Part shown: positions 1 through 64,000 of the stretch, one piece after another | How the letters are laid out: each line of letters opens with the position of its first letter | How positions within the stretch are numbered: the first letter of the stretch is position 1 | NCBI GenBank assembly: GCA_025354565.1 | Contig: JANXMQ010000090.1 | Coordinates: 1-64,000 of the forward strand | DNA length: 64,000 nucleotides | Source of the DNA: Akkermansiaceae bacterium | GTDB lineage: Bacteria; Verrucomicrobiota; Verrucomicrobiia; Verrucomicrobiales; Akkermansiaceae | Direction of reading: 5' to 3' | The notes under the pieces: generated by a model | What the model saw: the letters and a program-made list of their open reading frames with translations, nothing else | Told to the model about the DNA's origin: nothing | Database searches by the model: none | Translations under genes and position numbers: made by a program

Positions 1-450
1 ACTTAGAGCTAAAAACTCGACCAGTCTCAATAAGGTGGGTTTTAAGGGGGGCTATTCTCAATTCAACGCCAACTCAGGTTGATCAAAATACGTACAGCCG
101 ATTCTCAGCGCGTTAACTCGCTAAGTCCGACAGGCTGCTAGCAGCGCGGAATTAGCCAAACGGTTGTTACTCAAAATGAATGGGCGTCCGTCATAGCCCG
201 CACAGAGCCAAGAGTGAAGCGATGGGCAGCGTTTTTCATTAGGAGTTTTCCACACCGTTCAAGTTGCATCTGACTTCAAAATTCAAATAGGGTGGTATGG
301 TCAGCGCTAATGGTTGGCGCATGGGTTCAAGTTCTAACCACCCTCCCCCCTTCCTCCGGGCACTGATTGACTAAGCTGGATTGCAAATCAGGAAGCGGGG
401 GAGTGTCGCGGGGCGGCGGTTTGGGCCTAACAGCTACACTCTCAATCAAA
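1..450. other. Intergenic region without a recognised gene
   Basis: I see no convincing coding frame, RNA gene or strong hairpin in this stretch. It lies downstream of proS, which ends at 451 on the minus strand, so part of it is probably the proS 3' flank. A gene belonging to the sequence left of the window could have its promoter or tail here. Confidence 0.4.
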
Positions 451-1974
451 TCAATAGCTCCGGCCCCAGAGTGCCTGGGTGGTGCTTGCTTGGCCGGTTA
501 GGAGGCATTTGCCGCTGGTGGGCGGGAGTTTGACGCTGTCTAGGGGCAGGCAGCGGATGGTGATTTTGTGTTGCTTGGAGAGTTCTTCCTCCTGCTCAGG
601 GGTACCGGCCCAGGGGGTGTGGAGCCAGCCGGGATTTTCCGTGGCCCAGTGCGCGTGGAAGGCGGCGAGGTCGTCGCAAGGGGTAATGTTGGCATCGCGG
701 AAGGCGGTGGCGCGGGCGAGCAGGGTGTCGTGGATTTCTGCTAGGATGTCGATGGCGCGTTGGATGAACTCGTCTTTTTCGGCGAATTGTTTTTCGCTAA
801 CAGCTTGATCGCGGCGTTGGACGCAGACCTTGCGGGTCTCGATGTCGCGCGGGCCGATCTCGATGCGGATGGGCACGCCTTTTTTAATCCATTCCCATTT
901 TTTCACGCCGCCGCTGAGGTCGCGAGTATCGACTTGGACGCGAAGGGGATCGCCCTGATAGATCTGATGGCGGAGGGTTTCTGCAAGGGCTTGGCAGGCG
1001 TCGAGCACGGCGTGTTTGGTGTCCTCCTTAGGCGTGATCGGCAGAATGACGATCTGTTGGGTGGCGACGCGCGGCGGGAGGATGAGGCCATCGTCGTCTG
1101 AGTGCGCCATGATCAGCGTGCCGATCATGCGGGTCGAAACGCCCCACGAAGTAGTGTGGGCGTGTTGGACCGTGCCGTCGCGGCCGGTGAAGGAGATGTT
1201 CTGCGCCTTTGAGAAATTCTGGCCGAGGTAATGGGAAGTGCCGGCTTGGATGGCCTTTTTGTCCTGCACCATCGCCTCGACAGTGAGAGTCATTTCGGCA
1301 CCGGGGAACCGCTCGTTCTCGGTTTTTTCACCAGGGATGACCGGGATCGCGAGGTGGTCGCGGAGGAATTCCTCGTATTGGCCGTGAATCATGCGGGTTT
1401 CGACGATGGCTTCTTCCTTGGTCTCGTGGGCGGTGTGGCCTTCCTGCCAAAGAAACTCGGCGGTGCGGAGGAACAGGCGCGGGCGCATTTCCCAACGCAT
1501 GACGTTGGCCCATTGGTTGATGAGCAGGGGGAGATCACGGTAGGATTCGATCCAGCGGGCGAAGGCGGCACCAATGATCGTTTCCGAGGTGGGGCGGATG
1601 ATGTAGGGCTCGGCCAGCTCGCCGGCGGGGATCATTTTGGTTTTGCCGGTGACCGGGTCTTTCACCACCTCAAGGCGGTGGTGGGTGACCACGGCGCACT
1701 CGGTGGCGAAGCCCTCGGCGTGTTCCGCTTCTTTTTCCAAATACGAGAGGGGAATGAGCAGCGGAAAATAGGCGTTCTGGTGGCCGGTTGCTTTGAAACG
1801 CCGGTCGAGCTGTTGCTGGATGAGCTCCCAAATGCCGTAGCCCCATGGCTTGATGACCATGCAGCCGCGGGTTTCCGAGTTTTCGGCGAGGTCGGCGGCT
1901 TTGATGACTTGCTGATACCACTCGGGGAAATCCTGGGCGCGGGTCGGGGTGATGGCGGTCTTTTCGGCTGACAT
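451..1974 (-). CDS. proS: Prolyl-tRNA synthetase, archaeal/eukaryal type
   Basis: This cytoplasmic class II synthetase charges tRNA-Pro with proline. At 507 residues it matches the compact archaeal/eukaryal-like form, not the longer form with an inserted editing domain. Class II motif 2 is visible around RWEMRPRLFLRTAEF and motif 3 around SWGVSTRMIG. The C-terminal tail ends in ALWGRSY, like the small zinc-domain end of this subfamily. The frame is open from a GTG at 1998, but the ATG at 1974 is the better start because the extra eight residues are not part of the family. No clear Shine-Dalgarno is present. The gene is transcribed alone. Confidence 0.95.
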   Translation of the reverse strand: MSAEKTAITPTRAQDFPEWYQQVIKAADLAENSETRGCMVIKPWGYGIWELIQQQLDRRFKATGHQNAYFPLLIPLSYLEKEAEHAEGFATECAVVTHHRLEVVKDPVTGKTKMIPAGELAEPYIIRPTSETIIGAAFARWIESYRDLPLLINQWANVMRWEMRPRLFLRTAEFLWQEGHTAHETKEEAIVETRMIHGQYEEFLRDHLAIPVIPGEKTENERFPGAEMTLTVEAMVQDKKAIQAGTSHYLGQNFSKAQNISFTGRDGTVQHAHTTSWGVSTRMIGTLIMAHSDDDGLILPPRVATQQIVILPITPKEDTKHAVLDACQALAETLRHQIYQGDPLRVQVDTRDLSGGVKKWEWIKKGVPIRIEIGPRDIETRKVCVQRRDQAVSEKQFAEKDEFIQRAIDILAEIHDTLLARATAFRDANITPCDDLAAFHAHWATENPGWLHTPWAGTPEQEEELSKQHKITIRCLPLDSVKLPPTSGKCLLTGQASTTQALWGRSY

Positions 1975-2391
1975 GGTTGCTGCGGATATAGGAAACACGG
2001 TGCGGGGGAAAGAGCATTAAAAAACTCGGCAGATAGGGGATTTTCCTACGGTCCCGCAGCAGGCGGATTTATTAGGTTTGGGGGGCGGGACTGACAAAGA
2101 CATCGGCGGGCTTTTTTCCGTCCTGCGCTTGCAGCCTATGGCCGTGGATAGTTTTTCAGGCTTGCCGATCATGCCGCAGCGGGAATTTTACTCAAATTTA
2201 TGGCTCGCGCTTCTGCAGTCTGACGTGAGGGAACTTGCTTTTTCGGCCTGAAACGCTCCCGAATTATGAACACATGTATATGATGATCAGTGAGTCACGT
2301 TTAATTTTAGAATTTCCAAGTTGGAGATTTGACAGAGGCCGGGAAACTTGTCTTACTCGGTCATCCAAGGACCATAAGGCCCTTCAAGCGC
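1975..2391. other. Divergent intergenic region between proS and a proline-rich protein gene
   Basis: About 400 bases separate two divergent genes, so both promoters should lie here. The right half (about 2200-2330) is AT-richer than its surroundings. I could not assign a definite -35/-10 pair and see no coding sequence that I trust. Confidence 0.4.
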
Positions 2392-3108
2392 ATGAGCGAA
2401 AACGAAAACCTACCACCCACTCCGTCCAAGCAGACTTCGAGTGTCCCCGTGAATAAGCAGACATCGAGCGTGTCCCTCAGCAAGCTGACATCGTCGGTCC
2501 CCCTGACGAAACAGACATCGAGCGTGCCGCTCAAAAAAGAAACCGTGCGGGTCACGTTGAAGGCAGCGGATGCGCCTCCGGCAGTCCCCTCGGCCACGGT
2601 GCCGATGGCTCCGCCTGTTAGGCCGCCCGTGCCGGGTGCGCCATCAACTTCCGGTGGTCCGCCACGTCCGCCTGCGCCGGCTCCGACCATTCCGCTCCGC
2701 ACGGCAGGTCCGCCGACCATGTCGCCGGCTCCGACCATTCGTCTAGCACCATCCAATGCGGCGACCACCGCGATGAAGCCGCCGGGTTCGGCAACGGCTC
2801 CGCTGAAGCCACCCGGTGCCGCAGGACCACCAACGATCGCGCTGCCGAAAGCCACCGTCCAGCTTCAAGCTCCGACCAAGCCTCTTGGCACTGCGTTTTC
2901 ATCCCCGTCGCAGATGGCGACGCTTAAAGTGGAGGGTGACGATGATGAGGAAAATGAAGCTGGCAGTGAAGGGCTCTTGAAAATTCTTTCTGGAGTGGGC
3001 TTCGCCGCAGCTTTGGCCGTATTAGCGTTCCAATTGATGACCGCCAACTCTTGGATCAGTGCAGACGATAACGCGAAGAAAGGCGATTGGACACTGCTGC
3101 TGGAATAA
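2392..3108 (+). CDS. Proline-rich, C-terminally membrane-anchored protein
   Basis: The function is not recognised. The 238-residue protein starts with five copies of a nine-residue unit (KQTSSVPL-like), followed by a long Pro/Ala/Thr-rich disordered stretch and an acidic patch (DDDEENE). A single hydrophobic segment near the C-terminus (about residues 200-220) is followed by a short tail ending in TLLLE. This suggests an inner-membrane protein with a long flexible N-terminal arm, probably in the cytoplasm. The frame extends upstream to a TTG at 2329, but the ATG at 2392 (MSENENL) is the more natural start. A 26-codon membrane peptide gene follows 20 bases downstream. I have the impression that similar proteins occur in Verrucomicrobia. 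Confidence 0.7.
   Translation: MSENENLPPTPSKQTSSVPVNKQTSSVSLSKLTSSVPLTKQTSSVPLKKETVRVTLKAADAPPAVPSATVPMAPPVRPPVPGAPSTSGGPPRPPAPAPTIPLRTAGPPTMSPAPTIRLAPSNAATTAMKPPGSATAPLKPPGAAGPPTIALPKATVQLQAPTKPLGTAFSSPSQMATLKVEGDDDEENEAGSEGLLKILSGVGFAAALAVLAFQLMTANSWISADDNAKKGDWTLLLE
2424..2558 (+). repeat. Five tandem 27-bp coding repeats (KQTSSVPL-like units)
   Basis: Five consecutive nine-codon units encode SKQTSSVPV, NKQTSSVSL, SKLTSSVPL, TKQTSSVPL and the diverged KKETVRVTL. The units differ at synonymous and non-synonymous positions, so the array is old and not a recent slippage product. The pattern suggests a short linear motif presented several times. Confidence 0.8.
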
Positions 3109-3128
3109 ACAATCAAACTTAAAAAATC

Positions 3129-3209
3129 ATGGCTCTTCCCATTATCAATATCCTGCTCGCCGCCGGTGCCCTCTACTACGCATTGATGGCCTGCGGTTTG
3201 CCTCAATAG
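3129..3209 (+). CDS. 26-residue hydrophobic peptide
   Basis: An ATG at 3129 opens a 26-codon frame ending TAG at 3207-3209. The peptide begins MALPIINILLAAGALYY and is almost entirely one transmembrane helix with a GLPQ end. It lies 20 bases behind the proline-rich membrane protein and before trxA, so it is probably co-transcribed with the former. It is too short for standard gene callers. I infer a small membrane subunit or regulator. Conservation has not been tested, so it could be chance. Confidence 0.4.
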   Translation: MALPIINILLAAGALYYALMACGLPQ

Positions 3210-3303
3210 GCTACACACCTAGCGTAAAAATTCAAACAAGAGCCGTCTTGCAATCCGCAGGGCGGCTCTTGACGTTTCGGGATTTCCGTTCCAAGCTTCG
3301 CGC

Positions 3304-3624
3304 ATGGCTTTGAAACTTACCGACGCGAATTTTGAATCTGAAGTAATCGACTCCGAACTACCCGTCCTTGTGGACTTCTGGGCGGAATGGTGCGGCCCCT
3401 GCAAAATGATCGGCCCCGTGATCGACCAAGTCGCCACCGACTTGGAAGGCGTGGCCAAGGTAGGGAAGGTCAATGTGGACGATGCCCGTGAGTTGGCCGT
3501 GAAATACAACGTCAGATCCATCCCTTTGCTGCTTTTTTTCAAGAACGGCGAGGTAAAGGATCAAATCGTCGGAGCTAGCGTCACGAAGGACCAGCTCAAG
3601 GCGAAGCTGCAAGCGCTCGCGTGA
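3304..3624 (+). CDS. trxA: Thioredoxin
   Basis: This is a small cytoplasmic disulfide reductase that receives electrons from thioredoxin reductase and reduces protein disulfides. The 106 residues match the usual family length. The active site WCGPC has its redox cysteines at residues 30 and 33. The cis-proline loop RSIPLLLFF and the C-terminal LKAKLQALA helix are also in place. No signal peptide is present. It ends shortly before a strong hairpin at 3691-3733, so it is probably a single-gene transcript or the tail of the preceding unit. Confidence 0.97.
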   Translation: MALKLTDANFESEVIDSELPVLVDFWAEWCGPCKMIGPVIDQVATDLEGVAKVGKVNVDDARELAVKYNVRSIPLLLFFKNGEVKDQIVGASVTKDQLKAKLQALA

Positions 3625-3690
3625 CGTCCAGTGCTTTTAGGCCGACCGCTGGCCAGCAGGCCCAGTGGAGTTTGCTAAGGATAAATAACA

Positions 3691-3733
3691 AATTGGCCTA
3701 GCCATGTCACACCGTGATATGGCTAGGCCAAAT
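3691..3733. terminator. Palindromic hairpin between convergent genes
   Basis: Two 20-base arms (3691-3710 and 3714-3733) match at 18 of 20 positions around a three-base loop. The core is TGGCCTAGCCAT / ATGGCTAGGCCA. It sits between trxA (plus strand) and the secreted protein gene ending at 3779 (minus strand), so it probably stops transcription from both sides. Part of the right arm recurs at 4516-4532 behind the paralogous gene. Confidence 0.65.
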
Positions 3734-3778
3734 GGCTTATGAGATTTGCCCTCGCGGACAGAACCCTCTGACGCGAAC

Positions 3779-4372
3779 TCAGGGGACTGCGGTGACCACC
3801 AGCTTCGAGCCAGGGTTGAAAACAAGTGCACCAATCGTCACCGGGATCGGTGGCACGATGGAGGTGCCGGTGATTTGGTAATAAACCTGACCGCGCAGGG
3901 AGGCGGGGTCGGTGAGGCTGCCACCGTACACTCCGCCATTGAAATTCACCGAGATTGAGACGGGACCAAGAGGCGACGTCGCGGAGCACGTGTACAAATG
4001 TTTGCTCAAGGTAGCCGGGAACGTCCCGCTTGGATTCGCACAGGTTCCTGAGAGGAATCCTCCGCTGCCCTTTTTCAAAGTGTTCAGCAATGCCCTGAAG
4101 GAAATTTTACTTGGGGCGATTGCCATCATCAGCGAATTTTGCACAGTGCCATGGCAGGTACCCGTGACCGCGTAGGTATAAGACATTGCGGGATCCAGTC
4201 TTGCGGTGCCGCTGTTGCGGAAGAAGTTGATACCATTGTCGATTCTCACGCCGCTGAGGTCCACGGTGACACTGTGATCGGCAAGCGCGGAACCGACACC
4301 CAGACAAAGGGCAGCGATGAAACAGGCACCGGAACGAGCGATGCCAGAAGTATGGAATTGATTAGCTTTCAT
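3779..4372 (-). CDS. Secreted protein, copy 1 of a tandem paralogue pair
   Basis: The function is not recognised. The 197-residue protein has a signal peptide with the hydrophobic core CFIAALCLGVGSALA, cut before DHSVTV. The mature part is a beta-rich sequence of about 165 residues with four cysteines in TGTCHGT, GTCANPSG and LYTCSAT positions. It ends in the shared tail NPGSKLVVTAVP. The neighbouring gene at 4574-5179 has the same signal peptide, the same DHSVTV(D/N)LSG beginning and the same end, so the two arose by tandem duplication. Together they probably encode exported or surface proteins of one unnamed family. Confidence 0.7.
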   Translation of the reverse strand: MKANQFHTSGIARSGACFIAALCLGVGSALADHSVTVDLSGVRIDNGINFFRNSGTARLDPAMSYTYAVTGTCHGTVQNSLMMAIAPSKISFRALLNTLKKGSGGFLSGTCANPSGTFPATLSKHLYTCSATSPLGPVSISVNFNGGVYGGSLTDPASLRGQVYYQITGTSIVPPIPVTIGALVFNPGSKLVVTAVP

Positions 4373-4515
4373 TTTTTAACTTTAGTTTGGGGGTTGTTCA
4401 TCTTACTCCACCCTTTCCACGAAGAAAAAGTGATGCACTGCGAATTTGTTCATCCCAGTTGGTGACGTCAATCAAATTTACATCAAATTTATGAAAACAA
4501 CGCACCAAAAAATGA

Positions 4516-4532
4516 CATGGCTAGGCCAAATG
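4516..4532. repeat. Partial second copy of the 3691-3733 palindromic element
   Basis: The 17 bases CATGGCTAGGCCAAATG repeat the right arm and flank found at about 3718-3734, apart from the first base. Each copy lies a few dozen bases beyond the stop codon of one of the two secreted paralogues. The left arm of the hairpin is missing here, so the element can no longer form the long stem. The gene duplication probably carried the downstream element with it. Confidence 0.6.
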
Positions 4533-4573
4533 TCCTATAGCATGCCTACGCGGCAGAAGCCGGTTTCGTTATC

Positions 4574-5179
4574 TCAGGGCACTGCGGTGATCACCAGCTT
4601 CGAGCCGGGGTCAAACGTAAGCGTCCCGGGCAGCCCCGCTAGCGGGGCCACGATGCTGATGTTGTAGATTCTGAAATAGACCTGACCGAGCCTAGACGCA
4701 TTGCTGGGCGGGCCGACGTACGGCGGGCCGCTATACACTCCGGCAACGAATGTCGCCGAGAACGAACCGATACCCTTTTTCGTCACCACGGGTGCTTTGT
4801 ATATCTTGTCGATTGCAGTAAATGCAGGCTTCCCGCTCAGATTCGCGTAGGTTCCAGAGAGGAATCCAGCACTGTTCGGCTTGAAGGTATTGAGAAGTGT
4901 ATTCAAGGAAATGGGGCTTGGGGCGACTTCTGTCAGCATGGTGCTTTTACTGGTACAATGGCAGGTAGCCTTGACCGCGTAGGTGTAGGACTTTGCAGGA
5001 TCCAGTCTTACGCCGCCGCTGTCCAAATAGAGTTTCAAGCCATTAATGATTCTTTGGCCACTGAGATTCACCGTAACACTGTGATCGGCAAGTGTGGAGC
5101 CGACACCCAGACTGAGGGCGGCGATGAAACAGACACCGGAACGAGCAATGCCAGAAGTGTGGAATAGAGTAGTTTTCAT
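4574..5179 (-). CDS. Secreted protein, copy 2 of a tandem paralogue pair
   Basis: The function is not recognised. The 201-residue protein begins with a signal peptide (MKTTLFHTSGIARSG, then a hydrophobic core ending TLA) nearly identical to that of the gene at 3779-4372. The shared features are the DHSVTVNLSG start of the mature protein, a YTYAVKATCHCT segment, LNTL.NTFKPNSAGFLSGT, and the tail DPGSKLVITAVP. Copy 2 keeps CHC early on but lacks the later cysteines of copy 1. The frame is open from 5224, but the ATG at 5179 matches the start of copy 1 and begins the signal peptide directly. Confidence 0.7.
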   Translation of the reverse strand: MKTTLFHTSGIARSGVCFIAALSLGVGSTLADHSVTVNLSGQRIINGLKLYLDSGGVRLDPAKSYTYAVKATCHCTSKSTMLTEVAPSPISLNTLLNTFKPNSAGFLSGTYANLSGKPAFTAIDKIYKAPVVTKKGIGSFSATFVAGVYSGPPYVGPPSNASRLGQVYFRIYNISIVAPLAGLPGTLTFDPGSKLVITAVP

Positions 5180-5377
5180 TGATTTAATTAGGGTGTAGAA
5201 CATCTTTTTTGAACCTTTCAACAAGGGAAAGCTTTAGAAAAGCAAGGTCTTTTATCATGCTGATCATCGAAGTCAAAAAGAATCATGATACCCCCCGTCA
5301 TCCGTGTTGCAAAACCCTCGAAGGATTCTCTTGGGCATCTGGCATGACGCCGTAAGTCCGCTGGATCGTGAACGCCA

Positions 5378-5920
5378 CTAAGTCGGCTGTTCGCCACGCG
5401 CCATGACAACCTTGCCAGTCCGCACGGTCTCGATAATTTCGAACTGCGAGAACATGCTGATGGCGGCGTCGATTTTCGTGGAGTTTCCCGAGACGAGGGC
5501 GATCATCGAGGTGGGTGTTAGATCGACGGTTTTCCCACCGAAATGCTCGATGATCTGAAGCGCCTGGGTCTGCTGGGTGTCGTTGGCGAGGAACTTCACC
5601 ATGATGAGTTCCTTCACTACTGCGTCGTCGTTGTCGTGTTCCGAGCAATGGATCACGTCGATGAGCTTACCGACCTGCATGATGATTTGGGAGAGGCCCT
5701 GTGGATCACCGGAGACGCCGATGGTCATGCGGGAGAAATTCGCGTTCCGGCCCTCTGACACGACGAGTGAATCAATGTTGAAACCACGGCGCGAGAAGAC
5801 TTGGCAGATCCGCATCAGGACGCCGGGTTCGTTGCTAACGAGGACGGAAAGTGTGTGGGTCGGGCCGCGGGGAATCGCCGGAGCGGGAATGAGAGTGTCG
5901 GTGGTGACGATGGCAGGCAT
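5378..5920 (-). CDS. ilvH: Acetolactate synthase small (regulatory) subunit
   Basis: This is the regulatory subunit of acetohydroxyacid synthase, the first common enzyme of valine, leucine and isoleucine synthesis. In this family an N-terminal ACT domain binds valine for feedback control. The ACT domain is seen in HTLSVLVSNEPGVLMRICQVF and RRGFNIDSL, and the second domain carries ELIMVKFL and GKTVDLTP. From the ATG at 5920 the protein has 180 residues. An ATG at 5974 would add 18 residues outside the family. It follows ilvB on the same strand, about 120 bases after its stop, consistent with an operon. Confidence 0.95.
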   Translation of the reverse strand: MPAIVTTDTLIPAPAIPRGPTHTLSVLVSNEPGVLMRICQVFSRRGFNIDSLVVSEGRNANFSRMTIGVSGDPQGLSQIIMQVGKLIDVIHCSEHDNDDAVVKELIMVKFLANDTQQTQALQIIEHFGGKTVDLTPTSMIALVSGNSTKIDAAISMFSQFEIIETVRTGKVVMARGEQPT

Positions 5921-6039
5921 GGGAGATTGGGGATAGGAGATCGTAGATACTGGGTTAAAATTGATGAGGACCATGAAAGAGAAAAACAGACCGACAAACT
6001 CTTCATTTCCGATCTACTCTCTCCGATCCAAAATTAAAA

Positions 6040-7767
6040 TCATGTGGAGCCGATGGGTTTGGCCATTTTAGTTTTTGGAGCTTCGATAATCATGTCTTCA
6101 AGCGCGGCTCCGGCGGGGATCATCGGGAAAACATTGTCGGTTTTCACACACTCAGCGTGGATGAGGATTGGGCCGTCGTTGTATTCAAGGGCTTTTTCTA
6201 ACATGCGAGTGACATCGGCCGGACGCTTGATGTGAACGGACGGGATGCCATAAGCCCCGGCGAGTTTGCAGAAATCCGGGTTGCCGATAAGGTCCACACC
6301 CGAGGTGCGGTCCTCATAAAACAACTCCTGCCATTGGCGGACCATGCCGAGGTAGTGATTGTTAAGAACCACGATTTTAATCGGCAACTTGTGGATCTGT
6401 GCGGTGGCGAGTTCGAACAAGGTCATTTGAAATCCACCGTCGCCGGAAATGGAAATCACCGTCTTGTCGGGACACGCGAGCTGTGCGCCGATGGCCGCCG
6501 GGAAGCCGAAGCCCATGGTGCCAGCACCGCCGGACGAGAGCCAATGATAAGACTCATGGTTTTTGTAAAATTGGGCGGCCCACATCTGATGCTGGCCGAC
6601 GTCGGTGGAGACGATGGCCTTGCCACCAGTTAGTTGATAGAGTTCGTCGATGACCTGTTGCATCCGCAGGCCACCTTGCTTTTTATAACTGAGTGGAAAT
6701 TTCTTCTTATAGCCATCGAGTTTGGCAATCCACTCGGTAGTTCCCAGTGGGCTGATTTTCTCGTTGATTTCGCTAAGCGCGGCCTTCGCATCGCCGACGA
6801 TTTCCACGTGCGCTTGGACCATTTTACCCATTTCCGCCGGGTCGATGTCGATATGGATGATATTGGCGGTGGCGCAGAATTTCTTCGGGTTGCCGATGAT
6901 CCGGTCATCGAAACGAGAGCCGACATTGATGAGCAAATCGCATTCTACCATCGCCTTGTTCGCATAGGCGGTGCCGTGCATCCCGAGCATCCCGAGGGAC
7001 AGCGGGTGGGTTTCCGGGAAAACGCCTTTTCCTAACAAAGTCGTAGTGACGGGGCAATTGAGGGTTTCCGCAAGATACAGGAGTTCCTTGTCAGCGCGGG
7101 CGATCATGCAGCCCTGACCGGCGAGAATGACTGGCCGTTTGGCGCGGGCGATGAGGTCTGCCGCTTTTTTCACCGCTTCGTTGGAAATGCTGAACGCGGT
7201 GGAGGGATCGTAGCCGGGGAGGTTGAACGGCGGATTCATTTCGCCGGAAAACGGGCCTTGGGAAATGTCCTTCGGCACATCGATGAGGACCGGGCCGGGA
7301 CGGCCAGTGGTCGCGATGTGATAAGCCTCGCGGGCGATGCGCGGGAGGGTGTTGGTGTCCTTTACCAGATAATTGTGCTTCACCACCGGAATGGTGATGC
7401 CGAAAATATCAGCTTCTTGAAACGCGTCCTTGCCGAGCATCCACGTCACGGTCTGGCCGCAGATGACCAACATCGGGACGGAATCCATCATCGCGGTCAT
7501 CAGCCCGGTCACGGTATTTCCAGCCCCCGGACCGGAAGTCACCAGCACGGCGGCAGGCCGTCCGGTCGCGCGGGCATAGCCGTCGGCCATGTGGACCGCG
7601 CCCTGCTCATGGCGGACCAGGATGAACTTCATCTTCGTTTTGACCGTCTCCAGCGCATCGAAAATCGGAATTGCTGCACCTCCCGAGTAGCCGAAAATAT
7701 ATTCGATGCCGAGGTCGTCCAAAGTCTTAATCAGCGCTTGAGCGCCATCCATTTGATTTTTATTCAT
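6040..7767 (-). CDS. ilvB: Acetolactate synthase large (catalytic) subunit
   Basis: This thiamine-diphosphate enzyme condenses two pyruvates, or pyruvate with 2-ketobutyrate, to start branched-chain amino acid synthesis. The 575 residues match the family. The catalytic glutamate lies at position 54 in VRHEQGA. The ThDP-binding segment begins at SGDGGFQMT and ends at VLNNHYLGM. The FAD and quinone-like middle domain features ([12 protein letters not shown]) are also present. It is first in an operon with ilvH. A hairpin in the leader at 7813-7831 could take part in control. A TonB-like gene starts divergently about 200 bases away. Confidence 0.97.
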
Positions 7768-7812
7768 GAAAATTCGGGTTGCGGGGCCAAATCCTACACG
7801 GCTTCAGTCAGA

Positions 7813-7831
7813 CCTCAATCAGAAATTGAGG
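7813..7831 (-). promoter_or_regulatory. Small perfect hairpin in the ilvB leader
   Basis: Seven-base arms CCTCAAT (7813-7819) and ATTGAGG (7825-7831) enclose a five-base loop, 46 bases before the ilvB start codon. Read on the plus strand it is followed by AATTTT. I could not find a leader peptide rich in branched-chain amino acid codons, so classical attenuation is not supported. Its role is uncertain. Confidence 0.3.
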
Positions 7832-7976
7832 AATTTTCCACAACCTTGCCTATTTCATTCAATTGAAATTCGGAAGTATTGCCATTTTTAGGTGAAAGTC
7901 GGCTCATGATGAGAATGGGGCTGATAAAACCTTCTCCTCGTTAGAGATTCGACTTGGTGCGGTTAAATTTCCCGGA

Positions 7977-9164
7977 TTGCGCCCGAAGCCATTTCCGGCA
8001 AGGTTTGCCGCGTTGACGACGACGAAATTACTGGTTACCGGCGAGCGTCGGGGTGACGGTCGCTTGTGGGTGATCGCGCTCATGTTATCCGTGATCGTGA
8101 ACATGGGGATTTTGCTGCTCATTGGATTCGCAACGCTGCAAGCGCAAACTTATCGCAAGGAGCACCCCATTCCCGCTGTTCCGGTCGCCGAGACGGCGGT
8201 GATGATCTTCCCTGAAATTTCCACGAGTCCCGCGAAATCCGAACCCGCAACACCCGAACGCGTCAAACCCAGCTTTGCCCGGACTTCCGATGACCAGACT
8301 GCCACACCACCTGCGAATGCCGCCTTCATCGGCGAGCGGGACACCCAGGCCACCAGCGACCGGAGCCCGGATGTTTCAGCGCCACCGCTGCCCTCGCAAG
8401 CCGGCATCGCCGCCAAGGACCCCGACGATTTGGAGACCACGCAGAGCCACTATCAAGACGGCGGCACATCTGGCAGTCCTGCTCCGCAAACGCCTGAGCG
8501 GATGGCGACACCGGCAGCGGCCTCGCCATCGGATCCGGCTTTGGCCAATCACGAGTCCACCGGGGAAAAGACCATCACTCCTGGAAACGACGATATCAAA
8601 TCAACCCGTCCGCCCAAAGAGGAGTTGCTAGCTGGCCCAAATCCCGTGGATGTGCCAGTGCCGCAGGAACTTCCGGAGATATCGGATATCAAGCCCACTC
8701 CAGCGAAACTGCCCAAGAATGGCACAGCAGCTCCCACCGCGAACAACCCGCCCGCCCCTGCGGCAAACCCGCACGCCAATGACCCAGCCTTTCGCGGCTA
8801 TCAGCGCAAGACCGCCATCACCGGCTCGATTTCACGCACCGGTCGCAGTGCGCTGGATGTCGTGGACTCACCCCTTGGCCGCTATCAGGCCGTCATCAGC
8901 CGCGCCGTCGAGCAGGAATGGCAACGCAACTGCGTGCGGCACCGCGACTTCATCACGCCTGGATTTCTAACGGTCCGCTTTTTTGTGGAAACGTCGGGCA
9001 AGGTCCGCACCGTGCAGTTTGTGGGTGAAATGGAAACCGGTGAGGTACAGAAAGGGTTCACGCTCAATTCCATCCGCGACGCCGCAATCCCGCCCATGCC
9101 CGTCTGCCTCAAAAAGGATTTCGCAAAAGAACCGCTCGAACTCATCTTCAACTTCTATTTCTAA
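7977..9164 (+). CDS. TonB/TolA-like energy-transducing protein
   Basis: The protein probably links the proton-motive force used by the ExbB/ExbD-like pair to outer-membrane events. One N-terminal transmembrane segment (about residues 31-55, MLSVIVNMGILLLIG) is followed by roughly 230 residues rich in Pro, Ala and Thr that would span the periplasm. A C-terminal domain begins near SPLGRYQAVISRAVEQEW and contains LTVRFFVETSGKV, as in TonB/TolA C-terminal domains. The genes for the ExbB-like and ExbD-like partners follow at 6 and 4 bases. The start is uncertain: TTG at 7977, TTG at 8013, or an ATG inside the membrane helix at 8082. Confidence 0.8.
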   Translation: MRPKPFPARFAALTTTKLLVTGERRGDGRLWVIALMLSVIVNMGILLLIGFATLQAQTYRKEHPIPAVPVAETAVMIFPEISTSPAKSEPATPERVKPSFARTSDDQTATPPANAAFIGERDTQATSDRSPDVSAPPLPSQAGIAAKDPDDLETTQSHYQDGGTSGSPAPQTPERMATPAAASPSDPALANHESTGEKTITPGNDDIKSTRPPKEELLAGPNPVDVPVPQELPEISDIKPTPAKLPKNGTAAPTANNPPAPAANPHANDPAFRGYQRKTAITGSISRTGRSALDVVDSPLGRYQAVISRAVEQEWQRNCVRHRDFITPGFLTVRFFVETSGKVRTVQFVGEMETGEVQKGFTLNSIRDAAIPPMPVCLKKDFAKEPLELIFNFYF

Positions 9165-9170
9165 CGAACA

Positions 9171-9845
9171 ATGACTATCCCATACTTCCACATCCTGGCT
9201 GCAAACGATCTCGGCGGCCTCAGTAGCGCTTGGGATTTTCTCCACAAGGGGGGCATTTTCATGATTCCGCTCGGCCTCACCTCGGTTGCCGGGATGATGG
9301 CCATTTTGTATAAATTTCTATCACTTTCCGGTGGCCGCGTGGTGCCCAAATCACTGGCCCGCGAAGTCACGCAATTCCAAGAACGGATCGCGACGGATCG
9401 GGTAGCGCCCATCCTCAAGGAATTTGAAAAGGGTGAAAGCGCCCTCGCCCGTCTCGCCGCAGTGGTCATCAAACACCGTGGTAAGCCCCGTGGTGAGATC
9501 ACCCACGCCGTGGAATCCGCCGCCCGCGAGGAAACCATGCAACTCCATGCGGGAATCGCCGTGCTCGATACCGTGATCACCATCGCCCCGCTGTTAGGGC
9601 TGCTTGGCACGGCCTCCGGACTGGTTCTGATTTTCCAAGGATTGGGGGATAATTCCGATCACCTTGCCATTGCCCGTGGCATCGCCGAAGCTCTAACCAC
9701 AACGATCTTCGGACTCGCCATCGCCGTGCCCTGTGTCGTCGCGCACGGTTACTTCGTCCGCCGCATCGAGCTACTAACCGCCCGCTTGGAATCCCTGCTC
9801 GGGGATCTGGCCGCAGTTTGTGAAAAAGCCACCCCGAACGTCTGA
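9171..9845 (+). CDS. ExbB/TolQ-family proton channel subunit
   Basis: This inner-membrane protein forms the proton channel together with the ExbD/TolR-like partner encoded next. The 224 residues contain three membrane segments: one near residue 30-50 (IFMIPLGLTSVAGMMAIL), one near 125-150 (VITIAPLLGLLGTASGLVL) and one near 165-190 (AEALTTTIFGLAIAVPCVV). The family signature GLLGT followed by the A.....AL.TT.FGL..A pattern is clear. It lies between the TonB-like and ExbD-like genes in a tight operon. ExbB and TolQ cannot be separated from the sequence alone. Confidence 0.92.
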   Translation: MTIPYFHILAANDLGGLSSAWDFLHKGGIFMIPLGLTSVAGMMAILYKFLSLSGGRVVPKSLAREVTQFQERIATDRVAPILKEFEKGESALARLAAVVIKHRGKPRGEITHAVESAAREETMQLHAGIAVLDTVITIAPLLGLLGTASGLVLIFQGLGDNSDHLAIARGIAEALTTTIFGLAIAVPCVVAHGYFVRRIELLTARLESLLGDLAAVCEKATPNV

Positions 9846-9849
9846 GACT

Positions 9850-10269
9850 ATGCGTTTTCATCGTCCCAAAACCACCCGCAGCCAAGTGGCGGTCATTCCA
9901 ATGATCGATATCCTCTTCGTGCTACTGGTGTTTTTCATCGTTTCCACCGCTTTCAAAAAGCCGCGTGACACCCTGCGGATCGAGCTACCAACCGTCCACC
10001 AGATCCCATCGGACAAAGTAACTGACACGCGCTCGGTTATCGCCGTGGATGCGTTGGGAAAGATCACGCTCGATTCGCTGGCCGTCCCGGAAGGCTTGTT
10101 AGAATCTTATCTCATCGCCTATCAGAAACAAAATCCCGGCCGCAAACTTGAGCTGGAGGCCGATAAGAAACTTCCGCTCGAACGGCTGTTAGGAATTTGG
10201 GATGCGCTCACCAAGGCCGGGATTGAAATCAAGGATGTCCCCGCGCGCATCAAGCTCTCTGGCTCGTGA
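9850..10269 (+). CDS. ExbD/TolR-family protein
   Basis: This is the partner of the ExbB/TolQ-like channel and carries the proton-binding residue. The 139-residue protein has a short basic N-terminus, one membrane helix starting at IPMIDILFVLLVFFIV with the key aspartate (MIDILF), and a periplasmic domain of about 90 residues. The ATG at 9850 follows the previous stop by four bases. An upstream in-frame start at 9820 would overlap that gene and is less likely. It closes the TonB-like operon, and the next gene is convergent and ends 10 bases away. Confidence 0.92.
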   Translation: MRFHRPKTTRSQVAVIPMIDILFVLLVFFIVSTAFKKPRDTLRIELPTVHQIPSDKVTDTRSVIAVDALGKITLDSLAVPEGLLESYLIAYQKQNPGRKLELEADKKLPLERLLGIWDALTKAGIEIKDVPARIKLSGS

Positions 10270-10279
10270 GCTGCGGTCG

Positions 10280-11245
10280 TTACGGCACGATCCAGTCCTC
10301 GGCCACCAGTTTGGTGATCTCGAATTGCTTCGGCTCGCCGTCTTTCACGCGGCGGAGTTCCATCGTCGCCCGGCTGAGTCTCCGGCCATCGTTGAAGAGC
10401 CGTTCCATCGCTTCCGCCTGTGGCGAACCCACCTTGCAATAGCCGCGCAGGAGCTCCTCCATATCCGGTGAGGCCATCGCATAACAGATCCACTGGGACT
10501 CGTCGCTGAAAACCCCATTGTAATACATGTCACGTCCGGTGAACACTCGCACCTGCGCCTGCTCCGCACCTTTTTCCAGCAGCTCTGGCCATGGCGGCGT
10601 GACGGTGCGCGCGTAGCTATCGAAATCCAGCTTCCACTTTCCCGCCTCGTCCGGCGTCAGGAAGGCGAGGCGCTCGGCGGGCTTCTCCTTGCCCTTACAC
10701 GACACCAGGACGCCTTCGATCAACAGCCCGTTCACATCCATGCTGCTGAGCCACTCGTAGTGCTCGACTGCGCCGTCGCGTGCCTCCGCCGTTTTGAAAT
10801 ACTCGACAATGGCCTCGGGCGTGGTGCCGCACGGACGGATCAGGGCTTTGACCTTGGCCAAGTCAGGGTGAACGGTCGCCTGTTTGACGATCTCGATGGC
10901 GGCATCCTTCTGTGGGGAGGGGAATTTCGAGTCGATGCGCACCTTGACCGGAGCAACCGGGGCGACCAAAGGGGTTCCCTCCTCGTCCGGAAACACGTAG
11001 GGCCTCAGCCAAAGGAAAATCGCGAGGGCGATCATAGCGACGGTGGCCAGTCCGAGAGAGAGCGACCATTTCGAGAGCCATTTCTTGCGGGTCTCGATGG
11101 TTGTCCGCTCCGCCATGCGGATTCTTTTCACCTTGCTCTCGGGATGTTCATCGCGCATCCGGGCCACGGGGCCGATGTCGGCACCACGCGGCTTATTGCT
11201 CAAGTGCTTGGACTTGATGCCGCGTTGAATCTGCGGGGGTTTCAT
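10280..11245 (-). CDS. Membrane-anchored protein, paralogue A
   Basis: The function is not recognised. The 321-residue protein has a basic N-terminal region of about 60 residues, one transmembrane helix (LGLATVAMIALAIFLWL), and an extracytoplasmic domain of about 230 residues. It shares several blocks with the protein at 11841-12893: EWLSSMDVNGL, FDSYARTVTPPWPEL, GYCKVGSPQAEAM and FEITKLVAEDW. The two are therefore paralogues. They flank a small lipoprotein-like gene, and all three are on the minus strand with short gaps, suggesting one envelope operon. Confidence 0.7.
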   Translation of the reverse strand: MKPPQIQRGIKSKHLSNKPRGADIGPVARMRDEHPESKVKRIRMAERTTIETRKKWLSKWSLSLGLATVAMIALAIFLWLRPYVFPDEEGTPLVAPVAPVKVRIDSKFPSPQKDAAIEIVKQATVHPDLAKVKALIRPCGTTPEAIVEYFKTAEARDGAVEHYEWLSSMDVNGLLIEGVLVSCKGKEKPAERLAFLTPDEAGKWKLDFDSYARTVTPPWPELLEKGAEQAQVRVFTGRDMYYNGVFSDESQWICYAMASPDMEELLRGYCKVGSPQAEAMERLFNDGRRLSRATMELRRVKDGEPKQFEITKLVAEDWIVP

Positions 11246-11275
11246 GGGTTTGGAAATAAGTTTTGCACGCGGGGA

Positions 11276-11791
11276 TTAGCGCGGAGTCATCGTGATACGG
11301 TAGGGGTCGTAGCGGTCGTCCGGGCGGAACAGCCAGCCGGGTTGGCGGTCGAGTAACTCATAGCTGGTCAGCGTGAATTCCGGGAGAAACTGATTGCTGT
11401 TAGGTTCATACGCGGTGCGGCCGTTGAATGAGCCGTGGAGGCGATATTCGTAGTTGTTGTCAAAGGCATAGCGTTGGCCGGGTGGACCGTTCTCGGGCAG
11501 TCGGTCCGGGCTGTGTTTCAGATCCTCGCGGATAAGGACAAGCTTCGCCTGGCTCCAAGACTGCCGAGGTTTCCGGATGTAACCCCAAAAGCGGGTTTTT
11601 TCCACGTAGTACCGGCGTCCGTAAAAGAAATCCCCGGTCGGCTCGGTGGCGATTTTTGCATCTCGTTCTGCGGCGCTGGGGCCGCTCATGTTGCCACTGG
11701 CGAGCGAACCCGTTTCGCACTGACTGAGTAGGCAACACATCGCTCCCAGGACCGCTAATTTTCCACCGTGACTGACCATGACGGTGAGCAT
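11276..11791 (-). CDS. Lipoprotein-like secreted protein
   Basis: The function is not recognised. From the ATG at 11791 the product has 171 residues. A hydrophobic N-terminus runs to LLSQC, an imperfect lipobox (glutamine before the cysteine), so lipid attachment is plausible but not certain. The rest is rich in Tyr, Arg and Asn (FYGRRYYVEK, NNYEYRLHG). The frame stays open upstream to 11959, but that part overlaps the preceding gene and looks non-coding. An ATG at 11779 is an alternative. It sits between two paralogous membrane protein genes. Confidence 0.6.
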   Translation of the reverse strand: MLTVMVSHGGKLAVLGAMCCLLSQCETGSLASGNMSGPSAAERDAKIATEPTGDFFYGRRYYVEKTRFWGYIRKPRQSWSQAKLVLIREDLKHSPDRLPENGPPGQRYAFDNNYEYRLHGSFNGRTAYEPNSNQFLPEFTLTSYELLDRQPGWLFRPDDRYDPYRITMTPR

Positions 11792-11840
11792 AGAGAAACT
11801 CCGGCACACCCGGCAAGCCCGGAGACGCGATCCTGACGAA

Positions 11841-12893
11841 TCACTTAAACCCCTCATCGAACGGTTTCGCGGCCGCCACCCAATCTTCCGCAAGGACTCG
11901 GGTGATCTCAAACTGCCGGGCTTCCGAGCCTTCCACGCGCTTGATTTCCAGAGTCGCACGGATGATTTTGGCTTCTTTGGAGAAAATCCAGTCCATCGCC
12001 CGCGCCTGCGGGGAACCGATCTTGCAATAGCCTAACTTGAGTATTTCCGCATCGGGCGAGGTCATGCCGTAGCAGGCCCATTGCTTGTCGTCGCGGAATG
12101 GGCCGTTGAAATAGCTGTCGCGCGTGGCGTAAATCCGGACCAGGGCACTGTCCGCGCCTTGGTCCAACTCCGCCCAGGATGGGGTGACGGTGCGGGCGAA
12201 GGCATCGAAGTCGATCTGCCATTTCCCGCCGGCGTCCGGGGTCAGCAGGGCGAGGCGATTGCGCAGGTGATCGGCTTTTTTGAATGACACCAGTACGCCA
12301 TCCACCGACAGGCCGTTCACATCCATGCTGCTGAGCCATTCGAAGTGGTCGATCACGCCGTCTGTGGTTTCCAAGCCAGCGAGGAAAGCGGTCACTTCCT
12401 GCGAGCTGGGACCGCCCAAGCGGAAATAGCTAGGGATCAGAGCCGGGTCACGGATGGCCAGCGCCTGCTTCACCTTGGCCAGCGCGGCCACTTTAGAGGG
12501 CGAGGGAATTTTGGGCGCCGTGGCGATCACGGGCGCGGCCTTTTTCGGTACCGGGGACCTCCACTCCTGACCGGGCGAAGGGACCATTTGCCCCCAGATC
12601 CAAATGCCGATGACTCCTAACAAAATTAGCAGCGCGAGGGTCGAGAGCCCTAGTAGCAATGAGCGATGCCGCGATCCCGACCCGGCCTGCTCGAAGCGGC
12701 TGCCTTCACCGTATCTTTCGTGCTTGGCGCGGCGCTTACTACCGCGCTTCCGCGTTGAACGGGAGCCATCGGGTCTTTTACTACCCGGCATCCGGGCGAC
12801 GCGACCGAGACTGGGCGCTTGTCCAGTCACCCGGTCAGGACGGTCCTGATAGTGCTGGGGATCGAGGGCACGCTGGAGGTCATCGGGTTTCAT
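11841..12893 (-). CDS. Membrane-anchored protein, paralogue B
   Basis: The function is not recognised. The 350 residues comprise a very basic N-terminal region (about residues 35-75, rich in Arg and Lys), a transmembrane helix (LLLGLSTLALLILLGVIGIW), a Pro/Ala linker and an extracytoplasmic domain. That domain shares EWLSSMDVNGL, FDAFARTVTPSWAEL, GYCKIGSPQARAM and FEITRVLAEDW with the protein at 10280-11245. It is the first gene of the three-gene minus-strand unit and may associate with paralogue A or replace it under other conditions. Confidence 0.7.
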   Translation of the reverse strand: MKPDDLQRALDPQHYQDRPDRVTGQAPSLGRVARMPGSKRPDGSRSTRKRGSKRRAKHERYGEGSRFEQAGSGSRHRSLLLGLSTLALLILLGVIGIWIWGQMVPSPGQEWRSPVPKKAAPVIATAPKIPSPSKVAALAKVKQALAIRDPALIPSYFRLGGPSSQEVTAFLAGLETTDGVIDHFEWLSSMDVNGLSVDGVLVSFKKADHLRNRLALLTPDAGGKWQIDFDAFARTVTPSWAELDQGADSALVRIYATRDSYFNGPFRDDKQWACYGMTSPDAEILKLGYCKIGSPQARAMDWIFSKEAKIIRATLEIKRVEGSEARQFEITRVLAEDWVAAAKPFDEGFK

Positions 12894-13044
12894 GTGGGAA
12901 AGGCTTCAGGCAGGTTGCTGGTCCGGCTCGGAGTGATCATCCGCGCCAATCAAAAACACCATGGACGGGAAAACTACGGACCCTCGCGCATGCAAAGCAA
13001 GCACTCAAAGGCGACAATTCCGCCACGAATCAACACCCCACAAC

Positions 13045-14667
13045 TCAGGGCTTTGTGAGTGGGACTGGCTTCGGGTAATTGACCTTCCCAGCATCGTAAT
13101 GCTCCATCACGCCTTCCAGCCGCAGCCGGAAATTCTCATAATTCTTCAAGTCCGGCGGCGTCCACGCCACTTCCGCAAACGCGGCGATGCGCGGAAAGGC
13201 CATGTATTCCACCTTTTTCATGTCCTGAATATACTCGGTCCAGAGTTGGGCCTGCGTGCCTAACACCTGCTTTGCCTGCGCCGGATTTTCCGCCACGAAG
13301 GCCGGGTCATAGGCATACACTTTTTCTAACGGCAGCAGCCCGCCGATGGCTTCATACTCCTTGCCCTTCGCCAGCTCCTGCGCCGCCGGATACTGATAGT
13401 GGTCGAAATACAGGTGCGAGTTGGTCGCCATCACGATGTCGTTGCCGAGCGCCAACGCGTGCTTCCCCCACTTGACATCGCGCCAGACCATCATGGTCGC
13501 GGTTTGCGGCAGTCCGCCTTCTTGAATCTCATCCCAACCGATCAACCGCCGATTCTTGCTTGCGAGAAATTTTCCGATCCGGCGCACGAAATAACTCTGC
13601 AATTCTTCTTCGGACTTCAGGCCCTCGCGCTGCATCACCTCCTGCGCGCCTGGCGACTGTTTCCACTGGGTTTTTGGTGCCTCGTCGCCACCGATGTGGA
13701 TGAATTGCGACGGAAACAATTCGCACACTTCGCCGAGTACATCTTCCAGGAAATGGAATGTTTCCTCCTTCGGCGCAAAGGTATAGGGATGCACGCCCCA
13801 GCTCGTCATCACCTGGGGCGCATAGCCAGCAACGTCTGAATTCCCCAACTCCGGGTACGCCGCGATCGCCGCCGCCGCGTGACCCGGCATCTCGATTTCC
13901 GGGACGATGGTGATGTGACGCTCTGCCGCGAACGCCACCACGTCCTTGATTTCCGCCTGGGTATAAAACCCGCCGTAGCGCACGCCATCTTGTCCTTTGC
14001 GATTCCCATACGGGGGCGAGGCTGCCCGGAATGAGCCGACTTCGGTGAGCTTCGGATATTTTTTAATCTCGATCCGCCAGCCCTGATCTTCTGTTAGATG
14101 CCAGTGGAAGACATTGAGTTTGTGGAAGGCCATCCAGTCGATCAGCCGCTTGACATCGGCGACTGTTTGAAAATGCCGACCGACATCCAGCATCATCCCG
14201 CGCCATCCGAAGCGCGGGCCGTCGCTGATGGTCACGGCAGGAATCCGAGCCGAAATCCCTGCGAGTTTCCCGGCTGGCAGAAGTTGCAATAGAGTACGGG
14301 TTCCATAGTAAACACCGGCAGCGTCCTTGCCACGAATCACCAAATCGTCCGGCCTCACTTTGAGCTCATAGCCAGATGCCGACAGTTCATCATTGTGCGA
14401 AGAGCCGAGGTAAATCTCGGAAGGCGCGGAAAATTTCAATCCCGCTACGACGAGTTTAGGACGGGTGCCGGTGAGTTTGGTGAGATCCTCCGCGAGCAGC
14501 TTCGCCTCACTCACATAGTCCGCCTCATAGCGGATGACGGTCTCCGCCGAAAATTGGAATGCCCCCTCGCCGGGGTCCACCTTCAAGGGCAACGGAATCA
14601 ATGGCAGAGGCGCGGCTACGGCAGTCCCCAGCAGTCCTGTTAGGGTGAGGGTCATGAGGGTTTTCAT
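13045..14667 (-). CDS. Secreted beta-N-acetylhexosaminidase, GH20
   Basis: The enzyme removes terminal N-acetylglucosamine or N-acetylgalactosamine from glycans. In the GH20 family catalysis uses the substrate acetamido group and an Asp-Glu pair, here in FIHIGGDE (residues 328-329). A signal peptide (MKTLMTLTLTGLLGTAVAA) leads to an N-terminal GH20b-like domain (GYELKVRPDDLVI, GTRTLLQLL). The TIM-barrel follows, with RGMMLDVGRHF, FHWHLTEDQGWR, PEIEMPGH and LGTQAQLWTEY. A GTG two codons earlier is possible, but the ATG at 14667 gives a cleaner signal peptide. The gene stands alone and suggests use of chitin, mucin-like or cell-wall sugars. Confidence 0.93.
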   Translation of the reverse strand: MKTLMTLTLTGLLGTAVAAPLPLIPLPLKVDPGEGAFQFSAETVIRYEADYVSEAKLLAEDLTKLTGTRPKLVVAGLKFSAPSEIYLGSSHNDELSASGYELKVRPDDLVIRGKDAAGVYYGTRTLLQLLPAGKLAGISARIPAVTISDGPRFGWRGMMLDVGRHFQTVADVKRLIDWMAFHKLNVFHWHLTEDQGWRIEIKKYPKLTEVGSFRAASPPYGNRKGQDGVRYGGFYTQAEIKDVVAFAAERHITIVPEIEMPGHAAAAIAAYPELGNSDVAGYAPQVMTSWGVHPYTFAPKEETFHFLEDVLGEVCELFPSQFIHIGGDEAPKTQWKQSPGAQEVMQREGLKSEEELQSYFVRRIGKFLASKNRRLIGWDEIQEGGLPQTATMMVWRDVKWGKHALALGNDIVMATNSHLYFDHYQYPAAQELAKGKEYEAIGGLLPLEKVYAYDPAFVAENPAQAKQVLGTQAQLWTEYIQDMKKVEYMAFPRIAAFAEVAWTPPDLKNYENFRLRLEGVMEHYDAGKVNYPKPVPLTKP

Positions 14668-14804
14668 CGGCACTAGGAAATCGTGAGTCTTGGATAAGCG
14701 GAGACCTGCGGTGTCCTTTCAGATATCTTCTCGCACTACCGGACTTTCCCCTTGCCCGGTCCGATTCCCTTTGCTAAATACGGCTGCAATAAATCTGAAA
14801 TACC

Positions 14805-15260
14805 ATGAAAAATCTGATTCTACAAGTCATCGTCTGCGCTGGTGCGCTACTCCCGCTGTCCCAAATCCAAGCCGCCACCTACGGCGGATTTGCCCCGGGT
14901 AAGACCTTTACCTTCACCGTGAAATCTGTGAGCTCCTCCAAGACCGTCGGCACGAAAGTCACCGCAAATGTTCCGGTGCCGACTGGCATCCCGAAGTTCG
15001 CCAAGGGCCAGAAAGTGAAATTCACCATCGGCAGCAAAGGTCAGTTGACCGGCCCGGGCTTCTCAATCCCCTTTAAAGCGGACGCAGGAACCGCAAACGA
15101 TTACGTCACCGTCCAGACGGCTACAAAGCCCTCGGCCGACTCCGCCATCGTTTTCAAATCCACCGCCAAAGTGCCGACCGCAGCCTCCCTGCACTTTTTC
15201 AAAGTTAGTATCTCAGGTTTCACGGCGACCACCAACGCCGTGGTTTATATCCTGCAATAA
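14805..15260 (+). CDS. Small secreted beta-rich protein
   Basis: The function is not recognised. The 151-residue protein has a signal peptide ending at QIQA. The mature part is rich in Lys, Thr, Ser and Val with alternating patterns typical of beta strands (KTFTFTVKSV, KVKFTIGSKG), and it has no cysteine. It is followed directly by a strong terminator hairpin at 15291-15315, so it forms a single-gene transcript. Its character is like that of the secreted paralogue pair at 3779-5179, but I cannot show homology. Confidence 0.65.
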   Translation: MKNLILQVIVCAGALLPLSQIQAATYGGFAPGKTFTFTVKSVSSSKTVGTKVTANVPVPTGIPKFAKGQKVKFTIGSKGQLTGPGFSIPFKADAGTANDYVTVQTATKPSADSAIVFKSTAKVPTAASLHFFKVSISGFTATTNAVVYILQ

Positions 15261-15290
15261 GCAGCCCGCGTTTCCATCAATCGAAAATTC

Positions 15291-15315
15291 AAAGGAGAGC
15301 TGCGCGCTCTCCTTT
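15291..15315 (+). terminator. Intrinsic terminator
   Basis: Perfect ten-base arms AAAGGAGAGC (15291-15300) and GCTCTCCTTT (15306-15315) enclose a five-base loop, 30 bases behind the secreted protein gene. The T run is short, but the A/T-ended stem supports termination from either direction. Confidence 0.8.
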
Positions 15316-15395
15316 GTTATTCACTGGGGCTGCCTTTGATCGGTCGGGGATTCTTGATCCTTGAAACTCCTGCTTCCCGTCTTGATGCTACCGCC

Positions 15396-16253
15396 ATGCC
15401 ACGTCTCGCCCTGCTCCAGTCCGGCACCTTCGCCACCAAGGCGGAAGCCTTCGATCATCACGAGAAATTGATCCGCGACGCGGCGTCTGGCGGGGCGAAT
15501 ATCGTCGTCACCCAAGAGCTTTTTCTAACACCCTACTTCTGCACCATTGAGGACCCAGCGCTGTTTGACCTCGCCGATCCGCTGCCCGGCCCGGTGACCG
15601 ACCGCCTTGGGAAATTGGCGGGAGAACTCGGCATCGTCCTCATTTCCTCGCTGTTCGAACACCGTGGCCCCGGTCTCTATCACAACACCGCCGCCATCCA
15701 TGATGCGGATGGCTCGCTGATGGGCCTCTATCGGAAATCCCACATCCCACAAGATCCGGCGTTTGAGGAGAAATTCTATTTCACGCCCGGCGACAGCGGC
15801 TGGCCGGTCTGGGATACGCAGTTTGGAAAAATCGGCGTGCTCATTTGTTGGGATCAATGGTATCCTGAAGCCGCCCGCCTGATGGCCTTGGGTGGTGCGC
15901 AGGTCCTCATCTATCCGACCGCCATCGGTTGGTTGCCGTCAGAAAAACCCACCCTCGGCGATGCCCAACACTGCGCATGGGAAACCGTCCAACGCGGCCA
16001 CGCAGTCGCTAACGGTTGCTACCTCGCCGCCGTCAATCGCACTGGATCAGAGGGCGACACCGAGTTCTGGGGCCGCTCGTTCGTCGCCAATCCCTACGGC
16101 GAAATCGTCGCCAAGGCCGCAACTGACACGGAGGAAATCCTCTATCACGACCTCGACTTCCAAGCCGTCGAAGACTTCCGCCGTATCTGGCCGTTTTTCC
16201 GCGACCGCCGGATCGACGCATATGCCGACCTCACCAAACGCTGGCGTCACTGA
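15396..16253 (+). CDS. aguB: N-carbamoylputrescine amidase-like nitrilase-family hydrolase
   Basis: In this family N-carbamoylputrescine is hydrolysed to putrescine, carbon dioxide and ammonia, the last step of the agmatine route to polyamines. The 285-residue cytoplasmic protein carries the nitrilase triad: Glu41 in TQELF, Lys114 in YRKSHIP, and Cys151 in LICWDQWYPE. The C-terminal RRIDAYADLTKRW is typical of the AguB group. The frame runs upstream to 15336, but the ATG at 15396 fits the family start. The agmatine deiminase partner aguA is not in the window, so the exact substrate remains an inference. Confidence 0.88.
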   Translation: MPRLALLQSGTFATKAEAFDHHEKLIRDAASGGANIVVTQELFLTPYFCTIEDPALFDLADPLPGPVTDRLGKLAGELGIVLISSLFEHRGPGLYHNTAAIHDADGSLMGLYRKSHIPQDPAFEEKFYFTPGDSGWPVWDTQFGKIGVLICWDQWYPEAARLMALGGAQVLIYPTAIGWLPSEKPTLGDAQHCAWETVQRGHAVANGCYLAAVNRTGSEGDTEFWGRSFVANPYGEIVAKAATDTEEILYHDLDFQAVEDFRRIWPFFRDRRIDAYADLTKRWRH

Positions 16254-16266
16254 CGGTCCGTGTCCG

Positions 16267-17031
16267 TTATCCTAACGGATAGAGAACCTGCTGGAGGTAT
16301 AAGCCATCGGCGGGGGCGCAGAGCGGGGATTTCCCATGCGGCAGGCCGGGAGCTTGGTCGAGCAGTGCGGCGAAATCGTCCATGCGGATGCGGCCCTGGG
16401 CGGCGTGGACGGCCCCCCCCGTGAGCAGTCTAACCATTTTATAGAGGAAACCATCGCCCGTGTAAGTGATCCGATAGCCGTCGTCCAGCGTATCTAACAC
16501 CGCTGCGTGGATCGTCCGGCACCAGTCGATGTCCGGCGTCTCATTTCCGCGATAGGCGGCGAAGGCGTGGAAATCGTGACGACCCTGATAGAGGGCGAGG
16601 GCCTGGCGCAACACCTCGGCATCGAGTTGGCGCGGGAGATGCCAAGCGAGACCGGCCTTGAGCGGCGGCAGGACTGGCGCGGTGCAGAGATCGAAATGAT
16701 AGATTTTGCCGGTAGCGGAAAAGCGGCTGTGGAAATCCGCCGGCACCTCCTCACAAGCCATGATGCGGATCGTGGCCGGCAGCTTGCAGTTGAGCGCGGG
16801 CACCCAGTTGCACGGGTTCATCGAGATTTCCGGCGGGGGGTCGAAATGGGCGACTTGTGCCAGCGCGTGGACGCCGGTATCCGTGCGGCCCGCGCCATGG
16901 AGTCGCAACGGTTGTTTTGCCGCTTCTGTTAGGGCGTTCGCGATGAAATCCTGCACGGTATTGCCGCCTGCCTGCGACTGCCAACCGTGGTAGGGGCGTC
17001 CGTCGTAGGCAATGGTGAGTTTCAAGCGCAT
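16267..17031 (-). CDS. truA: tRNA pseudouridine(38-40) synthase
   Basis: The enzyme converts uridines 38-40 in the anticodon arm of many tRNAs to pseudouridine. The 254 residues match TruA. The catalytic aspartate is residue 51 in GAGRTDTGVHA. Other family segments are AYDGRPYHGWQ, SRFSATGKIYHF and GDGFLYKMVRLL. The longer frame to 17091 overlaps the preceding lipoprotein gene and adds a non-family segment, so the ATG at 17031 was chosen. It lies 13 bases behind that small lipoprotein gene, probably in one transcript. Confidence 0.95.
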   Translation of the reverse strand: MRLKLTIAYDGRPYHGWQSQAGGNTVQDFIANALTEAAKQPLRLHGAGRTDTGVHALAQVAHFDPPPEISMNPCNWVPALNCKLPATIRIMACEEVPADFHSRFSATGKIYHFDLCTAPVLPPLKAGLAWHLPRQLDAEVLRQALALYQGRHDFHAFAAYRGNETPDIDWCRTIHAAVLDTLDDGYRITYTGDGFLYKMVRLLTGGAVHAAQGRIRMDDFAALLDQAPGLPHGKSPLCAPADGLYLQQVLYPLG

Positions 17032-17044
17032 CAGTCCGGGGCGC

Positions 17045-17206
17045 TCACTCCGGATTGTAGCTGGGCTTCTCGAATGGCTTCTTGACCACATAGCCTGAGC
17101 TCACGGTCTGGCCACCTTTAGTCACCGTGCGGTGGGTCAGACAGCCGCTTGACAGCAGCACCAACCCGGCGGCAAGCGAACATTTTATGAAAAAACTGAA
17201 GTTCAT
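17045..17206 (-). CDS. Small lipoprotein
   Basis: The function is not recognised. A 53-residue protein begins MNFSFFIKCSLAAGLVLLSSGC. This is a typical lipoprotein signal with the lipid-bearing cysteine at residue 22, though SSG precedes it in place of the more usual LAG or LSG. The mature part is only 32 residues (LTHRTVTKGG to KPSYNPE). It lies directly upstream of truA on the same strand. The open frame extends to 17779, but that upstream part is antisense to the gene at 17366-18415 and was rejected. Confidence 0.6.
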   Translation of the reverse strand: MNFSFFIKCSLAAGLVLLSSGCLTHRTVTKGGQTVSSGYVVKKPFEKPSYNPE

Positions 17207-17365
17207 TGATCTGCATAAAAAACGAGAGTTCCGCCCAACCCGCAAGCGCAATCCGTGGGCACTGTCACCTTTGCCGCCGCCATGAATGATCGGCGCGGAA
17301 GCGTTGCTTGGAACGGCTGGAATTTGGAGCTTGAGACATGCTGCACGGACGCCAACCATCCGCCC

Positions 17366-18415
17366 ATGAGACGGCTGCGATGGATTTTCCATGCGACGTT
17401 GTGGTGCCTGCCGGTGATCGCAATGGCGGCCCCCGCAGATTGGCGCTTGCAGTTGCTGGCGGAGGAAGGCGTGTCTGCGGAGACCGCTAAATTGCGCGAG
17501 ATAGAGCAGGGCAGCGCGCTTTCCGAGGCGCGTTTCCATGAGTTGGTGCCGCGCCTCGGGGCGCAGGAATTCACCGCGCGCGAACAGGCGGAGAAGGATA
17601 TTTTGCGGATGGGAAAAGGCGTGTTGCCGTGGCTCGAACATTTGCCGAAGGCTGACGATCCGGAAGTTCGATTCCGGCTTACCAACCTCGGCAAAGCCTT
17701 GGCCGTCGAACGACAGTGGACGCGGGCAGACCTGCTGCGTTACGCTGCGGCAAGCCTCCTGCGGGAACGGGATGGCCACAAGCTCGGCAATGAGGGCAGC
17801 CTAATTTACGCGGAGTTGTTCCATGACGATTGCGCGTCCGTGAAAACGGGCTACCGGGACTTTTCCTTCATGACCGATCAGCGACTCGACGGAAAAGTGA
17901 CGGACGGCGTCTTGTGGCTGAGCGGTAAACACCCGAACGAAGGCGATCAGCGGCTGATCCTTTCTTCCCGGAAAATCACGGGTAAAGGCGAGTTTCCCGA
18001 CGATTTCCAGATCGAGGTGATGCTAGGGTCCAAGCCCGGAGGAGAGGGCGGATATCATGTGGGTATCTCGGTGGGAAATGTCTGCGCCTTATTTCATCCC
18101 GGCTTTCCGGGGGGCGGGTTTCGTTTCGAGCGGGTCGATAACCACAAAGCAATCACCGAGAATAAGGACATGGGCTTCACCCCTGCACCTGGCGAATTCC
18201 AATGGATGAGCATTCGCGTAAAACGCCAGCCCAACGAAATCGTGGAAATATGGGTCAGCGTGTCCGCCAATGCCGGCGCACCGCATTTCAGCACCCAGAC
18301 TCGTCTTCCTTCCCAAGTGATTGGCAAACTCGACACGATCAGCCTCGATCGGAGCGGCCGCATCGGGGGTGACGCGATGTTTGATAATCTGGTAGTCGGG
18401 CTGCAGAATCCGTGA
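17366..18415 (+). CDS. Secreted protein of unknown function, possible concanavalin-like domain
   Basis: The function is not recognised. The 349-residue protein starts at an ATG that gives a clear signal peptide (MRRLRWIFHATLWCLPVIAMAA, cut before APADW). An alpha-helical part of about 120 residues follows, rich in Leu, Glu and Arg with HEAT-like character. The C-terminal half is beta-rich (DFQIEVMLGSK, GGYHVGISVGN, IGKLDTISLDRSGRIGGDAMFDNLVVG). It resembles the jelly-roll domains (DUF1080/LamG type) that end in a statement-like D(N/D)..V strand. That assignment is a guess from pattern only. The lipoprotein-truA unit starts divergently at 17206. Confidence 0.65.
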   Translation: MRRLRWIFHATLWCLPVIAMAAPADWRLQLLAEEGVSAETAKLREIEQGSALSEARFHELVPRLGAQEFTAREQAEKDILRMGKGVLPWLEHLPKADDPEVRFRLTNLGKALAVERQWTRADLLRYAAASLLRERDGHKLGNEGSLIYAELFHDDCASVKTGYRDFSFMTDQRLDGKVTDGVLWLSGKHPNEGDQRLILSSRKITGKGEFPDDFQIEVMLGSKPGGEGGYHVGISVGNVCALFHPGFPGGGFRFERVDNHKAITENKDMGFTPAPGEFQWMSIRVKRQPNEIVEIWVSVSANAGAPHFSTQTRLPSQVIGKLDTISLDRSGRIGGDAMFDNLVVGLQNP

Positions 18416-18646
18416 GCGACCGGCATTTCCGCAATGAGCGGGGCGTAAAATTCTCCGTGCAGGAGCCGACCCGAAGACCGTGGATTGCTTCGTTCTCAGT
18501 TAAATTTCTTTGGCGAAATCCACGAACACATAGGCCGACAGTGATTTTGAAGCCTCTTTGGTGGTTTCTGCTTCCCAGATCGGGGGAATGATTCGTATTC
18601 AGAGCATCAGATTGCCGTGCGTTCGTTTCTTAAACCTTAAAACCTC

Positions 18647-19621
18647 ATGCCCTCGTTCCCAAACCCACATCAGAAGATCCCACGGCAAGGTCCGCCAAGT
18701 GCCCGAACCACTCAGGTCAAGCCCCAGCAGATCTATATCCCCAGCCAGAAGGACACGCCGAAGCTGCTCTGGATCGTGCTTGCGATCATCGCCGTGGCAG
18801 CGGCCGGGCTCGTCTTCTGGCGAGTGAATTTACAAAATAAGCTGGATGAAAAGGAGCAGCAGATCGTCGCCTTGCTTACCTCTGCGGACCAACTCATCGT
18901 GGGCAATCACGACGATGAGGCCGAGGTCGCTGCGCACCAAGCCCTCGCCTTGCTGCCAGAAGACCCCCGCTGCCTGGCGATGATGGAACGGATTTCCACC
19001 AAGCGCGGCATGTTAAAAAAACTCCAGACCGAGGCTTTCGAAGGTGCCTTGGCCGCTGCGAACCAGATCGCAAAGTCTGACATCGCCGCCGCGCTCGATG
19101 CGTTTGGCGAGATCGCCAAAGATCCGACATTCACGACCGAAGCCAAGCAAATCGCCGCTGTGCAAAGCCGAGCACTTAACGGCACTATCTGCTCCCTCCG
19201 CCTGCCCGCCGACTGGCCAATGGAGGCAGTGGTGAACATCGACGGCACGGACCGGACACCCAAGGACCTCATCATTGGCGGCCTCACGCGGGGCAAACAC
19301 AAGATCTCAATCACCCGCTACGCGTTCCGCAAAATCCCGGAAATGGAACTGGAATTCCGCGGCCTCGATTCGCTCCGACTTCCCACCATCGTCTGGCGGC
19401 CCGCCGGAGCCAAGGTCTTCGTCACCAGCGTCCCGCCGGGTGCCGCCGTTTGGAAGGGTGAAACTGATACCGGCAAAGTCACGCCCTGCACGCTGGAGGA
19501 TATGGATGACGGCGTGCTCGAACTGGTAATCAAGCTTGCCAATTATGAGGATACGACGGTTTCGGGCGTGATTCGGGAACGCTCGCCGCTGAAACTGACA
19601 GGCAAACTCACCCCGAAGTAG
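18647..19621 (+). CDS. PEGA-domain membrane protein
   Basis: The function is not recognised beyond its domains. The 324-residue protein has about 40 cytoplasmic, Pro-rich residues, one transmembrane helix (LLWIVLAIIAVAAAGLVFW), and a helical region that may form a coiled coil (LQNKLDEKEQQIVALL onward) with TPR-like character. A C-terminal PEGA-type beta domain follows, with VVNIDGTDRTPKDLIIGGL and VFVTSVPPGAAVW. PEGA domains are thought to act at the cell surface or in envelope assembly. The gene is transcribed alone, just before pckG. Confidence 0.72.
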   Translation: MPSFPNPHQKIPRQGPPSARTTQVKPQQIYIPSQKDTPKLLWIVLAIIAVAAAGLVFWRVNLQNKLDEKEQQIVALLTSADQLIVGNHDDEAEVAAHQALALLPEDPRCLAMMERISTKRGMLKKLQTEAFEGALAAANQIAKSDIAAALDAFGEIAKDPTFTTEAKQIAAVQSRALNGTICSLRLPADWPMEAVVNIDGTDRTPKDLIIGGLTRGKHKISITRYAFRKIPEMELEFRGLDSLRLPTIVWRPAGAKVFVTSVPPGAAVWKGETDTGKVTPCTLEDMDDGVLELVIKLANYEDTTVSGVIRERSPLKLTGKLTPK

Positions 19622-19729
19622 CTTAACCTCAGAGCGGAGTTTCCCAACCTGTGCATTTCTTGAGATAATCTGCCCGATTCTCCGCATCGGGTTGCAAAGG
19701 TGGGACACGGTTGGTTCAATGGTCCCGCC

Positions 19730-21571
19730 ATGAATCAACTGCCGCTTACATCCCACTCCACCTTGCAAAAATGGGTCGATCAAATGACCGCCCTCTGCAC
19801 TCCCGACGCCGTCGTGTGGTGCGACGGTTCCCAAGCTGAGTGGGATCGCCTCACCGCGCTGATGGTGGAAAAAGGCACTTTCACCCGCCTCAATCCCGCC
19901 AAGCGCCCGAACTCTTTCCTCGCCCGCTCCACTCCCTCCGATGTCGCCCGCGTGGAGGACCGCACCTTCATCTGCTCGAAGCGCCCCGACGAGGCCGGCC
20001 CCACTAACCACTGGGCCGACCCCGCAGAAATGCGCGTGAAAATGACAGAAAAATTCAAAGGCTCCATGCGTGGCCGGACGATGTATGTCATCCCGTTTTG
20101 CATGGGTCCGCTCGACTCGCCGCTGGCCAAGATCGGCGTGGAAATTTCTGATAGCCCCTATGTCGTCGTCAACATGCGGATCATGTGCCACATGGGCGCG
20201 CATGTTCTCAAACGGCTTGAAGACGAAGCAAATGGCAACACCTCGAAAAAACGCGACGGCCATGGCCAGTTCATCCCCAGCCTCCACTCCGTCGGTGCGC
20301 CGTTAGAACCCAGTCAGGCCGATGCCACCTGGCCCTGCAACGACGACAAATACATCGTCCATTTTCCGGAAACCCGTGAGATCATGTCCTACGGCTCGGG
20401 CTACGGCGGGAATGCCTTGTTAGGGAAAAAATGCCTCGCCCTGCGCATCGCCTCTAACATCGCCCGCGAGCACCAGTGGATGGCCGAGCACATGCTCATC
20501 GTCGGCATCCATGCGCCCGATGGTAAAAAAACCTACCTCACCGCCGCCTTCCCCTCCGCCTGTGGGAAAACGAACCTCGCCATGCTCATCCCGCCCAAGG
20601 CCTACCTCGATGCTGGCTGGAAGACCTCCATCGTCGGCGATGACATCGCCTGGCTCTGGCCTCATGCCGATGGCAAGCTCCACGCGATCAACCCGGAAAC
20701 CGGCTTCTTCGGCGTCGCTCCCGGCACGGCTTACGAGACCAATCCCATCGCTATGGAATCGATGAAGGAAAACACGATTTTCACCAACGTCGCTCTAACC
20801 GACGACGGCGACGTCTGGTGGGAAGGCATGACGCCTCAAGCGCCCGCCCATCTCATCGACTGGACCGGCCAGGACTGGACGCCCGGCTGTGGTCGCACTT
20901 CCGCCCATGCGAATGCCCGTTTCACCGCGCCCGCCATCCAGTGTCCCACCATCGACCCCGAGTGGCAGAATCCCGATGGCGTCCCCATCGACGGCATCAT
21001 CTTCGGTGGGCGCCGCCCGACCACCATGCCGCTCGTCTATCAGGCATTCAACTGGAGCCACGGCGTCTATGTCGGGGCCACCATGGGTTCGGAAATGACC
21101 GCCGCCGCCGCTGGCACCATCGGCAAGGTCCGCCGCGATCCCATGGCCATGCTGCCATTCTGCGGCTACAACATGGGTGCCTACTTCGGCCATTGGCTGG
21201 AAATGCGCCGCTACCTCACCAACCTGCCACGCTTTTTCCATGTCAACTGGTTCCGCAAGGGCGAGGACGGGAAATTCCTCTGGCCCGGCTACGGCGAAAA
21301 CATGCGCGTCCTCGAGTGGATCGTGAAACGCTGCAACGGGGCCGCCGCCGGCTACGAAACCCAGATCGGCTGGACCCCCGCCTTTGAGGACTTCAACATC
21401 CAAGGTCTAACGGGTTTCACCAAGGAAACCTACGACCAAGCCATGGCCTTCAACCGCCACGAGTGGAAGGCCGAACTGGTCAGCCAGAGCGAACTCTTCA
21501 TCGACCTCTACGACCATTTGCCGAAAGAACTCATCTTCCAGCGCGAGCTGTTAGCCGCACGGCTCGGGTGA
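19730..21571 (+). CDS. pckG: Phosphoenolpyruvate carboxykinase (GTP)
   Basis: The enzyme converts oxaloacetate and GTP to phosphoenolpyruvate, carbon dioxide and GDP, the entry step of gluconeogenesis. The 613 residues match the GTP-dependent form. The nucleotide-binding P-loop with its hyper-reactive cysteine is FPSACGKTN (about residues 274-282). Other conserved parts are [37 protein letters not shown] and [12 protein letters not shown]. The ATG at 19730 was preferred to an upstream in-frame start at 19700 because it begins the family N-terminus. Codon and base use match the core region. Confidence 0.97.
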
Positions 21572-21668
21572 GAATCCACCGCCAATTCTGGCTTGGCATG
21601 ACGAACTTTGCCGTGCCACCAGCGGATTGCCCATTGCCTAATCCCGGGCATCGGATAGGAAGAATCCC

Positions 21669-22406
21669 GTGGCACCCACCCTTGCGCAACGTCTCGCCGC
21701 TCGCGAGCGACCAACCGGTCGCCCGGTCATGCGCCAGCGTTGGGCGGGTCTGCTTTTCTTGCATTGGCCGGTCGATCCCGCGCTCATTGCCGACCGCCTT
21801 CCGCTCGGTTTGCAGGTTGATCTCTATCAGAATCAGGCATGGCTCGGCATCGTCCCTTTCTTCATGGATCGTGTTAGACCCAGCGGCTTGCCGCCTGTGC
21901 CTTGGCTCTCTTGGTTTCTCGAACTCAACGTCCGCACCTACGTCCACGACGCCCAGGGCAATCCCGGCGTCTGGTTTTTCTCGCTCGATTGCAATCAACC
22001 CATCGCCGTGGAAATCGCCCGCCGCGTTTTTCATTTGCCGTACCAGCACGCCGCCATGCGCGGGGTGGCGACCGGCAATCACATCCACTACACCAGCCGC
22101 CGGAAATCTGCCGTCCCCACGGCCAGCTTCGACTACGAAATTCCCGCCAGCACCCAGCTTGCCGCGCCTGGGTCGTTAGAATTTTTCCTCCTCGAGCGTT
22201 ACCGGCTTTTTTCCACCAATCCCACCGGTGCCATCTTTTCCGGGCGGGTCCACCATGCGCCCTATCAATTTTCTCCCGCCCACTGCGCCCATTGGTCCAC
22301 CGAGCCATTTCGCCTCAATGATTTCCCAGAACCCGCCACCGCCCCGCTGTCTCTGCTCACCGCCGCCCCGGTCGATGTGGATATTTTCCCGCTCCGCCCC
22401 GCATGA
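21669..22406 (+). CDS. DUF2071 (YqjF-like) protein
   Basis: The biochemical function of this family is unknown. The 245-residue protein has the family pattern: RPVMRQRWAGLLFLHWPVDP at the start, LPLGLQVDLYQNQAWLGIVPF, a central FLELNVRTYV block, and the segment GVWFFSLDCNQPIAVEIAR. It starts with GTG at 21669. Its last four bases overlap the ATG of a small membrane protein gene, suggesting translational coupling. Confidence 0.85.
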   Translation: MAPTLAQRLAARERPTGRPVMRQRWAGLLFLHWPVDPALIADRLPLGLQVDLYQNQAWLGIVPFFMDRVRPSGLPPVPWLSWFLELNVRTYVHDAQGNPGVWFFSLDCNQPIAVEIARRVFHLPYQHAAMRGVATGNHIHYTSRRKSAVPTASFDYEIPASTQLAAPGSLEFFLLERYRLFSTNPTGAIFSGRVHHAPYQFSPAHCAHWSTEPFRLNDFPEPATAPLSLLTAAPVDVDIFPLRPA

Positions 22407-22669
22407 CTGATAGCCCACCAAAATCGTGCATGGCCAAGCCTCTGAAGGTGGCGGGGATTTTCTTCGCCGGTCTGATGCTGTGGATGCTTGTCATGATCCT
22501 ATTGCCATCCGGGGAGGATAAAACTCCCACGATTTATCATCACCCGGATGGTACGTTTTCACTCAACCGGAAGGACGGCAAAAGCGTCACGTCGTCCGAG
22601 TCATTCATTTCCCACCTCCATTCGCATAATACCGGCAAAACGAGTCCAGCGAGCCGTCTTGCCGTATGA
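22403..22669 (+). CDS. Small single-helix membrane protein
   Basis: The function is not recognised. Up to 88 residues are encoded, with one transmembrane helix (KVAGIFFAGLMLWMLVMILL) and a polar tail that may lie outside the membrane. The ATG at 22403 overlaps the stop of the DUF2071 gene in an ATGA arrangement, a common sign of coupling. An ATG at 22430 is an alternative. Its last 65 bases overlap the 3' end of the convergent radical SAM gene, which lowers confidence in the C-terminal part. Confidence 0.5.
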   Translation: MTDSPPKSCMAKPLKVAGIFFAGLMLWMLVMILLPSGEDKTPTIYHHPDGTFSLNRKDGKSVTSSESFISHLHSHNTGKTSPASRLAV

Positions 22670-23954
22670 CGTGGGTGCAGCAGCGGTCGATGCGGTCTTG
22701 GTCCCAGGTCCAGGCGTCCATGAAGGGCTTGATGAAGAGGCGGAAGGCGTGCTTTTCCTTCATCTCAAAGCGTTGGAGGATTTCTCCGAGTTCGGTGTTT
22801 TCACAGCCGCATTGGATGAGATCGGCGAGTTCGTAGTTCACCTTGTCGCGCAGGAAACCTTGGAGGCTGGCGAAGTCGATGAACTCAGAAATGCTGCGGG
22901 TGCCGATGGGCGTGCGGAGGAGGAAGCCGATGGTGGCGCAGTTGGGATCGCCGCAGGGAAGCGGGGTGAAGTCTTCGTAGCGGAGTTTTCCGGCGGATTG
23001 CTCGACGGTGCCGAGGATGATGTCAGCGGTGTTGAGGCGCTCGGAGTCGGCTTCGTGGACGCGTCCGGTGCGGAACATCGGCTGGAAGGAAACGCCACGG
23101 CAGACCTCGTGCTTGAGGCCGGTGAGGATGGTGTCCCAGAGGTGGGGCAAATTTTCCGGAGTGACGGTCATGGCGAGGGTGAAGGGGATGCCCTCGCGCT
23201 CGCAGCGGTCCATGGCGAGTCGTTGCATGTCGCGGAAATCCCCGCCGCGCAGCTCGTGGTGGCCGGCGGCTTGCGGGCCGTCGAACTGGAGGTAGAGCTG
23301 GAAATGTCCGCGCCGCCCGCGTTTGCCGAGTTCGGCGAGGAAGGGGTCTTCCTTGGCGATGCGCACGGCGTTGGTGTTGACGAGGCAGTAGTCGATTTGC
23401 GGGTGCGCGTGAATCCAATCGACCAGTTTGAAAAACTGCGGATGCAAGGTCGGCTCGCCGCCGGAGAGTTGGAGGATCTCGATTTTCCCCTTGCGGTCGA
23501 TGACGCCCTGGATGCGAGTTTGCAGAGACTCCAGCGAGTGGGATTTCAAGCGATCCCCGGCTGCGCCGATGGGCGAATCCGCGAAACAGGTGGGGCAGGC
23601 GAGGTTGCAGGAATCCACGATTTCGATGAGCGCGAGGCAGGTGGAGAGGATTTCCACCTCGGGCACGGTGGCGTTGGCATTGCGGCCAAGAGTGCCGTTG
23701 ATGCCGCTAGTATCGGCGGAACAAGCGCACCCGGCCCCGCAGGAATTCGCGGGATCGCCCTTGGCCAGCCAGTAGAAGCGGGCGTCGCTGGCGATGCAGG
23801 CCGTGGCCTCGCCATGCTCGGCGCAAGTGCGAGTGAGATAGACCTTCGCGGGTGTACCGGTGGTTTTCCAAACTTCTGCTGGGACCGCAGCTTGGCAGGT
23901 CGGGCAGCGGGAGGTGGTGTGTTTCAGGGATTCTTTGAGAGTGGGGAAGATCAT
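22605..23954 (-). CDS. Radical SAM enzyme resembling tetraether/membrane-spanning lipid synthases
   Basis: The 449-residue protein has an N-terminal zinc-like segment (CPTC at about residues 17-20, then CAEHGE). The radical SAM cluster motif CNLACPTC lies at about 116-123. A glycine-rich SAM-binding stretch (LQLSGGEPTLHPQF) and extra cysteine clusters (CGAGCACS, CGDPNC, CGCEN) follow. This order, zinc-like head then CxxxCxxC, is what I know from the MJ0619/Tes family, which joins lipid tails into membrane-spanning lipids, and from related bacterial proteins. The lipid role is an inference from family resemblance. The ATG at 23954 begins the family-like part, and an upstream extension to 24038 was rejected. 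Confidence 0.75.
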   Translation of the reverse strand: MIFPTLKESLKHTTSRCPTCQAAVPAEVWKTTGTPAKVYLTRTCAEHGEATACIASDARFYWLAKGDPANSCGAGCACSADTSGINGTLGRNANATVPEVEILSTCLALIEIVDSCNLACPTCFADSPIGAAGDRLKSHSLESLQTRIQGVIDRKGKIEILQLSGGEPTLHPQFFKLVDWIHAHPQIDYCLVNTNAVRIAKEDPFLAELGKRGRRGHFQLYLQFDGPQAAGHHELRGGDFRDMQRLAMDRCEREGIPFTLAMTVTPENLPHLWDTILTGLKHEVCRGVSFQPMFRTGRVHEADSERLNTADIILGTVEQSAGKLRYEDFTPLPCGDPNCATIGFLLRTPIGTRSISEFIDFASLQGFLRDKVNYELADLIQCGCENTELGEILQRFEMKEKHAFRLFIKPFMDAWTWDQDRIDRCCTHVIRQDGSLDSFCRYYANGGGK

Positions 23955-24061
23955 GGTGGATGATGCGGGAGGACTAGGACACATGCGCTTGCAAAAAGTG
24001 TGCAACAAACGACCACTTGGCCGAGGAAATATGCCCAACTCAGAAAAAACAAAGTGACACG

Positions 24062-24391
24062 TTAACTAGCAATCAACATACAGGACCCCACCCACATGAC
24101 GATGCAGACGATGATTTGCCCGAGGAAATAGGCGATATTCAGATAGACCACCGAGCGCCCCCGATAGCGCGTGCCGACGGCGTTCTTGAACATAAAGAGA
24201 AATCCAAAGATGACGAAAAAGACCACGATCGGAACCCACAGAAAGGTCGTGCCATAGTTATTCCGGGGCTCGCAGCCAGCGACGATCAGATTTCCTAACA
24301 AAGTAGCCGCCGGTGGCACGGCGAGTGAGATCCATAAAGCCTTCCGTGGCACTTCCGGCACGGGCCGGGGGATTTGCGGAACTTCTTCCAT
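24062..24391 (-). CDS. Small membrane protein, three predicted helices
   Basis: The function is not recognised. From the ATG at 24391 the product has 109 residues with three hydrophobic segments: LAVPPAATLLGNLIVAG, FLWVPIVVFFVIFGFLFMF and VVYLNIAYFLGQIIVCIVMW. A GTRYRGRS loop lies between the last two. It is about 110 bases upstream of the radical SAM gene on the same strand and may be co-transcribed with it. That would fit a membrane-lipid theme but proves nothing. Confidence 0.6.
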   Translation of the reverse strand: MEEVPQIPRPVPEVPRKALWISLAVPPAATLLGNLIVAGCEPRNNYGTTFLWVPIVVFFVIFGFLFMFKNAVGTRYRGRSVVYLNIAYFLGQIIVCIVMWVGSCMLIAS

Positions 24392-24738
24392 GGCCGATTC
24401 ACTATCGGAATTGGCTCGCCGGGGGAAGATCAATCCGGCACGGCGGTGAAAAATCCCAATTGAAATGAGATGGAGTGTCTCCTAGCGCGGACCCGCATCG
24501 GGACGACGGCATCCCTGACGGTCGCCAAACCGTTAGGGGACTGGCTACAAGCGTCGGAGTGAGCACGAACGGGACGGGGAAATTTCTGGAATTTTCACTG
24601 GAAAATCGCATAAATCCCGTGTAATTAGACGGTGAATCCCTCATACCCATATCCCGCCTGTTCAATGTCGGGCCTTATTTTTAAATTAACCGGAGCCGTC
24701 TTTTCGAGGCGTTTCCCCATTTCCAAGGATCAAGCACC
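24392..24738. other. Divergent intergenic region before the giant repeat protein
   Basis: This stretch of about 350 bases separates a small minus-strand membrane protein gene from the giant plus-strand gene. I see no convincing coding frame. The last 120 bases are AT-rich (TTATTTTTAAATTAA near 24672) and probably hold the promoter of the repeat protein. No clear hairpin was noted. Confidence 0.4.
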
Positions 24739-27700
24739 ATGAAACCCTTACCATCCTATCGTAAGTTCCTCGCCCTCGCGGGTTCCACCTCTGTGTTCCT
24801 GTCATGCCTGCCAGCTTTCGCGGCGGATGCCACTTGGAATGTGAACGCTAGCGGAAATTGGTCCGTAACCAGCAAATGGCTACCCGCTGCCGCACCCGGC
24901 GCGACCTCTGGCACCACCAATACCGACACGGCGACTTTCGGCTCGGCCATCCTTGCGCCGTGTACGGTCACCGTGGACACCACCAACCGCAACCTCCTTG
25001 GGATCAATTTTTCAGGAAATTCATTCGGTTACACCCTGATCACCGGCAATCTACTCATCACCAACGGGGGCCTTATCCAGTCCAGCGGCAGCGGCGCAGC
25101 CCACACGGATACCTTCAGTGCCCCGATTGTGATTCAGGGCACCGTCGGTGCCGCCACTTTCACCTCTGGTGCCTCTATCAACGGGAGTATCATGAGCCTT
25201 GGCACCGTGACGGGCGTCTCCACCTCGACGAGCACGACCCTGACGCTCAACGGCACAAACGGTTCTAGCAGCAGCGCCAGCGCCATCACCGGAGCCATCA
25301 CAAACGGCGGTAGCGGACTATTCGCGATTGCGAAGTCGGGGACCGGGGTTTGGATTCTGAGTGGCGCGAACACGTTTAGCGGCGGAGTCACACTCTCGGA
25401 CGGCACGCTCAAGCTCGGCAGCACCACGGCTCTCGGCACCGTTGCAGGAACCCTCACGATCAATGGTGGCTTGCTCGATTCAAGCGTCGCGAGCCTGACG
25501 ATTGCAAACAACAATCCCGAGACGTGGAATGCGGATTTCGGTTTCACAGGATCCAATGCACTGAACTTGGGGACTGGCGCGGTTTCCCTCGGCACGCTTG
25601 CCGGAACTTCCCGTTCCGTGACCGTATCAGCCAACACGCTCACGATCGGGGGGATAATTTCTAACGGTACTACGGCTAACAGTCTGATCAAAGCAGGTGC
25701 CGGAACGCTGGTTCTATCAGGCGCTAACACCTTCACCGGCGGCGTGACGCTGACTGGCGGCACCCTCAAATTCGGCAACAACACCGCGATCGGCACCTCG
25801 GCAGGAACCCTCACGATCAACGGTGGCACGTTTGACACGGCTACAGGATCGGTTACTTTCGGCAATAACCCACAGATTTGGAATGGCGATTTCACCTTCA
25901 CTGGATCGAGCAACCTGACCTTCGGCACCGGGACCATCTCGCTTGGAACGGCAGCAGGAACCTCCCGCAGCGTGACCGTGAGCAACAATTCCCTCACCAT
26001 TCCCGGCGTCATCTCCAACGGCACCACCGCCAATAGTCTAATCAAAGCAGGCACCGGAACTCTGGTTCTTTCAGGCGCGAACACCTTCACGGGCGGCGTG
26101 ACGCTCACCGACGGCACGCTCAAGCTCGGCAGCACCACGGCTCTCGGCACCTCGGCAGGAACCTTCACAATCAATGGCGGAGCGCTCGACTCGAACGTCG
26201 CGAGCCTGACGATTGCAAACAACAACCCCCAGACTTGGAATGCAGATTTCATTTTTACGGGATCCAATACACTGAACTTGGGGAATGGCGCGGTTTCTCT
26301 CGGCACACTGGCCGGAACCTCTCGTGCCGTGACCGTAAGCGCGAACACGCTCACGATCGGGGGGATAATCTCTAACGGCACTACGGCCAATAGCCTCATC
26401 AAAGCTGGCACCGGAACGCTGATTCTGTCAGGCGCTAACATCTTCACCGGTGGTGTGACGCTCACCGCTGGCACCCTGAAATTTGGCAATGCCACGGCGC
26501 TTGGCACGACAGCGGGGACCTTCACGATCAATGGTGGCGCGTTCGACTCTAGCGTGTCGACGATGGGAAATTATCTTCAGACGTGGAACGGTGATTTCAC
26601 CTACACCGGTTCGACGACGCTGACCTTCGGCACCGGTGCCGTCTCGCTCGGAACGGCAGCGGGAACCTCCCGCACCGTGACCGTGAGCAACAATTCCCTC
26701 ACCATTCCCGGCGTCATCTCCAACGGCACCACCGCCAATAAACTGATCAAAGCAGGAGTAAACGGGATCCTGCTTTTGTCGGGTGCTAACGCCTACACTG
26801 GCGGCACCACCGTGACGGGCGGCGAGCTGCAATTCACCACGGCGGGCAGCGTGCCGAACACGGGTAATTTGCTCGTCAATGGCGGCGCGCTGACGATAAA
26901 AAATAACAACACTGGTTTTTCTAACAGCAATACCGTGACCGTGCAAAATGGCACCTTGAACATCAGCGCGTCCAGCTCGAATAACCAGACGCTCGGCGGC
27001 ACAGGCAGCGTGAATACCGGACCGACGATCACCCTTGGCAATGCGGCAAACCTCACCGACCTCACGTCCACCATCGCCGTCACCACGAGTTCGGTGAACC
27101 TGAATAATCCGATCAATGTGGTGGGAAAAAGCTCTAGTTCCAGCGTGTATAACAACGTCATCAGTGTCGGCAACAATCCCAGCATGCAGGCCGGGGCGAT
27201 CACGTTGGCCGGCAATGGCACCACTTATCGAACGAATTTAAAGCTGGATATCGTTACTGCGAACAACGGCGGCGGTTTTGGTGCGGTAAGCGGCACTGGC
27301 AATGTAACGGTCAGCGTTTCCGCGAATCCATTCTCGACTCCCGCCGTCGGTGTTTTGAACAACCTCGGCACGGTGACGGTATCAGGTGGTGGCGTGGCCG
27401 GCTCGGGCGCGACCTTGAACCTCACCGGTCTGGGTTCGAACGTCACCGGGCTTAGCATCAGCTCCACAGCTCCGACGCTGAGCCACCCGATCACGATCAG
27501 CGGCGCGAATTCGACTTTCACCGGAGACACGACACTTGCGTCTGGTGCCGGGTTCACCCAGTTGACCAACACGAACGCGTTGCAAAACAGCGTGCTCAAC
27601 TTAGTCAGCAGCTCCTTCTCGTTTGGCTCACTCACTGCCGCCTCGCTTGGTGGCCTCGCCGGTGCGCCGGGTGTGGTCCTCCTTAACACAACGCCCGCTG

Positions 27701-30330
27701 CAGTCGCCCTCACCATCGGCAACAGTAACAGCCTCAACAGTGCCAGCTCAAACACTTTGAATCCCACCTACTCGGGTATCCTAAGCAACACCGGCAGCCT
27801 GATCAAAGTCGGCAGCAATAACCAGACCTTCACCGGCGCAAGCAGCTATACCGGCACGACCACCCTATCCGGCGGGACGCTGACCTTAGGCACTGGCGGC
27901 TCACTCGGGAATACCGCGATCACCGTCGGTTCCACCGCCACCTTGTCAGTTGTCGCCGGTCGCTCTGCGGGGAATACTGCCACGTCCGCAGCGGGTGCCA
28001 CGCTGACACTCAACTATGGCTCCACCTTGAATCTCCAGGACGGCACAGTGGGTAACTTCACGGTCAGCCGTGGGGCAACGGCCGCCGGCACGATGCTGAC
28101 CCTCGCGGGCGGCACCCTGATGTTTGACATCGGCACATCGACGGGGGCGGTGCTTTCCCCATCAGACACACTCGTCCTCAACAGCACATCGGCCCCGGTC
28201 GTGGCGAGTGGCAGCAACATCATTTCGGTGAACACCGCCACCGCGACCTCGCTGTTCTTGGGTGCCACCTACAATATCATCACGGGCGGCACCAGCGGCC
28301 TTGGCACCGCGAACTATGTCATCAGCAACCCGAACGCCTCATCCGGCGGGACGTTTTATCACTTCACGGTGGCGGGGAGCGGCACCCAGGAAGTGCTGAC
28401 GGTGGCGGCGGGTCTTGTGCCGACACTGCTCGGTGGTTTCTGGATTGGCAGCGAGAGCAGCAGTTGGGCCTTCCAAGACGGCACCACCTTCAAAACGAAT
28501 TTCTCTGGGGTCGCTCTCGGCACCTCCAATGCCTATGCCCTGCCAGACTTCAATACGAACGTGACCTTCACGGCGAATACCGCAGCAAACCTGAGCACCA
28601 CGCTGAATCAGAATTTCACGATCAACAGCCTGACGTTTTCCGGCACGGGCACCAGCAACACCGCCGGCTCGACCATCGCCTCCGGCACCGGCACAAACAC
28701 CCTGACCCTCAATGCCGCCGCCCTCAACGGCAACGTCGCAGGCAATGGAATCTTCGTAGTTGCGGGCGCGGGGACTGACACCATCACCACCAATGTGAAT
28801 CTCGCCCTCAGCCAGACGTGGACCAATAATTCCACGAATCCCTTGGTCGTGAGCGGCGCGGTGAGTGAGTCGAGCGCTGGATTGGTTTTAACCAAGGCCG
28901 GCGCGGGTCCTCTAACACTGGCGGGTAATAACACTTACTCTGGTGGCACCCTCCTCACCAGCGGCACCCTCAACATCAACTCGCAAGGTATCGCAGCCGG
29001 TAACTCCGCCCTTGGCACCGGCAGACTCACGCTTTCCAGCGGCACCCTCAACAACACCAGCGCCGGAACCGTTGATCTCAGCGCCACGACGAACAACGTG
29101 CAGACGTGGAACACCGGAAGCAGTATCGTGTTCACTGGGACCAGCGCCCTAAACCTCGGCAATGGCGCGGTGACTTTTGGTAATAGCGCGGCCACGGACA
29201 CGATCACCCTCACTAACAACAGCGGGCTGGCAGGCACCGCGCTCACCATCGGCGGCGCGATCACCCCAGGCACGGGTGGCACGGCTGGCGTGAAAACTCT
29301 AGCCATTTCCGGCACGGGCATGACCGCGCTGACCGGCATCATTTCCAACGGCACTGCCACTGCGTTCAACATCAGTGTCATCAATGCCGGCAACCTTACC
29401 CTTTCCGGAACTAACAGCTACACTGGCTCCACCACGTTGAGCAACGGTAGTCTCACTGTCAGCTCCACTGGCACGCTCAACAACTCCAACGGCATCTCGA
29501 TCGGTGCCGCGGAATTCAGATATAACTCCACCACAGCCCTCTCGCCCGCCGTCACCTTCAGCAGCACGGGCGGCTTACTCAGCGGCACCGGCACCATTAC
29601 CCAAGCCGTCACTGTTCCTGCGGGAAATTCAGTCGCCCCCGGTAGTGGCGGTATCGGAATCCTGAGCTTCAGCGGCGGTCTAACGATCTTCGGTACCTAC
29701 GCCTGTGATGTCAGTGGTGTGAACTCGGACAAACTCGCCGTCGTCGGAAATCTCAACATTTCCACCGCCACCCTAACCGTCTCCGGTGTCCCGACCGCCC
29801 CCAGCTACACCATCGCCAGCTACACCGGCACCCTCACGGGCAGCACCTTTGGCGCGATCAGTCCCACCATCCCCGCCGGTTACTACGTCGTCGTGGATAC
29901 GATCAACAAGCTGATCCTCCTGCAGGAAGGCACTTACGACACATGGGCCGTCGTCAAGGGCCTCACCGGTGCCAACAACGGCACTCTCCAGGACCCTGAC
30001 AACGACGGCATCTTCAACCTTTTGGAATACGTTCTCAACGGCAATCCGCTCAGCTCCTCCCTGTCCATCCTGCCCACGGTGTCGCTCACCACCAGCAACT
30101 ACATCTTCACCTTCAACCGCCGTTACGAATCCAAGGACGACACCACCCAAGTCTTCCAATACGGTACCGACCTTTCCGGGTGGACCGACATTGCGATTCC
30201 GGCCACAAGCTCCGGCAGCGTGACCATCACGGCGAATACGCCAAGCGCTGGCATCGACCTCGTGACCGTAACCATCCCTAGGGCAGGCAACCCCATTCTC
30301 TTCGGCCGCCTCAAGGTTACTAAGCCTTAA
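24739..30330 (+). CDS. Giant secreted protein with autotransporter-associated beta-strand repeats
   Basis: The 1,863-residue protein begins with a signal peptide (hydrophobic core to PAFAAD) and consists largely of Gly/Thr/Asn/Ser-rich beta-helix sequence. Repeats such as AGTGTLVLSGANTFTGG match the passenger-associated repeat seen in autotransporters. Four consecutive units of about 119 residues (25327-26742) are highly alike, and more diverged units follow to about residue 1600. There is no C-terminal beta-barrel. Instead the end has a calcium-loop-like stretch DPDNDGIFNLLEYVLNG, and a final beta domain (FNRRYESKDDTTQVFQYG) that I associate with secreted Verrucomicrobia proteins. It is probably a surface or released adhesin-like filament. 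Confidence 0.88.
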   Translation: MKPLPSYRKFLALAGSTSVFLSCLPAFAADATWNVNASGNWSVTSKWLPAAAPGATSGTTNTDTATFGSAILAPCTVTVDTTNRNLLGINFSGNSFGYTLITGNLLITNGGLIQSSGSGAAHTDTFSAPIVIQGTVGAATFTSGASINGSIMSLGTVTGVSTSTSTTLTLNGTNGSSSSASAITGAITNGGSGLFAIAKSGTGVWILSGANTFSGGVTLSDGTLKLGSTTALGTVAGTLTINGGLLDSSVASLTIANNNPETWNADFGFTGSNALNLGTGAVSLGTLAGTSRSVTVSANTLTIGGIISNGTTANSLIKAGAGTLVLSGANTFTGGVTLTGGTLKFGNNTAIGTSAGTLTINGGTFDTATGSVTFGNNPQIWNGDFTFTGSSNLTFGTGTISLGTAAGTSRSVTVSNNSLTIPGVISNGTTANSLIKAGTGTLVLSGANTFTGGVTLTDGTLKLGSTTALGTSAGTFTINGGALDSNVASLTIANNNPQTWNADFIFTGSNTLNLGNGAVSLGTLAGTSRAVTVSANTLTIGGIISNGTTANSLIKAGTGTLILSGANIFTGGVTLTAGTLKFGNATALGTTAGTFTINGGAFDSSVSTMGNYLQTWNGDFTYTGSTTLTFGTGAVSLGTAAGTSRTVTVSNNSLTIPGVISNGTTANKLIKAGVNGILLLSGANAYTGGTTVTGGELQFTTAGSVPNTGNLLVNGGALTIKNNNTGFSNSNTVTVQNGTLNISASSSNNQTLGGTGSVNTGPTITLGNAANLTDLTSTIAVTTSSVNLNNPINVVGKSSSSSVYNNVISVGNNPSMQAGAITLAGNGTTYRTNLKLDIVTANNGGGFGAVSGTGNVTVSVSANPFSTPAVGVLNNLGTVTVSGGGVAGSGATLNLTGLGSNVTGLSISSTAPTLSHPITISGANSTFTGDTTLASGAGFTQLTNTNALQNSVLNLVSSSFSFGSLTAASLGGLAGAPGVVLLNTTPAAVALTIGNSNSLNSASSNTLNPTYSGILSNTGSLIKVGSNNQTFTGASSYTGTTTLSGGTLTLGTGGSLGNTAITVGSTATLSVVAGRSAGNTATSAAGATLTLNYGSTLNLQDGTVGNFTVSRGATAAGTMLTLAGGTLMFDIGTSTGAVLSPSDTLVLNSTSAPVVASGSNIISVNTATATSLFLGATYNIITGGTSGLGTANYVISNPNASSGGTFYHFTVAGSGTQEVLTVAAGLVPTLLGGFWIGSESSSWAFQDGTTFKTNFSGVALGTSNAYALPDFNTNVTFTANTAANLSTTLNQNFTINSLTFSGTGTSNTAGSTIASGTGTNTLTLNAAALNGNVAGNGIFVVAGAGTDTITTNVNLALSQTWTNNSTNPLVVSGAVSESSAGLVLTKAGAGPLTLAGNNTYSGGTLLTSGTLNINSQGIAAGNSALGTGRLTLSSGTLNNTSAGTVDLSATTNNVQTWNTGSSIVFTGTSALNLGNGAVTFGNSAATDTITLTNNSGLAGTALTIGGAITPGTGGTAGVKTLAISGTGMTALTGIISNGTATAFNISVINAGNLTLSGTNSYTGSTTLSNGSLTVSSTGTLNNSNGISIGAAEFRYNSTTALSPAVTFSSTGGLLSGTGTITQAVTVPAGNSVAPGSGGIGILSFSGGLTIFGTYACDVSGVNSDKLAVVGNLNISTATLTVSGVPTAPSYTIASYTGTLTGSTFGAISPTIPAGYYVVVDTINKLILLQEGTYDTWAVVKGLTGANNGTLQDPDNDGIFNLLEYVLNGNPLSSSLSILPTVSLTTSNYIFTFNRRYESKDDTTQVFQYGTDLSGWTDIAIPATSSGSVTITANTPSAGIDLVTVTIPRAGNPILFGRLKVTKP
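25327..26742 (+). repeat. Four tandem repeats of about 354 bp inside the giant gene
   Basis: Units start at 25327, 25684, 26038 and 26395, and a partial one starts at 26743, giving spacings of 357, 354, 357 and 348 bases. Each begins with codons for (I/L)(A/I)K(A/S)G and continues with LSGAN.F(T/S)GG. Units 2 and 4 resemble each other, as do units 1 and 3, in their middle parts, suggesting duplication of a two-unit block or gene conversion. Such arrays can expand or shrink by recombination. Confidence 0.8.
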
Positions 30331-30513
30331 CACATGTGGATTGCCGACGCTGCTGGTGGAATTGGCTGCGTTGAGGGATGCTCATTACAGAATGAGCGGG
30401 ACGCGGTTTAGTGCGCCCCACTCTTGTACCGGAAAAACAGATGCTATCGACCGAGGCCGAAATCTTGAAATGGCTTCACCTTTCAAGCCTCCAGGTCCTT
30501 GGCAGTTAGGTAA

Positions 30514-30864
30514 CTATTTCACCGCTTTCTCGACCATTTCGATGGCGGTGACATCCAAGACCTTTTTGCCGTCTTTTTCGGTCACGGTGCCGGTGGCCTT
30601 CACTTCTTTTGGTCCCTTGCAGATTTTCTTATGCCAGGTCTTATCAACCATTCCGGCGAGTTGGTAGGTGACAGTCTTTTCGCCTTCTTTGACTTGAAGC
30701 ACGTTGCCGCATTCCTTTTCAGTCCCCAAATCGCACTTCGGGCACGTGGCAGTGCCATTCAAAGTGACTGGCTTAGCGGCAGCCTCGTCTGCTGCTGGAG
30801 CATTTGAGCTGAGAACAAAGGCTGAGAGAGCCACGGACAGGATGCTGGTGATGATGGTTTTCAT
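30514..30864 (-). CDS. Small secreted CxxC protein
   Basis: The 116-residue protein has a signal peptide ending at APAAD. The mature part of about 90 residues has cysteines in ATCPKCDLG, KECGNVL and KICKGP, followed by a beta-rich end (VKATGTVTEKDGKKVLDVTAIEM). The CxxC and two further cysteines could bind a metal or form disulfides. It resembles small secreted proteins of planctomycetes and verrucomicrobia, which I believe are filed under a DUF6370-like family. That name is from memory and uncertain. It converges with the giant repeat protein gene. Confidence 0.65.
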   Translation of the reverse strand: MKTIITSILSVALSAFVLSSNAPAADEAAAKPVTLNGTATCPKCDLGTEKECGNVLQVKEGEKTVTYQLAGMVDKTWHKKICKGPKEVKATGTVTEKDGKKVLDVTAIEMVEKAVK

Positions 30865-31089
30865 AGGGATTCGATTGGTTTGGTTGGATCGCCCATCGCG
30901 GATTGATTATTCACGATGTCGAGCTTTTATGACTAGCACGTTTGCCACCGCTGCGCAACTTGAAGTGTAAAAATGGATACACTTGGAATGATTGTTTTGG
31001 CTTCTTGGAAGATTCTCTGAAATCCATTTTCGACTTTTCCTGTGGCGGGAAATTGGAATGGTTGGCCGTGCAAAAAATAAACCTCGTCG

Positions 31090-31275
31090 ATGTCCCCGTG
31101 GAGTATCGCTGCTCAGATTGAGAACAATGGCACCGAGCCACTACCATATTATGTGATCGCTGACCATCACCCCGCTGAAGTCGCGACCTACCCAAAAACC
31201 GGCAAGCGCTACCTCCGTCCCGAATACCGCGTGGTAACGGTGGAGGATGTGGATTACTACGAGGGCGAGGAGTGA
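31090..31275 (+). CDS. Small hypothetical protein
   Basis: The function is not recognised. The 61-residue protein begins MSPWSIAAQIENNG, has a YYVIADHHPAEVATYP core and the stretch GKRYLRPEYRVVTVEDV, and ends acidic (YYEGEE). The GKRYLR block resembles the end of small DUF3892-type proteins, but the match is weak. A stop codon lies nine bases upstream in frame, so the ATG at 31090 is the only ATG start. It has no close co-directional neighbour. Confidence 0.5.
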   Translation: MSPWSIAAQIENNGTEPLPYYVIADHHPAEVATYPKTGKRYLRPEYRVVTVEDVDYYEGEE

Positions 31276-31361
31276 GTTTGTCCCAACATGGAAATGACAT
31301 CTCGTCGCACCATTGGAGCACGGCTTCGTTGCAAGATTCAAGCATCCAACAGCCTGAAATA

Positions 31362-32537
31362 TCAGGCCGCGGCAGTTCCGATCTGTTGCTTCCGCTGGGT
31401 TGCAAGCTTGCGGATCAGATAAACAAAGCCCGCCACCGCCAGCACGACCAGCGGGATGCCGATCATGGGTCGGTAGGCAATCCACGCCACAGCGATGACA
31501 ATCAGCGAGATCGGCAGCGCCAATAACAGCGCGACCAATCCGGTGCCAAATCCCACAATGTCACCTGCAATGGGTAGCAAATCGGCCATCACCGAGAGCG
31601 GGCGGAAAAGCAGCGTGAAGCCCACAAACATCAGTACCACACCGAGCAAGCGCAGTGCCCATGTCAGGATCGTGTTGTTCTTCTTCGCCGTGGCGAACAT
31701 CGCCTCCGCGCTCTGCGTCCCGGTTTGCAGCATCTCGATGCTGCCCCCCGCTTTTGCGATGAACGCCTTCAGCCCGTTACCCGCTTGTGCCGCGATGACG
31801 CTCACCTCCCCCGGTAGCGCCACCAGATGACTCACGCGCAAATCGCCCACCTCCGGCGTGCCAGGCTCGGAGTTCCCGAGGTAAAAACCCGCACCCTCGC
31901 GGCGCACCGATTTGCCACCGAACTTCTCCTGCGGTGCATTTCCCGCAGGGGCGGAGAACTCCGTGAAATTCTCGATCCGCCCCACCAGTGTGTTAGATAG
32001 CGTGAATCCTCCCACCGTGATCGGCAGCGCCACCCAATCCTTGCCGCTCACCACCGGTTGTGGATTCTCATGGCCCTGCGGGTGCTTGAATCCTGACGAA
32101 TCCACTGGCTTTTCGTCCCATTTTTTCACATACTCATAGGTCGTCACCTTTTCCTCGCCTCCGCCGAGCTTCTTTCGCGTTTCGGTGTTTTTGGTTTCCT
32201 CCCACTGATAGAATTGCACTTTGCGCCGCAGTTTCAGCGACTGCGCGCTCACCCCGAAATCCGGGTCTGTTAGCGTCTCCTTGGCCTCCGCTTTACCGGT
32301 GAAATAAACAAGCTTCCCCTCATTCTTTGATTCCGGTTTATCCGTGGAAACGGCGATCACTGTCTTCCCCCCCTCGTCCAAGGTTCTCGCCGTTTTCACC
32401 GCACGTCCCTCGTTGAGGAACAGCACGGGAAATGAAACCACAATCAGCAGCAGCCCGAACAGGACCCCCTTGATGGACTCACCGATCCGGCCAAACCAAC
32501 CGGTACTTGAAGACTCGGAGAAAATATCATTTGCCAT
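31362..32537 (-). CDS. TMEM43-family membrane protein
   Basis: The family is named after human LUMA/TMEM43, and the bacterial role is unknown. The 391 residues have an N-terminal membrane helix (IKGVLFGLLLIVVSFPVLFLNEGRAV), a large extracytoplasmic domain of about 250 residues, and three or four helices near the C-terminus (LLGVVLMFVGFTLLFRPL, IVGFGTGLVALLLALPISLIVIAVAW). The NEGRAVKTARTLDEG start of the outer domain is typical. It follows apbE by about 50 bases and is the last gene of the flavoprotein operon, where it may act in membrane organisation. Confidence 0.85.
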   Translation of the reverse strand: MANDIFSESSSTGWFGRIGESIKGVLFGLLLIVVSFPVLFLNEGRAVKTARTLDEGGKTVIAVSTDKPESKNEGKLVYFTGKAEAKETLTDPDFGVSAQSLKLRRKVQFYQWEETKNTETRKKLGGGEEKVTTYEYVKKWDEKPVDSSGFKHPQGHENPQPVVSGKDWVALPITVGGFTLSNTLVGRIENFTEFSAPAGNAPQEKFGGKSVRREGAGFYLGNSEPGTPEVGDLRVSHLVALPGEVSVIAAQAGNGLKAFIAKAGGSIEMLQTGTQSAEAMFATAKKNNTILTWALRLLGVVLMFVGFTLLFRPLSVMADLLPIAGDIVGFGTGLVALLLALPISLIVIAVAWIAYRPMIGIPLVVLAVAGFVYLIRKLATQRKQQIGTAAA

Positions 32538-32589
32538 GAGTCCAACGTGAATGATTTCCGCATACCCTGACAACCCTTAATCGCGGCCC

Positions 32590-33384
32590 TCATTCAGCAT
32601 CCGTCCAGCTCACTTGCAGGCCGGGCGGGACGGGAGCCTCTTTGCCGAGAACGAAGAGCGCGGTGGCCCAGGCATCGGCGGTGGTGCTGTCGGCGGCGAT
32701 GACACTAACAGAGCACGCGGGGCGGATGATGGGCTTTTTCGTCTGAGGATCAATGATGTGGCAAGCGAGTCCACCGGGGACCGGCTTGAATTGGCGGTAG
32801 TTTCCGCTAGTGGAAAGGGCTTGGTGTTTGAGCTTCACAGTCCGTGCAATCACTCGGAGCGCCGGATCGGGTTTCTCGATGCCCACTTCCCATTCCTCAT
32901 CGCCCGTGAGGACTTCTCCGGCGAGTGCGAAGACGAAATCCGTGACGCCGAGTTCGCGAAGACGTTCGCCGACACGATCGACCGCAAAGCCCTTGCCAAT
33001 GGCGGATAGATCTGTGCCGCTGCCTCCCGGGCCGAAGCCGGCGTCGCCAGTTTCCTTTAGCAGGTGATGGTCGAAGGCACCATGGCTGGCGATGTGGACT
33101 TCCTCTGCGAGGTCGAGGACGCGTTGGAGTTCCGGCGTGGCGGCCTGGCCGTGGTTGTATCGGGTGAGATCGGAATTCCCGCGCCATTGACTGAGGACAG
33201 CTTCCCATTTCTCAAGGACAGCGGAAACTTGGTTTTCTAACCCATCCACTTTCTTGCCGCGCCAGACGAGTTTCCAAGTACTTCCCATCGCCTGGCCGGT
33301 GAGGGTCTGCGGCCCGGCCTTACGCGTGCATGAGCTGACTAACGCCATGAGAAAGCTGAGTGTTAGAATGGAGATGAATTTCAT
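32590..33384 (-). CDS. apbE: FAD:protein FMN transferase, lipoprotein form
   Basis: ApbE takes FMN from FAD and attaches it through a phosphoester bond to a threonine or serine of a target protein outside the cytoplasm. The 264-residue protein has a lipoprotein signal with VSSC at residues 16-19. Family motifs are MGSTWKL, DLSAIGKGFAVDRV, STSGNYR and HIIDPQTKKP. It overlaps the end of the upstream gene by four bases. That gene encodes two FMN-binding domains with intact attachment motifs, so the target is almost certainly next door. Confidence 0.95.
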   Translation of the reverse strand: MKFISILTLSFLMALVSSCTRKAGPQTLTGQAMGSTWKLVWRGKKVDGLENQVSAVLEKWEAVLSQWRGNSDLTRYNHGQAATPELQRVLDLAEEVHIASHGAFDHHLLKETGDAGFGPGGSGTDLSAIGKGFAVDRVGERLRELGVTDFVFALAGEVLTGDEEWEVGIEKPDPALRVIARTVKLKHQALSTSGNYRQFKPVPGGLACHIIDPQTKKPIIRPACSVSVIAADSTTADAWATALFVLGKEAPVPPGLQVSWTDAE

Positions 33385-35051
33385 AACAGATTCTTGAGGA
33401 ATGCCGCCAAGACGAGGATGCCGGCCACGGTGTCACGATGTGTCCATGCCGAGGGCGAGTGGGTGAGAAATTTCATCAAGGCTCCGGTTGGGCAACCATA
33501 GTGGCAATAGGCTTGTGGTAAAAACACGGCGGCGATAAGACCTATTGTTAGAATCGCGGCGGGAAGGATAGTGTGGAATCCGCTGGACCAGATCTCGAAC
33601 GGCTCAGCTTGCGCGAAGGGCAGCCCGGCGCCGAGAAAGGCGAGGATCCAGATCGCGGCAAGCGTCAGCCACGGGAGTTTTTGGAAAGCGCGGTGGACTT
33701 TTCCGTGGAGTGAGAAACGGCGTTTCAACGCACTTCCTAACAGGCTTTGCGCCGCGCCGTGAGGACAGAGGCGGCTGCAGTAAACATTTTTCCCCGTGAA
33801 CGCCGGAACTAACAGCGCCACGGCGGTTAGCGCGAGGAGTGGCAGCGCCAACTCCTTCGAAAGTCCGTGCCTGCCCCAGCCGATCAATTGGTCCTGGCTG
33901 ATCATCCAACCGAGGGAGAGACCGGCGGCCACGGAAACGACCGCGAAGGCCAGCCGCCATTTTGGTTTCGAGGCCCGCTTGTAGAAAGCAGAAATTAGTC
34001 CGAGCAAGATCCACGCAAAGGCGAGGCCGGACTTCCACGGGATGACATGGGGTGGCTTGGGTCGCAAATAGGATTTGAGCATATCTCTAACCGTCAGGTT
34101 CACCGCATAGGCGGTCTCGCTTGCCCCGCTGACGATCAAGGGCGGCTCTTCTGGATTGATCACGAGATCGACCGGTTTGCCTGCGAATCCATCAGCGTAG
34201 CGGATTTCGTCCCGCACATACCCCACATACGGCTCGTTGTCGCGACTTGCCGACATCGCGATTCCCAAGATCGTTTTACCATCGCCTGATAGAGCGACCA
34301 GCACGTCTGATGGGCCATTGAAGCCGCGCGTCACCATTCCCATACGACTGCTGCGGAGGACGGTGCCGATCGATTTTCCGCCGCTTTGGACATGGAATAC
34401 ACCTTGCGCTTCGCCTTGAACGACCGCTTCCGCCGCGGGATACCAATGCTTCATATCGGTGAGGTCAATCTGAGCGGGGAACCACTCGTCGAGGCCTGTC
34501 GCGCCAAATCTAGCAGCAACGCCACGGGCCATCGCATCGCTGGTGAGGGACGCACCGCTGACCACGAGCGGTTGGTGAAGCCTGCCGAGTTCGGATTCCG
34601 TTTTGTCGTCCCATTGGTGCCAGAACGCGGCATTTTCCCGCACCTCGGCGACGTGGCCTGAGGTGTCCGAGGAGTTGAGGAAGTGCACGGCGAGCACCTT
34701 TCGATCCGGCTTGAGTAGGACGAAAAGTTCCGATGGACCGGAGTAGCCCTGGATCGTTTCTGCCTGCGGGTAAGTCGTCGTGGCCCATGCCAGCAAATTT
34801 CCGGCGATGTCTGAAACAGGAAAAAAACCGTCCTTCGGTTCGCCGATGTTCGTGGCTTGAGGTAGAGCTGTCTTCGATTCCGCGAGCAGGAGTTCCGGTG
34901 AGACGCTGGGGGCATTTTTCCTTCCGAGAAACAGGGACCCCATCGCGGCAACGATCATCGCCACCCGATAGATTCCGAGCGTCCACCGTTTTACGCGGCG
35001 TTTGGAATCACTTGCCGCCGGGCGATTTTTTAATGAATTCGCGCAGCTCAT
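33381..35051 (-). CDS. Membrane protein with two FMN-binding domains and ferredoxin-like cysteine motifs
   Basis: From the ATG at 35051 the protein has 556 residues. After one N-terminal helix come two extracytoplasmic FMN-binding domains. Each has a flavinylation motif: SGASLTS at about 165-171 and SGASETA at about 308-314, with likely FMN-bearing threonines at 170 and 313. A C-terminal membrane part of about five helices follows, with CSRLCPHGAAQ and CHYGCPTGA, the CxxxCP motifs of NapH/NosR-type ferredoxin proteins. This fits an electron carrier across the inner membrane. It overlaps the FAD oxidoreductase gene by 44 bases and apbE by four. The exact start is uncertain. Confidence 0.85.
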   Translation of the reverse strand: MSCANSLKNRPAASDSKRRVKRWTLGIYRVAMIVAAMGSLFLGRKNAPSVSPELLLAESKTALPQATNIGEPKDGFFPVSDIAGNLLAWATTTYPQAETIQGYSGPSELFVLLKPDRKVLAVHFLNSSDTSGHVAEVRENAAFWHQWDDKTESELGRLHQPLVVSGASLTSDAMARGVAARFGATGLDEWFPAQIDLTDMKHWYPAAEAVVQGEAQGVFHVQSGGKSIGTVLRSSRMGMVTRGFNGPSDVLVALSGDGKTILGIAMSASRDNEPYVGYVRDEIRYADGFAGKPVDLVINPEEPPLIVSGASETAYAVNLTVRDMLKSYLRPKPPHVIPWKSGLAFAWILLGLISAFYKRASKPKWRLAFAVVSVAAGLSLGWMISQDQLIGWGRHGLSKELALPLLALTAVALLVPAFTGKNVYCSRLCPHGAAQSLLGSALKRRFSLHGKVHRAFQKLPWLTLAAIWILAFLGAGLPFAQAEPFEIWSSGFHTILPAAILTIGLIAAVFLPQAYCHYGCPTGALMKFLTHSPSAWTHRDTVAGILVLAAFLKNLL

Positions 35052-36837
35052 CGGGGCTATTGAAACGTTTGTCGCCCGGTTGACGCCAGAGGTTTTTCGC
35101 AGCGTCGAGATGCTCGTGATAAACATCCTTCGGCAGGCAGTTCTCAGCCACGCAGAGCGCGGCGGCACGTCCTACGGCGACGCCCATCATGCCGATGGTT
35201 TTCATTACGCGGATGGTGCCGAGCGCATCGCGGTTCACGCTGATGTTGCGGCCGGCCATGAATAAGTTAGGGATGTTCCGCGAGTAAAAGCAGCGGTAGG
35301 GGATGGGATAACCGACCTTCTTGTCCACGGCGGCGCGGTGGATGGCTTTTGAAATGAATGGGTGTTCTGGTAGAGCGTTGACATATTTAGCCTCGGGCAC
35401 ATGGAGGTCGATGGTCCAAGTGGTGAGGACGAGTGCGTCGTTGAATTCCTTGCCCTTGACGATTTCCTCACCCTGGAGAATGACCTCCCCAAGAAGCTGT
35501 TGGGTTTCGCGGGTGCCACCGATGTAGGCCATCCAGTTAAGCGCGGCATCGGAATGGCCCTTGGGATCCCGGGCGGCAAATACGGCGTGGTTTTTCATTG
35601 CATTCCACGCACTGAAATTCGCGAGAAAGTTGTAATCGCGGGTGGTCTCCAGTTCGGCGATGGGGTGGCTTTTGAAACCGCTCTCCCAGAACCACTCGGC
35701 AAGCCCCTTGCGCGGATAGGGAAAATCGTTTTCCCCGAATTTCAACATCCAGTCCTTTTCCGGAAATGTCGTGGGCTTGCCGGTGCTTTCCCAGCTCCAC
35801 ATGTTGCTCATGCCCATGCGCACGGCATCGAGATTCATGGTGAGATCAGCGCCCGCCCATTGGCCGATGAAACCGTGGCCGGTGCAGTCCGCGAACAAGG
35901 TACCCGGAATCTTGCGGAGCTTGCCGGTCTTCACTTCGAGGACGTTGATTGCCGCAATTTTTCCGCCGTCCATTGCGAGTCCGTAGGCGCGGTTTCCGAG
36001 GTAGAGCGTGATGTTATCCTCGGCTCGGACGACTTTTTCCTTCTTGTCATCCACGAACTCTGCGGCAGGTGCTGGCGAGGTTTTGGCATTGTCTTGAATC
36101 TCCTTGATGATGTCTGCTAACAGATATTCGCTGGGCGGCATGTTGCCCATGGCCCATACGCGGACTTCAGAGGAACCGTTGCCACCGAGAACTTCGCGGT
36201 CCTGAATCAACGCGACCTTCGCGCCCATTCTCGCGGCGGAAATGGCGGCACCCAGTCCTCCATAACCGCCACCCACGACGACCAGATCGTAACTCTTTGT
36301 CGTCTCAATTTCGCTAGAGACACCCGGGATGTTCCACTTCAAGCGATCCTGGAACCCTGTTTTCTCCGGCGGCGTGAAATCCTTGTCTGAGGAAAAAAGG
36401 ACCGTGTCCGCCCGGCCATCGAATCCAGTTAGATCATTGAGTGCTATCGACGTGCCGCCCTTTTTCAAAGTCCGCGTTCCGGCGAGTGACCAATTCCATT
36501 CCGCCTTACCTGTCCCGAGTTCATCGCCGAGCTTCTCCCCGTTTACTGAAATTGAGAACCTTCCTGCTCCGCCCGGCCGTTTGAGACGCGCACTCCAGTC
36601 GATCGTCCGCACCCAGATGCGATAGTCGCCGTCTTCCGGCACTTGCACCATCGTGTTGGCATCAGCCACCGGCTTGCCAAGACCGTGGGCGATGAGATAG
36701 GGCGAACCTACGGACTCGATGAACTGCGTGTCCACCTGCCAGCCACCGGGGGCGGAAAATTGCTCGGCTTCGATAAGGAATGTCGCGGCCTGAATCCGGG
36801 CGACGGCTAAGACGCTACATAAAACGATGGATTTCAT
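35008..36837 (-). CDS. Secreted FAD-dependent oxidoreductase
   Basis: The 609-residue protein begins with a signal peptide (MKSIVLCSVLAVARIQA). A beta-rich N-terminal domain of about 150 residues (FLIEAEQFSAPGGW, YRIWVRTIDWSARL) resembles a carbohydrate-binding module. The FAD-binding Rossmann motif VVVGGGYGGLGAA follows at about 187-199, then GGNGSSEVRVWAMGN and the C-terminal FAD contact NLFMAGRNISV. Families of this type are common in planctomycetes and verrucomicrobia. The substrate is unknown and may be a sugar. It is the first gene of the operon with the FMN/Fe-S membrane protein, ApbE and TMEM43, so electrons could pass from it to that membrane protein. Confidence 0.85.
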   Translation of the reverse strand: MKSIVLCSVLAVARIQAATFLIEAEQFSAPGGWQVDTQFIESVGSPYLIAHGLGKPVADANTMVQVPEDGDYRIWVRTIDWSARLKRPGGAGRFSISVNGEKLGDELGTGKAEWNWSLAGTRTLKKGGTSIALNDLTGFDGRADTVLFSSDKDFTPPEKTGFQDRLKWNIPGVSSEIETTKSYDLVVVGGGYGGLGAAISAARMGAKVALIQDREVLGGNGSSEVRVWAMGNMPPSEYLLADIIKEIQDNAKTSPAPAAEFVDDKKEKVVRAEDNITLYLGNRAYGLAMDGGKIAAINVLEVKTGKLRKIPGTLFADCTGHGFIGQWAGADLTMNLDAVRMGMSNMWSWESTGKPTTFPEKDWMLKFGENDFPYPRKGLAEWFWESGFKSHPIAELETTRDYNFLANFSAWNAMKNHAVFAARDPKGHSDAALNWMAYIGGTRETQQLLGEVILQGEEIVKGKEFNDALVLTTWTIDLHVPEAKYVNALPEHPFISKAIHRAAVDKKVGYPIPYRCFYSRNIPNLFMAGRNISVNRDALGTIRVMKTIGMMGVAVGRAAALCVAENCLPKDVYHEHLDAAKNLWRQPGDKRFNSPDELREFIKKSPGGK

Positions 36838-37030
36838 AGGTTTTGGCGAAAGCTTCCTTGTAACGGATTTTTTGGCAAGATTGTTTCAGGTTTCCTGACC
36901 CGTCAGCCGCATCCCTCGACCCGCCACGCACTGCAACAACTTATCGGCATTTTCTGCGACTGCACACAAGGTGATGGCCGATCATTCCCATGGAGTATGA
37001 TGATTCAAGGCCACTCTCTCCGTCATGACG

Positions 37031-37708
37031 TCAGTGGCCACCCTCGTCATGCGTGAGGCCGAGTACGATATCGAATCGTGCGGCCAGCTCGCCGATCTTT
37101 GAACCTTCGAGCGGGCTGAATGGCACGATGACGGTTTTCAGCGCCAACGGGTCCTTGATGTTCTTGATGACGATGTCCGTCGCTTGATCGGCTTCGCCTT
37201 GCGGGTAGCACTGGGTAGTGAGGACTCGTTTACCATTCAAAGAAATGGCGAAGTGGATGTGGCGAGTGCGTCCCGGATATTTGCCGGGCTTGATCGTGCG
37301 GAAGTAATATTCGCCTTTCGCTCCCGTTAGAAAGCGTCCGTAGCTCTGGAAATTCTTGTCTCGTTGTTCTGGATGATCCGCCCGGCTGTGGAGATAAATG
37401 CCAGTGTTGTCGGCTGACCAGATCTCGACCAGCGCATTGCGAACCGGCTGCCCATTCAAATCCATCACCACTCCGGTGAGATGGGTGATTTCACCAATCG
37501 CCGGGGTGATGGAGGAGTTCACAATGAGCAGATCGTTGTCCGTATCGAGCGGCAGGTGGTCCGGGTAGAACGGCCCCTCGGTTTGTTTGACGGTGGGCAT
37601 GAGAGCCTCGGCAAAAGCCCCCGGAACGGTGAACAGCACTGCGGAGCCAACGAGGGCGGTGCGGAGGAAATCACGACGATGACAGATCGAACAATTCAAG
37701 GTACGCAT
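37031..37708 (-). CDS. Intradiol ring-cleavage dioxygenase-like protein, Tat-exported
   Basis: Intradiol dioxygenases open catechol-type rings between the hydroxyl groups using Fe(III). The 225-residue protein has a twin-arginine signal (CHRRDFLRTALVGSAV). The family signature runs from LTGVVMDLNG to VEIWSADNTGIY. The expected iron ligands are visible: tyrosines in GIY and GKYPGR and histidines in RHIHF. It is shorter than protocatechuate 3,4-dioxygenase subunits. Export is unusual for a catabolic enzyme and suggests action on plant or lignin-derived phenols outside the cytoplasm. The ATG at 37708 gives the best signal. Confidence 0.87.
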   Translation of the reverse strand: MRTLNCSICHRRDFLRTALVGSAVLFTVPGAFAEALMPTVKQTEGPFYPDHLPLDTDNDLLIVNSSITPAIGEITHLTGVVMDLNGQPVRNALVEIWSADNTGIYLHSRADHPEQRDKNFQSYGRFLTGAKGEYYFRTIKPGKYPGRTRHIHFAISLNGKRVLTTQCYPQGEADQATDIVIKNIKDPLALKTVIVPFSPLEGSKIGELAARFDIVLGLTHDEGGH

Positions 37709-37880
37709 GGAGTGAAAATGAACGGTTCGCCCTCCGGCACAAGAACACACTTGGAGAAGACGAAGATTTTACAAACCAACCCGAGCTTCTATGTCCGGTT
37801 TGGAGCGGATGGAAAATATGCTTGAATGCTTGGCACGCCGGTTAAAATCTGTTGCTGAAATTACTGAGAAGTAAGAAACC

Positions 37881-38498
37881 ATGAAAACGATCACTTTCCT
37901 GCTGTTAGCCTGTGCTGTCTGCAAGGCTCAAGACACACTGGCGAGACCCGGCGCGCAGAAACCCGAACCGCCGGCGAAGAGGGTTTTCGTCGTCTCGAAA
38001 GAAGCGGCAACCAAGGAAGGCCACCCCCAATTTATGCTACTCTGGAATACATTGCAGCAGTTAGATCCGGCCACGGAGGAGATGGCCGGCATTATCGAGC
38101 AAGTCATCGGTAAGCGGGCGGACACGACGCTCTATCGGGTATGGGTGAACTCTGACAAAGACGTGGTGATGCAGTTGCTCGCGGGCGATCTATTGGAAAA
38201 AGCCTTCGTGAAGGTAAGGGTGAAGAGGGATGGCATATGGCAAGGAAACACTGCAACGGGCGTTGCAAAAAAATTAGAACTCTACCGGGAATCCAATCCC
38301 GAAGAAATACCGAAAGGTCCGACACAGGAAGAATTTATGGAACGCCTCAAGGAGGGAAAAACCTACGATGTAATCCTTAGCCAAAAATGCGATAAGTGCG
38401 GCGGTGAAGGGAAATTGGGGGCGTTACAAAATTATGCAGTCTGCCCGCAATGCAACGGTCTGGGAACTTATAAGCGGACTTGGGTGCTTAAATGGTGA
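37881..38498 (+). CDS. Secreted protein with DnaJ-like cysteine pairs
   Basis: The function is not recognised. The 205-residue protein has a short signal peptide (MKTITFLLLACAVCKAQ) and a mostly helical middle. Its C-terminal zinc-finger-like part has CDKCGGEGKLG and CPQCNGLGTYKR. These CxxCxGxG units are those of the DnaJ zinc-binding centre, here as one pair. A much smaller secreted protein at 48507-48704 carries the same kind of motif. A role in binding zinc or unfolded protein outside the cytoplasm is possible but untested. Confidence 0.65.
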   Translation: MKTITFLLLACAVCKAQDTLARPGAQKPEPPAKRVFVVSKEAATKEGHPQFMLLWNTLQQLDPATEEMAGIIEQVIGKRADTTLYRVWVNSDKDVVMQLLAGDLLEKAFVKVRVKRDGIWQGNTATGVAKKLELYRESNPEEIPKGPTQEEFMERLKEGKTYDVILSQKCDKCGGEGKLGALQNYAVCPQCNGLGTYKRTWVLKW

Positions 38499-38563
38499 TG
38501 AGGAATAAAACCGGAGTATCGCATAAAATTCCCTATTGCGGATCCGAAGTATAGGATCGGCCT

Positions 38564-38620
38564 GAGAGGGACGAATTTACGGACCTTTTGTAGAGTTTGG
38601 CTGGTTTATTTCGTCCTCTC
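38564..38620. terminator. Long-loop inverted repeat between convergent genes
   Basis: GAGAGGGACGAA (38564-38575) and TTCGTCCTCTC (38610-38620) pair with one bulged base around a loop of about 34 bases. The structure sits between two convergent genes ending at 38498 and 38627. A terminator is the simplest reading, but the loop is unusually long. Confidence 0.3.
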
Positions 38621-38626
38621 TGACGT

Positions 38627-39052
38627 TCACCGTTTCACCTTCAATAACAGCACCGGGATCTCCACGGTGTGGCGGACCTTGGAGACGGTGCTGCCGTAGA
38701 GGAGGTCGCTGATGAAGCGGTGGCCATGAGTGGACATGGCGATGAGATCGACCCCGTGCTCGCTGGCGACCTTGATGATTTCATCCGAGGGTTCACCGAG
38801 TGCTAACAGATATTCGACTGTAAAGCCCTCCGCCCGTAACTCGGCGACACGCATTTCCAAGTAGGCGCGGTCCTCCTTCATTTCCTCGCTCTCGACGAGG
38901 TTGAGTCCCCGGAAATTCCGTGCGGCCCAGCCATCGGCGACGTGCATGAGCAAAAGGCTGGCTCCGGTCATGCGGGCTAGCGGTTTGACGTGGTCGAGGA
39001 TGGTTTGGTCGGCCACGCTGTTTTCGACGGGAATGAGGATTTTGTGATACAT
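38627..39052 (-). CDS. Universal stress protein, UspA family
   Basis: This is a small cytoplasmic nucleotide-binding protein of 141 residues linked in other bacteria to stress survival. The fold is recognised by KILIPVENSVADQTILDHV at the start, GEPSDEIIKVASEHGVDLIAMSTHG in the middle, and the ATP-loop pattern THGHRF followed by YGSTVSKV. It begins 33 bases after the mntH stop on the same strand, so it is probably co-transcribed with the metal transporter. Confidence 0.9.
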   Translation of the reverse strand: MYHKILIPVENSVADQTILDHVKPLARMTGASLLLMHVADGWAARNFRGLNLVESEEMKEDRAYLEMRVAELRAEGFTVEYLLALGEPSDEIIKVASEHGVDLIAMSTHGHRFISDLLYGSTVSKVRHTVEIPVLLLKVKR

Positions 39053-39085
39053 GGCGATGAATCAGTGTGGCAGGCCGAGAGTGTT

Positions 39086-40447
39086 TTAGAAAGCTTCGCG
39101 GAGCGGGTCGGGAGCGAAGGTGTCGAACAGCAATTTCAGATTGAGGACGATGATGATGGTGGCGGTCGTCCAGCCAAGGATTTTAATCCAGAACGGGTTG
39201 ACGAACTCGCCCATCTTGGCCTTCTCGCCGGTGAAGCGCATCAGCGGCCAGACGGCGAATCCGAGCTGCATACTAAGGACCACCTGGCTGGCAACCAGCA
39301 ACTCCGTCGTCTTGCTTTCGCCGTAGAGGCCGATGATGACGACTGCGGGAACGATCGCGATGCCGCGCGTGATGAGCCGCCGTAGCCATGGGCGGATGCG
39401 GAAATTCAGGAAACCCTCCATCACAATTTGTCCAGCGAGGGTTCCTGTTAGTGTCGAGTTTTGTCCAGAGGCGAGTAGGGCGACGGCGAATAAAGTGCTG
39501 GCAATGCCGACTCCGAGCGTCGGGCTGAGAAGTCGATAGGCGTCCTGGATTTTAGCGACCTCATGATTTCCCGACCCATGGAATGTCGCGGCGGCAAGGA
39601 TGAGGATGGCACCGTTGATGAAGAGCGCGAACATGAGCGCGGCAGTGGAGTCGATGGTGGCGAACTTGATCGCCTCGCGCTTGCCTGCGGGCGTGCGTTC
39701 GAAGTTACGCGTCTGGACGATCGATGAGTGCAGATAGAGATTATGCGGCATGACGGTAGCACCAAGGATGCCGATGCTGATTAACAGCATGTCCTTGTTT
39801 TTCAGGATTTCAGCAGAGGGTACCAAGCCGAGCATAACTCCGGCCAAGCTGGGTTTTGCAAAAAACAACTCAGCGGCGAAGCAAGCGCCGATGGTCAGGA
39901 TGAGCGTGACGACGATGGCCTCAATGTAGCGGAATCCTTTGTTTTGCAGATAGAGCACGACGAGGACATCGAGACAGGTGATGACGCAGCCCCAGACGAT
40001 CGGGATGCCGAACAACAACTGCAAACCGATGGCCGAGCCGACGACTTCTGCTAGATCGCAGGCGGCAATGGCGACCTCGCAAATCACCCATAGGAACCAG
40101 ACCGTCGGTTTGTTATAATGATCGCGGCAGGCTTGCGCGAGATCGCGCCCGGTGACGACTCCGAGCTTCACGCAGAGATGCTGGAGCAGGATCGCCATTA
40201 TGTTAGAAATCAAGATAACGGAAAGCAGCGTGTAACCGAATTTCGCACCACCTGCTAGATCGGTAGCCCAATTTCCAGGGTCCATGTAGCCGACCGCGAC
40301 GAGGAATCCCGGGCCGCTGAAGGCCATGAGCTTGCGGAAAAATGAACCGTTTCCGGGAACCATGATGCTGCGGTGGACCTCGGGCAGCGAGAGTTCGCCA
40401 GCCGCTTTTCTCCAAGCGGTATCGGGATCCGGTGGGATGTGGTTCAT
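39086..40447 (-). CDS. mntH: NRAMP-family manganese/divalent metal transporter
   Basis: This inner-membrane proton-coupled importer of manganese and related divalent metals has 453 residues and about eleven helices. The metal-binding residues are in DPGNWATD on helix 1 and in the helix 6 motif [10 protein letters not shown]. These two unwound-helix motifs are diagnostic. The promoter region has a perfect inverted repeat at 40463-40482, only 16 bases before the start codon. This suggests repression by a metal-sensing regulator. A universal stress protein gene follows in the same direction. Confidence 0.95.
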
Positions 40448-40462
40448 GGTGGAGTTCGCAGA

Positions 40463-40501
40463 AAATTAGCCAAAGCTAATTTCTATGCGCAAGGCTAAAT
40501 T
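40463..40501 (-). promoter_or_regulatory. Candidate metal-regulator operator upstream of mntH
   Basis: AAATTAGC (40463-40470) and GCTAATTT (40475-40482) form a perfect eight-base inverted repeat with a four-base spacer. A related half-site AAGGCTAAATT lies at 40491-40501. On the gene strand this reads as a half-site and then a palindrome ending 16 bases before the ATG. The TTAGC/GCTAA core is like sites bound by DtxR/MntR-type repressors. No such regulator gene is in the window, so the protein that binds is unknown. Confidence 0.5.
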
Positions 40502-40545
40502 CCAGATGCGGTGGAATTTTCCTCCCCATCCCATCCGGCGAGCGC

Positions 40546-42972
40546 TCACTCGTCCTTGATTTTCAGCCGCGGCGGGCGCTTCAACGGGATGCCTTCCTCG
40601 ATGGCGTCGAGATCAAGGCTATCCAACACATTGGTGCGGCGGCGGACGAATCCGGCTTCGGCGGAAGTCGCGGCAAAGCTGGGGATCTCGGTGTGATAGG
40701 GATCATCACCGATCAAAACCGGCTGTTTCGGTCGGACCGGCACCGCATTGAGCGCTGGCGTGTTTAGCATGGCAATGTCGGGATTCACGCCCTCGCCGAG
40801 CGCGCCGGAATGGACAGTGCAGAACGGCAGGTTTTCCGTGCCCTTGCGGAAATACTCGGGCATCGCCGTGGAGCGCGAGCGAATGGTTCCGGTGTTGATG
40901 TCCTCGACATGCTCTTGACAAAACTGCGTCGCGCGTTGGCCGGAAGTTAAGCAGATGGGGATCTCCACCACGCTGGCCGGAGCGGTTAGCTTACCACCGC
41001 CGAAGGAGGGTGCGGCCGCATTCATTGCCGCCTGCCAAACGGGCATCGCCAGATCACGGCTGAACGCACCCGGATAGATCGGCTCGCCATTGCCCAGTAG
41101 AAATCCAGTCCACACGCCGCAGGTAATCCGCTTGTTATAGCCGACGAACCAAGTGTCTGCGAAATCGTGGGTGGAGCCACCTTTTCCCGCGCCGTTGAAG
41201 GGTTTTTCCACCATGCCATCGAGCACGCCACTGGCGCTGCCCCGATAGAGCGAGCCAGCCATCATGCTGTGGACCTGCCATGCCGTCGCCGCGTCGATGA
41301 TCCGCCGGGGCGGTGAGATTTCGTGCGGGCGGCGGAACACCACCCGTCCCTCCGAGTTCTCGATCCGGTCGAGATAGACCAGGCCGCTAGGCGCTGATAG
41401 ACCGCCCGTGGGAAACACGGCCATCGCCTTCACCGCCTGCTTCAAGGGCACCTCATCGAAGCCGACAGCGAGGCGCGGCAGCAGTTCCGCCTTCTGCAAG
41501 GGCAGCCCGAAGGCCACGGCGGTGTCCACCACGCGTTGCAGTCCGATCTGGCCGGCAAACCTAACAGTCGCAGCGATTTTCGAATTTTCCAAAGCCACAC
41601 GCGGTGTGATTTTCCCGGCGTAAACCGGCGCGGCCACTTCCATGCCCCACTCACCAAGGATGCCTTCGCGCCCGTCGATCATCACCGCGCGGTTGTCCAT
41701 CGGCTCGTCCTCCACTAGACTCGCCGGAGTCTTGCTGCCGCTGAGACCGGCGGCATAGATGTAGGGGAAAAAGGCCGTGCCAAGCGGGCGCTTGCCGGAC
41801 TCGATGAAATCAAACGGCACCTGGGCGTAATCCCGCCCGCCGACATGGGCCAGAACCTCGCCGGTTTCATGGTCGATCATGAGCACCGCGCCTTGCAGAT
41901 ATTCCGCCGGCTTGGTGCTGGTTTTTCGATAGTCCGCGTATTTCTGATGGGCGTATCCCGGCCTAGTCTCGGCCCGCGCCAGACTTTCTAACAATGCTTT
42001 CTGCGCGGCGTTCTGGGCTTCGGACAGGATCGTCGTGTGGATCTTGAATTTTCCGGTAGCCAAGCCGTCCTCGCCGAGCGCCGCACCGACCGCATCGGCG
42101 ATCCGTTCATAAAGGTGGGTCGTGCCGCGTCGCAGTGGCTGCGGATTTAGACCGAGCGGCAGGGCCTTGAGCCGGGTCAGATCGGAACTGGAAATCATCC
42201 CCTCCTCACGCATCCGGCCGAGCACGTAGTTGCGCCCGTTGCGGTTGATTTCCGGATTGTTCAAGGGCGAGCGCACGTTTGGGTTCTTGATGAGAGTGAC
42301 CATCGACGCGCATTCCTGCGGCTCCAGATCCTTCGGCTCCTTGCCGTAGTAGCCTAGCGAGGCGGAGCGGATGCCGTAATAACCGCTGCCGAAATAAATG
42401 CGATTCAGATAGAAATTCAGGATTTCCCGCTTCGAGTAGCGGTCCTCGATCCGGCGGGCGAGGAAGGCTTCGACCAATTTCCGCTGCATCGGCGTCTCGT
42501 TCCGCAGCACCGCCTCTTCCTTCAGATTGTAAGCGTTACGCGCCAGTTGTTGGGTGAGCGTGCTGGCACCCTGCTTGCCGCCCTCGGCATTCAGGATGAT
42601 CGCCCGCACGATGCCAATATAGTCCACGCCATGATGCGTTAGAAACCGCGAGTCCTCGCCGGCGCGCAGGGCTTGGATGAAAATTTCCGGGACTTTCTCA
42701 ATCGGGACAACACTGCGGTTCTGGACGAAAATCCGACCGATTTCCTTGCCGTTGCGGTCGAGGATGATGCTTGGCTCCTCAAGGTCGTTGATGCGATCCA
42801 GATCATAATTTGCGGCGCGCTGGCGGAATTCCCGGGTGAAGGCTTCCGCGAACAACCAAGCCGCGCCCCCGAGCATCAGCGAAACGAGGAACAGGCCCAG
42901 CCAAAAACCTTTGCGCTTGAAGAACCAGCGCTTCTTGCTCTTCTTGCGATTCGTTTTTGTGATAGTAGCCAT
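40546..42972 (-). CDS. Class A penicillin-binding protein with degenerate transpeptidase domain
   Basis: The 808-residue inner-membrane protein has one N-terminal helix and a glycosyltransferase-51 domain. That domain keeps EDSRFLTHHGVD (Glu106), GASTLTQQLARN and RKLVEAF, so it should polymerise lipid II into glycan chains. The second domain has the size and order of a transpeptidase, but all three active-site motifs are changed. SxxK is TAFF (399-402), SxN is SKI (464-466), and KTG is KGG (597-599). Crosslinking activity is therefore unlikely, and the domain may be structural. The ATG at 42972 fits the cytoplasmic basic start. Its start codon overlaps that of the divergent methyltransferase gene. 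Confidence 0.9.
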   Translation of the reverse strand: MATITKTNRKKSKKRWFFKRKGFWLGLFLVSLMLGGAAWLFAEAFTREFRQRAANYDLDRINDLEEPSIILDRNGKEIGRIFVQNRSVVPIEKVPEIFIQALRAGEDSRFLTHHGVDYIGIVRAIILNAEGGKQGASTLTQQLARNAYNLKEEAVLRNETPMQRKLVEAFLARRIEDRYSKREILNFYLNRIYFGSGYYGIRSASLGYYGKEPKDLEPQECASMVTLIKNPNVRSPLNNPEINRNGRNYVLGRMREEGMISSSDLTRLKALPLGLNPQPLRRGTTHLYERIADAVGAALGEDGLATGKFKIHTTILSEAQNAAQKALLESLARAETRPGYAHQKYADYRKTSTKPAEYLQGAVLMIDHETGEVLAHVGGRDYAQVPFDFIESGKRPLGTAFFPYIYAAGLSGSKTPASLVEDEPMDNRAVMIDGREGILGEWGMEVAAPVYAGKITPRVALENSKIAATVRFAGQIGLQRVVDTAVAFGLPLQKAELLPRLAVGFDEVPLKQAVKAMAVFPTGGLSAPSGLVYLDRIENSEGRVVFRRPHEISPPRRIIDAATAWQVHSMMAGSLYRGSASGVLDGMVEKPFNGAGKGGSTHDFADTWFVGYNKRITCGVWTGFLLGNGEPIYPGAFSRDLAMPVWQAAMNAAAPSFGGGKLTAPASVVEIPICLTSGQRATQFCQEHVEDINTGTIRSRSTAMPEYFRKGTENLPFCTVHSGALGEGVNPDIAMLNTPALNAVPVRPKQPVLIGDDPYHTEIPSFAATSAEAGFVRRRTNVLDSLDLDAIEEGIPLKRPPRLKIKDE

Positions 42973-44173
42973 GCCTGATCCGAATTCATCACCGCCACTG
43001 CCAGCGGTCACGCGGCTGCAAGACTATGGGATCACGGCGACTCCCGCAACCCTTGCGTTGGGGGAGATTTTACGCGCTCGGATCGCCCGGGACGGTCCCA
43101 TGCGGTTCGCGGATTTCATGGCGGCGGCCTTGTATGAACCGGGCCTCGGCTACTATGCCCGGGCGACGCGTCAGGTCGGGCGGGGTGGGGATTTTTTCAC
43201 CAGCGTCAGTGTGGGGCCGCTGTTCGGCGAGTTGTTGGCCCGGCGATTTCTCCGCGAGTGGCTGGAATCCGGCTCGCCCGCGTGTTGGCGGATCATCGAA
43301 TGCGGAGCCCACGACGGCACGCTGGCGGCAGATGTTCTCGGCGAACTAGCCCGGCTCGACCCGCAGGCGTTTGCCGCGCTTGAATACGCCATCCCCGAGC
43401 CGCTGCCCCTGCTCCAAGCGGCCCAGCGGAAAATGTTAGGCGGGTTCCTTGGCAAAACGCGGTTCGTCACGAATGCCGAAGAACTGACCATCAATCCGCT
43501 GCCGGGCGTCGCCTTCGGCAATGAACTGCTAGACGCGCTGCCGTTTAATGTCGTTGTTAGGAAATCCGCAGGCTGGGGCGAGTGCCGAGTCGCCAGTGCA
43601 GCCATCGGCGGATTCATTTGGGAGGACGAACATGAAATCACCGACCCTGACCTGCTGGCAGCGCTCGCTAAATTAGGGGATGATTTTCCCGTAGGCTACC
43701 GCACCGAGGTCCGCACGAATTTCCAGGACTTTCTCGCACCACTCACCCGCGCTCTCAGTTCCGGCCTGCTCGTATGGCCAGACTATGGCTTCGCACGGCC
43801 CGAATACTATCAACCGGCACGCCACACCGGCACGCTGCGGACCTTTTCCAAACACCGCGCGGCGGAAAATCCCCTCAACTCCCCCGGGAACCTCGACATC
43901 ACCGCCCATGTCGATTTCACCGCCGTCGCCGAAGCTGCCATCGCCCTCGGTAGCCAGCCCGCCGCCTTCCGCAACCAGGGCGCGTGGCTCACGGAAATCG
44001 GTCGCGAGTGGCTGCTCTCGCAGGAAGGCCAGCCACAGTTAGACGCCCGCCGCCAATTCCAAACCCTGACCCATCCCGCCCATCTTGGCGGTAGTTTTCA
44101 GGTGTTGGAAATTTCCTGGAACCAAGCCGGGAAAGTGCTGTCCGCCCCGGACCGCCACCGGCTCGCCTTGTGA
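42971..44173 (+). CDS. MidA/NDUFAF7-type SAM-dependent methyltransferase
   Basis: The 400-residue cytoplasmic protein belongs to the family of mitochondrial MidA/NDUFAF7, which dimethylates an arginine of a complex I subunit. Bacterial substrates are less clear. Family marks are RFADFMAAALYEPGLGYYA, RGGDFFTSVSVGPLFGELLARR, the SAM-binding IIECGAHDGTLAADVL and VAFGNELLDALPFNVV. The frame is open further upstream, but that part is antisense to the neighbouring penicillin-binding protein gene. The ATG at 42971 starts a natural MPDPNSS terminus. Its CATG is shared with the start codon of the divergent gene. Confidence 0.9.
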   Translation: MPDPNSSPPLPAVTRLQDYGITATPATLALGEILRARIARDGPMRFADFMAAALYEPGLGYYARATRQVGRGGDFFTSVSVGPLFGELLARRFLREWLESGSPACWRIIECGAHDGTLAADVLGELARLDPQAFAALEYAIPEPLPLLQAAQRKMLGGFLGKTRFVTNAEELTINPLPGVAFGNELLDALPFNVVVRKSAGWGECRVASAAIGGFIWEDEHEITDPDLLAALAKLGDDFPVGYRTEVRTNFQDFLAPLTRALSSGLLVWPDYGFARPEYYQPARHTGTLRTFSKHRAAENPLNSPGNLDITAHVDFTAVAEAAIALGSQPAAFRNQGAWLTEIGREWLLSQEGQPQLDARRQFQTLTHPAHLGGSFQVLEISWNQAGKVLSAPDRHRLAL

Positions 44174-44202
44174 TAAGGAGGATGGCCGTCTCGGCGACTA
44201 AC

Positions 44203-44263
44203 TGGAGCGCGGAATTTATCCCGCAAGTCCAAGTGTTTCGTGCGGAATCATCTCCGCGCTCCA
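44203..44263 (+). other. Nested inverted repeat, possible structured RNA or terminator
   Basis: Perfect eleven-base arms TGGAGCGCGGA (44203-44213) and TCCGCGCTCCA (44253-44263) enclose about 39 bases. Inside, CCGCA (44221-44225) can pair with TGCGG (44241-44245). The two-level stem lies just behind the methyltransferase gene and 100 bases before arsR. No strong T run follows, so an intrinsic terminator is not certain. A small RNA or attenuator is another possibility. Confidence 0.4.
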
Positions 44264-44346
44264 ATTGAGGTGTCATTTCGTTATCGAGATCTGGAATGTG
44301 GCATCGTTTGGATTCGCAAAAGGCGACACAAAAACGCGCTTGACAC

Positions 44347-44362
44347 GCAACCATTAGGTTGC
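44347..44362 (+). promoter_or_regulatory. Operator-like palindrome overlapping the arsR start
   Basis: GCAACC (44347-44352) and GGTTGC (44357-44362) form a perfect inverted repeat with spacer ATTA that touches the arsR ATG at 44363. A TTGACA-like hexamer begins at 44340 just upstream. The position right at the start codon fits self-repression by the ArsR-type product. Confidence 0.6.
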
Positions 44363-44701
44363 ATGATTGCCCGCGTCTTGGACGAGGTATTCAAATCACT
44401 GGCTGACGCCAGCCGCCGGAAGCTGCTCGACGAGCTGCATAAGCGCGGCGGGCAGACGTTGGGTGAACTCTGTCAACACCTCGACATGACACGACAAGCA
44501 GTCACTAAACATCTGGCGATCTTGGAAGCGGCGAACCTCGTCGCAACCTTGTGGCGCGGACGTGAAAAGCTGCACTACCTCAATCCGGTGCCCTTGCACG
44601 AGATCTACGAACGCTGGATTGCCAAATATGAACGCCATCGCCTCCAAGCATTGAGCGATCTGAAAAAAGGTCTCGAACAAAACAACAACGCAAAAAAGTA
44701 A
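44363..44701 (+). CDS. ArsR-family transcriptional regulator
   Basis: This is a DNA-binding repressor of 112 residues with a winged helix-turn-helix: LADASRRKLLDEL, then TLGELCQHLDMTRQAVTKHLAILEAANLV, then the wing (WRGREKLHYLN). The C-terminal VPLHEIYERWIAKYE is typical of the subgroup whose partner is an SRPBCC protein, here four bases downstream. No cysteine cluster for arsenic or other metals is seen, so the signal is not a thiol-bound metal. The ATG at 44363 follows the palindrome directly. The longer open frame to 44240 lacks family sequence. Confidence 0.92.
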   Translation: MIARVLDEVFKSLADASRRKLLDELHKRGGQTLGELCQHLDMTRQAVTKHLAILEAANLVATLWRGREKLHYLNPVPLHEIYERWIAKYERHRLQALSDLKKGLEQNNNAKK

Positions 44702-44705
44702 CATC

Positions 44706-45143
44706 ATGAACAAGCCAGAGTTAGTCTATACAACCTATATTCGTTCAACGCCGGAAAAGACGTGGGACGCCATCACCAAACCGGAGTTCACCCGCCAGTA
44801 TTGGGGTGGAAATGCGAACGTCTCCGATTGGAAACAAGGCTCGGAATGGCAACACGTCACCAACGAGAATGAGCCATGGATCACCGGAGAAGTGGTGGAA
44901 AGTATCCCTCCCAAACGTCTGGTGCTGACCTGGGCCGACCCGGATGACCTCAAAGATGTATCGCGCGTCACTTATGAAATCGAACCGCTCGAAGACATGG
45001 TCCGCCTGACCGTAACTCATGACAATTTCATGGCAGATTCGGATATGTCTGGCAAAGTCTCCAAGGGCTGGCCGCATGTGCTTTCCAGCATGAAGTCATT
45101 CCTCGAAACCGGAACGGGCTTGAAAGTCGGATGTGGAAGTTGA
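44706..45143 (+). CDS. SRPBCC (AHSA1-like) domain protein
   Basis: The 145-residue cytoplasmic protein has the helix-grip fold that binds hydrophobic ligands in a cavity. It begins VYTTYIRSTPEKTWDAITKPEFTRQYWGG, the standard start of AHSA1-like SRPBCC proteins. It continues with WKQGSEWQHV, PPKRLVLTW and KGWPHVLSSMKSFLETG. It is encoded four bases behind the ArsR regulator. Such pairs are common, and the SRPBCC protein is thought to bind or process a small molecule tied to the regulator. The ligand here is unknown. Confidence 0.92.
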   Translation: MNKPELVYTTYIRSTPEKTWDAITKPEFTRQYWGGNANVSDWKQGSEWQHVTNENEPWITGEVVESIPPKRLVLTWADPDDLKDVSRVTYEIEPLEDMVRLTVTHDNFMADSDMSGKVSKGWPHVLSSMKSFLETGTGLKVGCGS

Positions 45144-45211
45144 CCGAAAAAGCAATTGTCGCATTGCGGGCTTGCCCCCCGCACTCCGGCGACAATATAG
45201 TCGCTCCGTGA

Positions 45212-45293
45212 GCCGGGATGGCGGAATTGGTAGACGCGCTAGATTTAGGATCTAGTATCGCAAGGTGTGCAGGTTCGAGTCCTGTTCCCGGTA
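45212..45293 (+). tRNA. tRNA-Leu, anticodon UAG
   Basis: The acceptor arms GCCGGGA (45212-45218) and TCCCGGT (45286-45292) pair with a G-U at the end. The anticodon stem CTAGA/TCTAG carries loop TTTAGGA with anticodon TAG, reading CUA and related leucine codons. A long variable arm and the T arm (CAGG TTCGAGT CCTG) are present, as expected for a class II leucine tRNA. The 3' CCA is not encoded. A terminator follows at 45316-45341. Confidence 0.96.
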
Positions 45294-45315
45294 CTTCATT
45301 GAAGACAAGCAACTT

Positions 45316-45341
45316 AGGGAGCTATAAAGGCTCCTTTTTTT
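45316..45341 (+). terminator. Intrinsic terminator of tRNA-Leu
   Basis: A seven-pair stem, AGGGAGC (45316-45322) with GCTCCTT (45330-45336) including one G-T pair, has a seven-base loop. It is followed by a run of Ts to 45341. It begins 23 bases after the tRNA end. Confidence 0.8.
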
Positions 45342-46049
45342 GTGCCTCCAATTTAACTTTGGTAAAAAACTTGGTAAAAAATTTAAGGCAAAAAACAAGG
45401 GCTGCTGCGAATGGAGAGGACTGGAATTCATTGGAGGTTTTTTCGTCAGCCGCCCATATCCGACGTTACCCTCCCATCTCTAGTCTCATTTTTTGAGCAA
45501 AAAGCCGGAATTATGGAAGGGGTCTCAAAATGGGGTTTCCGTCCGTCCCCGGCCATTATTGGATTGTGGAGCGTGGTGGTCTCAAAAGCATTTTGGCCAT
45601 CAGTGGTGGTCTCTTCCGCTGCGTGAGCAAGGACGGGGCGTCGGGACTTTTGCGTCTCCTTTTTCGAGCCGATTTTTGGAAACTCCTCACGGGCATTTCG
45701 GCCTACCATTGGAAAAGTCGGAAGAGGCCGGATTCTTTTCGAGGAGCAAAATCACATCACATGCCACTCAAGGAATATGCCCCCAGGACGAGCGAACGAC
45801 CAATATTGGTTATTCACCTCGGGTTCCTCACTGTAAGTCGCAGATTTTGAAGGCTTTGGAATAAACGCAATAATCGACACACGCTGTAAATGGGTGCCTA
45901 CGCCGGTTGGTTTCTTTTCGGATGAATTCTGAAAATCAGAGATCAGTCCTCAGAACCTGAGTAAACGCCATGCACCTCCCGCGCTCTATCATAAAAACGA
46001 AATTTGCCTGTTGCCTCGCATTCCTGATTCCTGAGAGTCTATCGGAGCA
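45342..46049. other. Gene-poor stretch between tRNA-Leu and the kinase gene
   Basis: About 700 bases hold several open frames of 60-120 codons that overlap one another on both strands and look like chance frames. None shows a family pattern. The first part (to about 45400) is AT-rich with TTGGTAAAAAA repeated twice. This could be the worn end of a mobile element that once used the tRNA, but I find no integrase motif. Confidence 0.4.
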
Positions 46050-48317
46050 ATGGACCAAGACGGATATGCGCGGATTCTGGATGGCTATGGGTTGATTCGG
46101 TTTATTGGTCGCGGCGGTTTCGGCGAGGTTTGGTTGTGCCGTTCTGAAACGATGGGGGACTTCCGGGCATTGAAATTGATTTCCACGTCAAACCCCGAGT
46201 TGTTGTCGAAGGAATATGAATCGCTTGTGCATTATCGAAAAGCTGCGGCGCTGCTGCGTTGCCCGGATCTGGTCCCTATCGAGCACGTCAATCGTATCGA
46301 ATCCGCGCTCTTCTATGTCATGCCCTTGGCTGATGGCGTAAGCGATCAAGACCCATCAGACGAGGAGTGGAAACCGCAAAGCCTGTCCTCACTGATCCAG
46401 ACGAGAAAAGATGAGCCGTCTTGGTTTTCCAGTAAGGAAGTCATCGCTTTGATCCTCCCAATTCTACGGGGGCTTCAAACTCTCACCTCAGCAGGTCTGG
46501 TTCACCGTGATGTAAAGCCTGACAATATTCTTTTTTTCAATGGAGCGCCTTGCTTGGGTGACATCAGCCTAATGGGTGCAGATGCCTCTGAAATCACTCG
46601 TAGGGGGACTCCTGGATACGCAACGCCTACTTGGTATGTTGGAGGTCACCCCGATATGTTTGGGGTCGCAGCTTCCCTTTATAGCATACTGACGGGGAAC
46701 TCACCTGACAAAATGGGGAGAACTGCGTTCATCTGGCCACCCCTAGGAGAAGAGTCACTTTCGCCAATAGAACGCGCCGAGTGGAAAAGGATTCATGCGG
46801 TCATTCGCCGTGCCACAGATGAGAAGGTTTCGGAGCGTTATCTGGACTTTACCGCGATGGCGGATGCTCTATCCAACGATTCACTCGCGGAATTGAGGCC
46901 GAAAATTAGGCCGAAATCCAAGCCGCTCCGCGTCCTGCTCGCGCTATACTCCTTGATGGGAATAGCTGCCGCTACACTGGCTGTTGCATTCCATTTGCGA
47001 CAGGATCGGCAAGTTAATCCAAAAAGCGAGGTAACAAACAAGACGCCCGTGAAGTCCCTCCCCGAACTGACACCAGAACAGTTGGCGGACTATACAGCGC
47101 ATGCAGGGTTGATTCAGGGTTACATAGGCGACGGCCAGTATGCCAATGCTCTCGCCTCGGTAGAAAACCTGCTGTCCACCTATCCTCAGTCCCGAAGCCA
47201 ACCCGCCTATTCCTTGGCGAGGGCGACGGCACTTGCAGGACTTAAGAGGTATGAAGAAGCAAAGGAAGAGCTTCGGAAAGACGTGAATCTTTCCTCTCAG
47301 ATTACCGCCATGGCCGGTCGCAAGGATCTGTGGCTGGAGCTAGGTGATCTTGAAGGGGCGGAAAAGGACATCACCCGAGTCCTTGATAAATTCGGTCCTA
47401 ACTCATTCGCCCTTTTCCTGCGAGCTGACGTTAAGGCCCAGCGTGACGATTTTGCGGGGGTGGTCGCTGACAAGCACCTTGCCTATGACATTAAGAAAAA
47501 TGATCCAGCGCAGCGGAAACTCGTGGACCTAATGTGGACTCCGCTAGCAGAAAAATATCCGGCTTTCGGTGATTACCTGAAATTTCATCCCGAGCCGGCC
47601 GATAATAATCCCGCTCCCTCCCCCGAACCTTCGAAATTCGCGGATGAAGATGACGAGATCCTCAAAGTGTTCGATGACATCTTGGTGGATTTGATAGAGC
47701 CTGCTAGTCCCGTTTCGGACGCAGCCATCCAAGCAAGAAAATCGACCAAGGAGCGGATTCGAAAGGAGCTGGAGTCCGCAAACTACGCCCGAGCCCTCCA
47801 TACCCTGGATGAAGTCCTATACTCACTCACGGAGCTGCACAACAACCCCGCCATTTCTCTTTTTCGTGCGGCCTTATTGAGGCGCTTGGATCGTCCGTCT
47901 GAAGTCGAGCAAGAGCTTAGGAAGCCCTGCCACTACAATGCAAATGAGAAGGCTGCCGAGGCTCGAACGGTTCTATTGGAGGATTTGCATCGCGAAAAAG
48001 ATGCCGTCACGCTTTTGACACAGTTACTTGAAGGTAGGGAATCCCATAGCCACCTGTCGGGAGAGAAGACGATAGTCCTGCTTCATCTCCGTTCGAAAGC
48101 CCGCGTCGCCCTTGGAGATTTCGCCGGTGCCCATGAAGATTTCCATGAGGCACTGAAGCTTGCGGAAACGGCGTTCAGGGGGGCGGATGGCGATAACCTT
48201 CATGTTGATCCTGACGATTTGAAGCAAATGGGCGATATGATCCGGCAGACCTGGCTATCCCTGCAAGAGAGTTATCCGGGCTACAAGGCATACGTGGCGA
48301 CCTTGCACGAAAAATAA
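46050..48317 (+). CDS. Ser/Thr protein kinase with membrane helix and TPR-like region
   Basis: The 755-residue protein is an N-terminal Hanks-type kinase, one transmembrane helix (about 294-315) and a C-terminal region of about 430 residues. That region has TPR-like repeats (YANALASVENLLSTYPQSR, YARALHTLDEVLYSL) and probably lies outside the membrane. Kinase motifs are GRGGFGEV (20-27), Lys42 in ALKLI, HRDVKPDN (152-159) and GTPGYATPTWY. The metal-binding DFG is DIS (171-173), keeping the aspartate. Nearby are an S9 peptidase and an ECF sigma factor on the same strand. In planctomycetes and verrucomicrobia such kinases often sit with ECF sigma genes, so a signalling link is likely. Confidence 0.92.
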   Translation: MDQDGYARILDGYGLIRFIGRGGFGEVWLCRSETMGDFRALKLISTSNPELLSKEYESLVHYRKAAALLRCPDLVPIEHVNRIESALFYVMPLADGVSDQDPSDEEWKPQSLSSLIQTRKDEPSWFSSKEVIALILPILRGLQTLTSAGLVHRDVKPDNILFFNGAPCLGDISLMGADASEITRRGTPGYATPTWYVGGHPDMFGVAASLYSILTGNSPDKMGRTAFIWPPLGEESLSPIERAEWKRIHAVIRRATDEKVSERYLDFTAMADALSNDSLAELRPKIRPKSKPLRVLLALYSLMGIAAATLAVAFHLRQDRQVNPKSEVTNKTPVKSLPELTPEQLADYTAHAGLIQGYIGDGQYANALASVENLLSTYPQSRSQPAYSLARATALAGLKRYEEAKEELRKDVNLSSQITAMAGRKDLWLELGDLEGAEKDITRVLDKFGPNSFALFLRADVKAQRDDFAGVVADKHLAYDIKKNDPAQRKLVDLMWTPLAEKYPAFGDYLKFHPEPADNNPAPSPEPSKFADEDDEILKVFDDILVDLIEPASPVSDAAIQARKSTKERIRKELESANYARALHTLDEVLYSLTELHNNPAISLFRAALLRRLDRPSEVEQELRKPCHYNANEKAAEARTVLLEDLHREKDAVTLLTQLLEGRESHSHLSGEKTIVLLHLRSKARVALGDFAGAHEDFHEALKLAETAFRGADGDNLHVDPDDLKQMGDMIRQTWLSLQESYPGYKAYVATLHEK

Positions 48318-48506
48318 ATTCAATTTCCTGGGGGAGATTTGCCGAACTGCTGCGAATAAGGGTTTGGATGAGGGAAGTTTCCATTCCCCGTGCCCGCCGG
48401 TTCCACTAGTTGGTAGCCTCCGTGCGGGAATTTCGCGGGGCAATCAGACCGCTTTAATCCGTCCGGCCAGTCCGGGCTAAAACAACCGACACCAAAAAAT
48501 ACTATC

Positions 48507-48704
48507 ATGAAAAAGATCATTCTGATCACCGCCGCTGCCATCGTTTCAATCACCTCAATCGGATATGCCGCAGGCTCACACCTTCACATCGGCAAATCCA
48601 AGTGTGATTATGGCACAAGATGCCTGTCCTGCAATGGAACCGGCTGGAATGGCAATAACAAGTGTATCACATGCCGAGGCACAGGCTCCACCAGCGCGTA
48701 TTGA
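48507..48704 (+). CDS. Very small secreted CxxCxGxG protein
   Basis: The function is not recognised. The 65-residue protein has a signal peptide (MKKIILITAAAIVSITSIGYA). The mature part of about 44 residues contains two DnaJ-like units, CLSCNGTGWNG and CITCRGTGST, preceded by a lone cysteine in SKCDYG. It probably binds one zinc ion. It lies between the kinase and the S9 peptidase genes, all on the plus strand. Its motif is shared with the secreted protein at 37881-38498. Confidence 0.65.
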   Translation: MKKIILITAAAIVSITSIGYAAGSHLHIGKSKCDYGTRCLSCNGTGWNGNNKCITCRGTGSTSAY

Positions 48705-48777
48705 GTCTTGCCAGACGAATTGAATGTGGATTGTCGGCTCCTTGGGTCTCTGAGGAAGCCGACTTTACCCGTGAAAA

Positions 48778-50748
48778 ATGAGGTCTTACAAGTTCACCGC
48801 CGTTTTCGTTCTGATAATTTCGATCCCCTTCCAACGAATGGATGCGGAAGCTCTAACCGATGCTTCACGTCTGCCTAAGCTCGAAACCTTCTTCGCCGAA
48901 TTCAGTCATTTTGCGGAGCGGATTAGCCCGGATGGACAAAGCGTGGCCTATCTCGGACCCGACTCAAACGGTGTAAACCGGCTGTGGTCTGTAACAAGCA
49001 ACCACCCAGAAAGGGCGATGATGATCTCTCCTGCCCTAGATCCACCTGTGGTCGTATTCTTCTGGATGGGGGATGGGCGGCTGCTCTGGCAAACGCTGGA
49101 TCCATCCGGGAAACAACGAATTTTCACCGGTGCTCCAGAGGGTGGAGCGGTGAGGGAAATTCTGCGCGAGGAAAAGCACATCATCAGTTTGATCGGAGTC
49201 AATAGCTCCTTCGCCCCGTCGATTCTCCTGGGACTCTCGGATGTCCCAACCTCGACCCCTAAGCTCTACCGGTATTTTCTGGATGGCGACGGATCACCCG
49301 AGTTGCTCTTTGCCAATCCTGAATCCATTACGACATGGGCGTGGGATGAAAAGGGCCTCCCGGTCGCCGCTCTGAGGTGGACGGCAAGTGGAGCGAAAGA
49401 GGTTCTCCGTGTAGCCGACGGAATCGCGACTGTCGTTTACCGCAGCGACCCGGAAAATGATCTGCGGTTGTTATTCGCATCGTTGGATGGATCGCGGGCC
49501 TTCATTTTGACGAACCGTGATTCCGATCTTACCCGCTTGGAATGCCTCGATCTATCAACTGGCAAAACGCAAGTGCTGGCTTCAGACCCGCTTGGAAAAG
49601 TCGATCTTGAAGAAATATTGGTAGATGACACAGCACGAAAGGTTCTGGGAGTTGGCTATTATGATGGCGGAGTTCATTGGCAGGCACACAATGCAGGGTT
49701 CCGTAAACTACTGGCAGATGGCTCGCACTTACCCGGCTCGGAATGCATGACCTGTTTGGGATGTGATGCGGAAATGAAGCACTGGCTGGTGAAGTGCTTT
49801 TCCGCTCATGATCCGGGAACGATCTTTCACTACAATGCGGACGAAGGGTCATTCCGCCTGCTTTGGAAGGAAAGATCAGACCTAGACACTAGGACATTGT
49901 CGGAAACCAAAGCCATCGAATACGCGGCCAAAGATGGAACGAAAATCCCAGGATACCTCACGCTTCCCAAAGAAGGTTCCGGCCCTTGGCCCCTCATTGT
50001 CTTCCCTCATGGTGGACCAAGAATGAGAACTAGGGCGGGCTACGATGGACGGACCCAATTTCTAGCAAGTCGTGGCTATGCCGTTTTTCAGCCGAATTAC
50101 CGGGGTTCACGTGGCTATGGAAAAAATTTCATGAATGCGGGTGACCGGCAGTGGGGAAGAGGGGTCATGCAGACAGACCTCACGGATGGCGTGGATTACC
50201 TCGTAAATTCTGGTGTGGCCGTAAAAAAGCGTGTGGCCATCCTTGGAGGCTCATACGGTGGCTATGCAGCCCTAGCAGGACTGACCTTCACGCCTGACCT
50301 CTACAAGGCTGGCATTTCATTGTTCGGAATCTCGGACCTGTTGGAATTTGCCGATGTGACGCCGACTGAGTGGCAGGTGTTTGTTGGCGATACATGGAGG
50401 CGTCTTGGAGACCCCTCCACGCCTTCCGGTCGTGCCGCGTTGGCTGATTTGTCTCCGGTAAATCATGTGAGGGAAATCAAGGCACCTCTGCTCATTTACC
50501 ATGGAGCCAAGGATAACTTGGTTCCTGTGGCCCACACTCTAAAAATGGTCAGCGCAATGCAGTCCGAAGGTAAGAAGGTCGATTGTCTGATTGGGCGAGA
50601 GGGCTCGCATGGATTTTCCAAACCGGAATCTGAAATGGCAGTTTACCGTGCGATTGAGCTGTTTTTGCATGAGCATCTTGGCGGGAGCCTAGGACCGTCT
50701 CCAAGCGGGCCGGTCGAATTGGAGCTTTCAAAATTCCGCAGCAAATGA
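48778..50748 (+). CDS. S9-family (prolyl oligopeptidase-like) serine peptidase
   Basis: The 656-residue protein has a probable signal peptide (hydrophobic stretch FTAVFVLIISIPF, then MDAEA) and an N-terminal beta-propeller of about 370 residues starting at FSHFAERISPDGQSVAYL. A C-terminal alpha/beta-hydrolase domain follows. The triad is the serine in GGSYGGYAAL, the aspartate in HGAKDNLVP and the histidine in EGSHGF. Such enzymes cut short peptides or remove dipeptides. It follows the kinase and precedes the ECF sigma gene on the same strand. Whether it belongs to that signalling unit is unknown. Confidence 0.92.
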   Translation: MRSYKFTAVFVLIISIPFQRMDAEALTDASRLPKLETFFAEFSHFAERISPDGQSVAYLGPDSNGVNRLWSVTSNHPERAMMISPALDPPVVVFFWMGDGRLLWQTLDPSGKQRIFTGAPEGGAVREILREEKHIISLIGVNSSFAPSILLGLSDVPTSTPKLYRYFLDGDGSPELLFANPESITTWAWDEKGLPVAALRWTASGAKEVLRVADGIATVVYRSDPENDLRLLFASLDGSRAFILTNRDSDLTRLECLDLSTGKTQVLASDPLGKVDLEEILVDDTARKVLGVGYYDGGVHWQAHNAGFRKLLADGSHLPGSECMTCLGCDAEMKHWLVKCFSAHDPGTIFHYNADEGSFRLLWKERSDLDTRTLSETKAIEYAAKDGTKIPGYLTLPKEGSGPWPLIVFPHGGPRMRTRAGYDGRTQFLASRGYAVFQPNYRGSRGYGKNFMNAGDRQWGRGVMQTDLTDGVDYLVNSGVAVKKRVAILGGSYGGYAALAGLTFTPDLYKAGISLFGISDLLEFADVTPTEWQVFVGDTWRRLGDPSTPSGRAALADLSPVNHVREIKAPLLIYHGAKDNLVPVAHTLKMVSAMQSEGKKVDCLIGREGSHGFSKPESEMAVYRAIELFLHEHLGGSLGPSPSGPVELELSKFRSK

Positions 50749-50877
50749 TACCGATTTTCTGTCTATCATCCTGTTTGCGAAATCAGATATTGATAACTCA
50801 TACAGCGGCCCTCCCAAAATAATCTTCGCAATACCTGCACATCCTCCTACGGATTATCCCTTTTACATTCCGAATCC

Positions 50878-51504
50878 ATGGCCGCACAATTCCCACCTAC
50901 CTCACTGAACCTGCTTTCCAAGTTACGGAATATCGGGGAAGAGCCACATTGGCAGATTTCTTGGAAGCGCTTCTTGGAGTTGTATCATGAGCCTATCGAG
51001 ATGATCGCCCGTTCCTGCTACCGCCACCACACCGGAGGGCATGAGCCATCGCTTGGGGTGATCGAGGACGCGGTAGCAAATACAGTCGCAGAGTTCTTCT
51101 CCCGTGGCCAACACAGGTATGACCCGGCCAAGGGAAGGTTGAGAACCTATCTGCGGATGATCACAAATGCCCGCGTGGTGAACCTCTTGAGAAAGGAGCG
51201 CCCGGTTTCAGCAAAGGCACTGGATACTGTTCCCGAAGCCAGTATTCCAGATGAATCACTATTTGAAACCGAGTCCTTTCGACGCTCGATCCTAGCAACT
51301 CTGGTCGAGGATCTTAGAACCCGCATTCCACTGCGCCAGTTTGAAATATTTGAGAGAGTGAAATTAAAGCAACAATCGGCTGAGTTCGTGGCGGAAGATT
51401 TGGGTATTCCAAGGGCCATGATTGATCGAAACATCCACAAGGCCATGACGAGTCTTCGAGAGCTGGCTTCCCACGAGGAATACCGCAACGAATTTTACCA
51501 ATAG
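50878..51504 (+). CDS. ECF-type RNA polymerase sigma factor
   Basis: The 208-residue protein would direct RNA polymerase to a special set of promoters. Region 2 spans FLELYHEPIEMIARSCYR to RLRTYLRMITNARVVNLLRKERP. Region 4 is the helix-turn-helix FVAEDLGIPRAMIDRNIHKAMTSLREL. No regulator of the usual membrane anti-sigma type is encoded next to it. A 76-residue protein follows within 25 bases, and a protein kinase lies upstream. This suggests that activity is set by phosphorylation or by the small protein. Confidence 0.85.
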   Translation: MAAQFPPTSLNLLSKLRNIGEEPHWQISWKRFLELYHEPIEMIARSCYRHHTGGHEPSLGVIEDAVANTVAEFFSRGQHRYDPAKGRLRTYLRMITNARVVNLLRKERPVSAKALDTVPEASIPDESLFETESFRRSILATLVEDLRTRIPLRQFEIFERVKLKQQSAEFVAEDLGIPRAMIDRNIHKAMTSLRELASHEEYRNEFYQ

Positions 51505-51527
51505 TCGCCTTACGAATGAATTTCAAA

Positions 51528-51758
51528 ATGTCCAAAACTCAATTCATCATGAACCCTATAGCCTTAATCCTACGCTCCGCTGAGAATACCCTGACCGCCG
51601 AAGAAGACGCCGCACTTACTCGTGAGCTTACCAAGGCTTACCACATGGATGAACTCGCTTCAAAGAGTCGTGATGTGGAGCGCATTGCGGAGAAAGTAAG
51701 ATTGCGCTTGGGAGATCTTTCAATCGTTGTCAGCCACAGCCATAACCAATCGCCGTAA
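51528..51758 (+). CDS. Small protein downstream of the ECF sigma factor
   Basis: The function is not recognised. From the ATG at 51528 the product has 76 residues. ATGs at 51516 and 51549 are alternatives. It has a helical, charged sequence (ENTLTAEEDAALTRELTKAY, RDVERIAEKVRLRLGDL) without membrane segment or cysteines. It starts within 25 bases of the sigma factor stop and is surely co-transcribed. A role as partner or inhibitor of the sigma factor is an inference from position alone. Confidence 0.55.
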   Translation: MSKTQFIMNPIALILRSAENTLTAEEDAALTRELTKAYHMDELASKSRDVERIAEKVRLRLGDLSIVVSHSHNQSP

Positions 51759-51815
51759 AACTAGCACATAAAACCATCAGGAGTGAAAGCTGAATCGACC
51801 CGTCTATTCATGGGA

Positions 51816-52292
51816 TCAGGCAGCCTCAACCGCTGCCTTCGATTGATCATCGTTCCCATCAGCAGGCCCATCAAACGAAGCGTGGCATGAGAGGTAATGC
51901 AGGGCTAGTCTGTGTGAGGACTCAGTAGCAATTCTCGTGTCGTAAAATTGCAAAGTGGAATGAACGTCATGTTTACTCGAGAACAGAAAAAATCCTTTGC
52001 AGCCAGATCCAATAAAAAAGAGGCTTTTGCGTGAGGATTGAAGAAGGTTGTTTTGGAATTTATTCTTTGTGAGCTTGTGACCGTGTTTCTTCAAGTGTTG
52101 TGAGATTTGCTTCCAGTTTTTAGCATTCTCCATTCCGACAGCGGATTGCAAGAGATAAGATAAGATGGCATGTTCAACCTCACCGGGCACAAGAGTCTTC
52201 AGGTAGGTTTTCGCTGCCTCGACAAAATTTACAAAGCCGTAGGCTTCATGCTGGCGGATGATTGAATCAATCGGATATGGTTTGTTTTTCAT
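51816..52292 (-). CDS. Hypothetical protein
   Basis: The function is not recognised. The 158-residue protein has a helical first half (IDSIIRQHEAYGFVNFVEAAKTYL, NWKQISQHLKKHGHKLTKNKFQNNLL) that looks like a winged-helix or other nucleic-acid binding part. The second half is less regular, with SCH and CKGF cysteines, and has an acidic end. The gene runs against its neighbours and its upstream region (52293-52532) is strongly AT-rich, which could mean recent acquisition. Confidence 0.55.
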   Translation of the reverse strand: MKNKPYPIDSIIRQHEAYGFVNFVEAAKTYLKTLVPGEVEHAILSYLLQSAVGMENAKNWKQISQHLKKHGHKLTKNKFQNNLLQSSRKSLFFIGSGCKGFFLFSSKHDVHSTLQFYDTRIATESSHRLALHYLSCHASFDGPADGNDDQSKAAVEAA

Positions 52293-52532
52293 GGAATTAA
52301 TAATAGCACAAATCTCATAATCGAATCAAGGGTATAAGTAAATAATGTGTTAATCGGAAAAATAGGGGTATGAATTAAAGCGCGGAAATTTCCAATTAAT
52401 CCGGATTCTTGATAGGTTAGAGAAAGGCAATTTTCATCGGTATTGAGGTATATAAATTTGAGGAAATAAATCGCGCGTCTCCGTTCCGATTTTATTTCAC
52501 TTACATTTAAACTAAAACCAACAACCCCAGAT
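52293..52532. promoter_or_regulatory. AT-rich divergent promoter region
   Basis: This 240-base segment is clearly richer in A and T than both sides (for example AATAATGTGTTAATC and TATATAAATTTG). It separates a minus-strand hypothetical gene from the first gene of the DNA-processing island, so it must hold the promoter for each. Exact promoter boxes could not be fixed. Confidence 0.45.
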
Positions 52533-53036
52533 ATGGCCATCAAACTAATCGCAAATTACAGCAAGCGTCTTGGTCTTCCCGGCTACTCGTCGCACCAGTT
52601 TTCCGTCTCAGTTGAGACGGAATTAGTGACCACCGACGATGTGGCTGGCGAATCCCAGCGCCTCTATCAAAGACTTCAATCCACAGTGGACGAACAAATC
52701 CTGCATACGGGATTTGTTCCACCGGCTGATTATGGCATGGAGTCACCTCAACCAAACGACGGCTCTCCTCGTGAAACCGGTGAGGCTTCATGGAAATGTT
52801 CAGGCAAGCAGAAAGACCTGATCCTCAAACTCGTTGCAGAACACAATCTTGACAAAGCCGACGTGGAGGCTCTTGCCATCGAGCGTTTTGGCAAAGGCGT
52901 GAAAATCCTCAACAAGGTAGAAACCTCTGGACTTATCGACGAATTGCTAGACACCCATGGAGGGAAACCACAAGGCGGGAGTAATCGCCGGAATGGCTCC
53001 GTTTATCAGGGCGCAAATGGAAGGAAGGCCGCATGA
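52533..53036 (+). CDS. Hypothetical protein coupled to a PD-(D/E)XK nuclease
   Basis: The function is not recognised. The 167-residue protein begins MAIKLIANYSKRLGLPGYSSH. Its first 70 residues look like a small beta-rich domain (FSVSVETELVT) with a helix (ESQRLYQRLQSTVDEQI). The second part (SGKQKDLILKLVAEHNLDKADVEALAIERFGKGVKIL) is helical and could bind DNA. The end is a Gly/Asn/Arg-rich tail. Its stop overlaps the start of the nuclease gene by four bases (ATGA), so the two are translated together and are likely partners. Confidence 0.7.
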   Translation: MAIKLIANYSKRLGLPGYSSHQFSVSVETELVTTDDVAGESQRLYQRLQSTVDEQILHTGFVPPADYGMESPQPNDGSPRETGEASWKCSGKQKDLILKLVAEHNLDKADVEALAIERFGKGVKILNKVETSGLIDELLDTHGGKPQGGSNRRNGSVYQGANGRKAA

Positions 53037-53884
53037 TCGCAACCCTTCAAGACACGCCGTTCTCCACGGGTCTCAAGACTTGGGCGCAAACTCTGCCGGA
53101 TCATATCAGTCCGACCGCAGCGAAGTCATACCTGTCATGTTCTCTCATGTTCTATTTCGAACGAGTTGCCTGCATCCGAAAAAAGACATCCGTGGCACTC
53201 CACCTGGGAAAAGCGGTTCATGCCGCACTCCAGGCATTCCACCTCGCACGGTGGCGGGGAGGAGACGACACCCCGGATGCCATTGCCGCAGTGTTCGAGA
53301 AATCTTTTGCGGATCTCGAACGCGACGAGGGGCCGGTGAACTTTGATGACCAAGCGGACCGAGATAAAACACGTATCGATGGCCTACGAGTCATTGCCGC
53401 CTATCTTGACTCACCGGAAGCAATGCAATCCAAGCCACGCGCTGTGGAGGTTTTGTTGAAGGAGGACATACCCGGATTGTCGGTCCCGCTAACGGGTGCG
53501 ATGGACTTGGTCGAAGGGGACTTTACGCCCGTGGACTTCAAAAGCTCGGCATCAAAACCCGATCCAGTGAACGCGGCCTTTGATCACGAAATTCAGCTCG
53601 TCAGTTATCAACTTCTGATGGAAGCCGCTACCGGAGAAACGCCGCCTTCACTCGATCTGGTGTTCCTTGTAAAAACCAAAAAGCCGCAGACCATTCGGGT
53701 GAAGAGTCCACCAGCCGACGCTCATCGCAAACGCCGGGTCGTAGCATTGTTGGAAACCGCAGTCGAAGGTATTGCTTCAAACCGGTTTCATCCACAGCCG
53801 GGAATGCAGTGCTCATGGTGCCAGTTTAAGAACGAGTGCATGGCGTGGCTACCAGAAGCTTACCAAGAAAGGAGGGCAGCTTGA
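53033..53884 (+). CDS. PD-(D/E)XK nuclease of the RecB/Cas4 type with cysteine cluster
   Basis: The 283-residue protein has the RecB-family nuclease core: His63 in LGKAVHAAL, Asp158 in GAMDLV, Asp168 and Lys170 in VDFKSS, and QLVSYQ at 188-193. Four cysteines, Cys36 plus Cys260, Cys263 and Cys269 (CSWCQFKNEC), are arranged as in the iron-sulfur cluster of Cas4 and AddB proteins. It is therefore probably a DNA exonuclease or end-trimming enzyme. There is no CRISPR array or other cas gene in the window, so a stand-alone role is expected. It overlaps the previous gene by four bases. Confidence 0.87.
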   Translation: MIATLQDTPFSTGLKTWAQTLPDHISPTAAKSYLSCSLMFYFERVACIRKKTSVALHLGKAVHAALQAFHLARWRGGDDTPDAIAAVFEKSFADLERDEGPVNFDDQADRDKTRIDGLRVIAAYLDSPEAMQSKPRAVEVLLKEDIPGLSVPLTGAMDLVEGDFTPVDFKSSASKPDPVNAAFDHEIQLVSYQLLMEAATGETPPSLDLVFLVKTKKPQTIRVKSPPADAHRKRRVVALLETAVEGIASNRFHPQPGMQCSWCQFKNECMAWLPEAYQERRAA

Positions 53885-53889
53885 AAACC

Positions 53890-54045
53890 ATGATCATCGT
53901 GCTCCTGTCGGTCATTATGATTTCATGCTCCGATAGAAAAAGCTCGTCGGCCCCTGATATGACTCCGATTGGCGATGGGCTGAAAACCATAGGCTACGGG
54001 ATTATTGGTGGGGCAGTGGTTAGGTCTTGTGTTCGGCTGTTTTGA
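53890..54045 (+). CDS. Small lipoprotein
   Basis: The function is not recognised. From the ATG at 53890 the 51-residue product has a lipoprotein signal (MIIVLLSVIMISC) with the cysteine at residue 13. The short outer part (SDRKSSSAPDMTPIGDGLKTIGYG) leads into a second hydrophobic stretch. A TTG at 53881 is an alternative start that overlaps the nuclease stop. It is followed within ten bases by another tiny membrane protein gene. Confidence 0.5.
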   Translation: MIIVLLSVIMISCSDRKSSSAPDMTPIGDGLKTIGYGIIGGAVVRSCVRLF

Positions 54046-54055
54046 TTTAATTACC

Positions 54056-54196
54056 ATGAAAACAAGCATCTACTTCCACGCCTTCGCATTCATCGCCCTC
54101 TTAGCCTTGTGTCTCCAGATTTTCAGCAGCTTTTGGTTGCCGTTGACTCTTGGGGCATTTGGATCGCTGGGCCTCGCCTTCATATTCCGTAAATAA
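54056..54196 (+). CDS. 46-residue membrane protein
   Basis: The function is not recognised. The ATG at 54056 opens a 46-codon frame. The product is nearly all hydrophobic with two helices (FHAFAFIALLALCLQIF and WLPLTLGAFGSLGLAFIF) and a basic end. It lies between the small lipoprotein gene and a strong terminator at 54215-54252, so it closes the transcript that begins at 52533. Confidence 0.45.
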   Translation: MKTSIYFHAFAFIALLALCLQIFSSFWLPLTLGAFGSLGLAFIFRK

Positions 54197-54214
54197 CCAC
54201 CAACAACCAACCAC

Positions 54215-54252
54215 ACGCCCGTCCCTGTCATTGTGACTCGGACGGGCGTTTT
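54215..54252 (+). terminator. Intrinsic terminator
   Basis: Perfect ten-base arms ACGCCCGTCC (54215-54224) and GGACGGGCGT (54240-54249) with a 15-base loop are followed by TTT. It ends the unit that contains the nuclease gene. Confidence 0.85.
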
Positions 54253-54293
54253 CATTTCCACAGTAAAACCAATACAAACAGAAAATCATAATC

Positions 54294-55316
54294 ATGAATC
54301 CCACCAACATTTCCAATCAGACTCTCCTCGATGGCATTTGCCGCCGTGGAGTGCTCGTCTCAACCTCCGTCCGTTACTGGCGCGGATGTAAGCGACTCAA
54401 TCCAGAAGACCTGGGACTCGATCCCGCGCACGTTTCCGACCGGCTCATCCAGCTCGGTCACAAACGCCTGATCCCGCGCGACGCCTTGCAGGCATTTGCC
54501 CTGATCGAATCCCGGGTGCAGGCCACCGTCGAAAGCTCCAGCTTCCCGTTCCTAGGAGGCATCGGTCGCTTCGTCCCAAACCCGCGCCTCGGTGATCTAA
54601 CTGACAGGCTCGAAAAACTCCGCGATGAATTTCGCGAAGCCACACTCGACTTTGTGGCTGGTTACACACCGTTGCGTGAAAACGCTTTGATCGAATGGCG
54701 CGAGGCCGCCCGCCACATGAACGGCAGTGCGGAACGCTTGATCGCCACCATCGAACAATCGTTCCCGCCCGCAGGGGACATCGCCAAGCGTTTTGGTTTT
54801 GAAACACGCCTGTTCCAGATCGCAGCGCCCGACAGCATCCGCCTGGAGATTGCCGACGGCATGGCACAACTCGAAGTGGCGGACGACCGCCGCCGTATTG
54901 CTGAGGACGCTTCCAGACGCTTACAGGCCGACTTGGACGGCTTTATCCGCGAAAGTGTCGCCAGTATGCGCGAAGAGACAGCCAAGCTTGCCAGTGAAGT
55001 TCTTGCGACCATCAACGGATCTGAAAACGGCGTCCATCAGCGCACTCTCAATCGCCTCACCACGTTCATCGACAGCTTCCGCAGTTTGAACTTTGCCGGC
55101 GACCAACAGTTGGAACAAACGCTCGAACGCTTCCGTCGCGACCTACTCAGTCGCACAGCCGAGGACTATCGCAATCAACCCGGTGCCATGACAAGCCTCA
55201 CAGATGGCCTCACCCGCCTGCGCGAAAATGCCGTGCAACTCGCCCGCACCGACGCCCGCGAGGTCATCTCCCGTTTCGGGCAGATGGGCACGCGGAAGCT
55301 GGCTGCGGTCGGATGA
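54294..55316 (+). CDS. DUF3150-like protein
   Basis: The 340-residue cytoplasmic protein is largely helical and rich in Arg, Glu and Ala. The N-terminal VLVSTSVRYWRGCKRL is followed by KRLIPRDALQAFALIESRVQ, AVESSSFPFLGG-like sequence and a long region suited to coiled coils (about residues 180-330). This order resembles the DUF3150 family, which I associate with plasmids and integrated elements near AAA ATPases. The function is unknown. It stands as its own unit between two terminators. Confidence 0.65.
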   Translation: MNPTNISNQTLLDGICRRGVLVSTSVRYWRGCKRLNPEDLGLDPAHVSDRLIQLGHKRLIPRDALQAFALIESRVQATVESSSFPFLGGIGRFVPNPRLGDLTDRLEKLRDEFREATLDFVAGYTPLRENALIEWREAARHMNGSAERLIATIEQSFPPAGDIAKRFGFETRLFQIAAPDSIRLEIADGMAQLEVADDRRRIAEDASRRLQADLDGFIRESVASMREETAKLASEVLATINGSENGVHQRTLNRLTTFIDSFRSLNFAGDQQLEQTLERFRRDLLSRTAEDYRNQPGAMTSLTDGLTRLRENAVQLARTDAREVISRFGQMGTRKLAAVG

Positions 55317-55404
55317 CTCGAAATATGCTTCCGCCAGGGCCATTCCTGACGGAAGCACCTAAATCATGACATGTTTTCCGTCCCAGTCCGTTCATGATGT
55401 GAAC

Positions 55405-55530
55405 ATGCCCACAATGGTTGCTATACCTGTGCCAGATACATTGTTTCTTCACTCCAAGAATCTCCCAGCCTTGGAACAGCGCAGTCGATTTCTGCTGGCG
55501 TTGAAATACTTTGAACTCGGTGAACTGACA
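55405..55530 (+). pseudogene. Truncated UPF0175-like gene remnant
   Basis: The ATG at 55405 opens MPTMVAIPVPDTLFLHSKN, followed by RFLLALKYFELGELT. This matches my memory of the first half of UPF0175 proteins (small antitoxin-like proteins). In intact members, SLGQAAELAGMS-type sequence follows. Here the frame continues into low-complexity Pro/Ser/Asn codons until 55602, so the helix-turn-helix half is missing. It is probably a decayed toxin-antitoxin fragment. Family assignment is moderate because only about 40 residues remain. Confidence 0.45.
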
Positions 55531-55696
55531 CGATCCCTTTCTCCTAACACGCCACTACCCTCACTCATCAAGCCAAATTCATCACCACCAGCACTCTTTT
55601 AAACCACCACTACTCCCACTTCCCGCAACTCTACCAAAACCATCTCCTCAGCCAAAATCCCCACTCAACACGCCAATCCATCACCTGAATCCGCAG
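55531..55696. other. G-depleted non-coding stretch
   Basis: About 165 bases of A, C and T contain only around ten G residues on the plus strand. No coding frame is convincing. The segment joins the UPF0175 remnant to a strong terminator. Its transcript would be nearly unstructured. Confidence 0.5.
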
Positions 55697-55729
55697 CAAG
55701 AGCGGCCTGTTTCATACGGGCCGCTCTTG
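55697..55729 (+). terminator. Intrinsic terminator
   Basis: Perfect eleven-base arms CAAGAGCGGCC (55697-55707) and GGCCGCTCTTG (55719-55729) enclose an eleven-base loop. Flanking GCAG/TTGC bases can extend the stem. The T run is weak. It separates the DUF3150-like unit from the DUF1257 unit. Confidence 0.8.
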
Positions 55730-55782
55730 TTGCATCTCTCCCCTAATAACCATTAACAAATAACCTCTAACTCAACAAAAAA

Positions 55783-56172
55783 TTGTCACACTTCACCACC
55801 ATCCAGACCCAGATCCGCGATCTTGATGCCCTTAATGACGCCTGCGTCGAAATGGACCTCAAGCTTGTCGACAACGCCAACTGCCGTGGCTACGCAGGCA
55901 CCACCCGCCAGGCACCCCACGTCATCCAGCTCAAAGGCCCCTACGACATTGCAGTAGATCCTTCCCCGGATAACGACGGCACCTATGGCCTAACCACCGA
56001 CTGGTGGGACGGGCACGCTGCTAAGGAAGTCGGCATCGGCTACGGCCGCTTGCTGCAATCCTACGGCATCCACAAAACCATCCGCGAGGCTCGTTCACGC
56101 GGACTGCGCACCACCCGCAGACAGGAAGCCGATGGCTCAATCCTGCTGACATTAGAAGGAGGTTCGCTGTGA
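55783..56172 (+). CDS. DUF1257 (Ycf35-like) protein
   Basis: The 129-residue protein belongs to the family of chloroplast/cyanobacterial Ycf35, whose biochemical role is unknown. The pattern is SHFTTIQTQIRDLDALNDACVEM, NCRGYAGTT, YDIAVDPSP, the central YGLTTDWWDGHA and LLQSYGIHKTIREARSRG. The start is TTG at 55783, with no ATG upstream in frame, preceded by an A/C-rich leader without Shine-Dalgarno. It overlaps the DUF2997 gene by four bases (GTGA), and an AAA ATPase gene follows. That arrangement recalls the cyanobacterial ycf35-DUF2997 pairing. Confidence 0.85.
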   Translation: MSHFTTIQTQIRDLDALNDACVEMDLKLVDNANCRGYAGTTRQAPHVIQLKGPYDIAVDPSPDNDGTYGLTTDWWDGHAAKEVGIGYGRLLQSYGIHKTIREARSRGLRTTRRQEADGSILLTLEGGSL

Positions 56173-56375
56173 GCCGCCGCATTCATGTCCGCATCTCGCC
56201 TATTGGAGAAATTACCGTTGAGGCTGAAGGGTTCCAAGGCAAAGGCTGCGAGGCCGCTACCAAGGCCATTGAAGACGCTCTCGGTAAACCCCGTGAGCGC
56301 ACCCGCAAACCCGATTTCTGGCGGCAGTCCCAACGCCACCAGAACCAACAACAACTCGGCGAAGGAGATTCATAA
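56169..56375 (+). CDS. DUF2997 protein
   Basis: The 68-residue protein starts with GTG at 56169 inside the last codons of the DUF1257 gene. It shows RIHVRISPIGEITVEAEGFQGKGCEAATKAIEDALG, which is the whole DUF2997 pattern, with the conserved GKGC. A basic, Gln/Arg/His-rich tail follows. The function is unknown. The two families occur together in cyanobacteria, so a joint role is likely. Confidence 0.82.
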   Translation: MSRRIHVRISPIGEITVEAEGFQGKGCEAATKAIEDALGKPRERTRKPDFWRQSQRHQNQQQLGEGDS

Positions 56376-56379
56376 AACC

Positions 56380-56667
56380 ATGAACCAAACCCTTCGCTTC
56401 AACCCCGGCGGTCACATCGACTGCCTTTACACAGAAGCGATTAATCTTCGTGCGCTCGGGAGACTTACCGTCTTCCGGGCCACGGACATCCGCTTCTGTG
56501 AACGCACCCAACTCTGGAAGGTCCGCTGCGCCTCCACCGGCAAGCTCCTTCACTGCGACCCATCGCGCGAGGCTTGTCTGATCTGGGAACGCGAAAATCT
56601 CGGTCCGCCCAACCCGGCCGCGCAGAGATCCGCGATAACATTGCCGAACCTGAAAACTAAAAACTAA
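56380..56667 (+). CDS. Hypothetical protein between DUF2997 and AAA ATPase genes
   Basis: The function is not recognised. The 95-residue protein begins MNQTLRFNPGGHIDCLYTEA and has IRFCERTQLWKVRCASTGKLLHCD, ending with a basic tail. Three cysteines and a histidine in that middle part could bind metal. A longer frame from 56185 overlaps the DUF2997 gene and was rejected. It starts four bases after the DUF2997 stop and ends 12 bases before the AAA ATPase start, so all four genes form one operon. Confidence 0.65.
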   Translation: MNQTLRFNPGGHIDCLYTEAINLRALGRLTVFRATDIRFCERTQLWKVRCASTGKLLHCDPSREACLIWERENLGPPNPAAQRSAITLPNLKTKN

Positions 56668-56679
56668 CAAACATAAACA

Positions 56680-58200
56680 ATGCAAAATCAACTCACCACC
56701 TATCTATCAGCAGGCTATCCCGGCCTCGCAGTCGTCAGTTCCGAAGAAGCTCGTGCTGAATCCGAAATCGCTTCTGTCTGCACATCCCTCAACCGCCGCC
56801 TTCACGCTTGGTCGTCCAGTGAGGGCTTGGCCGATACCAAGGAAGGCCATGTCACTGCCTGCCCTGATCCGTTGGACGCCCTCCAACTCCTCGACGGCAT
56901 GTTTGCGGCCGACAGCCCGCGCCACGTCGTGCTGTTCCGCGACCTCCAACTCCACATGGACCAAAGCGATCCGATGCTCGTGCGGCGGATCAAAGACATC
57001 CTGCGAATCGCCAAAACCAACGGTCACTCTATCATCCTGCTGGGTTGCCGTCTAAAACTCCCGCCCGAACTTGAACATGAAATCACGCATGTCGATTTTA
57101 GCCTGCCAGACAACAACCAACTGGGCGTAGTTTTGGACGGCATACTCAAATCCGCCAAGCTCAAGGCACCCCACGAAGCCATCCGGGAAGCCGCATTGCA
57201 AAGCGCACTTGGTCTAACAACCACCGAGGCGGAAAACGCGTTTGCCCTGTCAATCATCGAAACCAAGGGCATCGACCACAAGATCGTCGCTCGCGAGAAA
57301 GCACGCACACTCAAGCGCAGTGGTCTAGTTGAGGTTGTAGAGGCTTCTACGGGTCTTGGAGACATCGGCGGACTCGATCACCTTAAAGAGTGGCTGTTGC
57401 GGCGTGGAGGGGCCTTCAGTGCCTTCGCCAAAGCCTATGGCCTACCAGCGCCGAAAGGTCTGCTGATAGTCGGCATCCCTGGCACCGGCAAATCGCTAAC
57501 CGCAAAAGCCACCGCCGGAGCATTCGGCCTTCCGTTACTCCGTCTCGACATGGGACGCGTCTTCGGCGGCATCGTCGGCCAAAGTGAATCCAACCTGCGA
57601 TCCGTCATCCAAACCGCCGAGGCCATCGCGCCCTGTGTCTTATGGATCGACGAAATCGAAAAGGGCTTCAGTGGCTCTCAAAGCAGCGGCAGCACCGATG
57701 GAGGAACCTCCTCACGCGTGTTCGGGAGTTTCCTTTCTTGGATGCAGGAGAAGGAAAAACCCGTGTTCGTGGTGGCAACGGCGAACGATGTTTCAAAACT
57801 CCCACCTGAGTTTTTGCGCAAAGGGCGCTTCGATGAATTGTTTTTCGTCGATTTGCCCGATGTCCAAGAGCGCACACAGATTTGGGACATCCTCATCAAG
57901 CGTCATGGTCGCAAGGCCAAGGACTTCGATACCGTGGCATTGTCCCGCGCTTGCGAGCAATTCACCGGTGCCGAGATCGAGGCAGTGTTCATTGATGCCC
58001 TGCATGAAGGATTTGCCGATGGCCGCGAACCCAAGGCCAAGGACATCCTTACGGCCATCACGAATACCGTGCCACTGGCCCAACTGATGGACGGTCAGAT
58101 CGCCGCCCTGCGCCACTGGGCGAAAGGCCGCGCGCGTGAAGCTGCCGGACGCGCTACGCCTGCACCGCGCAACTCCCGCCGGATAGCGGAAGCGAATTGA
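56680..58200 (+). CDS. AAA+ ATPase, Ycf46-like
   Basis: The 506-residue cytoplasmic ATPase has an N-terminal domain of about 220 residues (LTTYLSAGYPGLAVVSSEE start) followed by one AAA module. Walker A is GIPGTGKS (265-272), Walker B LWIDEIEK (321-328), sensor 1 ATAND (366-370) and arginine fingers FLRKGRFDELFF. The pattern matches Ycf46-type ATPases of chloroplasts and cyanobacteria, which are CbbX/FtsH-like motors of poorly known function. It is the last gene of the DUF1257-DUF2997 operon. The convergent ParE toxin gene ends two bases beyond its stop. Confidence 0.9.
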   Translation: MQNQLTTYLSAGYPGLAVVSSEEARAESEIASVCTSLNRRLHAWSSSEGLADTKEGHVTACPDPLDALQLLDGMFAADSPRHVVLFRDLQLHMDQSDPMLVRRIKDILRIAKTNGHSIILLGCRLKLPPELEHEITHVDFSLPDNNQLGVVLDGILKSAKLKAPHEAIREAALQSALGLTTTEAENAFALSIIETKGIDHKIVAREKARTLKRSGLVEVVEASTGLGDIGGLDHLKEWLLRRGGAFSAFAKAYGLPAPKGLLIVGIPGTGKSLTAKATAGAFGLPLLRLDMGRVFGGIVGQSESNLRSVIQTAEAIAPCVLWIDEIEKGFSGSQSSGSTDGGTSSRVFGSFLSWMQEKEKPVFVVATANDVSKLPPEFLRKGRFDELFFVDLPDVQERTQIWDILIKRHGRKAKDFDTVALSRACEQFTGAEIEAVFIDALHEGFADGREPKAKDILTAITNTVPLAQLMDGQIAALRHWAKGRAREAAGRATPAPRNSRRIAEAN

Positions 58201-58202
58201 GT

Positions 58203-58496
58203 CTATTGTCGCCGCAATCCGAATCGCGGGTTGCGGCGATGATGCCGGACGACCATCACCTTGATGCCCCAAGGCTTCTCTTCGTAGAGAAAATGATAGG
58301 GAAAATCCGGCAGATTTGCCCTCCGGACGGTTTCACTGAGAGGTGGAAAATGCCTTGGATTGGCAAGGGCCTTAGCCACAGTGCTCAATAGGGCGGAGAA
58401 AAATCGATTTGCCAGATGCGGGCCAGCCTCAACCTCGTAATGATCAATAATCTGCCTGACGTCCGCAGCGGCAGATCGGTGGTAAATCACCTTCAT
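58203..58496 (-). CDS. ParE/RelE-family toxin
   Basis: The 97-residue protein has the RelE/ParE fold pattern: VIYHRSAAADVRQIIDHYEVEAGPHLANRFFSALLSTV at the start and the C-terminal FPYHFLYEEKPWGIKVMVVRHHRRNP. ParE-type toxins poison DNA gyrase, while RelE-type ones cut mRNA. Which applies here is not decidable, though the sequence is nearer ParE. Its ATG overlaps the stop of the antitoxin gene by four bases, the usual antitoxin-toxin order. Confidence 0.88.
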   Translation of the reverse strand: MKVIYHRSAAADVRQIIDHYEVEAGPHLANRFFSALLSTVAKALANPRHFPPLSETVRRANLPDFPYHFLYEEKPWGIKVMVVRHHRRNPRFGLRRQ

Positions 58497-58711
58497 GCAG
58501 GACGGCCGACCGCTTTGAGAAATTCATCCTGAGTGAGGCACGCGGACGGGTCGTTGTCCATTTCCTCAGACCGTCGGAGTGCCTCCGCAAGTCCCTCGTC
58601 ATCCTCGACCAGCACCCCAGGCAGCGAATCAAGTAAATCCGCTGCAAGCTTGGCCCTGGCCGATTCTGGAAGCCTGAATGCCAAGGTTTCAATTTCTGCG
58701 AGCGTGACCAT
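58493..58711 (-). CDS. Addiction-module antitoxin
   Basis: The 72-residue protein (MVTLAEIETLAFRLPESARAK, then LAADLLDSLPGV, then EALRRSEEMDNDP) matches the small 'addiction module component' antitoxins that precede ParE-like toxins. It should bind and block the toxin at 58203-58496 and probably represses the pair. The open frame extends far upstream to 59347, but only the part from the ATG at 58711 fits the family. Confidence 0.85.
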   Translation of the reverse strand: MVTLAEIETLAFRLPESARAKLAADLLDSLPGVLVEDDEGLAEALRRSEEMDNDPSACLTQDEFLKAVGRPA

Positions 58712-58891
58712 GCCCAAACAGTAATCCGGGTTGTCCGCCCGATCAAGCCGCTTTGTTTTGTGGCACCAAACACACTCACCGCAAGCGTTCCCTCCCCCCG
58801 AATACGCCCGCCTATAAACAGGCCACCAAGGAGACAAAGCACTCTCCGTGGTGGACCGTTCCTTTTCCCTAACAAACAACCCCATCAAATC

Positions 58892-59317
58892 ATGGCCAAC
58901 TACTACGCAACCGCGCGAAGCAATTACTTCGCAGTCAAGGATGAAACCGCATTCCGCGAATGGGCGGCACGGCTTGGACTGCATATTCTCGAACCCACAC
59001 ACCGCGACAAGGTGGCCGATGGCATCCCCAGATACGGAATCACACCCGGCGATGGAGATGGCAGCGGATGGCCGACCATGCGATATAACGAGGAAACTGA
59101 CGATTACGACGACACCGACGTATCCGAGCAACTTTCGGCTCATCTTGCAAATGACGAAGTGGCAATTCTCATGGAAGTGGGAAACGAGAAGCTGAGATAT
59201 GTAAGCGGTTCCGCCGTGGCCGTGAACAACCAAGGCAAATCCGTATTCCATAATCTCGGCACCATCTACCAAAAAGCCCGACGTCTGGGCAAGAACATCA
59301 CCTTGGCAGAATACTGA
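58892..59317 (+). CDS. Hypothetical protein of the DNA-processing island
   Basis: The function is not recognised. From the ATG at 58892 the product has 141 residues: MANYYATARSNYFAVKDETAF at the start, an acidic middle (ETDDYDDTDVSEQL) and LANDEVAILMEVGNEKLRYVSG later. It has no membrane segments. Its leader (CCTAACAAACAACC just upstream) resembles that of other genes in the island. A terminator follows at 59348-59381, so it forms its own transcript. Its acidic middle could mimic DNA, but that is speculation. Confidence 0.6.
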   Translation: MANYYATARSNYFAVKDETAFREWAARLGLHILEPTHRDKVADGIPRYGITPGDGDGSGWPTMRYNEETDDYDDTDVSEQLSAHLANDEVAILMEVGNEKLRYVSGSAVAVNNQGKSVFHNLGTIYQKARRLGKNITLAEY

Positions 59318-59347
59318 ATGTTCCGTCATCCGGCATCCCAACCTCAC

Positions 59348-59381
59348 GCCGCCATGAACCCTTCGGGATCTTCATGGCGGC
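59348..59381 (+). terminator. Intrinsic terminator
   Basis: Perfect eleven-base arms GCCGCCATGAA (59348-59358) and TTCATGGCGGC (59371-59381) have a 12-base loop and are followed by ATTTTCCTTTT. It closes the transcript of the 141-residue protein. Confidence 0.88.
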
Positions 59382-59462
59382 ATTTTCCTTTTCTGACCCA
59401 GCGTCACACGACGTCCGGTCTCTCCCTAACCTGAACACTGAAAACTGAAAACTAGCAAACTT

Positions 59463-60539
59463 ATGACTCCCATCCAATCCACCTCCCTCCACTACCACGA
59501 AGGCAACTCCGATAAAGTCTATCAAGCCGCCATCGCGCCGAAGGACGACGGCTACATTGTCACCTTCGCCTATGGCCGTCGAGGAAACACACTCAACATC
59601 GGAGTAAAAAACGAAACTCCCGTGCCGCTCGAAACCGCGACCATGCTCTACAATAAGCTCGTCGCATCAAAAGTCGCTAAAGGCTATCAACCTGACGGCC
59701 AATCCGCCAAACCCTACCAGCAATCCGGCGACGAGGGACGCGACAGTGGAATACGCTGCCAGCTCCTGAACCCGGTTGACGAAAGCGAACTCACCCGACT
59801 GCTCGCCGACAGACGGTATTGCCTTCAGGAGAAACACGATGGACGACGCCTCATGGTCCACAAACATGGCAATGAAATAATCGGCATCAACCGCCGAGGA
59901 CTTATCATCGCGATTCCTGATCCGATCCGTGAAGCAGTAAAGCAAATCCCATTCGACTCCCTAATAGATGGCGAGGTTGTAGGCGAGGTTTACCACGCCT
60001 TTGATTTACTCGTGCTAAAGGGTGAGAATATTCGTGAACGCCGATACATTGACCGTTGTGTGGCCTTGATGAGAATTCTTCCCCCCAAGCAAAAAGCCAT
60101 TCGCCCCGTCCGCACGATTCTTCCAGCACACGACAAGGCACGGGTTTTAGAGGAACTCCGCCAAGCCAACCGCGAAGGAGTCGTCTTCAAGGATACAGAG
60201 GCACCTTTCAACGTCGGTCGTCCCAACTCCGGTGGCACGCAGTTGAAATACAAGTTCGTCGAGACCGCGTCATTTATCGTCACCGCCCGCAATGCGAAGC
60301 GGAGTGTCACCCTCGGCCTGTTCGATGGCATTGAGCTGGTATCTGCCGGCAATGTCACCATCCCGCCCAACCATGAGGTTCCAGCCCAGGGCGATGTGGT
60401 GGAGTGCCGCTATCTCTACGCATTTCGCGAAAGTGGCTCGATCTACCAGCCTGTCTATCTCGGAAAGCGTTGTGACATCCCGGCCAGCGATTGCACTACG
60501 GACCAGCTCAAATACAAATCTGAGGCACAAGCCGCTTGA
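59463..60539 (+). CDS. WGR-domain ATP-dependent DNA ligase
   Basis: The 358-residue protein joins an N-terminal WGR-type domain (about 1-75, with SLHYHEGNSDKVYQAAI and TFAYGRRG) to an ATP-dependent ligase core. The AMP-accepting lysine is Lys124 in motif KHDGRR. Further nucleotidyltransferase motifs are LIDGEVVG, YHAFDLLVLKGENI, EGVVFKD and QLKYKF. A C-terminal OB-fold part follows (VTIPPNHEVPAQGDVVECRYLY). It resembles the ligase part of LigD but carries WGR, a DNA-end or nick-binding domain best known from PARPs. It is the last plus-strand gene of the island, and a terminator lies at 60614-60647. Confidence 0.88.
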   Translation: MTPIQSTSLHYHEGNSDKVYQAAIAPKDDGYIVTFAYGRRGNTLNIGVKNETPVPLETATMLYNKLVASKVAKGYQPDGQSAKPYQQSGDEGRDSGIRCQLLNPVDESELTRLLADRRYCLQEKHDGRRLMVHKHGNEIIGINRRGLIIAIPDPIREAVKQIPFDSLIDGEVVGEVYHAFDLLVLKGENIRERRYIDRCVALMRILPPKQKAIRPVRTILPAHDKARVLEELRQANREGVVFKDTEAPFNVGRPNSGGTQLKYKFVETASFIVTARNAKRSVTLGLFDGIELVSAGNVTIPPNHEVPAQGDVVECRYLYAFRESGSIYQPVYLGKRCDIPASDCTTDQLKYKSEAQAA

Positions 60540-60613
60540 TCCATCTCGGTAAGGCACCGCCTGAGGCAAGCCCGGTCGCACGAAACTCAAAGCGCAGACC
60601 GGGGGAACACGGG

Positions 60614-60647
60614 CCGTCATGGAGCATCGTTTGGTGTTCCATGGCGG
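60614..60647 (+). terminator. Intrinsic terminator
   Basis: CCGTCATGGA (60614-60623) and TCCATGGCGG (60638-60647) pair at nine of ten positions around a 14-base loop. They are followed by CTCACTTTTTATT. It closes the ligase transcript and the island. Confidence 0.8.
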
Positions 60648-60718
60648 CTCACTTTTTATTAGATGGATCTCTCTAAATTTTTTATTCGATTGGGCTAAAA
60701 AAATCAAATGTGCCAATA

Positions 60719-62095
60719 TTATGGATAGCTCCTGCGCATTTGTCGTCTAGCAACACCGTCCTCCATTCCATCTACAGCAGCTCTAAAATGATAAAATTCA
60801 TTTCCTGACAAACTATTTCTGACTATAAGCTCTACCGCTTCATTGCTAACGTCTCTGTCAACTTCTAGGCCAATAGAATATGCACCCTTATAATAATAAT
60901 AATCCGAATCTTTTGACTCAACTTGGCTTGGATGACTATCTTGGTAAGATTGTTGACTTGAAAAATCGGATTGAGGTTGTGCAACAAAAGATTGTGAACT
61001 TCCAAAAAAACCAATCACAAAAATAATGATAACGTAGGCTGCGGCAAATTTGATCATATTGCTCTGCTTATTCCAGAGAAGCATCTCGGAGTTAGTAATG
61101 ACGTCAGGAATTATTTCATTGGTGGTTGTATTAGACTCACAAGAATCACGTATTAGCCATACAAAGATCCAAATTGAAACAAAATTAGCCGCGACTGCAA
61201 GTATCCAGATGTTGCATATAATATCGTAAATTCCATGTAAGAAACCAGTGGACATTGAAATAAGAACAATAATCATTACAAGTTCCTTCGTTGGCCTAAT
61301 TTTTCTCAATTCCTCTCTGCATTTCCAGATCAATATGGATACGATACCTGTCCATATTGCATGGAGCGAAATACAAGCAAACCATCGCGTTACCAGGCCA
61401 GCATATAAAGGATGAAAAGAACTTGGGTTATAACACTTCAACGCTTCGCCAATTCCGAATCCCAGACCAGAAAAAATGCCGACCACAACCAACTCCTTGG
61501 CAAGGTTGAATTCATTCTTATCTTCAAGTGGTGTCGCGCCCCTCAATACTCGGAGAAAAAAAACGACAGGCAAAATCTTGGTCAATTCCTCAAAAAGACC
61601 GACTCCGAAAATAAAGCCAAGAATATGGTGAAATATTCCGACAGACTCAGGTTGAAATGCCCCTTCATATAGCCAACCAATAACCCATGATAAGACACTA
61701 CTAATAATGCCATATTTATTATGAGGACCATACATCTTGAAGTGTTGCAATTGGCTCAGTCCTATGCTTTGAATGGAAAAAAGTAAAATTAATCCTATGA
61801 TCGAAGTGAATATAAATGTTAGACCGCCGATTTTTATCAAGTTGGATGTCAAGAGTGCTTTGTTCGGTCTTACGGCCACCAAAAAACACCACAACACCAA
61901 TGGGAGAGACAGGGGAAGCAGAATTACTTCGATCCCGTTATTGAAAAAAAAACGATCAGGTAGAATTGTAGGAACAACCCAGCCCAAGCCGAGGACACAA
62001 AATAGAAGTGGTAGAATTCGTCGTTTGCCAGGGGTTAATAGCATTTCGGTAGGCATTGGATTATCTGGGTCATACGTGTTAGTAGAGGTTGGCAT
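60719..62095 (-). CDS. PrsW-family membrane protease
   Basis: The 458-residue protein has about nine membrane helices and the PrsW metalloprotease motifs FEELTK (EExxK), FGIGEAL, HAIWT and HGIYD. PrsW of Bacillus cuts a membrane anti-sigma factor. The target here is unknown. The C-terminal 110 residues, after the last helix, are polar and probably face outside (QSDFSSQQSYQDSH, DYYYYKGAYS). The DNA is much richer in A and T than the core region. It is the last gene of the AT-rich minus-strand unit with Sel1, GYF/FGE and a 59-residue protein. Confidence 0.82.
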   Translation of the reverse strand: MPTSTNTYDPDNPMPTEMLLTPGKRRILPLLFCVLGLGWVVPTILPDRFFFNNGIEVILLPLSLPLVLWCFLVAVRPNKALLTSNLIKIGGLTFIFTSIIGLILLFSIQSIGLSQLQHFKMYGPHNKYGIISSVLSWVIGWLYEGAFQPESVGIFHHILGFIFGVGLFEELTKILPVVFFLRVLRGATPLEDKNEFNLAKELVVVGIFSGLGFGIGEALKCYNPSSFHPLYAGLVTRWFACISLHAIWTGIVSILIWKCREELRKIRPTKELVMIIVLISMSTGFLHGIYDIICNIWILAVAANFVSIWIFVWLIRDSCESNTTTNEIIPDVITNSEMLLWNKQSNMIKFAAAYVIIIFVIGFFGSSQSFVAQPQSDFSSQQSYQDSHPSQVESKDSDYYYYKGAYSIGLEVDRDVSNEAVELIVRNSLSGNEFYHFRAAVDGMEDGVARRQMRRSYP

Positions 62096-62135
62096 TGCGA
62101 TTATTTAAAAAATTATTCAATCACATTGGTTTGAA

Positions 62136-62315
62136 TCACTTGTCCTCTAGCAAACCCTTTTTGACTCGAACTGTTGCATCATTAAGTCCCGCGACAGCTT
62201 CAGCGTTATCGTATCTGTGCGGGTCTGATTCAGAAGTGTAAGCACCTGTTGCCGTGTAATGTGAGCCGCTCCCACCTGAAAGTGGTTGGGTAGAGCCTTT
62301 GGGAGTTTTGTCCAT
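62136..62315 (-). CDS. 59-residue hypothetical protein
   Basis: The function is not recognised. An ATG at 62315 opens a 60-codon frame ending at 62136. The product starts MDKTPKGSTQPLSGGSGSHY and ends VRVKKGLLEDK, hydrophilic with a Gly/Ser-rich start and no cysteine. It begins nine bases after the stop of the GYF/FGE-like gene and ends 40 bases before prsW, so it fits neatly into the operon. That spacing is the main support. Confidence 0.5.
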   Translation of the reverse strand: MDKTPKGSTQPLSGGSGSHYTATGAYTSESDPHRYDNAEAVAGLNDATVRVKKGLLEDK

Positions 62316-62324
62316 TTTGGCAAA

Positions 62325-63595
62325 TCAGTTAAGGGGGCGGAGAACTGGGCGAAAGCCTAAGTCAAATGAATATCCAGTCCGATCTCCATTTTGTCGGCAG
62401 GCTGCACGATTGTCCTTTGCAGGGAACACCCAACTGCCACCTCGTAATATTCCCTCAGAGCCTTCAGAAGCTCCAAATGGATCGGTAGTGGTGTCATTTG
62501 AGTCATCTTCCTTATACCACCCCGCACACCATTCGCGCACATTCCCGTGCATATCAAAAAGTCCCCAGGCGTTTGGTTTCTTCTGACCGACTGGATTAGT
62601 GTGGTGCCCACTATTTCTATCATACCAACCTACAACATTAAGTTTTTCACATTCGCCATGCTCTACGTCTATATCATGTCCGTTGTTAAGAGAGGTGCGC
62701 GTTCCTGCACGGCAAGCATACTCCCATTCCGCTTCTGTTGGCAAAGAGTAAGTCCAGCCGTCGGGGAGGCGTCCGGCAGCACGTGCAGTCTTAGACAGCT
62801 CCTCACACCACTTATTTGCTTCTTGCCAGTCCATTCGCTCTGCTGGAAGACTTGATCCTTTGTATGCGCTTAAAGGTTCACCATGTCCATGTGCCACTTG
62901 CTCCCAATTCCATAAAATTTTATTATCACCAATTGCGGGGGGGCGCCATGTCGTATCCTCTCCTCCCCCAGCCAGCCATTGGGCTTGCGTCGTTTCCGTC
63001 TTCGCCATCCAGAATCCATTCAATATTTTCACATGGTGTTGTTTTTCAGATTGTTCATGGCCTAATTCCTCGGGCGGACTTCCCATCTCAAACTCGCCAG
63101 GAGGAATCCAGCACATAACGATGTTTACATTCGGAGCAATCTCAAAAGACCTCTCCTGTCCAGCCATTAATTTAGCAGATCGGTTTATTCCGCATTTGGA
63201 AAATGAAAAGACGGTAACAACTACCGTCGACAGGACTATAATATACATTGATTTTGAATTGATTATACTTTTCCCATTAATTTTTTTTGATTTCATCTGT
63301 TTGCCAGCGATTTGATTAGCATGGTTCGGTGACTTTTCAGGATTTAATGCTATTACACTTCTTGCGCCATTGATAGACTTGCTTAGCAGCTTCTGATTAA
63401 GTGGCTTTTTTGATATTTTTGACGGTGCCGTCTTTACAAACACCTCCTCGTAGGTCCGCCAGGCTTGGTCTCCTTCATTTGCAAAAAGACTCGCCGGGCC
63501 TAGAATTCCCGCGCTCACCATTTGGCGCAGGGTTTCGGTAGAAAAAGGACCATAAGTTGATCATTGGTCTTGTAATACCAGTTTGTGTCGTGCAT
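62325..63595 (-). pseudogene. GYF_2 and formylglycine-enzyme-like (SUMF1) protein, frameshifted near the start
   Basis: The main frame (62325-63521, 398 residues) has a membrane helix (MYIIVLSTVVVTVFSF) and an FGE-type domain with MVWIPPGEFEMGS-like start, ETTQAQW, LPTEAEWEYACRAGT, GLFDMHGNVREW and ILRGGSW. The usual catalytic cysteine pair is not present (only AACRQNGD), so it is probably not a formylglycine synthase. Upstream, a second frame from the ATG at 63595 reads MHDTNWYYKTNDQL, and the main frame picks up at YGPFSTETLRQMVSAG. Together they make a GYF_2 domain if one T is restored near 63554. The gene is therefore broken by a one-base deletion or contains a sequencing error. Confidence 0.75.
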
Positions 63596-63617
63596 AGAAT
63601 ATAATCCTAAATTGGTT

Positions 63618-64000
63618 TTAACGCTCAGAGGCATTATTTTTGGGTTGCCATTCCAAAAATATTTGCTTAGCCTCAGCTAATTGTTTATTGGTCATTATTT
63701 TAGTCAGCATGTCTAATCTTTTATTGGAATCAACGTTACCTGATTGCACTGCAAGCTTAAACCATACATACGCCATCACATTATTTTTTTCGAATCCCTG
63801 ACCTGATGCATACGCAATTCCAAGATATTTTTGACCTAAGCAATTTCCTTGTTCAGCAGCTTTTCGGAACAAGCTTACCGCCTTTTCCTGGTCTTCAATT
63901 ACTCCTTGTCCTGAACTATAGCACATACCCAATAATACTTGTGAATCCGCATTATTTTGATTTGCAGCTTTTTCGTACCATTTAACCGCCTCTGTAGGAT
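63618..64000 (-). CDS. Sel1-repeat protein, 5' end beyond the window
   Basis: The visible 127 codons encode Sel1-type TPR-like repeats: EAVKWYEKAANQNNADSQVLLG, then KAVSLFRKAAEQGNCLGQKYLG, then MAYVWFKLAVQSGN. A helical end follows (AEAKQIFLEWQPKNNASER). Such repeats are protein-protein interaction modules, often in signalling or envelope proteins. The frame is open to the right edge of the window, so the start is missing. It is upstream of the GYF/FGE-like gene by 22 bases and AT-rich like it. Confidence 0.85.
   Translation of the reverse strand, partial: PTEAVKWYEKAANQNNADSQVLLGMCYSSGQGVIEDQEKAVSLFRKAAEQGNCLGQKYLGIAYASGQGFEKNNVMAYVWFKLAVQSGNVDSNKRLDMLTKIMTNKQLAEAKQIFLEWQPKNNASER

Follow-up and report, generated by a model that had tools for sequence, protein, structure and literature searches.

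Does the radical SAM gene at positions 22605-23954 of the window (by which we mean the whole 64,000-nucleotide stretch analysed) encode an enzyme that links lipid tails? The first-pass annotation had proposed this from the cysteine motifs of the product and from a small membrane protein encoded just upstream, and had suggested that the organism could make membrane-spanning lipids. The gene is an intact frame on the minus strand with an ATG start at 23954, and all of the motifs are real: CPTC at residues 17-20, CAEHG at 44-48, CNLACPTC at 116-123, and further cysteines at 72, 76, 78, 334, 339, 382, 384, 425, 426 and 440. The gene and its motifs are as follows.

22605..23954, minus strand: Tes-fold radical SAM protein P0001, 449 aa, a member of the Lgt-linked group described below.
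23814..23906, minus strand: rubredoxin/zinc-ribbon-type head C17-x2-C20 ... C44-x2-H47 (PF23545), in columns conserved in Tes and its relatives.
23586..23609, minus strand: radical SAM cluster motif C116-x3-C120-x2-C123 (CNLACPTC), invariant in all rows of the compared alignments.

P0001 is no chance frame, since other genomes encode proteins 78-87% identical to it and it has both Pfam and phmmer matches. The Pfam families above cut-off are PF23545 (HMPTM zinc ribbon) and PF04055 (Radical_SAM). The suggested resemblance to Tes was also borne out. A phmmer search against the PDB yielded the archaeal Tes/GDGT-MAS structures 7TOL/7TOM (E 8e-29, with a second matching stretch in the C-terminal domain) as the sole sequence relative at E 0.01. 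The AlphaFold model of P0001 (pLDDT 80.7, with weak loops at 66-96 and 366-394) superimposes on 7TOM with Z 37.7 and rmsd 2.8 over 392 residues; the second fold is MoaA, with Z 18.3, and SuiB and SkfB, both peptide maturases, follow Tes among the next-ranked folds. Thus the predicted whole-length fold of P0001 is that of archaeal Tes/GDGT-MAS, and P0001 is closer to Tes than to any other solved structure. Assignment to the peptide maturases proper was rejected, as the SPASM-type NCBIfam families score far under their cut-offs and the fold match is to Tes.

P0001 is not Tes. Sequence and fold searches lead to Tes, but the Tes profile NF045702 gives only 145.8 bits against a cut-off of 450. The highest-scoring curated profile is TrsS (NF045646), whose cut-off of 490 bits P0001 also fails, with 198.5 bits. 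The control genome of Thermotoga maritima had no match to the Tes model at E 1e-30. The cofactor ligands of Tes (rubredoxin-type site, N-terminal cluster, radical SAM cluster, C-terminal cluster) were taken from the accessible text of PMC9433317. The rubredoxin-type C-x2-C...C-x2-H is kept in P0001 as C17, C20, C44 and H47, and the radical SAM CX3CX2C as C116, C120 and C123. The C-x3-C-x2-C motif and histidine of the N-terminal auxiliary cluster are absent: P0001 has C72-x3-C76-x-C78 and no histidine, and this set is degenerate in parts of its clade. The labile Met439 of the C-terminal cluster is replaced by K409, with lysine in 11 of the 12 clade rows and a gap in the remaining one. Tyr459, which according to the accessible text of PMC9433317 is not essential in Tes, is replaced by valine. 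Peculiar to the P0001 group are an invariant PLPC-GDPNC and a CGC pair present in nearly all members. The distance from PLPC to the C-terminal domain is 69 residues in P0001, 118 in 7TOL and 121-125 in two Planctomycetota Tes proteins.

The same picture emerges from a 73-enzyme tree (SH-aLRT support after a quick search). Tes, two Planctomycetota proteins above the Tes cut-off and three Tes-like proteins form one group; P0001 lies far from it, amid enzymes of Verrucomicrobiota and Planctomycetota, with an Lgt-like neighbour in 8 of 12 rows. A clade uniting Tes with the P0001 group is rejected at a cost of 147 log-likelihood units (p-AU 4.2e-6, an optimistic value as the group was chosen after the tree had been seen). 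In the sense of this tree, P0001 is closer to another radical SAM group, an outcome that the first-pass annotation itself had named as counting against its proposal.

The commonest neighbour around the close-clade enzymes is a 230-aa membrane protein matching the Lgt family PF01790, present at 22 of 32 loci, some of which are two records of one genome. Such Lgt-like genes also stand beside enzymes about 30% identical in Bradyrhizobium, Paenibacillus, Flavobacteriaceae, Planctomycetes, Mycobacterium and others. For a wider count, 142 loci of at least 5,500 bases with an enzyme match above 140 bits in sum were thinned at 70% enzyme identity to 71 representatives. The Lgt-like gene adjoins the enzyme in 43 of these, from many phyla; 14 are methyltransferase-linked, 13 have neither neighbour and one has an N-type Lgt. 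The Lgt-linked label is not confined to a single clade, as it requires 10 changes on the 73-enzyme tree.

A model of one Lgt-like protein matches E. coli Lgt with Z 12.4, the next fold reaching 5.1. Aligned with Lgt, the Lgt-like proteins keep the FR...EF motif and the GR of GRLGN, have cysteine for the asparagine of GRLGN in 40 of 43 cases by a simple pattern count, and lack the histidine of the FHGG/HGG motif of canonical Lgt. The aligned positions are presumably R143, R239, N146 and H103 of E. coli Lgt, with their roles there. Since this histidine and this asparagine are gone, plain diacylglyceryl transfer by the Lgt-like protein is uncertain. Four Lgt-like proteins from other genomes scored 26-56 bits and thus missed the canonical Lgt cut-off (TIGR00544, 118.9 bits). 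Besides a single canonical Lgt (207 bits), the window genome carries a single Lgt-like gene (71 bits). Within the window, no Lgt-like gene is adjacent to the enzyme; it lies elsewhere, and its product is 83% identical to the enzyme-adjacent one in a related genome (G001).

G000:C93:6136-6831: Lgt-like gene of the window genome with GRxGC, on another contig than the enzyme.

The two genes occur together even when unlinked. Of 288 Verrucomicrobiota genomes, 10 have the enzyme (E 1e-12), and the 9 that have the Lgt-like gene are all among them. In the window genome and in G311 the two are on different contigs, and the tenth enzyme genome (G135) has only a weak partial Lgt-like match. These nine genomes are not nine independent events, as five of them belong to one family. 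Among 39 relatives, both genes are present in 8, and one genome (G024, 81% complete) has the enzyme and no Lgt-like match. The Lgt-like gene occurs alone in three, shortened in G011 and broken by stops in G013 and G015, and G034 retains an enzyme remnant with stops. In these genomes, decay of one partner thus accompanies absence of the other.

G013:C5:64917-65213 and G015:C45:446-619: stop-broken Lgt-like remnants in close relatives lacking the radical SAM gene.

Over the 43 Lgt-linked loci, the identities of enzymes and Lgt-like proteins are correlated (Mantel r 0.56, reached in 0 of 2000 shuffles), a correlation that shared descent of the hosts could also yield.

The small membrane protein upstream of the window gene, noticed already in the first reading, is real and belongs with the enzyme. 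A second, much reduced one lies between them.

24062..24391, minus strand: small membrane protein, candidate substrate, 109 aa, ATG at 24391, three hydrophobic helices.
23951..24037, minus strand: second small membrane protein, present as a remnant or mini-copy that consists of the last helix with its cysteine.

The remnant's TGA overlaps the enzyme's ATG start codon. The last helix of the 109-aa protein contains ...VGSCMLIAS, and homologues stand at the matching place in related genomes. The helix cysteine is invariant in 10 aligned relatives, the window protein included, at 17-58% identity to the latter and for some of them no more than 17-20%. Tandem small membrane proteins lie beside the enzyme at some loci: four in L051, three in L093 and three in L102. 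No family was above cut-off for the window protein together with 14 other small proteins in Pfam and 11 in NCBIfam.

Other genes of the window were noted. Directly upstream of the module and on the opposite strand, a 1,863-aa plus-strand frame (24739-30330) with passenger-associated transport repeats (PF12951) encodes an autotransporter-type surface protein. A small plus-strand ORF of 88 aa (22403-22669) had no family match in NCBIfam or Pfam. At 54294-60539, a DUF3150 protein, an AAA ATPase and a short ATP-dependent DNA ligase with a WGR domain are encoded in a row; the G+C content falls to 0.44 in the adjoining 60-64 kb, and the region is perhaps a mobile or phage-derived island.

The association of small cysteine-bearing proteins with the enzyme was counted in the 71 representatives by a strict rule: frames of 45-185 aa with at least two hydrophobic helices and G/A/S-x-Cys in a helix. 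There are 32 such proteins in 78 strand-kb near Lgt-linked enzymes and 3 in 715 strand-kb farther off in the same loci, that is, they are about 100-fold denser beside the enzyme. None occurs in 26 strand-kb beside the methyltransferase-linked sisters. Counted by locus, the protein is present in 25 of 43 Lgt-linked and 0 of 14 methyltransferase-linked representatives (Fisher 8e-5). This count replaces a preliminary, unthinned one (72 of 96 near vs 13 of 61 far). All 42 small helix-bearing frames near Lgt-linked enzymes have a cysteine in a helix. The strict rule found no protein in 18 of the 43 Lgt-linked representatives; most of these loci have a similar one with a looser motif, outside the length range or on the opposite strand, and in a few (e.g. 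L070, L106, L260) even a looser look found no small cysteine protein. Chance neighbourhood is ruled out by the near/far and Lgt/methyltransferase comparisons, together with the co-occurrence of the unlinked genes.

The position of the cysteine was analysed in 117 small proteins, thinned at 60% to 110, of which about 11 context rows near an end are out of register. The median position of the cysteine is 0.76 along the helix, 11 residues from the C-terminus. Lysine and arginine are more numerous on the N side of the cysteine helix in 79 proteins, equal in 20 and fewer in 11. Given this position and charge bias, the cysteine is probably near the outer face of the membrane, where Lgt works. Glycine or alanine precedes it at -2 in 71 of the 110, although the site-picking rule itself favoured G/A/S there. 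In pairwise alignments with cysteine scored zero, the cysteine sites coincide in only 14 of 30 related within-locus pairs, which counts against the substrate reading given below.

Taken together, the observations (the fold, the place in the tree, the co-occurrence and adjacency of the genes, the enrichment of the small cysteine proteins and the conservation of their cysteine) make us lean towards the reading that the window gene is part of a three-part module in which the small protein is the substrate of a lipoprotein-like modification that acts on its transmembrane cysteine and uses radical chemistry. In this module, the Tes-fold radical SAM enzyme would act alongside an integral membrane transferase that is a divergent relative of Lgt, and at least one small membrane protein. 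The tandem copies would suit a substrate role for the latter.

Lgt transfers diacylglyceryl from phosphatidylglycerol to a cysteine at the outer end of a signal peptide. In the module, the helix running from inside to outside, an orientation judged from the charges, would carry its cysteine near the outer end, resembling a lipobox placed in a transmembrane helix and not in a signal peptide. The Lgt-like enzyme would bring a phospholipid-derived lipid to this cysteine. The radical SAM enzyme might then direct a 5'-deoxyadenosyl radical at the protein or the lipid tail, attacking an unreactive C-H bond there and making a further C-S or C-C link; the donor, the order of the steps and the bond made are our conjecture. 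In Tes, according to the accessible text of PMC9433317, lipid tails enter a tunnel, hydrogen is abstracted from their ends and an intermediate bond is formed to a cluster sulphur. By analogy, the pairing of relatives of Lgt and Tes with a constant cysteine at the outer helix end suggests lipid transfer to the cysteine and a second link made by the radical enzyme. We tentatively propose that the Tes-type radical SAM enzyme and the Lgt-like protein install a covalent lipid on the helix cysteine, possibly via an unactivated tail carbon, by an undescribed route of lipidation.

Other readings are conceivable. The module might act on free lipid, first the Lgt-like protein and then the Tes-fold enzyme working on phosphatidylglycerol, with the small proteins as chaperones, anchors or regulators. 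In its favour, the respective relatives of the two enzymes, Tes and Lgt, bind lipids, and the highly diverse small proteins share little but the cysteine. However, it would remain unexplained why a cysteine at the outer helix end is their most conserved feature and why they occur in up to four tandem copies, so we consider this reading unlikely. A radical SAM enzyme accompanied by several small genes in tandem also recalls a RiPP-like system, in which the small membrane proteins would be precursors of exported bioactive peptides and the enzyme their maturase, as the rank of SuiB and SkfB among the next folds might suggest. This is quite improbable, as the small proteins, with their two or three membrane helices, show no visible division into leader and core, no conserved peptidase or exporter is prominent among the commonest neighbours, and the constant partner is Lgt-like. 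Finally, a Tes- or Mss-like synthase joining fatty-acid tails into diabolic-acid-type lipids, the original proposal, shares with P0001 the whole-length fold, the rubredoxin-type head, CX3CX2C and the C-terminal CC and FC cysteines of M. jannaschii Tes, but is very improbable: P0001 fails the Tes and TrsS cut-offs, lies outside the Tes clade, lacks the equivalents of the N-cluster histidine and Met439, has before its C-terminal domain a stretch of 69 residues against 118-125 in Tes (which, judged from chain positions, may hold helices of the second lipid pocket there), and belongs to a family that goes with an Lgt-like transferase and small cysteine-bearing membrane proteins, also in ordinary mesophiles. 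Because the enzyme belongs to this Lgt-linked system, the gene is not evidence for membrane-spanning lipids.

Returning to the proposed module, we surveyed the spread of the enzyme family with the Tes profile at E 1e-30, naming groups by the record title of their centre. Planctomycetota had matches in 37 of 199 genomes, and the Chloroflexota set centred on L108 in 24 of 201. Two sets of 299 genomes each, one centred on a Bradyrhizobium (Pseudomonadota) and the other on L073 (Bacillota by its title), had them in 9 and 23, respectively. Neighbours were examined at the best 30 of the 60 listed Planctomycetota matches and at all 25 Chloroflexota, 9 Pseudomonadota and 28 Bacillota loci, in 1.5-kb flanks, so that genes farther off or past contig ends were missed. 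A GRxGC Lgt-like neighbour occurs at 18 of the best 30 Planctomycetota loci, 3 of 25 in Chloroflexota, all 9 in Pseudomonadota and 2 of 28 in Bacillota, where class C is assigned by pattern only and the letter after GR may wrongly come from a second GR of the frame. Cluster-7-type methyltransferases adjoin 1 of the best 30 in Planctomycetota, 14 of 25 in Chloroflexota, 0 of 9 in Pseudomonadota and 14 of 28 in Bacillota. By record titles, the enzyme family spans at least eight bacterial phyla, and the hosts of Lgt-linked enzymes include such ordinary mesophiles as Bradyrhizobium, Paenibacillus and Flavobacteriaceae.

The Tes cut-off is passed by only two genomes in these four groups, both among the 199 of Planctomycetota (L301 and L302, in G386:C58 and G364:C142; 577 bits, well above the cut-off for archaeal Tes). 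Neither has an Lgt-like or methyltransferase neighbour, and by sequence they are better candidates for bacterial lipid-linking enzymes. Genomes of Chloroflexota and of clostridial type carry a Tes-like sister group of radical SAM enzymes (L157, L199-L211, L226-L237) whose genes often adjoin one for a class I methyltransferase; the methyltransferases inspected have an HPGG motif. In a related genome with no Lgt-like match, locus L137 (G006:C121:6389-8751) contains two different Tes/TrsS-like radical SAM genes side by side, whose products are 33% and 26% identical to P0001.

In the open-access literature on a link between Lgt and radical SAM enzymes we found nothing on such a module, although it may have been described elsewhere; apparently, the three-part Lgt-linked system is widespread and undescribed. 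In the accessible text of two published screens (PMC8941075, PMC11868695), bacterial Tes homologues are candidates for branched GDGT synthesis, their activity being unproven. With a fragment of M. jannaschii Tes as query, thresholds of E below 1e-30 and 30% identity are passed by all 14 methyltransferase-linked representatives and by 32 of the 43 Lgt-linked ones, fractions that will differ from those of the published screens, as our query lacked the middle part and the screens used other Tes proteins. P0001 itself fails such a threshold (E 1e-23, 27% identity). Thus screens of bacterial Tes homologues would accept most of the Lgt-linked family as possible makers of branched GDGTs, and many of the published homologues probably belong to the Lgt-linked or methyltransferase-linked type. 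This bears on which organisms count as producers of a widely used palaeotemperature marker. If the proposed mechanism is true, relatives of Lgt and the archaeal tetraether synthase would together give bacteria a second means of anchoring or modifying membrane proteins through cysteine, one that depends on radicals.

The system can be compared with four known ones. Bacterial Mss is said to have the catalytic architecture of Tes (accessible text of PMC13274423). Like Tes/GDGT-MAS (MJ0619, 7TOL/7TOM, NF045702), P0001 has the fold over 392 residues, the rubredoxin-type head and the radical SAM motif, and shares the C-terminal FMDA...CC...FC with the M. jannaschii protein. Unlike Tes, it belongs to a separate clade, reaches 146 of 450 bits, lacks the N-cluster histidine, has lysine for Met439 and valine for Tyr459, adds the PLPC...NPxC and CGC cysteines and is shorter before the C-terminal domain. 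TrsS (NF045646) is the top curated profile for P0001, and the PxPC cysteine is common to P0001 and the methyltransferase-linked enzymes. The latter have a class I methyltransferase beside them and small cysteine-bearing membrane proteins at 0 of 14 loci, whereas no such methyltransferase lies within 4.5 kb of the window gene; the methyltransferase that goes with TrsS bears the name TrsM. Compared with E. coli Lgt (5AZB), the Lgt-like partner lacks the HGG histidine (taken as H103), has cysteine for the GRLGN asparagine (N146 by the same reckoning) and scores far under the NCBIfam Lgt cut-offs, but it is a PF01790 protein with the Lgt fold and retains the GR and FR...EF motifs.

Follow-up and report, generated by a model that had tools for sequence, protein, structure and literature searches.

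Akkermansiaceae carry a conserved PBP1A-like protein with an intact glycosyltransferase domain and a predicted pseudo-transpeptidase domain

Introduction

Class A penicillin-binding proteins (PBPs), classical targets of penicillin, are assumed to be bifunctional, with glycosyltransferase (GT) and transpeptidase (TP) activity in one molecule. In PonA1, the two activities are separable (PMC4483258), and PBP2B of Bacillus subtilis keeps an essential structural role when its TP domain is dead (PMC5656894). Here, we analysed a stretch of 64,000 nucleotides of an Akkermansiaceae genome (assembly GCA_025354565.1, contig JANXMQ010000090.1, positions 1 to 64,000; henceforth the window), in which an earlier note, made from the sequence, had described a class A PBP with all three TP motifs lost. 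The source genome is a 5.1 Mb assembly in 257 contigs.

Results

Gene, domains and motif state

Re-reading of the open reading frame reproduced the coordinates and the sequence given in the earlier note. The ORF listing runs on to a GTG at 43011, and the ATG at 42972 was taken as the start, giving 808 aa, because the N-termini of the orthologs support it over the GTG. The following features were located:

40546..42972, minus strand: class A PBP with a predicted dead TP domain (ORF, 808 aa plus stop)
42808..42921, minus strand: N-terminal membrane-anchor helix, residues 18-55 (hydrophobic segment; helix 18-55 in the AlphaFold2 model)
42211..42750, minus strand: GT51 glycosyltransferase domain, residues 75-254 (PF00912, 182.9 bits)
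42655..42657, minus strand: GT catalytic Glu106 (invariant in 65/65 diverse orthologs)
42535..42564, minus strand: GT motif STLTQQLARN, residues 137-146 (Q142 invariant in 65/65 diverse orthologs)
40873..41910, minus strand: pseudo-transpeptidase domain, about residues 355-700 (PF00905, 24.6 bits; confident predicted fold)
41767..41778, minus strand: former SxxK, T399-A-F-F402 (Thr in 63/65 diverse orthologs; Lys column variable)
41638..41664, minus strand: subfamily loop GILGEWGME, residues 437-445 (G437, G440, E441 and E445 invariant in 65/65; missing from intact paralogs)
41575..41583, minus strand: former SxN, S464-K-I466 (ortholog alignment)
41176..41184, minus strand: former KTG, K597-G-G599 (KGG in 33/35 and KSG in 2/35 genus members)
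40810..40953, minus strand: conserved C-terminal Cys/His residues C674, C685, C718 and H721 (invariant alignment columns)

The Pfam match to the transpeptidase family PF00905 (residues 361-614) is barely significant, its 24.6 bits lying just above the cut-off of 22.1. The best of 13 NCBIfam families was PBP_1a_fam (TIGR02074), at 370 bits and below the cut-off of 508.75, and the monofunctional glycosyltransferase family TIGR02070 scored 91.9 bits, below its cut-off of 182.65; unlike members of that family, the protein has a TP-fold domain. Hence, the protein has two of the hallmarks of a class A PBP, namely a GT51 domain with the catalytic Glu and intact motifs and a C-terminal TP fold (PF00905 and predicted structure), but not the third, as TAFF, SKI and KGG stand in place of SxxK, SxN and KTG. 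Automatic annotation would probably label it a bifunctional PBP1A-type enzyme, since both Pfam domains exceed their cut-offs.

Alignment with the solved PBP1a proteins of P. aeruginosa and A. baumannii was unambiguous, with GTAFFP under GSSFKP/GSTIKP, S-K-I under S-x-N and K-G-G under K-T-G, and upheld the three replacements listed in the earlier note. The GT half, which the note had called intact, is indeed so: in a set of 65 diverse orthologs, none departs from E106, D107 or Q142. The statement that all three TP motifs are lost holds for their function and not for every residue, S464, K597 and G599 being still present. KGG in place of KTG is found only in the genus of the window and its nearest relatives, and the rest of the family mostly has KTG or KSG. 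With the nucleophilic Ser replaced by Thr, the general-base Lys by Phe and the Asn of SxN by Ile, the TP half should be unable to form an acyl-enzyme. Because nucleophile, general base and SxN Asn are gone, we strongly predict that beta-lactams do not label this protein covalently.

Predicted structure

The AlphaFold2 model, built from 29 sequences, reached a mean pLDDT of 82.4 and a pTM of 0.69, and the TP fold was modelled confidently (pLDDT 85-97 in most blocks). Structure comparison matched the model to PBP1a of A. baumannii (Z 44.9, 7.8 A over 491 aligned residues), PBP1a of P. aeruginosa (Z 44.4, 2.8 A over 387) and PBP1b of E. coli (Z 42.8, 5.3 A over 584); the PBP1a/PBP1b matches span both GT and TP, and the high rmsd of some of them probably reflects domain arrangement. 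The model places Thr399 at the N-terminal end of helix 398-410, so that its conservation would be plainly explicable on structural grounds, as the keeping of a hydroxyl at a helix N-terminus.

Conservation across relatives

A search of 59 relatives and the own genome returned a strong ortholog in every genus member except one genome that is 57% complete (G025). All 35 genus orthologs read have Thr at the nucleophile position, Phe or Tyr at the Lys position and SxI or AxI, together with KGG (33) or KSG (2). Every sampled Akkermansiaceae ortholog, including that of Akkermansia muciniphila ATCC BAA-835, has Thr and lacks both the Lys and the SxN Asn. The A. muciniphila motifs are TAIL, SKI and KTG (locus L090); the ortholog is located at about 2,584,491-2,586,791 of the chromosome (G145:C1), and we take the window-type PBP to be present in this human gut bacterium. 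Among named relatives, the best are Akkermansiaceae MAGs, Luteolibacter, Haloferula and Rubritalea. Several public MAG records titled Akkermansia muciniphila are probably mislabelled (L137-L139, L143, L167 and L208): their proteins are far closer to the genus of the window, or in the case of L208 to another group, than to the true A. muciniphila protein.

Across the wider clade (class Verrucomicrobiae), we sampled 168 distinct orthologs, with close relatives over-represented; 166 have Thr at the nucleophile position, 21 keep the Lys (19 TxxK, 2 SxxK) and 63 the SxN Asn. When the tree was calculated with the motif columns removed, the orthologs fell into a single clade (SH-aLRT 100) apart from the intact paralogs; no Akkermansiaceae row has the Lys, and SxxK, SxN and KTG are kept in every one of the 13 paralogs of this tree and in the paralog of the own genome. 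The minimal numbers of changes over the whole tree are three for the nucleophile, nine for the Lys, five for the Asn and 14 for KTG. The earlier note had proposed to look for the motif changes in the same order. Ser and Lys are lost throughout the genus and in every Akkermansiaceae ortholog sampled, and the loss of Ser extends to most of the class-wide clade. Intact motifs in close relatives, by which the note would have been refuted, were not seen; an intact site occurs only in distant genera.

A graded series of active sites

Searches of the families around the two Ser-containing exceptions showed that Ser at the nucleophile position is stable in two distant genera of different families (g13 and g120), mostly together with the Lys. 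Here, 16 rows combine Ser, Lys, the Asn and KTG with Ala443, and Ser without Lys is seen in another two; the queries L127 and L048 are counted here, and they appear again as L264 and L294. In a further 23 rows the site is TxxK with SxN and KTG intact. The later stages read as Thr without Lys, then SKI, and then KGG in the genus of the window, which in these alignments amounts to a stepwise dismantling of Lys, Asn and KTG. The series is read without polarity, so that Ser in g13 and g120 is either a reversion or a retention.

Residue 443 varies with the nucleophile: among the 168 orthologs, T399 occurs with G443 in 166/166 Thr proteins and S399 with A443 in both Ser proteins, and in the search of the exceptions' families we counted 44 T-G and 18 S-A pairs (duplicates included) and a single S-G exception (L287). 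The Ser/Ala443 pairing was seen at loci L127, L264-L275, L048 and L294-L297. This covariation, from only two S-A lineages, is suggestive of a steric contact between the two residues, and the GEWG loop may lie near the old active site.

Selection and a subfamily-specific loop

The median dN/dS was 0.062 for the GT domain, 0.058 for the TP domain and 0.083 for the C-terminal part (42 independent close pairs, some of which include TxxK orthologs; window-type pairs are alike, with 0.066 and 0.067 for the window against L007). On these medians, the pseudo-TP domain is as constrained as the polymerase domain. Among the 346 TP columns, Thr399 ranks 25th in conservation, and the Lys column, which adjoins an invariant Pro, ranks 233rd. 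Fixed differences between orthologs and intact paralogs number 17 in the TP region versus two in the GT region, and many of the former fall in the GEWG loop: the orthologs have GILGEW[GA]xE where paralogs have W-x-P-x-N or similar, in an alignment that is gapped in the paralogs. The loop is also found in the Ser-containing members and is therefore a mark of the subfamily that did not arise only after inactivation. Taken as a pattern in the sequences, this looks like specialisation, not decay, and the purifying selection on the TP domain agrees with the earlier statement that the TP half has not decayed at random.

Other PBPs and gene neighbourhood

The own genome encodes five GT51 proteins. 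Three of them (C58, C43 and C249) have SxxK, SxN and KTG, and C58 is the intact class A paralog. The genome also has two SEDS proteins and three additional, presumably class B, proteins with a TP domain that do not belong to the GT51 set, and an intact bifunctional paralog is present in all genomes checked, A. muciniphila included. Capacity for crosslinking in trans is therefore present.

A second class A PBP of the genus (C24) has seemingly lost its TP site in another way (L064:955-2829(-); also L075:3223-5031(+)), with SAFE for SxxK, FTG for KTG, the SxN stretch largely deleted and a PF00905 match of only 46 residues. In G009, this gene directly follows the intact paralog, and partial matches resembling the C24 type occur in most genus genomes.

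The window PBP is divergent from a methyltransferase gene:

42836-44173, plus strand: PF02636 SAM-dependent methyltransferase, likely ATG at 42971 (Pfam, 172.5 bits)

One CATG at 42970-42973 apparently provides the overlapping start codons of both genes. This shared start is found in most of the genus; an in-frame CATG occurs in most Akkermansiaceae loci (57/79 by a loose test, with some hits off the true start) and is rare in more distant groups. The head-to-head pairing itself was observed in 109 of the scanned loci, some of them duplicates, across Akkermansiaceae and several other groups, and the neighbourhood scan did not find the methyltransferase beside the PBP in A. muciniphila. We know of no functional link between the two proteins. 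Gene neighbourhood was also considered as a guide to PBP function and was discarded, as the Nramp and UspA genes are only local and the sole conserved neighbour, the methyltransferase, suggests no cell-wall role. A 755-aa ORF resembling a Ser/Thr protein kinase with repeats lies nearby (46050-48317).

Discussion

The protein probably is a peptidoglycan glycosyltransferase whose pseudo-TP domain is kept as a non-catalytic scaffold, docking or regulatory module, with crosslinking in trans. Accepting this, its ancestor would have been a bifunctional PBP1A-type enzyme in which the TP domain turned into a conserved pseudo-transpeptidase. The membrane-anchored GT half, judged by its intact catalytic residues, would polymerise lipid II into glycan strands, and the pseudo-TP domain, held under selection, probably keeps the GT domain in place and docks partners or the nascent peptide, perhaps through the GILGEWGxE loop. 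The intact class A paralog would then crosslink the strands, together with the remaining transpeptidases of the same genome. The proposal of the earlier note, a dedicated glycan polymerase with a structural or sensor domain, thus stays our best inference.

In a special form of this explanation, the pseudo-TP domain would bind stem peptide that is still uncrosslinked, leave it uncleaved and, as a sensor, turn the GT domain on or off. The kept fold with several substrate-facing positions (K597, G599 and S464), the new invariant loop between the motifs and the strong purifying selection would all suit such a role, but the SxN and KTG changes in the genus of the window remove the usual contacts with the donor peptide, and we consider this form rather unlikely.

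Less probable still is that the domain remains a transpeptidase, with Thr399 as nucleophile and another residue as base, be it a relic or altered chemistry. Thr is held in 63 of 65 diverse orthologs while the Lys drifts, TxxK orthologs with intact SxN and KTG exist (the 23 rows, and 19 TxxK proteins among the 168), and K597 and G599 are retained in the window protein. As the conserved Thr carries a hydroxyl, residual or altered chemistry may be conceivable, and the orthologs outside the family that combine Thr with Lys, Asn and KTG could be slow but active transpeptidases. In Akkermansiaceae, however, Lys and SxN Asn are both gone, and Phe, Leu, His or Tyr are no substitute for the Lys in the usual mechanism; the new loop has altered the surroundings of the site, and substitutions of the Ser are reported to inactivate PBPs completely (PMC5656894).

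That the TP domain is a passive leftover, decaying under relaxed selection on an important glycosyltransferase, would fit the variable Lys position and KTG with their nine and 14 changes, yet it appears highly improbable given a TP dN/dS equal to that of the GT domain, the invariant subfamily-specific motif and the full-length domain throughout the clade. The 257 contigs of this MAG might raise the suspicion of faulty sequencing or assembly, or of a mutation private to it; this is rejected, because independent genomes of the genus carry the same changes and Thr without Lys is also found in genomes of a single contig, among them G004 and A. muciniphila G145.

Beyond the window, we tentatively suggest a class-wide pseudo-transpeptidase family within the class A PBPs, with A. 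muciniphila among its carriers, in which the dead domain may have gained a conserved function (peptide sensing or partner docking via the GILGEWGxE loop) that controls glycan polymerisation, with each step kept in living relatives, from SxxK with GEWA over TxxK and TxxX to the fully dismantled site. This reading is possible and less secure than the non-catalytic module proposed for the window protein.

In a family to which a major human gut symbiont belongs, there would thus be a branch whose polymerase is kept and whose penicillin target has been lost in nature, with the domain itself preserved. With the graded natural series, one can test directly what TP domains do apart from crosslinking, and whether this activity and polymerisation must share one molecule. 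A search of the open-access literature, which extended to TxxK and to Akkermansia PBPs, gave no description of a natural, conserved TP-dead class A PBP; with this scope, priority is not established. The passages found in the V. spinosum essential-genome paper list no class A PBP.

With the PBP1A family (TIGR02074; Pseudomonas and Acinetobacter PBP1a), the window protein shares the GT51 and TP architecture, the fold, the membrane anchor and the intact GT residues, and it differs in the changes from Ser to Thr, Lys to Phe, Asn to Ile and KTG to KGG, in the GILGEWGxE loop and in a score under the TIGR02074 cut-off. Like the monofunctional glycosyltransferases MtgA and S. aureus SgtB, it is predicted to carry out glycan polymerisation only; these enzymes have no TP domain, whereas the window protein keeps a full-length pseudo-TP domain under selection. 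A further parallel is B. subtilis PBP2B with a dead TP domain, which is free of catalysis and has a structural role while another PBP crosslinks (PMC5656894), a role that would be similar in the window protein. PBP2B S309A, however, is a class B laboratory mutant without a GT domain, whereas the inactivation predicted here is natural and family-wide.
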